The notes under the pieces: generated by a model
Seen by the model: only the letters and a program-made list of their open reading frames with translations
The model's database searches: none
Told to the model about the DNA's origin: nothing
Translations under genes and position numbers: made by a program
Shown: positions 1 to 27,779 of the stretch, piece after piece
Numbering within the stretch: position 1 is the stretch's first letter
Layout of the letters: every line of letters begins with the position of its first letter
IMG/VR virus record: IMGVR_UViG_3300042154_001176
Span: 1-27,779 of that record
Origin: a virus
Strand: one strand, 5' to 3'
Length of the DNA stretch: 27,779 bases

Positions 1-400
1 TGGCTGTGATTGATTCGTTGGCATCTCTTGGTTCAGGGAATCCGTTTTCAGATCCAACTTCGATGTCGAGATAAGCGATAGTAACTTTGTTAATATCCCA
101 AAGAATATCATCAGGATAACGATCGGCAATAAAAGCATACTCATAACGATTATTACCAAAAACAGGGAAATTATCGACACTTTCATACCTCTCCAAAAAT
201 TCTCTGCACTCAGGAATTGTTCCTGGTTCAATTGATTTGACAAACTCTCCACTCAGAGTCTTGTATTCTGTTTTCTCATTTGCAATGAGATAAAAGGTCG
301 GACGGAATTCAACTTTCCGTCTGACCCTCTTATCATTCTCGACACCACGATAGAGGATATATCTTCCAGATACCGAGATGTTTGTATAGAAATCAGCCAA
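1..400 (-). CDS. 43: DNA polymerase gp43, N-terminal part (cut by window edge)
   Basis: This is the first 133 codons of a family B replicative DNA polymerase with 3'-5' exonuclease; the rest lies beyond base 1. The N-terminus (ADFYTNISVSGRYIL...) lines up with T4 gp43 (MKEFYISIETVGNNI...). The exonuclease I motif is visible near the edge as AYLDIEVG, with the catalytic D-x-E pair. The only reasonable start is TTG at 400: an in-frame TAA lies two codons upstream, and the nearby ATG at 404 opens a frame that stops after three codons. A GGGG stretch at 407-410 is a plausible ribosome site. The start sits just after the stop of the Sm-like gene, so translation is probably coupled. The position downstream of regA/62/44/45 is as in T4, but here an inserted block separates it from regA. 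Confidence 0.93.
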   Translation of the reverse strand, partial: MADFYTNISVSGRYILYRGVENDKRVRRKVEFRPTFYLIANEKTEYKTLSGEFVKSIEPGTIPECREFLERYESVDNFPVFGNNRYEYAFIADRYPDDILWDINKVTIAYLDIEVGSENGFPEPRDANESITA

Positions 401-403
401 GCA

Positions 404-700
404 TTACCCCAGAATCAAATCTTTAGGAGGGACAACAATTCCTGCCCCGAAGATTTGATTATACCCGTTTTTCACTTCCTCGGCAACATCACAAATGACA
501 ATAGTTGATTTCTTGCTGATTGTGAACGGACCATTGCTTGCTTGCATCCACGGCATAAAGCCAAGAACTGGTCCCTCTTGTCGTCGCTGCATCACAGTTG
601 CAACTGGGTTTTTAAATGTGACCAATTCGTCTTCATTACTTGTAATTTCGACTACTAATTCCTCGCCAGTTACGAGTTTGATTGCTTTGATTTCGCTCAT
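404..700 (-). CDS. Sm-like (LSm fold) small phage protein
   Basis: This 98-residue protein resembles the Sm-like family found in cyanophage-type T4-like phages. It opens with a strand-turn-strand pattern (IKLVTGEELVVEI) followed by VTFKNPV, has a central GFMPWM segment, and ends in an acidic/aromatic helix plus GIVVPP. Sm folds usually form rings that bind RNA, but nothing in the sequence proves RNA binding here. The ATG at 700 has a good AAGGTG ribosome site, which lies inside the 3' end of the preceding gene. The stop TAA at 404-406 is immediately followed by the TTG start of gp43, so it is the gene most tightly linked to the polymerase. A second protein with a similar opening pattern lies at 26432-26836. 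Confidence 0.72.
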   Translation of the reverse strand: MSEIKAIKLVTGEELVVEITSNEDELVTFKNPVATVMQRRQEGPVLGFMPWMQASNGPFTISKKSTIVICDVAEEVKNGYNQIFGAGIVVPPKDLILG

Positions 701-890
701 TTTGTTTCACCTTTTTGTATTTGTCAAATAAATCTTTTTGCTTTGGGTTTTGTTTTTCACCATTTAAATATAAAGTATCGTGAATTATAACCCATGTATC
801 TTTACCAACTCTTAATTGCCAACCATTAAAATCTAATATCTCTATCTGTTTAGAGACAAGAAGATCGCGGAGTTCTGAGAGTGAATGCAT
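636..890 (-). CDS. Small hypothetical protein
   Basis: 84 residues, no family recognised. The N-terminal 50 residues look like a compact alpha/beta fold (LRDLLVSKQIEILDFNGWQLRVG, then WVIIHDTLYLNG). The last 35 are Lys/Asn/Arg-rich and low in complexity. The ATG at 890 overlaps the stop of the upstream gene as TAATG, with GGTGG just upstream, which supports real, coupled translation. The 3' end overlaps the next gene by 65 bases, more than any other pair here, and the odd tail is encoded in that overlap. Either the overlap is genuine or an ancestral stop was lost and the frame ran on. Confidence 0.6.
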   Translation of the reverse strand: MHSLSELRDLLVSKQIEILDFNGWQLRVGKDTWVIIHDTLYLNGEKQNPKQKDLFDKYKKVKQNERNQSNQTRNWRGISSRNYK

Positions 891-1090
891 TATTCTTCAC
901 CACCAGCAGTATCCATAGACTGACGCTTGAGTTTAAAGCCAACATGATTGCTATGAGCAGAAATGAACGAACGCTTTAGTTGCCCACGTTCATGTGCATC
1001 CTTAACCCAACCATTTGTCTCAGCCATTGCTAAAATGCGCTTGTATTGACGCGGAAGTTTAGCATTAAAAAAATCACTACGATTAGCCAT
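890..1090 (-). CDS. Small conserved phage protein
   Basis: 66 residues, basic, starting MANRSDFFNAKLPRQYKRIL. I recognise this opening, followed by a GWV...AHERG segment and a HSNHV segment, as a pattern that recurs in small proteins of T4-like marine phages; I know of no function for it. No membrane segment or cysteine pair is visible. It overlaps the end of the upstream glycosyltransferase by 8 bases, and its stop overlaps the next start (TAATG). It is therefore the middle cistron of a coupled run that leads to gp43. Confidence 0.65.
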   Translation of the reverse strand: MANRSDFFNAKLPRQYKRILAMAETNGWVKDAHERGQLKRSFISAHSNHVGFKLKRQSMDTAGGEE

Positions 1091-1796
1091 TTAATAGATC
1101 CTCACACTTTTTCCAGAACTCTTGTTGTTGATTTTCAATTCTAATCTGGAAATTATGCCAGAATAGATCTGCTTCTGGATTACCATACGTTGTCCCTAGA
1201 CCATAGTTTGGTAATCCGTTTTCCAAAGTCCAATATGGACGTCGATCTTGCTCCCAATCATACCGATATACACCTCTATCATACTTGGTTGGGAGATATA
1301 AGTCAATCTTTACATCAGATGACTCAGCAGCATAGGTGTATTCTTCGGCTACATCACCACGAGAAGTTTCTAATGCTGATGGACTTCCCATTTTTAAAAA
1401 GTTTTCTTTAGACAACGCTAAAGCAGAAGGTGCCGCAAACAAATGATTGTCGTTTTGAATATGCCCTGAACGTTGAGCATTGCCAACTAATGCGCCATCA
1501 GCAGCAAGAGTTAAATATGCTTCTATTGCATTCTCGCTTACTGGAACACAATCAATATCCAAAAATAGCACAACATCACAATCTAATTGTTTGTTTATGT
1601 TTTGACCTTTTAGTGTTGATACTGGTGCGCCATTTAATGTCCATATGTAATCCATAAACAAACCATGAGGAAATTCCCCCTGAACCATGATATGTTGAAT
1701 CTTTTTTGGATTAAATTTTTCTACAACTTTACGCTGATACTCGACAGTTTTTTTGTCGATATTTGGCATAAAATAAGAAGCGATACATGCTTTCAT
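1083..1796 (-). CDS. GT-A-like glycosyltransferase, sugar island
   Basis: 237 residues from ATG 1796. The N-terminus MKACIASYFMPN is a typical first strand of a nucleotide-sugar binding fold. VVLFLDIDCVP near residues 76-84 contains a D-I-D (DxD-type) metal/sugar-nucleotide motif, and the middle and C-terminal parts are rich in Tyr, Trp and His as in GT-A acceptor domains. The donor and acceptor cannot be read. A TTG at 1835 in the same frame would add 13 residues. It overlaps the upstream stop and has a good AAGGAA ribosome site, so it is a real alternative start; I prefer the ATG because the fold begins there. This is the last gene of the sugar island (FkbM methyltransferase, HAD, GT2, 2OG oxygenase upstream). 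Confidence 0.7.
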   Translation of the reverse strand: MKACIASYFMPNIDKKTVEYQRKVVEKFNPKKIQHIMVQGEFPHGLFMDYIWTLNGAPVSTLKGQNINKQLDCDVVLFLDIDCVPVSENAIEAYLTLAADGALVGNAQRSGHIQNDNHLFAAPSALALSKENFLKMGSPSALETSRGDVAEEYTYAAESSDVKIDLYLPTKYDRGVYRYDWEQDRRPYWTLENGLPNYGLGTTYGNPEADLFWHNFQIRIENQQQEFWKKCEDLLNG

Positions 1797-1831
1797 ATTA
1801 TTTACTCTGGTGTTCTTTAAAAATTCACTAA

Positions 1832-2548
1832 TCAAGATTTCCTTAAATCTTCAAAAATAAGATTTACATAATTTTGAGCAACAAGTCTATATTCTTTTTC
1901 CTTGAGAAAAGAAATAATCTCACTCGTTGTACCAGGAACAATGTGCTCACTTGGTTCAATTGTAATAATGTGTGGACGATACAAATTGAAGTCTATGTCC
2001 TTCAAAACTCGAAGATCTAGCCCTTCAACATCAATACTCATAATTAATGAATCGACATTACTAAAATTTTTTAATAAGTCGTTCACTCTGATAGTTTTGA
2101 CTTTAATAGACTGAACATTAAGATGATTTTTTTCAACAAAATTTTGACTTAACGTCGACAATTCATTTTGACTGCTGACAAAAAATTCAAGTTCTTTTTC
2201 GTCTGAATCTACTACTGCAGCCTCAATAATATAATCATTTGGTCTGTGTTGGCGTAGAGTTGCAGCTAATTTGGGATCAGGCTCTACAATTATACCATTC
2301 ATGCCGTAGACCTTTTGGAGTAGGAAAGATGCGCTAGTGCAAACTGGATGGTTGCCACCAATTTCTAGATATGCAAAAGATGCGCTGTGTAGATTATTGC
2401 GACGGATATATGCATTAATCATCTGGCAAATAACAACATCTTCGTAATTTTGGCTGTATGTTTCATCTAACCATGCTGGAATAGTTGGGTTAGGCATTTT
2501 ATTGTCTCTGACATAGTCATAGACAAATGGATTAATGATTCTGTGCAT
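1832..2548 (-). CDS. FkbM-family SAM-dependent methyltransferase
   Basis: 238 residues from ATG 2548. The SAM-binding core is visible: YLEIGGNHPVCTSAS (glycine-rich motif I), then GIIVEPDP with the acidic ribose-binding residue, followed by SIDVEGLDLRVLKDI and HIITIEPS, all characteristic of FkbM (Methyltransf_21) enzymes. These O-methylate sugars or small glycan-like substrates. A GTG at 2560 would add four residues; I chose the ATG because GGGG lies about 7 bases upstream of it. It overlaps the 3' end of the HAD gene by 17 bases. Its place among glycosyltransferases suggests that it caps or decorates the same sugar. Confidence 0.82.
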   Translation of the reverse strand: MHRIINPFVYDYVRDNKMPNPTIPAWLDETYSQNYEDVVICQMINAYIRRNNLHSASFAYLEIGGNHPVCTSASFLLQKVYGMNGIIVEPDPKLAATLRQHRPNDYIIEAAVVDSDEKELEFFVSSQNELSTLSQNFVEKNHLNVQSIKVKTIRVNDLLKNFSNVDSLIMSIDVEGLDLRVLKDIDFNLYRPHIITIEPSEHIVPGTTSEIISFLKEKEYRLVAQNYVNLIFEDLRKS

Positions 2549-3908
2549 TTTTAACCCCACTCATATATTTTTCTTGATTAAGATAGTATTCATTTAGATT
2601 TAATTGCGATACGTTCTCACACAAACGAAGAATCATCTGCTGAAATAACAATTTTAATTCTGCGTCAGAAACATCCGACAATTCCCTCTTAAGATTTCGA
2701 TATTCCGCAGAGACTTCAACTGCAAGTTCAATAGGTGCATGGATATCCTTAACATCTTTTGCATTCATCTCATTATCACCGAATGTAGCGGTGTATACTC
2801 CACCATGTTCTCGAATACTTTCGATAACACCATGATCGCCACAATTTAGTATTTCTACCATTTCGTTTGTTTGCCCCATCACACTATTCTTAAACATGTA
2901 AGAAAAGGTTTTAGGTAAATTCGGTTTTTCTTTAGTGTATTTAAACATATCCGAATAAATCAATATCTCAACTTCAAATGGGTAGATAGAACATATCTTT
3001 TCCCATGTTGCGCCAGTGCTTGAAATATCAACAAGAACATAGTCAGGCGGCAGATGCGTTTTTAAATACCCAACTGATTCATTTGGTTGGGTATATGCAA
3101 TTTTTCTAGAGAAGGGCAAATAATATGCATTTTCGTAGAACGAATTATATACTTTATACAAAAGTTGGCAGTCTCTTCCCAAAAACACCAGATTTTTATC
3201 TTTGTGCTTACGGTATAACAACTCACAACAAATCAACAACCAAGGTAGATTTAATTGGTTAGAAAGTTCAAAAAGTTTTATGTTTTGCTGATTGTATTTT
3301 AATCTAATCTCTCTAACAAGACTACCGAGCATAGCCATACCTTTAGAATAAAGATAATTCTCAACACCAGTAAATTGAACAGCATTAGGATAATGCTCTG
3401 CTTTAATGTTTCTTAGTTTAGGGTTTTCAACATCTGAAACATTATTGTCACCAAGATGGGTATTAATGAGATTAGTATTTTTTAGTTTGTCCCACAATAC
3501 ACCAGTTCTTTTATCAGAATTTGATTGATAAATTGTTATTTGCTTATCGCAACCAGCAAATCTAACAAGTTCAAGAATATCAGCACCAGAAAAATACATA
3601 TCTGAAATCAAAAGATCGCCATCTTGAACCTTATCGATGTTTTCTTTAATACCAAATATCTGATGTTTTTCTAATGAAACTTCAAGTTTATAATATTCCA
3701 TGATCTTATCAGATGGAATAATACCTCTATTTGCTAGATCACGATATATCTCATATAAAGATTTTGTTCCATCATCAGATTGTTTTCTATTAAAAACAAA
3801 GTTTGAAATATTAATTCGATGTTCCATTGCTGAAAGGATCGCATCATTATTAACAAATCTGCGAGCAATAAGCGTATCGAATACATCATAACTATTTACT
3901 TTTTCCAT
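2532..3908 (-). CDS. HAD-superfamily hydrolase, sugar-island type
   Basis: 458 residues. HAD motif I is SYDVFDTLI at residues 6-14, motif II is DLLISDMYFSG near residue 100, and a lysine plus HLGDNNVSDV near 150-160 forms motifs III/IV. The long C-terminal half is not part of the HAD core. It has an F-LGRD segment and several Tyr/Trp-rich stretches, as in large HAD proteins of polysaccharide clusters (COG5610-like). Probable role: phosphatase or phosphotransferase on a sugar phosphate; the substrate is unknown. The ATG at 3908 has GGGAA about 6 bases upstream and overlaps the GT2 stop by 13 bases. Base composition is visibly AT-richer than the replication genes, which fits recent acquisition. 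Confidence 0.78.
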   Translation of the reverse strand: MEKVNSYDVFDTLIARRFVNNDAILSAMEHRINISNFVFNRKQSDDGTKSLYEIYRDLANRGIIPSDKIMEYYKLEVSLEKHQIFGIKENIDKVQDGDLLISDMYFSGADILELVRFAGCDKQITIYQSNSDKRTGVLWDKLKNTNLINTHLGDNNVSDVENPKLRNIKAEHYPNAVQFTGVENYLYSKGMAMLGSLVREIRLKYNQQNIKLFELSNQLNLPWLLICCELLYRKHKDKNLVFLGRDCQLLYKVYNSFYENAYYLPFSRKIAYTQPNESVGYLKTHLPPDYVLVDISSTGATWEKICSIYPFEVEILIYSDMFKYTKEKPNLPKTFSYMFKNSVMGQTNEMVEILNCGDHGVIESIREHGGVYTATFGDNEMNAKDVKDIHAPIELAVEVSAEYRNLKRELSDVSDAELKLLFQQMILRLCENVSQLNLNEYYLNQEKYMSGVKNAQNH

Positions 3909-4639
3909 GGAAATTTCCCATTATATTTCTCGAGCATCTTCTTATTACCATCGATAAAGAATTCTTTTCTAACAGATATGCCTGTGCTTCCTACTCGATA
4001 TTTTACCGTATAATCGGCATTTGTGTCAAACTTTAATTTATTATTTTCGTGCATTAAAATTGCAGTCAATGCTCGGTCAACTTCCATGATTCCATTGTCA
4101 GGTCTAGCCTGACGATACCAGATTGGTGCAAGTTGAATAGCAACTTCGCGTTTTACAATGAAGCAATTAACATCAACAAAATTGTCATTCAGCACAGACT
4201 TCCATTTACCAAGATTTTCGCAGTCATCATTACAAATGAAGTTTCCTTGACTGTCGATAATTTGCCGCAAGGAATATGCCCAATCTAAATTCTTTTCCTT
4301 AATTACATTGACAAGGCTTTCTAGATGGTTAGGTGTAAATTCATTGTCGTCATCTAACCAGCAGATGTAATCACAATCAGCAAGCAATGTAAATGCACCA
4401 TAGATACGATGCCCATTGAATCGATTAGCGCCACTAGCATATGGAAGAACTATGAGATGTTCTTTAGTTGGATTAGGGAACTCTACTGCCTTTAAAATTG
4501 GATCAGCATCTTGCCATTTATTCTTACCATCAACTACGACAATGTGCTCATAGTTTTTGTAGGTTTGATTGCGTACTGACTCAATACAATTAGCGAGTCG
4601 ATCGCCACCAGTTGTGGCTGTAATTACTGTAATCTTCAT
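3896..4639 (-). CDS. Family 2 glycosyltransferase
   Basis: 247 residues, a GT-A fold. The classical GT2 opening is present: MKITVITATTGGDRLANC, then SVRNQTYKNYEHIVVVDG. CDYICWLDDDNEFTP holds the D-D-D metal/UDP-sugar motif near residue 118. A C-terminal RQARPDNGIMEVDRAL stretch is in the place where the acceptor loop and catalytic acidic residue normally lie. No membrane segment is visible, so it is probably cytosolic. ATG and the upstream stop overlap as ATGA, so it is coupled to the 2OG oxygenase gene. The donor and acceptor cannot be told from sequence. Confidence 0.86.
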   Translation of the reverse strand: MKITVITATTGGDRLANCIESVRNQTYKNYEHIVVVDGKNKWQDADPILKAVEFPNPTKEHLIVLPYASGANRFNGHRIYGAFTLLADCDYICWLDDDNEFTPNHLESLVNVIKEKNLDWAYSLRQIIDSQGNFICNDDCENLGKWKSVLNDNFVDVNCFIVKREVAIQLAPIWYRQARPDNGIMEVDRALTAILMHENNKLKFDTNADYTVKYRVGSTGISVRKEFFIDGNKKMLEKYNGKFPWKK

Positions 4640-5388
4640 AGTTTACTTCTCTTTTTACAAAATTCAATAACACTAGGATCGTTCTTCTGATCACCATATG
4701 GTGCATACAAAGCACGCTTAATTGGCTCAGCATTTACTTTTAAATTGCTAAGATAATAGACAGCCAAACTTCTTCGTGAAACATTCGCTGGGCATGTTAG
4801 TGGTTCTGGTAATCCATGCCAAGAGTTTTGTGCAGTATTGAAGAGAACTGCACGATTAAATTTGTTTTCAATCTTGGTGACGCATTCTTTAGGTTGATTT
4901 GTTTCTTCGTCGTGCGACCACAGTTCAAGTCCACCGCCCCACGCTGGATTCCAGTCTGGAGTCATGTAAATGATAAGATTGTAGTTCCTCATGTATGGAA
5001 CTTTTGGATGAAAAGAGTAATCTTTATGAATGTTTAGTTTTCCGCCAATGTTATGCGAGTGCATTCCACCGCCATGCAGACCAACATCTGGAATGATAAC
5101 AGGGTTTCCAGTTATCTTTTGTAGTATGTTTGAGAAGTAATCACCGCAAAGAAAAAAAACTGCATTATAAATGCTTGGAGAAAACCTGTCCCAATGAGAA
5201 CAGGCTTTCTTCTTTTCTACAGGATTGTCATACGCTACTGTCCAAACAGGATCGTCATGATCAGGAAACTCTTCTGCAATTTTCTGCGCATGGCGAGAAG
5301 TGAAGAAGTCGTCAATGACTACATGCTGAAATGGTTTTGCTTCGCGAAACTTATCCTTTATGGTATCAGTATTGATAGAATTTATCAT
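4636..5388 (-). CDS. 2OG-Fe(II) oxygenase, prolyl-hydroxylase-like
   Basis: 250 residues from ATG 5388. This is a double-stranded beta-helix dioxygenase with the iron ligands H121-K-D123 (in LNIHKDYSFHP) and H191 (NSWHGLPEP), and the 2-oxoglutarate-binding Arg at 205-206 (SRRSLAVYY). GGGLELW between them is typical of the family. The frame is open to 5451, but 5388 is chosen because it forms TAATG with the upstream stop and has GGGA just before it. Lying between a GT2 gene and conserved phage genes, it may hydroxylate a sugar or a protein side chain. It is not the TET/JBP type found at 16352-17644. Confidence 0.82.
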   Translation of the reverse strand: MINSINTDTIKDKFREAKPFQHVVIDDFFTSRHAQKIAEEFPDHDDPVWTVAYDNPVEKKKACSHWDRFSPSIYNAVFFLCGDYFSNILQKITGNPVIIPDVGLHGGGMHSHNIGGKLNIHKDYSFHPKVPYMRNYNLIIYMTPDWNPAWGGGLELWSHDEETNQPKECVTKIENKFNRAVLFNTAQNSWHGLPEPLTCPANVSRRSLAVYYLSNLKVNAEPIKRALYAPYGDQKNDPSVIEFCKKRSKL

Positions 5389-5876
5389 TAGTCCCAAAGA
5401 TTTTGATAATATTTTCCAAACAAACGGAAGCCATTCTTTTTGCGTTCCCAATATGCTTTGGCTTTGGCTTCGTCATATATGCCTTTGTCAGTCGTGACCA
5501 TTTCTTTCCAGTCTTGTCCTTCAACATCCACCCACTTATGTTTGGGCTTCTTGATCCAGAAGTTCGGCTCGCGATCTTTTGAATGCTCGGCGAAAGTCCA
5601 GATCATTTCTTTCATGATCCAGTCCCAACGCTTGAAGTGAAACTCGTCCACATCCCATTCGTTCTTCTTGGGTTTGGCAGCAGTTGAACGAAGATGTTCA
5701 GGTGCGTCTTCATCATCGGTGCACGGTGCGCCATGTTGAGTCTTGCGCAATTGCTTGAGCATCGGAAGAATGATGTCAGCAAGAGTGTGATCCATAGACC
5801 ATGTGTCCCATGGGTCAATGCGAATGGATTTCTTTTGTTCACCCTTTCGAGGATATTTTCCAATTGAAATCTTCAT
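5388..5876 (-). CDS. Conserved phage protein (DTWSMDHTLA family)
   Basis: 162 residues. I recognise the block RIDPWDTWSMDHTLADIILP, followed by PMLKQLRKTQHGAP, an acidic linker, and FKRWDWIMKEMIWTF. This is the signature of a widespread protein in marine and other environmental phages with no known function. The strongly conserved Trp, His and Asp residues suggest a binding or enzymatic role, but I cannot assign one. The short N-terminus (MKISIGKYPRKGEQKK) appears compressed compared with relatives I remember, which carry a longer stretch before the DPWD block. Its ATG overlaps the membrane-protein stop as ATGA, and its stop overlaps the oxygenase start as TAATG. Confidence 0.75.
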   Translation of the reverse strand: MKISIGKYPRKGEQKKSIRIDPWDTWSMDHTLADIILPMLKQLRKTQHGAPCTDDEDAPEHLRSTAAKPKKNEWDVDEFHFKRWDWIMKEMIWTFAEHSKDREPNFWIKKPKHKWVDVEGQDWKEMVTTDKGIYDEAKAKAYWERKKNGFRLFGKYYQNLWD

Positions 5877-6136
5877 AGAAAAATCACTCTCAATATTCCA
5901 GCAAATAAGATAACGCCGATGACTCCATTGAGAACCATCAGCGCACGATCATTCCACTTAAATCCAACATAGAACCAACCAACAGCACCGATCCAACTGC
6001 ATACAATATCTAGCCACTGAAGTTGCGTAACTCCACTTGCTCGAATAGTGATGCCAATCAAAACAATGATACTGGCAGCCCACTTTACATACCAAGTAAT
6101 ATCATACTTGGGTGTAATTGAATTTATCTTTGTCAC
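5873..6136 (-). CDS. Small inner-membrane protein, DUF6552-like
   Basis: 87 residues with three hydrophobic helices at about 17-34, 41-60 and 66-85. The polar WNDRAL motif sits between the second and third. The pattern ITWYVKWAAS...GWFYVGFKWNDRALMVLN resembles the DUF6552 family of phage membrane proteins, function unknown. The start is GTG at 6136; no ATG occurs in frame before the first helix. That GTG overlaps the TGA of the 29-codon basic gene (GTGA), so translation is probably coupled. Confidence 0.7.
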   Translation of the reverse strand: MTKINSITPKYDITWYVKWAASIIVLIGITIRASGVTQLQWLDIVCSWIGAVGWFYVGFKWNDRALMVLNGVIGVILFAGILRVIFL

Positions 6137-6222
6137 GATTTCTTTCGACGCGCCTGACGTTTCTTTGATCCAAGTTTAGCACGACCTTTTCCATGTCCCT
6201 TTGTTCCAGTTTTTGCAGGCAT
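6133..6222 (-). CDS. 29-residue highly basic peptide
   Basis: A 29-codon frame with 13 Lys or Arg residues, plus a His, and no Asp or Glu. It opens MPAKTGTKGHGKGRAK and closes KKRQARRKKS. Support for it being real: GAGGAG, a near-perfect ribosome site, about 8 bases before ATG 6222; a start one base after the preceding stop; and a stop that overlaps the next start as GTGA. The composition suggests RNA, DNA or ribosome binding, as in basic tails of ribosomal proteins. No family can be assigned at this length. Confidence 0.6.
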   Translation of the reverse strand: MPAKTGTKGHGKGRAKLGSKKRQARRKKS

Positions 6223-6223
6223 T

Positions 6224-6370
6224 TCATTTCTCCTCAGGAATAATAATTTTTCCGCATCTAGTGCATTTTTTATGCACTAGAATATCAAATGGGTAATAAC
6301 TGCAGCGACTTGGTCGCCACAGCCCTTCCCATTTATGTATATTAATTAGGCAGAGAATCCTTTCTATCAT
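6224..6370 (-). CDS. 48-residue cysteine-motif protein, DUF1660-like
   Basis: Starts MIERILCLINIHKWEGLW and contains C23 and a KCTRCGK zinc-type motif at residues 35-41. The layout of hydrophobic start, H-K-W, then C-x-x-C-G-K resembles the short DUF1660 phage family, a likely small zinc-binding fold. The ATG at 6370 overlaps the TGA of the preceding gene (ATGA) and sits close to AGGAGAGG. The stop lies one base from the ATG of the basic peptide gene. Confidence 0.6.
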   Translation of the reverse strand: MIERILCLINIHKWEGLWRPSRCSYYPFDILVHKKCTRCGKIIIPEEK

Positions 6371-6687
6371 CCTCTCCTCATCCTTGATATATCCTTCATC
6401 TGTTCTTCATCAATCACAGGCACAGCGTTTGATTTATGCATCGTAGCAATACCTTTGACAAGAGTGCCAGTATACTTCATCGATTCTCGACGATCAGTGT
6501 ATGACACTGTGGTCTTCAGAGACTGAAGATTGCGCGCATCTTCTGCACCAACTCGTGGACCATAAGAAAGACTCGGCAACTTCTCAACACCAAGAATGGC
6601 TGTTGACTTGCGATACTTGGTCGCAATCACACCTTTTGGCTTGCGTTTCTTTTTGGGTTTGAAACGCGCAGCGCAATAAATCATCAT
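6367..6687 (-). CDS. Conserved phage protein (GIATMHKSN family)
   Basis: 106 residues. A basic N-terminus (RFKPKKKRKPKG) is followed by a variable middle and a C-terminal signature, VKGIATMHKSNAVPVI, then an ISRMRR end. I recognise this C-terminal block from small proteins of many environmental phages; function unknown. ATG 6687 overlaps the upstream stop as ATGA; a second ATG follows immediately at 6684 and could also serve. No membrane helix or cysteine motif is visible. Confidence 0.72.
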   Translation of the reverse strand: MMIYCAARFKPKKKRKPKGVIATKYRKSTAILGVEKLPSLSYGPRVGAEDARNLQSLKTTVSYTDRRESMKYTGTLVKGIATMHKSNAVPVIDEEQMKDISRMRRG

Positions 6688-6872
6688 ACAGGATACTTCT
6701 CTACATGACCACTATAGAATCGCGAAACATCATTAATCTTTGCGAGCATCTCGTGTGGCACAGGCATATCATGAATTGAACTTAATGCAATCATTTCGTT
6801 TGCAAACTTTCGCAGTACACGAATCTCTTCCATTGTACCACGAGGCATAACCTCAAAGTCACCATTACTCAT
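6684..6872 (-). CDS. Small conserved phage protein
   Basis: 62 residues beginning MSNGDFEVMPRGTMEEIRVL, a start I recognise from several phage hypothetical proteins. The rest is predicted helical (RKFANEMIALSS...). No catalytic motif is visible. ATG 6872 overlaps the stop of the membrane peptide gene (ATGA), and the stop overlaps the next gene (ATGA). Confidence 0.7.
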   Translation of the reverse strand: MSNGDFEVMPRGTMEEIRVLRKFANEMIALSSIHDMPVPHEMLAKINDVSRFYSGHVEKYPV

Positions 6873-7027
6873 ACACCACCATTGCGCAGAGAATTCACTG
6901 CGTCCTCACAAATTTTAGATGCTTCGCGCAGCGCATTACGCATACGACGAATCTGATATTGAACATAAACTAAAGAAACAGACATCAAAAGAATTATCGC
7001 AAACAAGATTAGCGCAATAATATCCAT
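6869..7027 (-). CDS. 52-residue single-pass membrane peptide
   Basis: A short frame with one strong hydrophobic helix at residues 3-23 (IIALILFAIILLMSVSLVYV) and then a basic amphipathic tail (QIRRMRNALREASK). The expected topology is N-out/C-in, with the tail in the cytoplasm. It is supported by overlaps at both ends: TAATG with the upstream gene and ATGA with the downstream gene. Function unknown; small membrane peptides in early phage regions can act on the host envelope, but nothing here shows that. Confidence 0.62.
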   Translation of the reverse strand: MDIIALILFAIILLMSVSLVYVQYQIRRMRNALREASKICEDAVNSLRNGGV

Positions 7028-7248
7028 TAGACTTTCTCCACAAGTTTAGACAAAGTATGATCAGCAATTTTTGCTCGAATCATCGTAGGAATATCAGTGT
7101 ACGGATCCTCAAGAAAATAAGAGCAACCATCTCTCCAACTATTATACTTGACAAATCGAGCAAAATCAAGCATATGTTTTCTGTTATTAGTATCGAATAA
7201 GACTCTTGCTTTTGATGCAAGCACTGAACGACGGTATTCACTTATCAT
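7027..7248 (-). CDS. Small conserved phage protein
   Basis: 73 residues: a helical, basic start (EYRRSVLASKARVLF), then FARFVKYNSWRDGCSYFLEDPYTDIPTMI. The W-x-x-G-C-x-F-x-x-E-x-P-Y-x-D-I-P pattern is one I recognise from small proteins of environmental T4-like phages; function unknown. The ATG at 7248 lies inside the end of the upstream 35-codon gene, overlapping by 11 bases. The stop overlaps the next start as TAATG. Confidence 0.7.
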   Translation of the reverse strand: MISEYRRSVLASKARVLFDTNNRKHMLDFARFVKYNSWRDGCSYFLEDPYTDIPTMIRAKIADHTLSKLVEKV

Positions 7249-7345
7249 AATAGTATCGACCCTTTCGTTTGGCTGGGATACAGACTAGTATACCTGAAAT
7301 TAATCCGCAAAGAAAGCAAATGACACCGAACCAATGCGCATCCAT
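7238..7345 (-). CDS. 35-residue membrane peptide
   Basis: A tiny frame with a hydrophobic helix at residues 5-25 containing three cysteines (GVICFLCGLISGILVC). It is followed by a basic, Tyr-rich tail (AKRKGRYYYDK) that predicts a cytoplasmic C-terminus. Its ATG overlaps the upstream stop as TAATG, and it fills a gap that would otherwise be the only non-coding space in this run. There is no recognisable family. Confidence rests on position and composition only. Confidence 0.5.
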   Translation of the reverse strand: MDAHWFGVICFLCGLISGILVCIPAKRKGRYYYDK

Positions 7346-7578
7346 TACTTGATGCTCCAGTTCCAATCTTCTTCAGAAGGTTTCACCAATCGTTCAGTTT
7401 CAATATCTTCAGCGACATCATTAATCACCTCCCAACCAAGTTCAACCAAACGGTCTTGAACATGTTCGGGATTGGCACCGCGCAACTCTTCTGGGGTGAA
7501 TATCACAACTGCATATCCAAGACGTTGCATTTTGACGCAAAGTTCAAAGATTTTGCTTTCTGTCATTACATCGCTCAT
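7345..7578 (-). CDS. Small conserved phage protein (FTPEEL family)
   Basis: 77 residues. The core LGYAVVIFTPEELRGANPEHVQDRLVELGWEVI is a pattern I recognise in many phages. It suggests a beta strand, then an acidic helix, then a second strand. The C-terminus is acidic and ends EEDWNWSIK. Function unknown. ATG 7578 forms TAATG with the preceding stop. Confidence 0.7.
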   Translation of the reverse strand: MSDVMTESKIFELCVKMQRLGYAVVIFTPEELRGANPEHVQDRLVELGWEVINDVAEDIETERLVKPSEEDWNWSIK

Positions 7579-7802
7579 TAGTAATGCTCCGCATTGTAGT
7601 CAGCATCGTTCGGATCAAACTGTAGGTCATCGTAACTCACGGTGTCAGGGTCACGATCATAATCTTCCGCTTCCCATCGAGCAATTATATTGTGGACTTC
7701 GACCACTGAAATTCCAAGAGAAGCAGCAATTTCAGTTTCCTTCATGCCATCTTCGCGAAACATCTCGATGACATCAATCTCTAAATTAGCAAAGTATCCC
7801 AT
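7578..7802 (-). CDS. Small putative helix-turn-helix protein
   Basis: 74 residues. Residues 5-42 (VIEMFREDGMKETEIAASLGISVVEVHNII) have the spacing of a helix-turn-helix: a first helix, then the EIAASLGIS turn, then a recognition helix. This is close to sigma-like or resolvase-like domains. The C-terminal third is strongly acidic (DPDTVSYDDLQFDPNDAD), which could mimic nucleic acid or contact a protein. A regulatory role in early transcription is plausible but is inference. It forms TAATG junctions with both neighbours. Confidence 0.62.
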   Translation of the reverse strand: MGYFANLEIDVIEMFREDGMKETEIAASLGISVVEVHNIIARWEAEDYDRDPDTVSYDDLQFDPNDADYNAEHY

Positions 7803-8026
7803 TAGAACGGCACTCCTTCAATAATGTCATACGTATGAGACTTGCGCTCTTCGCGATACACACGATCACCCAGCGTGAGCAGGATGTTGCGCGCACGCTC
7901 AAGACGTTCAGCAGCAGAATAAATCGTGCTTGAATCAGCCTCATAGAGAATCTCGTGAATCATCAATTGATCAACGTTTGAGACAAGATTCGCAGCCTCA
8001 ACAGCCAATGTATTGTTCTCGCTCAT
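7802..8026 (-). CDS. Small helical hypothetical protein
   Basis: 74 residues from ATG 8026. The frame is open to 8062, but 8026 is chosen because it overlaps the upstream stop as ATGA and has AGGTGG about 6 bases before it. The sequence is mostly helical (LAVEAANLVSNVDQLMIHEIL, then AAERLERARNILLTLGDRVY). No family or motif recognised. Confidence 0.62.
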   Translation of the reverse strand: MSENNTLAVEAANLVSNVDQLMIHEILYEADSSTIYSAAERLERARNILLTLGDRVYREERKSHTYDIIEGVPF

Positions 8027-8289
8027 GCAACCACCTGGATGCGAGGAGCAGCATCCTTCCATTCAGCCATGTCGTCGAAGAAATCATAGCCAGGAAGCGG
8101 AGCGAAGAACTCGTCAGCAAGAGGACGCTTATCAGCCTCGCCCTTCCACACACGCTTGATTGCCTTGGCGCGGAATCGACCGTCGTTGAGGATTTCGGTC
8201 ACGAGACCGACATAAAAACAGTCATTGACACCAACGAAGTCAAGAGACTTGACGACGTCACCTACTTTGATTTCATTTCGCATTTCCAT
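8023..8289 (-). CDS. Small beta-barrel-like conserved protein, leaderless
   Basis: 88 residues from ATG 8289. The opening EIKVGDVVKSLDFVGVNDCFYVGLVTEI and following RFRAKAIKRVWKGE look like a small SH3-type barrel. I recognise the GDVV-S-DF-G...CFYVG pattern from phage and bacterial hypotheticals. The frame is open to 8361, but that extension would run through a promoter. The chosen ATG lies exactly 6 bases after the -10 element, so the mRNA is expected to start at or beside the start codon; there is no Shine-Dalgarno sequence. This is the first gene of the transcription unit that runs through the small genes and sugar island toward gp43. Confidence 0.68.
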   Translation of the reverse strand: MEMRNEIKVGDVVKSLDFVGVNDCFYVGLVTEILNDGRFRAKAIKRVWKGEADKRPLADEFFAPLPGYDFFDDMAEWKDAAPRIQVVA

Positions 8290-8295
8290 ACTATT

Positions 8296-8353
8296 ATTAT
8301 CGCCGATTTCGGTCGAAAAGTAAAGTGGTAAAAACTCTAATAGAATCAATAAC
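8296..8353 (-). promoter_or_regulatory. Promoter module A (sigma70-type, leaderless, 10-bp box)
   Basis: Reading the minus strand: a GTTATTGATT box at 8353-8344, then -35 TTTACT at 8324-8319, a 17-base spacer, and -10 GATAAT at 8301-8296. ATG of the small barrel-like gene follows after exactly 6 bases. The same box at the same distance (29 bases from box start to -35), spacer and ATG offset recur at 20194-20251 and 22523-22580. The AT-rich stretch between box and -35 could act as an UP element. Confidence 0.8.
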
Positions 8354-8367
8354 TTGCACAATCCCTG

Positions 8368-8396
8368 GAACCTCCTGCAATCCTATTGCAGCGGTC
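8368..8396 (-). other. Stem-loop after dCMP deaminase gene
   Basis: CTGCAAT (8375-8381) and ATTGCAG (8385-8391) form a 7-bp stem with a 3-base loop. GGAACC and GGTCC on either side can extend it after a small internal loop. It begins directly after the deaminase stop and just before promoter module A. There is no T-run on the minus strand, so it is not a classical intrinsic terminator; an mRNA 3'-end stabiliser or weak terminator is possible. Confidence 0.4.
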
Positions 8397-8888
8397 CTAT
8401 TCTGGGGGGTAGCCTAGTTCTGGGGGGAGGTCAAATCGGCGTACACGGACTCCTGCTTCACGGAGCATAACTTCGGCGTGGTCTATTGAGTAATGCTTGC
8501 CTGCACCCTTACCTGTGAATGGTCGGTTTGGTCCGATGACTTCCTTTATGCCAGCCTGAATCAATGCGCGTGTGCAATCAGCGCATGGCTTTGGTTCCCA
8601 GTTTAGATATGCGCGTGAGTTGTTGAGTGAAACACCAACGCGAGCAGCATTGAAGATTGCGTTTCGCTCAGCATGTTCAACCCAGTGATACTTTTCTGGA
8701 CGCTTCCAGCGATCTTTCCAATCTTCTTCAATGCCTCTTGGAAAGCCATTGAATCCAGTCGACAAGATGACGTTATCATCATTGACGATTACACACCCCA
8801 CCTTTGTCGACGGATCCTTGCTCTTTTGAGAGATTAGAGCAGCCTGTAAGATAAACAATTCATCCCACGATAGTTCATCACGAATCAT
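8397..8888 (-). CDS. cd: dCMP deaminase
   Basis: 163 residues. Converts dCMP to dUMP, feeding thymidylate synthesis. The zinc site is clear: H72-A-E74 in WVEHAERNAIF, with E74 as proton shuttle, and P101-C102-A-D-C105 in EPKPCADCTRAL. SKDPSTKVGCVIV and STGFNGFPRG are typical of the T4 and eukaryotic dCMP deaminase branch, which is allosterically controlled by dCTP/dTTP. It is somewhat shorter than T4 Cd (193 residues). The start at 8888 has only a weak ribosome site. It lies 19 bases downstream of the hsp20 stop and probably shares its transcript. With dUTPase and dNMP kinase it forms the nucleotide-supply set in this window. Confidence 0.9.
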   Translation of the reverse strand: MIRDELSWDELFILQAALISQKSKDPSTKVGCVIVNDDNVILSTGFNGFPRGIEEDWKDRWKRPEKYHWVEHAERNAIFNAARVGVSLNNSRAYLNWEPKPCADCTRALIQAGIKEVIGPNRPFTGKGAGKHYSIDHAEVMLREAGVRVRRFDLPPELGYPPE

Positions 8889-8907
8889 ACTATAGTTATC
8901 TCAATAA

Positions 8908-9342
8908 TTACTTAATTAAAATCTTACGAGGCTTTTGCTCCTCAGGAATGACATTCTCTAATTCAATAGTTAGAATGCCATCTGCCATCGTAGCATCACG
9001 CACGACTACTGTGTCAGAAAGAACAAACTGGCGCGCGAATCCACGACCAGCAATTCCCTTAACAAGATACTCGCGTTCATCTTTATCAGCGTGTTTGCCT
9101 GTAACCTTTAGAGAATTCTTTTCGGCTACAATTTCAATCTCTTCCTGCTTGTAACCTGCAACTGCAAGTTCGATGGCGAAATTATATTCGTCCTTCTTGA
9201 TTACATTTACAGGTGGGAACGCACTAGGATTAGAGTTTAGAATATGCGTGGCGTTGTCGAGAGCAGTAAAGAAATTCTCGAAGCCGAGCGCAGTAGGCAA
9301 ATAGCGATCATAATTAAAGACTGATGTTGACGTAAGTGTCAT
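8908..9342 (-). CDS. hsp20: Hsp20 small heat-shock protein
   Basis: 144 residues with an alpha-crystallin domain. FAIELAVAGYKQEEIEIVAE and NSLKVTGKHA form its first half, and GFARQFVLSDTVVVRDATMADGILTIEL its second. The C-terminal KILIK supplies the I-x-I oligomerisation tail. The N-terminal arm is NPF/Tyr-rich. It is an ATP-independent holdase; phage copies are thought to protect virion or replication proteins during infection. ATG 9342 has a perfect AAAGGAG ribosome site. It is the first gene behind the T4-type late promoter at 9402-9409, which suggests late expression. Hsp20 genes are a hallmark of cyanophage-like T4 phages. Confidence 0.92.
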   Translation of the reverse strand: MTLTSTSVFNYDRYLPTALGFENFFTALDNATHILNSNPSAFPPVNVIKKDEYNFAIELAVAGYKQEEIEIVAEKNSLKVTGKHADKDEREYLVKGIAGRGFARQFVLSDTVVVRDATMADGILTIELENVIPEEQKPRKILIK

Positions 9343-9401
9343 TTTTGTACTCCTTTAATAAGCAAGTTTATAGTTGTGGACCCCATATGGGCATCCATCA
9401 T

Positions 9402-9409
9402 TATTTATA
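9402..9409 (-). promoter_or_regulatory. T4-type late promoter, TATAAATA
   Basis: An exact match to the T4 late consensus TATAAATA (minus strand, 9409-9402), read by gp55 with gp33 and the gp45 clamp. It overlaps the stop codon of the dUTPase gene and lies about 60 bases upstream of the hsp20 ATG, leaving a leader of about 45-50 bases. That leader contains the 10-base palindrome CCCATATGGG. I found no other exact TATAAATA on the minus strand in this window. Confidence 0.65.
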
Positions 9410-9968
9410 CGCCAGTTGAACCAAATCCGCCAGATCGCTCAGAGTGCCTATCAGGTGGCTGTGTTAAAACAATAAATTCTACTTTCTCATTACTGACTAC
9501 CTCAGCCTGAGCAATTCGTTCTCCTTTCTTAAGAACTTGTCCCATTTGAGAAATATTTGTCAGGAGCACATAAACTTGCTCTTGGTAATCAACATCTACA
9601 ATACCTTCTGCGTTAGCCAGTACCAGACCTCTCTTAAGAGATAAACCAGATCTTGGGTGTAGTCTTATGCTATACGTCTGCAACGAAGGCAACGTCGACT
9701 GAGCCATAATGTCTGCGAAGTTTTCTATTGTGACTCTTCTTTCAATTTTAAAGATCAAGCCTGTAGGAATTAACAGGCGATCTCCTGGATAAATCGAGAT
9801 CTCTCCGAAGTTGTTTATCTTCTGAGTAATTGGATTGTTATACTTATCATAACCAGTTACTTGATCAGTTGTTGGTTGAAACGACAGATCAAAACAGTTC
9901 GAGAGCGAGGTGCCGTATGTTGGTATTTCTAGATCATCACGAAGTTTATATACGCATAATGTATTCAC
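9405..9968 (-). CDS. dut: dUTPase, trimeric type
   Basis: 187 residues. Hydrolyses dUTP to dUMP and PPi. The conserved motifs are in order: YGTSLSNCFDLS (motif 1 region), HPRSGLSLKRGL (motif 2), LANAEGIVDVDYQEQVYVLL (motif 3), KKGERIAQAEV (motif 4) and RSGGFGSTG (motif 5, the P-loop-like C-terminal arm). It is slightly longer than usual because of an insertion near residues 35-55. The ATG at 9968 lies 3 bases after the regA stop, making it the last gene of the replication operon. T4 itself uses the unrelated gp56 dCTPase/dUTPase; the trimeric form is common in marine relatives. Its role is to keep uracil out of DNA and supply dUMP. Confidence 0.93.
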   Translation of the reverse strand: MNTLCVYKLRDDLEIPTYGTSLSNCFDLSFQPTTDQVTGYDKYNNPITQKINNFGEISIYPGDRLLIPTGLIFKIERRVTIENFADIMAQSTLPSLQTYSIRLHPRSGLSLKRGLVLANAEGIVDVDYQEQVYVLLTNISQMGQVLKKGERIAQAEVVSNEKVEFIVLTQPPDRHSERSGGFGSTGV

Positions 9969-9971
9969 AAA

Positions 9972-10370
9972 TTATCCCTCTTTCTTTTTCTTACCGATAG
10001 TATATTTGGAAACCAACTGCCAATCTGCTTTATCTTTAAATGGGAGAATCTTAATCTGAGACAATGGAGCAACATTATCCTTTGTCTTTACTGGGTCAAC
10101 GAGTTTTACAAGACCCCATTCAGCCATTAAATTGGCAATAGTATTGCGACGCTGCATATCGTTGTCGCTCATATTACTTGGCTTACCATCGAGTTCAAAG
10201 AGTTCTTTGAAGTGAACGATGTAATACTTACCTTGTTTATGTAGGATATGGCAAGACTGATAGAGAATGTTGTCTTTCTTTGCAGCAACACCAATGCGAG
10301 TAAGAGTCTCACGCACTTTTAGGAAGTCATCTTGCTTTTCTAATGTGACCTCTACGAGTTTGTCGACCAT
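9972..10370 (-). CDS. regA: RegA translational repressor
   Basis: 132 residues from ATG 10370. RegA binds the start regions of early phage mRNAs and blocks ribosomes. The match to T4 RegA is very strong: DFLKVRETLTRIGVA, NILYQSCHILHKQGKYYIVHFKELF, NDMQRRNTIANLMAEWGL and a WQLVSKYTIG end. The frame opens at TTG 10376; I chose ATG 10370, which corresponds to the T4 N-terminus apart from a few extra residues (MVDKLVEVTL versus MIEITL). AAGGA lies about 10 bases upstream, inside the end of gene 62. The C-terminus has an extra Lys-rich tail (KKKKEG). Order 44-62-regA is as in T4, with an extra gene between 44 and 62. Confidence 0.96.
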   Translation of the reverse strand: MVDKLVEVTLEKQDDFLKVRETLTRIGVAAKKDNILYQSCHILHKQGKYYIVHFKELFELDGKPSNMSDNDMQRRNTIANLMAEWGLVKLVDPVKTKDNVAPLSQIKILPFKDKADWQLVSKYTIGKKKKEG

Positions 10371-10376
10371 GTTCAA

Positions 10377-10754
10377 TCATCCTTTATATAATTCTTTTTT
10401 GATAATCGCGATCTGGTCGTCAGAAAAAATCTTTAAGGCTTCATATGCTTTAGCATCAGAATAACCATAATATTCTTTAATCACATCCAAATCAACGCTC
10501 TTCGCCTTCTTGTACCATTTGCTATATGGACGCTTGGAGGCTCTTACAATATTTAGTAAAAAATCATATTTAAGTTTATTGTCCAGATTAGGATAGCGGT
10601 TCATTTCGTTCGCTATTAATGCCGTGTCCCTGTGAAAAGACAATGCGCGATTAACCATAAAACTGGAGTATGACTTCTCGTCCTGCTCATTTAGCAGAGC
10701 ATATTCTTTCGTCTGTAGAATAGACGGAATTATTTCTTTGAATAAATCAGCCAT
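10377..10754 (-). CDS. 62: Clamp loader small subunit gp62
   Basis: 125 residues. It forms the clamp loader with four copies of gp44 and opens the gp45 ring at primer ends. YSSFMVNRALSFHRD parallels the YSKFMVENALS segment of T4 gp62, and RASKRPYSKWYKKAK parallels its RGKRYGKW segment. It is much shorter than T4 gp62 (187 residues), as in cyanophage-type relatives. The ATG overlaps the stop of the upstream putative nuclease gene by 8 bases, so translation is coupled to that gene rather than directly to 44 as in T4. Confidence 0.9.
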   Translation of the reverse strand: MADLFKEIIPSILQTKEYALLNEQDEKSYSSFMVNRALSFHRDTALIANEMNRYPNLDNKLKYDFLLNIVRASKRPYSKWYKKAKSVDLDVIKEYYGYSDAKAYEALKIFSDDQIAIIKKELYKG

Positions 10755-11211
10755 GAAAAAACTCTAACAAGTTATTTGGTTCTTGTGTTTCAGGGTTCCA
10801 AACATATACAGCATGTAATTTGTGTCTTCTTTTAGCCAATTGTAATCTGTTAATCGATACTGTAGAATCTTCAGTTGGAGGGTGTGTTGTTACTATGATA
10901 AATTTATAATCTTGCGTAGGGGCATTTGTTTCCTTCCAATCTAAAAATTCAGACGCTTCTGCTACTACATCTAAACAAGTATCTCTTCTACTTAATCCAT
11001 CTCCCCCTTTACAGTCTGCAACATATATTGTTCCTTCGTGTTCAAACATGTGTTCTACTCTAGAACCAATCACAGTATTTTTAAATTGACCAATATAGAT
11101 TGCACCAGGAAATAATTCTTGCAATCCAGTTTCTTTAAACTGTTTTTCGTAGAGAGAACCTATACTAGCATTCTCTGCGTTTGCGATGGTGTTTTTATGG
11201 TTCTTATCCAT
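10747..11211 (-). CDS. Putative PD-(D/E)xK-like nuclease with clamp-type tail
   Basis: 154 residues, inserted between clamp loader genes 44 and 62. The layout fits a restriction-endonuclease-like fold: a helix with an acidic residue (SLYEKQFKETGL), then GSRVEHMFEHE, then a strand ending VADCKGGDG in which D-C-K could be the (D/E)xK motif. KFIIVTTHPP and HAVYVWN look like the later strands. The last residues are NNLLEFFHG, close to the T4 clamp-binding tails SLDFLFG and SLDFLYE. The gene overlaps its two neighbours by 8 bases each and is fully built into the operon, which argues against a recent homing-gene insertion. Nuclease activity is inference from the motif layout; I do not recognise a named family. 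Confidence 0.55.
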   Translation of the reverse strand: MDKNHKNTIANAENASIGSLYEKQFKETGLQELFPGAIYIGQFKNTVIGSRVEHMFEHEGTIYVADCKGGDGLSRRDTCLDVVAEASEFLDWKETNAPTQDYKFIIVTTHPPTEDSTVSINRLQLAKRRHKLHAVYVWNPETQEPNNLLEFFHG

Positions 11212-12142
11212 TGAACTTGCACTCCACCATAAGTTCAGTCAAACACGCAGTAAGATTCAGTTCCTGATCAGCAACAAATGCTGACTGATATTGATACTTG
11301 GCTAGGATGATAACTGCATTCGGAATCGTAGACTTATCCATAATGTCATAAAGACTGTTATAGATCTTACGATACAACACCGCAGGATCATCTGTACCAT
11401 TGTCAGCAACCCACTTACGCATCGCACTGAAGTTTTGATCTCGCAGCGCAATCACAAGTTCACCAATAGATACATCAGCAAGATTGGTTAGAATACCTGC
11501 GTCGATCTTGTTGCTAACTGAATAACGCTGTAGTTCATTTAGAACTCGACGATAGTCAGGAAAGTATTTTTTAACAACTTCAGCAAGAATCGCAGTCTCA
11601 AACGGCACCTTTTCTGCCTTAAGAATCTCAGCAGCACGCTTCATAAATGCTGCTGCCATCTTTGGCTTTTCTTCCTTGCGGAGTTTAAACTCAATCACTG
11701 CGCATCGTGAGTGTAAAGGCTCAATGATACGGTTCTTGAAATTACAAGTCATGATAAAGGTACAGTTATGCGCAAACTCTTCCATCGCAGCACGCATCGC
11801 TGGCTGAGTTGAGTTTGGATTCAGATAATCTGCTTCGTCGATGATGATAACTTTCTTGCTACCAGTCAAAGACATAGAACTCGCATAGTTCTTAATCTTC
11901 ATTCTGAATGTGTCAATTCCTGACTCATCAGAGCCGTTGATCATCAAATAGTCACAGCCAATTTCTTCACACATTGCTTTGGCGACCGTAGTCTTACCAA
12001 CGCCAGCGGTTCCGCAGAGAAGGAGATGAGGAATCTCCTTGCGATCTACATAGGATTGAAAGGTGCTTTTGTATTCGTCAGGAAGAATACACTCCGCAAT
12101 AGTTTTCGGTCGATACTTTTCGACCCACAATGCATCCATCAT
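11204..12142 (-). CDS. 44: Clamp loader ATPase gp44
   Basis: 312 residues (T4 gp44 is 319). An AAA+ ATPase that, with gp62, loads the gp45 clamp. Motifs: LWVEKYRPKTIAECI at the N-terminus, Walker A GTAGVGKTT at 44-52, Walker B VIIIDEAD at 98-105, sensor 1 around FIMTCNF at 130-136, and the SRC arginine-finger motif at 146-148. Two ATG codons are adjacent (12142 and 12139); GAGG lies about 8 bases upstream. It is separated from gp45 by a DsbA-like gene and a Tat-leader gene, unlike T4, where 45 and 44 are neighbours. Confidence 0.96.
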   Translation of the reverse strand: MMDALWVEKYRPKTIAECILPDEYKSTFQSYVDRKEIPHLLLCGTAGVGKTTVAKAMCEEIGCDYLMINGSDESGIDTFRMKIKNYASSMSLTGSKKVIIIDEADYLNPNSTQPAMRAAMEEFAHNCTFIMTCNFKNRIIEPLHSRCAVIEFKLRKEEKPKMAAAFMKRAAEILKAEKVPFETAILAEVVKKYFPDYRRVLNELQRYSVSNKIDAGILTNLADVSIGELVIALRDQNFSAMRKWVADNGTDDPAVLYRKIYNSLYDIMDKSTIPNAVIILAKYQYQSAFVADQELNLTACLTELMVECKFNG

Positions 12143-12160
12143 AATAAAACCTCATAACAA

Positions 12161-12484
12161 TTATTCAGTGACTATTTTACGCCACTTACCATTTGTTTTC
12201 AAATATAATTCGCCATCAGGACCAGCAGTCATAGAAACACTTACTGTTTTTAATTTTTTTTCTGGTGCAGTTGTTCCGATACCTAAAGTGTAGTCGGAAG
12301 AAAGTCTCATTTTTTCTTTACCATACAGTTGATTAATAGTAAGTGAAGAATAACCGAGATCTTCAATTTGTTTTACTGCATCAGTTTTTCTACCTGAAGC
12401 AACTAAAGATGCAGCAGTAACAGCACCACCTGCTGCAGCGGCTGTACTCAGACCAAGGAATTTAAAGAATTTTCTTCGTTCCAT
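12161..12484 (-). CDS. Small exported protein with Tat-type leader
   Basis: 107 residues. The N-terminus MERRKFFKFLGLSTAAAAGG has a twin-arginine pattern (E-R-R-K-F-F-K-F-L), followed by an Ala/Val-rich hydrophobic stretch to about residue 30. The mature part contains KMRLSSDYTLGIGTTAP and a C-terminal GPDGELYLKTNGKWRKI that resembles repeat units of phage structural proteins. It may be exported by the host Tat system, or the leader may be a membrane anchor or virion feature. GGAG lies 8 bases before ATG 12484. It is oddly placed between the clamp (45) and clamp loader (44) genes. Confidence 0.66.
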   Translation of the reverse strand: MERRKFFKFLGLSTAAAAGGAVTAASLVASGRKTDAVKQIEDLGYSSLTINQLYGKEKMRLSSDYTLGIGTTAPEKKLKTVSVSMTAGPDGELYLKTNGKWRKIVTE

Positions 12485-12588
12485 AATATAAACTCCACAA
12501 AGAGAAGATGGGGTGGGGACGGTGAGTTCCCACGGCGAGCAGTCTGGCGGATAGTGCCGTCAATCTAGAGTATTGCACCCCAATAGAC
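12485..12588 (-). other. GC-rich, foldable intergenic region
   Basis: These 104 bases lie between the DsbA-like gene and the Tat-leader gene, contain no start codon on the minus strand, and are clearly GC-richer than both neighbours. On the minus strand GACGG pairs with a downstream CCGTC, and GTGGG with CCCAC, so several stem-loops are possible. There is no T-run, so it is not an obvious intrinsic terminator. An extended -10-like TGCAATACT at about 12562-12570 lacks a convincing -35. It could be an RNA structure controlling the 45-44 boundary, a processing site, or the scar of an insertion. Confidence 0.4.
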
Positions 12589-12825
12589 TTATTTAGCCAC
12601 GTTTTCGTAAATGGTTTGGAAGTCGCTCTGCTCTGCAACTTCTTCCTCATAGTTACGCTTGTGGTAAACTTTCGCCAGTTTACGAGACAACTTCTTGGGG
12701 ATCTCACATTCATCTTGCATCTTCTGAAGAATCTCTTTGATAAGATCTCGCTCAGCCTCGATGCGAGTGAGTGAGTTTGAGATTTCTTGAAGGCATCCCA
12801 AAACCTTTACTTTATCAATTGCCAT
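12589..12825 (-). CDS. dsbA: DsbA-like dsDNA-binding protein
   Basis: 78 residues, nearly all helical. ISNSLTRIEAERDLIKEILQ, then IPKKLSRKLAKVYHKRNYEEEV, then FQTIYE match my memory of DsbA-type proteins of T4-like phages, which bind double-stranded DNA and enhance late transcription in T4. The match is from pattern memory, not alignment. The ATG shares its A with the end of gene 45's stop codon (TAATG at 12825). A position beside the clamp gene fits a late-transcription helper, since T4 late transcription depends on gp45. Confidence 0.55.
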   Translation of the reverse strand: MAIDKVKVLGCLQEISNSLTRIEAERDLIKEILQKMQDECEIPKKLSRKLAKVYHKRNYEEEVAEQSDFQTIYENVAK

Positions 12826-13502
12826 TATTCTTCTCCGAAGGTAGAGTTAGCAGCCTCAATCGCGATGAAGTATTTGATGCTTGCGTTTTTATTAGAGAAG
12901 CAAGCCATACCACGACGAGAAACCTCAACATCGTAGGAACCGTCCATCATCTTGAAATTTTCAACTTTCATGACTACGCGGAAGGCTTTATCGCTAACAC
13001 CAATTTCAATCTTAGATTGATCAGAAGAATCATCCTTCACGTCAGTTGCGATGAAATAGATCTTCTCACCATCTGACTCAAACACAAAGTTCGGTGAGCC
13101 AGAAATACCTGCGCTCTTACGCATCCACTCAAGATCTTCTTGCGTCAGCGCGAAAGAACAGTCAACACTACCGAGAGTAATCTGCTTTTCTGGTGGTGTT
13201 ACAATAACCTTGGCAGTGCAATACTTGATATAATCGGAACGCTTCTTGTCTTGCGTTGCAATCACAACACGGTCATCGCTGAAGTCCAACTCTGCATCTT
13301 TGTACAGAGAGATCTTGGCAAGAAGTTTATTGAGATCAAACAACGCAAACTCCTTCGAGAAGTTTTCGTTGACCGTAGCCTCAACATAAACAGTTTTCAT
13401 TGGGGAGATGGTGCGAAGAATATTGCCTGATTTAAATTGCAGACTCTGATTGATACCAGAGAAATTCTTTAGCACGTTCACAGTAGACTCAGAAAGTTTC
13501 AT
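12825..13502 (-). CDS. 45: Sliding clamp gp45
   Basis: 225 residues (T4 gp45 is 228). A trimeric ring that tethers DNA polymerase and the late sigma factor complex to DNA. The N-terminus MKLSESTVNVLKNFSGINQSL is very close to T4 MKLSKDTTALLKNFATINSGI. LFDLNKLLAKISL and the final KYFIAIEAANSTF match the family's domain ends. Partners bind in a hydrophobic pocket through short C-terminal peptides; three other proteins in this operon end in peptides of that kind (see findings). It overlaps the dNMP kinase stop by 14 bases. Confidence 0.96.
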   Translation of the reverse strand: MKLSESTVNVLKNFSGINQSLQFKSGNILRTISPMKTVYVEATVNENFSKEFALFDLNKLLAKISLYKDAELDFSDDRVVIATQDKKRSDYIKYCTAKVIVTPPEKQITLGSVDCSFALTQEDLEWMRKSAGISGSPNFVFESDGEKIYFIATDVKDDSSDQSKIEIGVSDKAFRVVMKVENFKMMDGSYDVEVSRRGMACFSNKNASIKYFIAIEAANSTFGEE

Positions 13503-14157
13503 AATTTAGAACCTCATTTGCTTCAACATGATTATTATACAAAGAATCAACGATTTTGTCAACTCTTATTTTCAACTCATCTAATGAACAATTATTGTCC
13601 ATCACTATGTCATAATGTGCACCAATCCAAGCCCACTCTGAATAATGAACTTCTGGATACGCATTACGCATTATATCTAACTTATTGTATACATTGCACT
13701 CTCTAGCAAGAGTATACCACTCAGGATCATCACCACGACGAACACGAATAACAACTCCCCCAGAATCTTTAATAGCGTTGATTTCATTTGGGAATCTCAC
13801 ATCAGCAATAACATAATTGTTGTATGGTGCTTGTTCGCAGCGACGTAGCACAGTATGAACCCAAAGGTCGGGGTGAAATACATCACGACCTGCCTCTGTG
13901 CCCATTAATTGTAATGCGAGTCTTGGTGAGAATTCTTTACCAAATTTGTCAGACCACCATTGATCAGGTTGTTCGCGCCATGCTCGAGATTCTGGAGTGT
14001 CTCCCTCAAGCATGGCACGATCCCAACCGAATACAGCAGCGCAAGAATCTTTCACACTATTCGCAAAACTTTCTTTGAAAAAGTTATGTCGTTCGACCAA
14101 GAGATCTGCGACTGTGCCTTTCCCTGCTCCGATGAAGCCAACAAGACCTACAATCAT
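13489..14157 (-). CDS. 1: Deoxynucleoside monophosphate kinase
   Basis: 222 residues. Phosphorylates dNMPs for DNA synthesis, like T4 gp1. Walker A is GFIGAGKGT at residues 7-15. GTEAGRDVFHPDLWV and YVIADVRFPNEINAI are typical of the family, followed by a VVIRVRRGDD lid region. T4 gp1 also accepts modified dCMP; whether this one does cannot be read. ATG 14157 lies 6 bases after the glycosyltransferase stop. It is in the same operon as the TET-like enzyme and gp45. Confidence 0.88.
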   Translation of the reverse strand: MIVGLVGFIGAGKGTVADLLVERHNFFKESFANSVKDSCAAVFGWDRAMLEGDTPESRAWREQPDQWWSDKFGKEFSPRLALQLMGTEAGRDVFHPDLWVHTVLRRCEQAPYNNYVIADVRFPNEINAIKDSGGVVIRVRRGDDPEWYTLARECNVYNKLDIMRNAYPEVHYSEWAWIGAHYDIVMDNNCSLDELKIRVDKIVDSLYNNHVEANEVLNYETF

Positions 14158-14163
14158 ACAATA

Positions 14164-14979
14164 TTAGAGTGTGCCGACGTAGTTAGCAACTGCTGGCATA
14201 TCACCAGTGAATGCATAGGTGCCGATATGATGTGTACGCATCCATGGGCAGAGCCAAATCTGACCACCAAGACGACGCCACCACTGGCAGAACATGTAGT
14301 CTTCAGACAAGTAACGATCTGAACCGAAGCCACCGTTTTCCTTGCTGTCAATTACTGTATCAAAGTATGCATGGATATAGCGCGAGCCATCGAAGTTGGC
14401 TTGACCAACGTGATCAGGTTTGTAGCGAAGTTGCGGATAAGCATCCTTGAACTTGTCGAATACTGCACGCTTCACCATCATGAAACCAGTGCCAATTTCA
14501 AGAACTTCAATTGGCTCGGCGACAGAGAACTTCTCAGTGCCTGGTGCTGGATTGAATACGAAATCGCCAGCAACCTTTTCTAATTCACCTGCTTCAATAT
14601 CTGGGAATTTCTTAACAGCATCTTTAACTGCACTCCACTTAATTGACTTCTTTGGATATGGACCACCGACAACGTCCTTATCTAAGGCTAGAAGTGCAAT
14701 CACATCACGTGGATCAAAGTGAATGTCAGCGTCAAGAAAAAGCAAATGAGTAAATCCTTCTGCGCGAAGGAACTCATCGACAAGATAATTGCGTGCTCTA
14801 GTGATTAGAGATTCGTTGAAGATAAACGAATAACGAATCTCAATACCATAATTTGCACAAAGCGTTTGTAAGTCAAGGCAAGACTTTAGATACATGCCAT
14901 GAGCCATGCCGCCATACATTGGCGTGGCTACGAATAGTTTATGTTTTCGTAGTTCTTCTACTTTTACTTCTAATTGCAT
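14164..14979 (-). CDS. GT-A glycosyltransferase
   Basis: 271 residues. FVATPMYGGMAHGMY opens the fold, and HLLFLDADIHFDP (D83-A-D85) is the DxD metal/UDP-sugar motif. VVGGPYPKKSIKW and IGTGFMMVKRAVF are typical of a glycosyltransferase group I recognise from T4-like phages. YLSEDYMFCQWWRRLGG and HHIGTY supply the usual acceptor-loop acidic residues and a metal-binding His. CTGGAG precedes ATG 14979. Third gene after the strong promoter at 17.7 kb, next to a GT-B enzyme and the TET-like oxygenase, so a role in DNA glycosylation is plausible. It has no clamp-type tail. Confidence 0.8.
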   Translation of the reverse strand: MQLEVKVEELRKHKLFVATPMYGGMAHGMYLKSCLDLQTLCANYGIEIRYSFIFNESLITRARNYLVDEFLRAEGFTHLLFLDADIHFDPRDVIALLALDKDVVGGPYPKKSIKWSAVKDAVKKFPDIEAGELEKVAGDFVFNPAPGTEKFSVAEPIEVLEIGTGFMMVKRAVFDKFKDAYPQLRYKPDHVGQANFDGSRYIHAYFDTVIDSKENGGFGSDRYLSEDYMFCQWWRRLGGQIWLCPWMRTHHIGTYAFTGDMPAVANYVGTL

Positions 14980-15019
14980 ATTAACTCCAGAGTATAAAAT
15001 TCAACCACTATGTATATAG

Positions 15020-16348
15020 TCAACCGAAAAGATCTTCTAACGTGCTGACTACGTTTAGTTTCTCATTAAATTTAAAGTGTCCATTCCAAACAGAATCAAC
15101 TGTGTCGTTTAGACTTTCATCATATTTACCAACCTTAACTTCGCAAGTATGATATGCGAGAGCAAGATATTGCGACGCGATTTCTTTACGATCAAATTGC
15201 TTGACGAATTCCCAGTTGTTAGCAACAATCTTGCCATAATCAAACGGTTCCATCGCAAGGAATTTATTACAGAGATCACCAAACTGTTTTGGTGTTGCAT
15301 CCCAAGGAATCATGAGATAATTTTTACCAGGCTTGAGTAGACCGATGCCCTTCTCGTTATCAGACACACCAAGATTACGAGCAATAGGAACAACGCCCAT
15401 AAGCATCGCATCAATGACAACACGATTAAAGTGTTCGCCATAAGTTTTAGACCACGAAGGATCTAACAAGAACTTGCTGCGACTGAGAATCTCATCGCGC
15501 TTTTGTTCAGACACAAAGCCAATGTATTGCATCCCCACATTCAAAGCATTGATCCAGATTGGGTGATTGATTCTCTCTTCACCTGCTTGCGGATCGCGAT
15601 CAAATGTGCAATAATATTCTGGCTTACACTTATCTTTTGATGCCATGTAAGCACGCTCAATACCATCACCAGCAAGTATAACTCTACCATGAATGTATGG
15701 AACTGCTGCTACGAGGTCATCAACACGCTTCCAACGCTTGAACGTTTGAAGCGAGAAGATGGTGTTTGTTTTCTCATCGAAAGATGTTCCGCGCTTTCTG
15801 GAGATATCCTGAGGGTTCAAAATCAACAAACGAGGAATGTTCATTGCCTCTGCTTGATTGAATGCGCTCGGATGAACGCAAGCCAACGCTGCGATATATG
15901 GACGAAGATGATGAATCCATGGATAGTTTTTGCGTAAATTGCCATCGTGAACGATTACGACGTGCTTCGCCTTTACGTCCTTGAACATTCTTAGCCATGA
16001 TTGTTTTCCCTCTGAATCCTGACACTTAAAGCCAAAGATAGATTGCCAAATAACAACATCATAATTGTTAGCAAGATTAACAAACTTATTCACATCGTCA
16101 TCATTGATGAACGACAGATATTCACCGCGCCATCCTTTGCCTTGGTGGACTGGAAGCCCAGTTCCTACACCAATATCATATCCTTCTTTATCATAGTCAT
16201 CTGAGAACTTGCCACCAGTTTTTGTAGAGCGCAGGTAAACAAATCCAGTCTCATGACCAAGATCTTTGAAACCAGCAATCAATTGCTCAGTGTGAGAAAT
16301 GATGCCACCGAAGTTATTAAAGTCGTGAACAACAGTTAGTATTTTCAT
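15020..16348 (-). CDS. GT-B (GT4-like) glycosyltransferase with clamp-type tail
   Basis: 442 residues. The N-terminal domain starts MKILTVVHDFNNFGGIISHTEQLI, with the glycine-rich acceptor loop. The C-terminal donor domain has LQTFKRWKRVDDLVAA, VILAGDG, QYIGFVSEQKRDEIL, and an E-x7-D donor motif at E305/D313 followed by AMLMGVVPIARN. The last eight residues (435-442) are STLEDLFG, identical to the end of the adjacent TET-like oxygenase and similar to T4 gp43's SLDFLFG. It follows the oxygenase by 3 bases. Likely role: adding a sugar to the base made by that oxygenase. The sugar donor is unknown. A GT4 enzyme of surface glycans is the main alternative, but the shared tail argues against it. 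Confidence 0.8.
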   Translation of the reverse strand: MKILTVVHDFNNFGGIISHTEQLIAGFKDLGHETGFVYLRSTKTGGKFSDDYDKEGYDIGVGTGLPVHQGKGWRGEYLSFINDDDVNKFVNLANNYDVVIWQSIFGFKCQDSEGKQSWLRMFKDVKAKHVVIVHDGNLRKNYPWIHHLRPYIAALACVHPSAFNQAEAMNIPRLLILNPQDISRKRGTSFDEKTNTIFSLQTFKRWKRVDDLVAAVPYIHGRVILAGDGIERAYMASKDKCKPEYYCTFDRDPQAGEERINHPIWINALNVGMQYIGFVSEQKRDEILSRSKFLLDPSWSKTYGEHFNRVVIDAMLMGVVPIARNLGVSDNEKGIGLLKPGKNYLMIPWDATPKQFGDLCNKFLAMEPFDYGKIVANNWEFVKQFDRKEIASQYLALAYHTCEVKVGKYDESLNDTVDSVWNGHFKFNEKLNVVSTLEDLFG

Positions 16349-16351
16349 AAA

Positions 16352-17644
16352 TTATCCGAATAAATCTTCTAGGGTAGACGCTTTATTATACGCTTCTGGA
16401 TGGTATTTGGCAACCATTTCTCGACCGCCATGTTTTTCCAAGTAATCATACCATTCTTGTTCTTCCCACATTCCTGGACTGATTCCGTTCCAGAGTTTTC
16501 GTTGTAGTGGGTGTTCTTTGTTTTTTCTACGGCACTCAACATAATTAAATCGATGATCTTCATATTCCTTGCTCCCAAGTTCAAGCATCTTTTCTCGCAG
16601 ATAACATACAAGACTAATGCGCTCAGCAACATCATCATGCATTACAATCGGAGTGTTACCGTGCATGCATTCATGATTGTTTACAAGTAATAGATCTCCT
16701 GGGCGAACATTAATTGCTATTCTGACTTCAGGCAAAACCAAGTAACCGCCAGAATAATTCCCATTATTAGATAAAACCAACAAATTGGAGAGTCCATCTG
16801 TAAAATCTCCTGCGTCATAATGCGCTGCTGTTCGAAATGTTTTGTTCACTGTGATTGTTGTAAACACAGTTCCTGGCACAAGAAACGCAGGATCAATTTT
16901 ATCTGCGGCTGCGCGTTGATTACTCCAACGTTGAGGAAGGAGTTCTTTGAATCCGTTATCTAACGTTTGAAGAAACGGAAAAGATAATTGAAACTTATCG
17001 TAACTGGTCTGAGTATAAGAAGTAGCGCGACCATAAGGAATCCGAGGGTAGCGATCGAACCAGCCAGCAATACCTGAGTAAACGATATTGGCATACGTCG
17101 TGTCTGAAATGAACGTATCTTGAACAAGTTTGGCTTCATTGATAACCTTCTCTAAATCTTTTTCTTGAATAAGATTATTCAGCCATTTGTCCCAATTAAA
17201 TTCTGCTTCCTTGACTTCTTGAGCAAGCCAAACAAGACCACGAGAAGAAACGGCATCTTTATTTAACTCGTGAATGCGCTCAACTTCATCTTTTAAATCT
17301 AGACCAAGATTGTTAACAGAAATCTTGGCTAGGAATTCTAGAGTGCGATATTGAACTTCGGTGACCCAGTCGCGACCACCACACTTGTCGCCTTTCGGAC
17401 CAGCAGCAAGTCCACGATTCTGTGAAGCAACAGCAGCATCACGCAATCCTGCGTAGGCTTGATCCTGTTGTTCTTTGCTGAAGAAGTTCTTGCGAAACTT
17501 GAACGCAATGTTTTCTTCGCTTTCGCTTCCGATATAGCAATCTGTATCTTCTTCGATCACAACATCATAATGCGATTCATCAAGGAATTGACCAAGAAGA
17601 TGCGCGCAATCGTGTTTGTTTTTTGCTACAATTACTTTGACCAT
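16352..17644 (-). CDS. TET/JBP-family DNA base oxygenase with clamp-type tail
   Basis: 430 residues. A 2OG-Fe(II) dioxygenase of the TET/JBP kind, which oxidises the 5-methyl group of 5-methylcytosine or thymine in DNA. Visible features: GTVFTTITVNKTF, iron ligands H275-Y-D277, LSNLLVLSNNGNYSGGYLVLP, VRPGDLLLVNNHECMHGNTP with H328 as distal ligand, and the 2OG-binding R342 in ERISLVCYLRE. The N-terminal 250 residues are family-specific and include GGRDWVTEVQYRTLEFLAK. The C-terminus (423-430) is STLEDLFG, like T4 clamp-binding tails. ATG 17644 has GAGAGGTG upstream. It is the first gene of the operon behind a consensus promoter. A partner DNA C5-methyltransferase, which a 5mC route would need, is not in the window. 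Confidence 0.83.
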   Translation of the reverse strand: MVKVIVAKNKHDCAHLLGQFLDESHYDVVIEEDTDCYIGSESEENIAFKFRKNFFSKEQQDQAYAGLRDAAVASQNRGLAAGPKGDKCGGRDWVTEVQYRTLEFLAKISVNNLGLDLKDEVERIHELNKDAVSSRGLVWLAQEVKEAEFNWDKWLNNLIQEKDLEKVINEAKLVQDTFISDTTYANIVYSGIAGWFDRYPRIPYGRATSYTQTSYDKFQLSFPFLQTLDNGFKELLPQRWSNQRAAADKIDPAFLVPGTVFTTITVNKTFRTAAHYDAGDFTDGLSNLLVLSNNGNYSGGYLVLPEVRIAINVRPGDLLLVNNHECMHGNTPIVMHDDVAERISLVCYLREKMLELGSKEYEDHRFNYVECRRKNKEHPLQRKLWNGISPGMWEEQEWYDYLEKHGGREMVAKYHPEAYNKASTLEDLFG

Positions 17645-17645
17645 G

Positions 17646-17670
17646 AGAACACCTCTCTGCTTTGTGTTCT
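17646..17670 (-). promoter_or_regulatory. Inverted repeat at TET operon start (candidate operator)
   Basis: AGAACAC (minus strand 17670-17664) and GTGTTCT (17652-17646) form a perfect 7-bp inverted repeat with an 11-base centre, starting directly after the -10 box. The expected transcription start lies at about 17664-17667, so only part of the left arm would be in the RNA. A repressor operator on DNA is therefore more likely than an mRNA hairpin, though the right arm overlaps the ribosome site GAGGTG. Confidence 0.5.
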
Positions 17671-17699
17671 ATTATATATGTGCATTAGTTCCTTGTCAA
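17671..17699 (-). promoter_or_regulatory. Consensus sigma70 promoter for TET/replication operon
   Basis: Minus strand: -35 TTGACA at 17699-17694, a 17-base spacer, and -10 TATAAT at 17676-17671. Both hexamers are perfect E. coli sigma70 consensus and the spacing is ideal, so this should be an early promoter read by unmodified host RNA polymerase. It drives the TET, GT, GT, dNMP kinase, 45, 44, 62, regA and dUTPase series. Unlike modules A-C, it lacks the GTTATTGATT box and has a normal leader with a ribosome site. Confidence 0.9.
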
Positions 17700-17730
17700 A
17701 TAAACTGTGGGGGACTGAACGTCCCCCACA
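17697..17730 (-). terminator. Intrinsic terminator after the HTH gene
   Basis: A perfect 10-bp, very GC-rich inverted repeat: TGTGGGGGAC (17706-17715) and GTCCCCCACA (17721-17730), with a 5-base loop. On the minus strand it is followed by GTTTATTTG, a short T-rich tract. It ends transcription coming from the gene at 17762-18058. The T-tract runs into the -35 box of the next promoter, so terminator and promoter are packed together. Confidence 0.82.
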
Positions 17731-17761
17731 AGAACCAGAATGGTTTTAACAAATGCCAAGA

Positions 17762-18058
17762 TTAGGCATTCATTGAGACGCTGATCGCATTGCGATAGAG
17801 CGTCTTGCGAGCGCGAGCAACCTGACCGCGATCGATATACTTCTCGAACTGCTCCGAAGGAGCGCCGAGACGGTACTCGAAAGTCTTGGTGCCGTCGCTG
17901 AGAGTCGTACGGTTCGTGTAAACCGAGATACCCTCATTGCGCGCACGGTACGCAAGATCAGCAGCGTTGTCAACCTTGAACATCGCACGAACTTGGCGCG
18001 AAGTCACGGTGTTGCCGCGAGCAAGATAAGTAACAAATGAATTAAGAGCATTAGACAT
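17762..18058 (-). CDS. Small DNA-binding-like (winged HTH) protein
   Basis: 98 residues from ATG 18058. LARGNTVTSRQVRAMFKVDNAADLAYRARNEGISVYTNR has the spacing of a helix-turn-helix followed by a beta wing (TKTFEYRLG). The C-terminus is basic. I recognise similar small HTH-like proteins in T4-like phages; target unknown. GTG 18073 in the same frame would add five residues. Both starts have ribosome sites (GAGGTG and GAAGG), and the GTG overlaps the stop of a 17-codon upstream frame. It stands alone between its own promoter (18131-18159) and a strong terminator, as expected for an abundant early regulator or DNA-binding protein. Confidence 0.66.
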   Translation of the reverse strand: MSNALNSFVTYLARGNTVTSRQVRAMFKVDNAADLAYRARNEGISVYTNRTTLSDGTKTFEYRLGAPSEQFEKYIDRGQVARARKTLYRNAISVSMNA

Positions 18059-18069
18059 ATAATATACCT

Positions 18070-18123
18070 TCACAAAAACACCTCTTCAATAATGTCGCAA
18101 GAGCGAGGCTTATCTTGCAACAT
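18070..18123 (-). CDS. 17-codon leader ORF, possibly leaderless
   Basis: ATG 18123 lies 7 bases after the -10 of the promoter at 18131-18159, so the transcript should begin at or beside it. The 17-codon frame (MLQDKPRSCDIIEEVFL) stops at TGA 18070-18072, which overlaps the alternative GTG start of the HTH gene (GTGA). GCAAGA and TCTTGC inside it form a 6-bp stem-loop (about 18097-18118). It may be a leader peptide or a translational on-ramp. Confidence 0.35.
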   Translation of the reverse strand: MLQDKPRSCDIIEEVFL

Positions 18124-18130
18124 ACCATTT

Positions 18131-18159
18131 AGTATACTACAACAAATGGCAAAAGTAAA
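18131..18159 (-). promoter_or_regulatory. Sigma70-type promoter for the HTH gene
   Basis: Minus strand: -35 TTTACT at 18159-18154, a 17-base spacer, and -10 TATACT at 18136-18131. The -35 and spacer match modules A-C, but the GTTATTGATT box is not present at the equivalent position. An ATG follows 7 bases after the -10, one base more than in the modules. Confidence 0.75.
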
Positions 18160-18166
18160 CTATTGC

Positions 18167-18634
18167 TTACCAACTAGACTGATAGTAAAAATTCCAATCC
18201 TTCTCAGAAAGCAAAAGTGTATCGTTGACAATTTCAACAGTCAACTCAAGGTCGCTGAAATACCAATCATCATACTCAGTGCCTCCAAAAAAGAACCCAC
18301 TGGTCGACGGCAAGAGTTCTGCAGCAAGAGAACGATTCGCCAAGACCTGTTCGCAGAGATTCTTCAACTCCTCAAGTTTTTCTCTGCTGACATAATATTC
18401 TTTGCAATCATCTTCGCCTTCTTGCACTTCTTGCACAAACCAACCATGGATTGCATTTGCCTTTCGCCAATAGCCAACACTAGCAGTAATCTCTTTAATA
18501 GGATGACCGTTTTCCTGTGTCATGTAAACAGCCAACTCGGGAAAGAGATTCATCATCTCTCTCTTCTTTGCGAGGTCGGCTTCGTTGTAATCCGAAAGAT
18601 ACCGCTTCGCATTCAAATACATATCAAGACCCAT
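18167..18634 (-). CDS. Conserved protein of the MGLDMYL family
   Basis: 155 residues. The opening MGLDMYLNAKRYL, the central VGYWRKANAIHGWFV, the DDCKEYYVSREKLEEL segment, SGFFFGGTEYDDWYF and the final YYQSSW form a signature I recognise from proteins found in many phages and some bacteria. Function unknown. Conserved His, Trp, Tyr and acidic residues could form an enzymatic or nucleic-acid-binding surface. It follows the 57-codon gene by 2 bases and is last in the transcription unit headed by the MoxR-type ATPase. Confidence 0.75.
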   Translation of the reverse strand: MGLDMYLNAKRYLSDYNEADLAKKREMMNLFPELAVYMTQENGHPIKEITASVGYWRKANAIHGWFVQEVQEGEDDCKEYYVSREKLEELKNLCEQVLANRSLAAELLPSTSGFFFGGTEYDDWYFSDLELTVEIVNDTLLLSEKDWNFYYQSSW

Positions 18635-18636
18635 AA

Positions 18637-18810
18637 TTATTGCTTGTGCCTCTCAGCAAAAGTTTGCATCCAATTCTTCACAAGATCTTTAGCCTCATTC
18701 CTGCTGACACCAAAAGCATCAGAGACATAAGGAGCAGCACCAAACATATTGATTGCACCAGACTCGCGAAGTTTGTCAAGAAACACATTCACCTTTTCTT
18801 GCAGTTCCAT
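18637..18810 (-). CDS. 57-residue conserved small protein
   Basis: Helical, with FLDKLRESGAINMFGAAPYV and FGVSRNEAKDLVKNWMQTFAERH. I recognise the G-A-I-N-M-F-G-A-x-P-Y core from tiny phage proteins of unknown function. ATG 18810 overlaps the MoxR-type ATPase stop as TAATG and has GGGAGTGAAG upstream. Real and coupled, judging from overlap, ribosome site and the conserved core. Confidence 0.68.
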   Translation of the reverse strand: MELQEKVNVFLDKLRESGAINMFGAAPYVSDAFGVSRNEAKDLVKNWMQTFAERHKQ

Positions 18811-20168
18811 TACTTCACTCCCTTCGCAGCAACAATCTTGATAAGAGTGTCAAGAACTCGAGCCTTGATCTGCTCAGCAGTCAGACCTTGATCAAGCATC
18901 TCAACCAATTCTTGTTCGCTGAACGAGACTGTCTCGTCTTTATAACGGAAAGTGGTGTATCCAGTATCAGAATTCTTGACAAAAACCAACTCATCAACAC
19001 TAGGTGCTGCAGGAGCAGGAGTCGCCTCAGCATCAACCTTCGTGTACAGATCCAAGAACGCAGTCTTGGTGTCAGCATCGAATCGATTCAAGCACATCTC
19101 AATTGCCTTCAAGCGATTGTTGAAGATAGAGAATGCCTTACTGATATGCACAAGACGACGAGTCGAGATAACTTCGTCGACCGCACCATCAGCAAAAGAC
19201 TTGCGGATAACTTCAGCCCACGTGATCAGACGATCAATGAACGTCGTGTCAGTGATATTCAGAACAGCGAAATTCTTCTCAAGAATCTTGCGCTCAGTAT
19301 TGGCTGGCGGATACTCTTGCTCAACAGTGATCGCGAAACGCTCAAGGAATGCTTCATTGAGCAAGTTTGTGCCGATGAATCGACCATCGTCGCTGCCCTT
19401 GCCCTTCGTGTTCGCAGTCGCAATCACATTGAAGCCAGCGGCAGGGTGGACAACTTCACCAGTCTTCTTGTCGAAATATGGCTTGCCCTCAAGAATCGGC
19501 TGCAAGCACAGGATATCCTCGGTGCCGAGGTCACACTCATCAAGAAGAAGAACAGCACCACGACGCATTGCAGTAATCACAGGACCTTCGCGACGAATCG
19601 TGCTACCATCTACCAACTCATAAGAGCCGATGAGGTCAGACTCGTCGGTGCGCTTCGTGATATTGACGCGAATCAACTCACGCTTGAGCGCAGCACAAAC
19701 CTGCTCAATCATCATCGTCTTGCCGTTACCTGACAAACCAGTGATGTAGATGGGATAGAAGATTCGCGACTTGATGATGTCACGCATGTCGTTGTAGAAG
19801 CCGAACGGCACATACGTTTCGTTGCGATCAGGCACAAACGACTCGGTGACGTTTTGCGCACGCCGAGAAGCAATATTCACAACCTGCGCAGCAAACGCAG
19901 GAGCAGCAGCCGCAACAGGCACAGACTTCTGCTTCACAGGCGCAGTAGCGACACTGTTTGCCGCAATGCTGAATTCGCCACGACCAACCTTGCGCTCACG
20001 CAGGATGAAGTATGGGAAATTCTGAACACCATTCTTCTTACTCTCGCAGAAGGTATTGAGTTCCTTCAGCGAAATCGTATCCTTGTCGAAGTGCGAACGC
20101 AACTTCTCGAGAATCTCGCTGCGCGCAGCAGGGTCATTATAAAAGGACTTCCTCACATCAAACTCCAT
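18810..20168 (-). CDS. cobS: MoxR/CobS-type AAA+ ATPase
   Basis: 452 residues. Walker A GLSGNGKT at 144-151, Walker B AVLLLDECD around 205-213, sensor and arginine-finger region NLLNEAFLERFAI at 268-280. The N-terminal 115 residues carry a small helical domain (LRSHFDKDTISLKELNTF...) and an Ala/Pro linker; a C-terminal acidic extension follows residue 350. Phage copies are often labelled CobS after the cobaltochelatase subunit, but no other cobalamin gene is here. MoxR ATPases work with vWA proteins to remodel targets, and the vWA partner is the adjacent upstream gene. It is the first gene after promoter module B. The start has no good ribosome site and overlaps a 9-codon frame starting at 20187. 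Confidence 0.85.
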   Translation of the reverse strand: MEFDVRKSFYNDPAARSEILEKLRSHFDKDTISLKELNTFCESKKNGVQNFPYFILRERKVGRGEFSIAANSVATAPVKQKSVPVAAAAPAFAAQVVNIASRRAQNVTESFVPDRNETYVPFGFYNDMRDIIKSRIFYPIYITGLSGNGKTMMIEQVCAALKRELIRVNITKRTDESDLIGSYELVDGSTIRREGPVITAMRRGAVLLLDECDLGTEDILCLQPILEGKPYFDKKTGEVVHPAAGFNVIATANTKGKGSDDGRFIGTNLLNEAFLERFAITVEQEYPPANTERKILEKNFAVLNITDTTFIDRLITWAEVIRKSFADGAVDEVISTRRLVHISKAFSIFNNRLKAIEMCLNRFDADTKTAFLDLYTKVDAEATPAPAAPSVDELVFVKNSDTGYTTFRYKDETVSFSEQELVEMLDQGLTAEQIKARVLDTLIKIVAAKGVK

Positions 20169-20193
20169 AATAGATATAACTTACCATACAACC

Positions 20194-20251
20194 ATTATCG
20201 CTCGAAAACACTCGAAAGTAAAGGAGTATTTTCTTTATATAAATCAATAAC
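20194..20251 (-). promoter_or_regulatory. Promoter module B (sigma70-type, 10-bp box)
   Basis: Minus strand: GTTATTGATT box at 20251-20242, directly after the TAA of the vWA gene; -35 TTTACT at 20222-20217; 17-base spacer; -10 GATAAT at 20199-20194. An ATG follows exactly 6 bases later (20187), but it opens only a 9-codon frame ending at 20158 inside the ATPase gene, whose own ATG is at 20168. The bases after the -10 (GGTTGTATG) are identical to module C. Confidence 0.8.
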
Positions 20252-22516
20252 TTACGCAATCGCCAATTCTTCGGCAAGTTTGGTCAGCAGGAGACGATTG
20301 CTCTTCTTGCTACCGACATTCTTGGAGAACTCGCGAGCCATCTTGTTCTTGTTCATATCGCTGGTGATGGCAAGTTTGTCGTCAACAATGTTGGTGCTCG
20401 GGAGACCAACATAGAAATACTTGTCATAACCAAGACGATCAACAACAAAGTAATTGTGCTCGCGGAAAGTTTTCTTGGCAACATCTTGCTCAATAGCAGA
20501 TTTGTCACTAACAAGATACTTCACATCACGCTGAATGGATTTCTTGTTACCAACATAGAAACCGATATGTTTGCAGCCAGTAATGTCAGCAACCAACTGA
20601 GTGATTGCAGGTTGCATCGTATGGAAATTTGGCAACTTCACTTTCTTCTTGGTCTTTTTGTCAATCAGATACACAACAGACTTGCGACGATCGTCATAGA
20701 AACCAGAGTCGCTGCTCATCGGAGGATACGAAAGATTGCTGCCACCATCACCGTCAGTCAGATAGACAACGTTGCAAACATCCAACTGATGCTTGTTCTG
20801 GAATGCAGTAATGATTTCACGCGAGGCAAGCAAAGTTTCGAGAAACGGAGTGCTGTTCAAGCCAAAGCCAGAAGTGTCCCAATCATATCGCCAGCCACCA
20901 TGATCGTTTTCCTTGCAAGTGTAGTCATATGCACGACCATACTCATTGGCAACAACGCACATCGCATTGAACGCACGACGATACTGAACAGGCGACAAAG
21001 AAGAACCAATCAGATGTTTCAGATGGAACCACGTATGACTCATCACCATGTCAACTGCACGATTAGAGACAAAACGTTCTTTCGACATCATCTCGCGCAA
21101 CTTCTTGTTGCCATAGCAGTCGTCGCTGAAGCCATAGACTTCAAACGGAACTTTTGCAAGTTTACAAAACGATGCAAGCACAAGCATCTGTTCGATCGTG
21201 TTGCGCATAATATCGCCCATCGAACCAGACATGTCAACGAACATGACAAAGCCATGATTCTTACCCTTCGGTACGACAGTGATTTTGCGGAACAGATCAT
21301 TGCTGAAACGATACTTATGCAGAACGTTCATGTTCAACTCACCAGTGCGAGCAGTCTGCGTTCGAGCATACTCGCTGGCTTTCTTGCGCATCTCGAATTC
21401 CTTCAAGATATGCATGATGACTTTCTTGTTGTTGGTGTTGAACTTGCGCACACACTTCTGAACAACAGTATCGTAAGGAACACCATGTTGACCATAGGTG
21501 CGATTCGGATCCGCAACTTGCTCGCGGAAAAATTTCTCAAGATCATTCACAACTTCCGTGTTCGGAAGAATGATGTTCTCAAGAACAGCGTCAGGCAACT
21601 CATACATGAAGATTTTGCCAGTCTCGTTGACCAATTCCTGCTCGCGCTGACGGAAACTGCGGTCAGTTACAGACTGCGGCTCATCGTCATCTTCTTCAGG
21701 AGTGTCGCCACCAGAACTGTACTGATTGTCGTCAGAATTTTCTTCATCAGACTTAGTTTGATCTTGTGAATCTTCAGCGTCAGTGCCGTCTGATTCTTCG
21801 TCAAGGTCAGAGTCATCGTTACCGTCGATGTCATCTTCATAATCAGAATCATCGTCAGCATCGTCATACTCGCCAGAATCTTCTTGATTCTCTTGACGCT
21901 CATTGCGCATCTGCTCTTGAAGGTCTTGCTGATTCTGAACCTTGTTTTGTTCATTCTGCTTCGTGTAGTCGTACACACGTCGAGCAATATCAACAACTTG
22001 ATCCCATGTTTCAGCAGCCTCAACTTCGCGAACAATCTCGCGTTCAATGTCATTGAATTCAACAATGACATGCGAACCCATCTTGAAGCGCAGGTTGATG
22101 CGATCAATCAGATTGAGTTTGCTGAGGTCTTCGAGTTTCTTGATGCCGAAGAAGTCACGCTCATAGAGAGAAGTATAAGCACGCGCAAAAGACTTCGAAA
22201 GTCCAGGAAACTTGCGCTTGACCAGTTTCTCAATGCGAGCATCTTCGATGACGTTCAAGAAATCTTTGAATTTCTTTTCCGTCGCAGCAACTTCATTATG
22301 CCAACCCTGCTGCGGAGTGTTCAGAGCATGACCAACTTCGTGACCTGTAAGCAAGTCATAGAGATCGCCATCCATGTCCTTCCACACAGGAAGAACCATC
22401 GTGCGATTCTTGAGGTCAAAGTATGCGGTCTTGACGTTTTGGTGCGAGACCGTAATATTTTCGCTCGCGAGGAGTTTCGCGAGGATAGACTTGGAGGTCT
22501 GTAAGTTAGAATTCAT
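20252..22516 (-). CDS. cobT: vWA protein with N-terminal zincin site (CobT-like)
   Basis: 754 residues. An N-terminal metallopeptidase-type domain has LLTGHEVGHALNTP (H59-E60-x-x-H63) followed by NVIEDARIEKLVKRKFPG near 88-105, which could supply the third zinc ligand. Residues about 205-285 are an extremely acidic, Asp/Glu/Ser-rich linker. The C-terminal vWA domain has the MIDAS motif D428-M-S-G-S432 and a later YLTDGDGG. MoxR-vWA pairs act as chaperone-like remodelling machines; here a protease head is fused to the vWA partner. CobT is a common label but misleading. ATG 22516 lies 6 bases after a -10, so the mRNA is probably leaderless. The base composition is GC-richer than the sugar island. 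Confidence 0.84.
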   Translation of the reverse strand: MNSNLQTSKSILAKLLASENITVSHQNVKTAYFDLKNRTMVLPVWKDMDGDLYDLLTGHEVGHALNTPQQGWHNEVAATEKKFKDFLNVIEDARIEKLVKRKFPGLSKSFARAYTSLYERDFFGIKKLEDLSKLNLIDRINLRFKMGSHVIVEFNDIEREIVREVEAAETWDQVVDIARRVYDYTKQNEQNKVQNQQDLQEQMRNERQENQEDSGEYDDADDDSDYEDDIDGNDDSDLDEESDGTDAEDSQDQTKSDEENSDDNQYSSGGDTPEEDDDEPQSVTDRSFRQREQELVNETGKIFMYELPDAVLENIILPNTEVVNDLEKFFREQVADPNRTYGQHGVPYDTVVQKCVRKFNTNNKKVIMHILKEFEMRKKASEYARTQTARTGELNMNVLHKYRFSNDLFRKITVVPKGKNHGFVMFVDMSGSMGDIMRNTIEQMLVLASFCKLAKVPFEVYGFSDDCYGNKKLREMMSKERFVSNRAVDMVMSHTWFHLKHLIGSSLSPVQYRRAFNAMCVVANEYGRAYDYTCKENDHGGWRYDWDTSGFGLNSTPFLETLLASREIITAFQNKHQLDVCNVVYLTDGDGGSNLSYPPMSSDSGFYDDRRKSVVYLIDKKTKKKVKLPNFHTMQPAITQLVADITGCKHIGFYVGNKKSIQRDVKYLVSDKSAIEQDVAKKTFREHNYFVVDRLGYDKYFYVGLPSTNIVDDKLAITSDMNKNKMAREFSKNVGSKKSNRLLLTKLAEELAIA

Positions 22517-22522
22517 ACAACC

Positions 22523-22580
22523 ATTATCCCCTAAAATGGCTGAAATGTAAAGCCGAAAAAACTCTAATTAAATCAATAAC
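22523..22580 (-). promoter_or_regulatory. Promoter module C (sigma70-type, leaderless, 10-bp box)
   Basis: Minus strand: GTTATTGATT box at 22580-22571, directly after the deformylase TAA; -35 TTTACA at 22551-22546; 17-base spacer; -10 GATAAT at 22528-22523. ATG of the vWA gene lies exactly 6 bases downstream, with no Shine-Dalgarno sequence. Between box and -35 it shares TTAGAGTTTTT with module A. Confidence 0.82.
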
Positions 22581-23147
22581 TTACGCAGCCTTTATCCTTG
22601 CCATCTTTTTCAGGTTGGTTTTTACCTTTCTCTTGGCTTTTTCTAGATTGATTGGGCTGATGCGGTCAGTGTATACGATTCCATCTAAATGGTCAAGTTC
22701 ATGCTGAATGCAAACTGCAGTCAATCCATCAAACTCTTTTTCAACAAATTGCCCACCGATTGCTTGGAATCTAACTTTGATATGATCTGATCTGCCAATC
22801 TTTACATACAATCCTGGATAAGAAAGACAACCTTCTGAAAAATCTGCCTTCGTCTCAGACTTTTCAATAATCTGCGGATTGAACATGACCCATGCTTCTT
22901 TGCCCATGTTTATTACACAAATTCTTTTGTTGATACCAACTTGATTTGCCGATAGACCTAACCCACCATAGTGATTCATCGTTTCAGCGAGCGAGTATGC
23001 ATACAAGTCAGATTGTTTATCAGCATCGTATGAATTAAAATCAAACAACTCTGTTGGTTTGCGCAAAATTGGATCATAGAAATCTACCAATTTTAAAATT
23101 TCATACTCAATCAACTTGCCATTCAAATACTTTACCATTCTAGCCAT
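22581..23147 (-). CDS. pdf: Peptide deformylase
   Basis: 188 residues. Removes the N-formyl group from new proteins. All three family motifs are intact: GLGLSANQVG at 62-71, EGCLSYPG at 105-112 with metal ligand C107, and HELDH at 149-153. The C-terminal tail (EKAKRKVKTNLKKMARIKAA) is basic and longer than in many minimal phage deformylases. ATG 23147 overlaps the gp46 stop as TAATG. Phage deformylases are common in marine T4-like phages and are thought to sustain translation or host photosystem proteins; with no photosynthesis genes seen, a general translation role is more likely here. Confidence 0.93.
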   Translation of the reverse strand: MARMVKYLNGKLIEYEILKLVDFYDPILRKPTELFDFNSYDADKQSDLYAYSLAETMNHYGGLGLSANQVGINKRICVINMGKEAWVMFNPQIIEKSETKADFSEGCLSYPGLYVKIGRSDHIKVRFQAIGGQFVEKEFDGLTAVCIQHELDHLDGIVYTDRISPINLEKAKRKVKTNLKKMARIKAA

Positions 23148-24856
23148 TATTGCACCATTTGTGAGAAGTTTTTAACTTTCGCGAATTTAATTGTATGTTT
23201 AAACTTATCAGCAAGCACATCACCCTTGTGCGAAATAACAAAGATATTCGTGCCGTCATTGAACATATTTATCAACTTGAGAAATTCTTCAGTGCCATTA
23301 GCGTCGAGTGATCCATCAAAGACTTCATCGAAGATGAGAAGATTCGTATTGGCACTGTTTTTCAATTTGGCAACTGCTCGCCAAGTAAATAATAAAGCCA
23401 GGTCAATACGCTTCTTCTCACCTTCGCTGAAGTTCTCATAACTAAAGTCATCACGGTGCCTGGACTTGATGGACTCTTTGAATTCCTCATCGATGTTGAA
23501 GTTTACAAAGAAGTCCATCGAAGCCAGGTATTTGTTTACTAACTTGTTTATGACTGGTATATATTGTTTAATAATCTTAGATTTAATGCCACCGTCTTTC
23601 AACAACTGAGCAACAATATCATACTGCTGCGTCAGTTCAACTGCTTGTTTACGTCGTTCATTGAATGATTGTAAATCGTTTAGTAAAGTTTTGCTCTGTG
23701 CTTTGAACTCATCGCTCATCGCTGGTTTGTTTTCTATCTCTTCAATCTCTTTTTCAAGTTTTGCCACATACTTCCTAATCTGACTGCAAGAAGTATTAAT
23801 GCGCACGATATCTTGCTCAAGAGACTTGAGTTCTTTTTGTGTTGTTTTGATGGTATTGATTCGCTGTAGAACGGCATTACTTTCTTCCTTCAGTTTGTTT
23901 AGACCTTCATTTAGTTCTGTAATTTTACTGTTACATGTATGCACTTTTTCTTCTTTGTTATTGATAGCCTGATCGCAGGTTGGACAAGTCGAATTTACAG
24001 AATAGAACTCGATGTCTTTCTCGAGTTTCTGGATATTCCCTTCGATCTTGGCTTCAAGATTGTTTAGTTTGCTAAAACGTTTATTTGTAAACTCTTCATC
24101 TTGAATTTCTAAGAGAAGATTGTCAATCTTAGTATTGACTTCTTCGTCTTCGTTAATTAGTTGCAATAAATTATTAGAATTATCTACTACTTCTTGTTTC
24201 TTTGCGCTTACAATCTCTTTAGTATTTTTCTTGAGTTCATCTAAATGTTTTTTATGCAGTTCAATCTTTTCTTTTGTGCTATCAATCTGAATCTTTAACT
24301 TGGCTGCATCTTCTTTAATCGCAGTCATCTTACTCTTTACGATTGCATTCATAGAACTAAAGATCTGAATATCTAACAGATCTTCAATGACTGCTCGGCG
24401 ATCGCCAGCAGACAACTGCATAAACGGAGTAAAGTTTGTAGACCCCAGAATAACAATCTGCGTGAATGACTTGTAGTTCATCTTCAGAATCAACTTCTCG
24501 AGTTGGTCCTGATAGTCTTTGCTCTTGGCGTCTTGATTGACTAGATCTCCGTCACAATAAATCTCAAACACATTAGGTTTGATACCGCGAATGATCTTGT
24601 AGTTCTTTGACGAGATATTAAATTCAATCTCAACCACGCAATCTTTTTCGTTGATTGAGTTGACTAATTGCGGTTTGTTAACGCTACGAAATGGTTTACC
24701 GAACAACGCAAACGTAATTGCATCCAAGAATGTGGATTTACCAGCACCATTTTCGCCAATGATGAGTGTCGTTGCGTTTGTATTGAGGGAAATCTCAGTA
24801 AAGAAATTTCCTGTTGATAGGAAATTCTTGTACCGAACTTTTTTAAATAAAATCAT
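23147..24856 (-). CDS. 46: Recombination nuclease ATPase subunit gp46 (Rad50-like)
   Basis: 569 residues (T4 gp46 is 560). An SMC-type ATPase working with gp47 to resect DNA ends for recombination-dependent replication. Walker A GENGAGKST at 34-42; two long coiled-coil arms either side of the zinc hook C291-P-T-C294; signature-like FSEGEKKRIDLALL, then Walker B LLIFDEVFDGSLD from about residue 506, with VISHKGD as the His switch. The start overlaps the gp47 stop by 4 bases. Order 47-46 is as in T4. Confidence 0.96.
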   Translation of the reverse strand: MILFKKVRYKNFLSTGNFFTEISLNTNATTLIIGENGAGKSTFLDAITFALFGKPFRSVNKPQLVNSINEKDCVVEIEFNISSKNYKIIRGIKPNVFEIYCDGDLVNQDAKSKDYQDQLEKLILKMNYKSFTQIVILGSTNFTPFMQLSAGDRRAVIEDLLDIQIFSSMNAIVKSKMTAIKEDAAKLKIQIDSTKEKIELHKKHLDELKKNTKEIVSAKKQEVVDNSNNLLQLINEDEEVNTKIDNLLLEIQDEEFTNKRFSKLNNLEAKIEGNIQKLEKDIEFYSVNSTCPTCDQAINNKEEKVHTCNSKITELNEGLNKLKEESNAVLQRINTIKTTQKELKSLEQDIVRINTSCSQIRKYVAKLEKEIEEIENKPAMSDEFKAQSKTLLNDLQSFNERRKQAVELTQQYDIVAQLLKDGGIKSKIIKQYIPVINKLVNKYLASMDFFVNFNIDEEFKESIKSRHRDDFSYENFSEGEKKRIDLALLFTWRAVAKLKNSANTNLLIFDEVFDGSLDANGTEEFLKLINMFNDGTNIFVISHKGDVLADKFKHTIKFAKVKNFSQMVQ

Positions 24857-25911
24857 GAGTTCTCAGCCGTCATCGCCTCAAAATAGACATCACGAAGTAT
24901 GCCCTTTATTTTACTTGAATCTACAGGCAATGTCAATCCGTCGACGTACTTGTCCAATATAGAAATTGTATCTTCTGCTTCATCAATCTTTATGTCATCA
25001 GGAGCAAGGATTGTATCAGAAAAATCCTCAACAACTGATACATCCATTGGATTTGCTTTTGTTAAACAATCTATCAGTGTATCAAAGATAAAAGAGTTGT
25101 TTCGTTTCTCAACTACAATCTTAACTTGTTTGCCTGTGTATTGCGAATAATCTGCTTCGGCAACTTCGTTATACTGCATGTCATCATCATTATACTTAAT
25201 CTTATGAAACATGCGATATGGGTTAGCAATAAACTCTAGTTCCCTTGTAGTTGTATCGAAGATATGAAATCCTCGCGTATCATTATAATCTGCCCAAGTC
25301 ATCTCGCCAGGAGTGCCAACATAGGTCACATTACCCTGAGAACTCTTGTGATGAAAATGACCTGAAAGAACAACCTCGTAACGACGCAAGATACTTGGAT
25401 CCATACCTTCATGGCAGAAGTTACCACGATCCATCTCGAAACCAGCAAGTTCAAAGTGCCCAAAGCAGACAGAGTTATTGCTATGATAAATGTAATCGCT
25501 AATTTGTTTTTCGTTATCTTTACAAATCCAAGGAATGACATCGATGCCCTGCCATGATGCAGGTTCATTATATATGAACACGTTGTTCATATATTCTTGA
25601 AGAAGCAATTCAGGAGAATTGACCTCAAGAGTGTTACGATAGGTGATATCGTGATTGCCTAGAAGAACATGCAGTTCTAGATTATACCGAGATATTTCAT
25701 CAAAAAAATACTTACGGCACAAAGCAAGAGACTGAAAAGAAATATACTTCCGACGATCAAATAAGTCACCCAACTGAAAGATGGTGGTAATTCCATTGTT
25801 TAACAGATATGGGAAAAATACTTCCTTGTAAAACTTACTATATAGCGCATGAAAGGCAAGAGAGTCGCCTCTCATGCCGAAATGTGTATCACCCAGGATT
25901 GCTATCTTCAT
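24853..25911 (-). CDS. 47: Recombination nuclease subunit gp47 (Mre11-like)
   Basis: 352 residues (T4 gp47 is 339). A metallophosphoesterase nuclease. Motifs: LGDTHFG (D8, H10), QLGDLFDRR, LLGNHDI, CFGHFELAG and LSGHFHHKSS, which together make the two-metal site. The C-terminal third is the domain that contacts gp46. ATG 25911 lies inside the 3' end of gene 55 (23-base overlap), so the genes are probably coupled. Confidence 0.96.
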   Translation of the reverse strand: MKIAILGDTHFGMRGDSLAFHALYSKFYKEVFFPYLLNNGITTIFQLGDLFDRRKYISFQSLALCRKYFFDEISRYNLELHVLLGNHDITYRNTLEVNSPELLLQEYMNNVFIYNEPASWQGIDVIPWICKDNEKQISDYIYHSNNSVCFGHFELAGFEMDRGNFCHEGMDPSILRRYEVVLSGHFHHKSSQGNVTYVGTPGEMTWADYNDTRGFHIFDTTTRELEFIANPYRMFHKIKYNDDDMQYNEVAEADYSQYTGKQVKIVVEKRNNSFIFDTLIDCLTKANPMDVSVVEDFSDTILAPDDIKIDEAEDTISILDKYVDGLTLPVDSSKIKGILRDVYFEAMTAENS

Positions 25912-26428
25912 CTACAAATTTCTCCAAACCAGCTTTTTTGGCTTTCTTTTGTTTGCGCGCATTCTCATAGTTTACAATAAACTCTGAGATATTTTCGTAC
26001 AATTCAAACTGCCTAAACGTACCATCTTCATTCTCGTTGAGTTCATACTCATCAAGAATACCAGCATTCTCTGTAGATTTGTATTTGACGTATAGTTGTT
26101 TCTTTTCTTTCTGAATGCGGCGTAAGAATGCATAATATACTATTTGTGTGAAATAAGCAAACGGATTGCTAGATTTCGCTGGATCAAAATTGTCAACGTA
26201 CATGACGCAGTTTTCAATTGCATCGGCGACCATTTCGTCTCGAAAAGTATATGAAAGAAAGTTTGGTTTGTGTGAAAGATTTTCCGCGATCTTCATAAAA
26301 CACTCAGCCACATATCTTGGGATTTGTGGCTTTGGTTCGCCGAGTCTCTTTGCTTTTCGTATCGCCGTACGATACTTGGTCATCTCACGAAGAAAATCTT
26401 TGTTATTGATATAATGATTTTTTGCCAT
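25889..26428 (-). CDS. 55: Late-transcription sigma factor gp55
   Basis: 179 residues (T4 gp55 is 185). It directs RNA polymerase to late promoters of the TATAAATA type. The match to T4 is clear: HYINNKDFLREM, LSHKPNFLSYTFRDEMVADAIENC, VDNFDPAKSSNPFAYFTQIVYYAFLRRIQKEKKQ. The C-terminus AGLEKFVDEDSNPG is in the place of T4's clamp-binding SLDFLYEANDE but is a weaker match. Its presence agrees with the late promoter at 9402-9409. Confidence 0.95.
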   Translation of the reverse strand: MAKNHYINNKDFLREMTKYRTAIRKAKRLGEPKPQIPRYVAECFMKIAENLSHKPNFLSYTFRDEMVADAIENCVMYVDNFDPAKSSNPFAYFTQIVYYAFLRRIQKEKKQLYVKYKSTENAGILDEYELNENEDGTFRQFELYENISEFIVNYENARKQKKAKKAGLEKFVDEDSNPG

Positions 26429-26431
26429 AAA

Positions 26432-26836
26432 TTAGTGTACTGGTTTGTCCTTTTTGCTTGCTAATGCTTCAAGTATTGATACAACTTTTTGTGCTGTATC
26501 AGATACATCCTCTTTAGATTTTACCAAAGCAGATTTGCCTCTAGTTTGTACATCGTAGAAGAAATCTGCAATGTGTTCATACTGCTCAACGAAGTCTGCT
26601 TTGACAGGTGTAGTGAATGATATTTCCTCGCCAGGAATTTCTATTTCTTGTAAATCTATAACAGCCTGAGGCAAATATTCTTGTAGAGAAAGAATTTGTC
26701 GATTCTCTTCAAGATATGTTTCAATATCAATTCTTAATGGCTTTTCGATTACAATGTAATTATCATAATGTGTAACATATCCAACTAAATCGTCAGCGCT
26801 CTTTAACCTGACAAATTTTAATTCTGTTTCTGGCAT
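26432..26836 (-). CDS. Sm-like-opening hypothetical protein
   Basis: 134 residues. LKFVRLKSADDLVGYVTHYDNYIVIEKPLRIDI at the N-terminus repeats the pattern of the Sm-like protein at 404-700 (x-x-L-x-S/T-G/A-x-x-L-V, then I-x-x-x-x-P). The rest is different: an acidic strand-rich region (IEIPGEEISFTTPV) and a helical C-terminus (FVEQYEHIADFFY...). It is probably an LSm-type fold with an extension; function unknown. It sits between uvsW and 55, overlapping the uvsW stop as TAATG. Confidence 0.62.
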   Translation of the reverse strand: MPETELKFVRLKSADDLVGYVTHYDNYIVIEKPLRIDIETYLEENRQILSLQEYLPQAVIDLQEIEIPGEEISFTTPVKADFVEQYEHIADFFYDVQTRGKSALVKSKEDVSDTAQKVVSILEALASKKDKPVH

Positions 26837-27777
26837 TAGTTTATCCTTACATTAGATGTTGTAAACACGAACCTTTCTTCGCTGTAAATCTTCACTCTTT
26901 CTTCATAATGTTTGAGCGTAAAGTTTGTGTAGGGACCATACCTCAAATCGTCAGCAATATCATAAAGAACTGCAGTATCTTTATTGTCACCTAAACGTAG
27001 ACCGCGACCGATAGACTGTAGACTGCGTATTCTACTCTTTGTCGGAGAGGCGAATATAATATTATGTAGGTTGCGGATGTTCACGCCTGTGGAGAACGTT
27101 CCGTAACTCGCTACAATAATCGCATCGTTTTCTTTTTCAGTAATATGCCTTACAGCCTCGCGATCTTCTGCTTCTACGCCACCATGAATAAAAAAGATCT
27201 TTCGTTTCTTGTCTTTATTCGTTAGTGATTCAAATAGTATTTTACCGTGTTTCTCGACATAAGTAAATAAAATTAAACTATTGCCTTTTAGATTTAATGC
27301 CAAGTCTACGATAAACTGATTTCTTCCTTCGTGCTGCGTCAGAAAGTTCATCTCGTCAGGATAAGTAAATCCTTTGACTGCTTTACAAACTGCTTCTGGA
27401 TATTTTAGAACAATACACTTGATCTTAAAGTCGGCGAGTTGTTTGCGGTCAATGAGTTCTTTTGTTGTGATGACTTTAAAGACTGGACCGAACAATCCCT
27501 CAAGAACAAGTTTGTTAACCTTGCTATCATCAAGTGTGCCTGTGGTGCCAACACGCACATCACAGTTGATGAGTTTAGTCATGATTGCTGTCAATGACTT
27601 GGCTTTAAATGTATGCGCTTCGTCACCGATGATAAAGTCAAACTGCGCAAAATATTTCTTAGGCATCTCATAGATAGACTGCCATGTAGAAATAATCAAA
27701 TCTGTTTCTGGAATCTTACTTTCGCCACCATAAATTTTTTGGCAGTGTTTACTTACATCCCAACCATTCTTAGATGA
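26836..27777 (-). CDS. uvsW: UvsW helicase, C-terminal part (cut by window edge)
   Basis: 313 residues of an SF2 helicase that remodels recombination and replication forks and unwinds R-loops. The frame runs open off the right end, so the N-terminus is missing. The TTG at 27699 should not be taken as a start. Motifs: IIGDEAHTFKAKS (motif II), GTTGTLDD (III), FTYVEKHGK (IV), VASYGTFSTGVNIRNLHNIIF (V) and RSLQSIGRGLRLG (VI). T4 UvsW has closely matching blocks (VASYGVFSTGISVKNLHHVV, LQTIGRVLR). Upstream of gene 55 in this phage. Confidence 0.95.
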   Translation of the reverse strand, partial: SSKNGWDVSKHCQKIYGGESKIPETDLIISTWQSIYEMPKKYFAQFDFIIGDEAHTFKAKSLTAIMTKLINCDVRVGTTGTLDDSKVNKLVLEGLFGPVFKVITTKELIDRKQLADFKIKCIVLKYPEAVCKAVKGFTYPDEMNFLTQHEGRNQFIVDLALNLKGNSLILFTYVEKHGKILFESLTNKDKKRKIFFIHGGVEAEDREAVRHITEKENDAIIVASYGTFSTGVNIRNLHNIIFASPTKSRIRSLQSIGRGLRLGDNKDTAVLYDIADDLRYGPYTNFTLKHYEERVKIYSEERFVFTTSNVRIN

Positions 27778-27779
27778 AT

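Follow-up and report, generated by a model that had tools for sequence, protein, structure and literature searches.

A predicted PD-(D/E)xK nuclease between phage clamp-loader genes 44 and 62 is a candidate free-standing homing endonuclease

A small gene lies between the clamp-loader genes

The window, the whole 27,779-nucleotide stretch of IMG/VR record IMGVR_UViG_3300042154_001176, encodes both subunits of a T4-type clamp loader on the minus strand. These are gp44, the large AAA+ subunit (11204..12142, minus; phrog_168, E 1e-124), and gp62, the small subunit (10377..10754, minus; phrog_225, E 4e-37; Pfam Phage_clamp_A). The sliding clamp gp45 is encoded at 12825..13502 (minus; phrog_223, E 1.5e-62). 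In T4, genes 44 and 62 are translationally coupled.

We found that a third gene, here called ORF X (10747..11211, minus), lies between 44 and 62. It starts with ATG and encodes a predicted nuclease of 154 amino acids. The initial annotation had described a protein of this length that overlaps each neighbor by 8 bases, and both overlaps are exact; the strand, which it did not give, is minus. The three peptides it had singled out, VEHMFEHE, VADCKGG and LLEFFHG, are all present.

The 8-base overlaps derive from the insertion site rather than from chance, because the ends of the insert reuse junction sequence. Where relatives have an empty 44/62 junction, the end of gp44 and the beginning of gp62 share exactly 8 bases as well, ATGGCTGA. 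The insert retains ATGGCTGA at its 3' end, where ORF X overlaps gp62 (10747..10754, minus). At its 5' end, where gp44 overlaps ORF X (11204..11211, minus), it has the look-alike ATGGATAA in the place of the ATGGCTGA of an empty junction, and the start of ORF X supplies a new stop codon for gp44. The stop codon of ORF X falls inside the ancestral 44/62 overlap and the C-terminal glycine is therefore fixed.

A homologue of ORF X, 64-66% identical, occupies the same position in other contigs, and comparison of the two gave a dN/dS of ~0.14, with dS near saturation. The homologue and this ratio rule out a chance open reading frame. ORF X was seen at the 44/62 junction only, in two sequence groups. 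It had no match in Pfam, PHROGs, PADLOC or NCBIfam, and no credible match in GenBank phages, genome contigs or PDB sequences; one GenBank phage match (E 0.04) falls in a tail-fibre gene. Scanning viral contigs for the codons of VADCKGG returned the known homologues, DUF1064 proteins (which carry the same motif) and chance matches, and no new relatives of ORF X.

The 44/62 junction is an insertion hotspot

Searches of IMG/VR with gp44 and gp62 yielded loci from one T4-like clade. Most junctions were empty, with the two genes directly touching, at 116 loci (42 distinct junction sequences), counts that are not frequencies because the loci partly overlap and near-copies occur. These empty junctions rule out ORF X as an obligate clamp-loader subunit. 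The remaining loci carry 30 distinct inserts of 194-827 bp, all at the same base, and gp44 is 83-100% identical among the phages with empty and occupied junctions.

The inserts fall into about a dozen families, mostly nuclease-like. Besides ORF X there are an unnamed family that we call L105, Endo VII-type proteins in four divergent forms (Endonuclease_7, E 5e-18), proteins with HNH_3 and NUMOD4, and phrog_655 homing endonucleases (E 2e-50). Four further inserts (L034, L017, L111 and L418) look PD-(D/E)xK-like by eye only; the others are L045, a 69-aa protein and noncoding remnants. Two of the remnants (L143 and L061) are long and have a fresh ribosome-binding site ahead of gp62. Another locus, L098, begins like the L143 remnant and continues into an intact L105-type nuclease.

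Remnants at the site, one of them adjoining an intact nuclease, would fit the view that ORF X is itself an inactive relic, or a cargo gene moved by homing or recombination that other hotspot nucleases drive. We consider this very unlikely: ORF X is intact in every contig in which it was seen, all of its catalytic residues are kept, and its dN/dS is 0.14.

The site is not exclusive to homing genes, since two cyanophages carry DNA methylases there. P-SSM4 has a Dam methylase in the 44/62 interval, and Sf-FR1 has a DNA methyltransferase together with an L105-family protein. The clamp, clamp-loader and regA block of Sf-FR1 (L430; PV340855.1, 132723-135979) also contains an endonuclease V gene.

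ORF X is predicted to have a PD-(D/E)xK nuclease fold

We compared ORF X with the L105 family, which comprises the hotspot insert, 175 IMG/VR stretches and protein XYM58726 of Synechococcus phage Sf-FR1. Both occur between 44 and 62 and share the motifs G-x(3)-E, iG-x-[VL][DE], [DE]-x-KGG and R-x-D, but they are only about 14-26% identical. Against the L105-family HMM, ORF X scored 9.7 bits, above 2000 shuffles of its own sequence and above the clade's other predicted proteins (next 6.0), and the active-site columns were in register. Profile-profile comparison gave a weak match (probability 5.9%, P 0.006). The L105 family in turn weakly matches DUF4143 (E 3e-5), YraN/UPF0102, HSDR_N_2 and SfsA in Pfam and NCBIfam, models that we take to be PD-(D/E)xK.

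An AF2 model of ORF X from a 20-row alignment reached a pLDDT of 80.9 and a pTM of 0.77, although this joint alignment presupposes homology to the L105 family. With ORF X rows only, pLDDT was 58, the order of elements was unchanged and there was no clear fold match. That order (H3-33, E38-45, E50-58, E61-68, H76-96, E102-108) contains the alpha-beta-beta-beta-alpha-beta core of the PD-(D/E)xK superfamily. The key residues lie where this fold places them: the second strand carries an acid and the third the (D/E)xK motif. The acid is E53 (11053..11055, minus), the predicted acidic metal ligand at the PD position, which is conserved and aligned with an aspartate of the L105 family. The motif is D66-C67-K68 (11008..11016, minus), found in all homologues and aligned with the ExK of the L105 family. 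E22, the G-x(3)-E acid of the N-terminal helix (11146..11148, minus), is invariant in alignment A2. All four residues (E22, E53, D66 and K68) are retained in both ORF X and its 64-66% homologue.

The best structural match to the model in VIA-align was XisH (2okf, 2inb; Z 10.5 over 119 residues), followed by the Pyrococcus repair nuclease 2vld (9.1), EndoMS (8.9) and SfsA (8.4); lower ranks were mainly restriction and defence nucleases. XisH, an excision-controlling factor of cyanobacteria, is only 12% identical to ORF X. From the conserved residues, the model and the fold matches, we conclude that ORF X very probably has a PD-(D/E)xK fold, as the initial annotation had proposed, and it would be expected to act as a nuclease. 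None of the three outcomes named there as counting against the proposal was observed: the predicted fold is that of a nuclease, and both D-C-K and the tail are conserved among homologues.

EndoMS/NucS resembles ORF X in its fold and in a possible clamp-binding C-terminus, and differs in being an archaeal and actinobacterial mismatch enzyme with two domains, an N-terminal dimerisation domain and a C-terminal nuclease domain. That two-domain layout was not found in ORF X, which at 154 aa is a single domain, aligns to EndoMS residues about 120-240 only, and has the distribution of a mobile gene.

Distribution and flanks of the inserts suggest mobility

We found that close relatives carry either an occupied or an empty allele at precisely the same site, and that the distribution of inserts is patchy and does not track the host-gene tree. 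Mapped onto a 76-row gp44 tree, insert presence and absence required at least 19 changes, and well-supported branches force 11 of these. The presence of ORF X alone required 3 changes.

The sequences flanking the inserts are often locally divergent. Between L379 (empty) and L410 (ORF X), identity is 75% over the final 99 bp of gp44, as against about 95% farther off. Across 23 insert/empty pairs flank identity dropped by 0.038, in contrast to no drop in 33 empty/empty pairs (p=0.02). The effect was strong in L379/L410 and L415/L416 and absent in L372/L366. This pattern would fit co-conversion of flanking sequence, but it is modest and does not appear in every pair.

ORF X might instead be a resident accessory nuclease, tethered to the clamp and acting in repair, EndoMS-type mismatch nicking or the breakdown of unmodified host DNA, that happens to sit at a variable site. 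A resident function is possible given that ORF X is confined to one junction and is under purifying selection. EndoMS is among the fold matches (Z 8.9), the tail of ORF X is like the clamp tail of gp43, cyanophage DNA methylases occupy the same interval, and the window encodes a Tet_JBP oxygenase and a glycosyltransferase. However, most relatives lack ORF X and have nothing or unrelated nucleases in its place, which is not how a fork-associated repair enzyme would be expected to be distributed, and ORF X has no known co-occurrence with modification genes. We regard a resident role as unlikely. Fork repair, mismatch-like nicking and discrimination of host DNA, the functions first put forward for this protein, are not our first choice because ORF X is a patchy, interchangeable hotspot insert.

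The C-terminal tail resembles clamp-binding peptides

ORF X ends in LLEFFHG (10750..10770, minus), a stretch with low pLDDT (about 52) that is probably flexible. The conserved form of the tail is [LI][LM]EFF, with NLLEFFHG at the end of ORF X and DIMEFFYG at the end of its homologue. The T4 proteins gp43, gp55 and gp33 have clamp-binding ends with hydrophobic and acidic residues in common (PMC2988020). In every gp43 sequence read from the clade, the end was [STND][LIV][DE]xFF (e.g., SLEDFF or SLDCFF); the [LIV][DE]xFF of these tails compares with LLEFF in ORF X.

We found similar motifs in other hotspot proteins. The pattern [LIV]xxF[FLMY], within 12 residues of either end, occurred in 11/20 hotspot proteins and in 19/357 clade proteins. 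The N-terminal motif alone occurred in 5/20 and 12/357, respectively (p=0.001); p-values for this enrichment are exploratory because most inserts were already known, and had shaped the expression, by the time it was set. A fresh sample gave one new family, L418, which fits only a wider expression. This 189-aa insert has an ESK motif, and its tail, STLDHMFV, is the best clamp-peptide match among hotspot proteins. A stricter gp43-type tail, searched in 2730 ORFs, gave five clusters: gp43, a glycosyltransferase, a Tet_JBP oxygenase, a 112-aa protein and hotspot nuclease L418. The tail of ORF X did not match this strict form.

The tail of ORF X also overlaps a possible ribosome-binding site for gp62. 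AGAG (10762..10765, minus), which precedes a T-rich spacer and lies 7 nt upstream of the gp62 ATG, encodes E150 as well. The EFF could therefore be a by-product of this site and bind no clamp, an explanation limited to the tail that leaves the homing reading intact. GAG-TTTTTT, read in frame, lies 7 nt ahead of the gp62 ATG, the L022 homologue has GGAG-TTTTTTT, and noncoding remnants end in GGAG-TTTTGAG-ATG. However, L116 and L131 read the site in another frame, L418 stops before it, the motif occurs in only 5/159 translationally coupled genes, and a ribosome-binding site cannot account for the N-terminal motifs of five hotspot proteins. We place this explanation slightly short of an even prospect. 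The initial reading of the tail as clamp-like is plausible from the resemblance to gp43 and the enrichment in the hotspot set, and the overlap with the ribosome-binding site partly confounds it. We give ORF X roughly an even chance of binding its putative partner gp45.

Outside the hotspot, most L105-family members have no gp45-type tail, and some have QLxLF-type tails. Among relatives from outside the clade (L208, L219, L242, L255 and others of L199-L276) some tails are QLDLF, QLHLF or QLSLP, ends that follow the bacterial beta-clamp-binding pattern. QLxLF-like tails occurred in 5/26 L105-relative tails, several of them mutually related, compared with 0.06 in shuffles. We tentatively raise the idea, which we hold to be somewhat doubtful, that unrelated selfish nucleases (PD-(D/E)xK, Endo VII-type and HNH) at the clamp-loader boundary convergently gained short clamp-binding peptides at one end or the other and so ride the replisome, with relatives of one of them elsewhere bearing the beta-clamp-type tails.

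Two other proteins of the window, the group-1 glycosyltransferase (15020-16348, minus) and the Tet_JBP oxygenase (16352-17644, minus; Pfam E 4e-24), share the C-terminal sequence STLEDLFG. This end closely resembles the clade gp43 tail SLEDFF and is retained in relatives as STLENMFA and STLDDMFG. T4 alpha-glucosyltransferase binds gp45 (PMC13216743), and by analogy DNA hypermodification in this phage may be clamp-tethered.

Discussion

We suggest that ORF X is probably a free-standing homing endonuclease of the PD-(D/E)xK fold, resident at the 44/62 boundary. Our best reading is that it represents a type of PD-(D/E)xK homing enzyme not previously described, for which the essential, coupled clamp-loader pair is a safe site. 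We infer that ORF X would cut phage genomes in which no insert interrupts the 44/62 junction, and that repair of the break would then copy ORF X and short flanks into the gap. The carrier would be protected because the insertion splits the target. Since the start and stop of ORF X reuse the 8-base overlap, ribosomes could pass from 44 through ORF X to 62, so that the insertion would be tolerated in an essential clamp loader. The LLEFFHG tail may tether the enzyme to gp45, concentrating it on replicating phage DNA.

SegF, MobE and F-CphI of T4-like phages are, like ORF X, small intron-less nuclease genes at essential-gene boundaries that overlap an upstream ORF, are patchy among relatives and have other nucleases in the same place. 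They differ in being GIY-YIG, HNH or Endo VII-type; ORF X is PD-(D/E)xK and lies between 44 and 62. I-Ssp6803I is a PD-(D/E)-XK homing endonuclease likened to ORF X by fold and candidate role, not by sequence; it is small, single-domain and encoded in a tRNA intron, whereas ORF X is free-standing. Free-standing homing genes of T4 often overlap the upstream ORF, and translational coupling has been suggested for them (PMC2988022). Related phages can differ in homing gene content at one place, in replisome and other essential modules (PMC10448857). For the Endo VII-type enzyme F-CphI, from a T4-like cyanophage, free-standing homing has been proven (PMC6083498). Our literature search, which was thin on subscription papers, found no report of a homing gene between 44 and 62. 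In the literature searched, both the 44/62 site and the PD-(D/E)xK class as a free-standing homing enzyme appear to be new.

Binding of gp45 by the terminal peptides of the hotspot nucleases, if it occurs, would link homing physically to replication. This would explain how small enzymes locate rare targets, and could be tested by simple pull-downs. If ORF X is a homing enzyme, T4-like phages would gain a free-standing PD-(D/E)xK homing endonuclease, and the clamp-loader junction would stand out as a site of frequent homing among aquatic phages.
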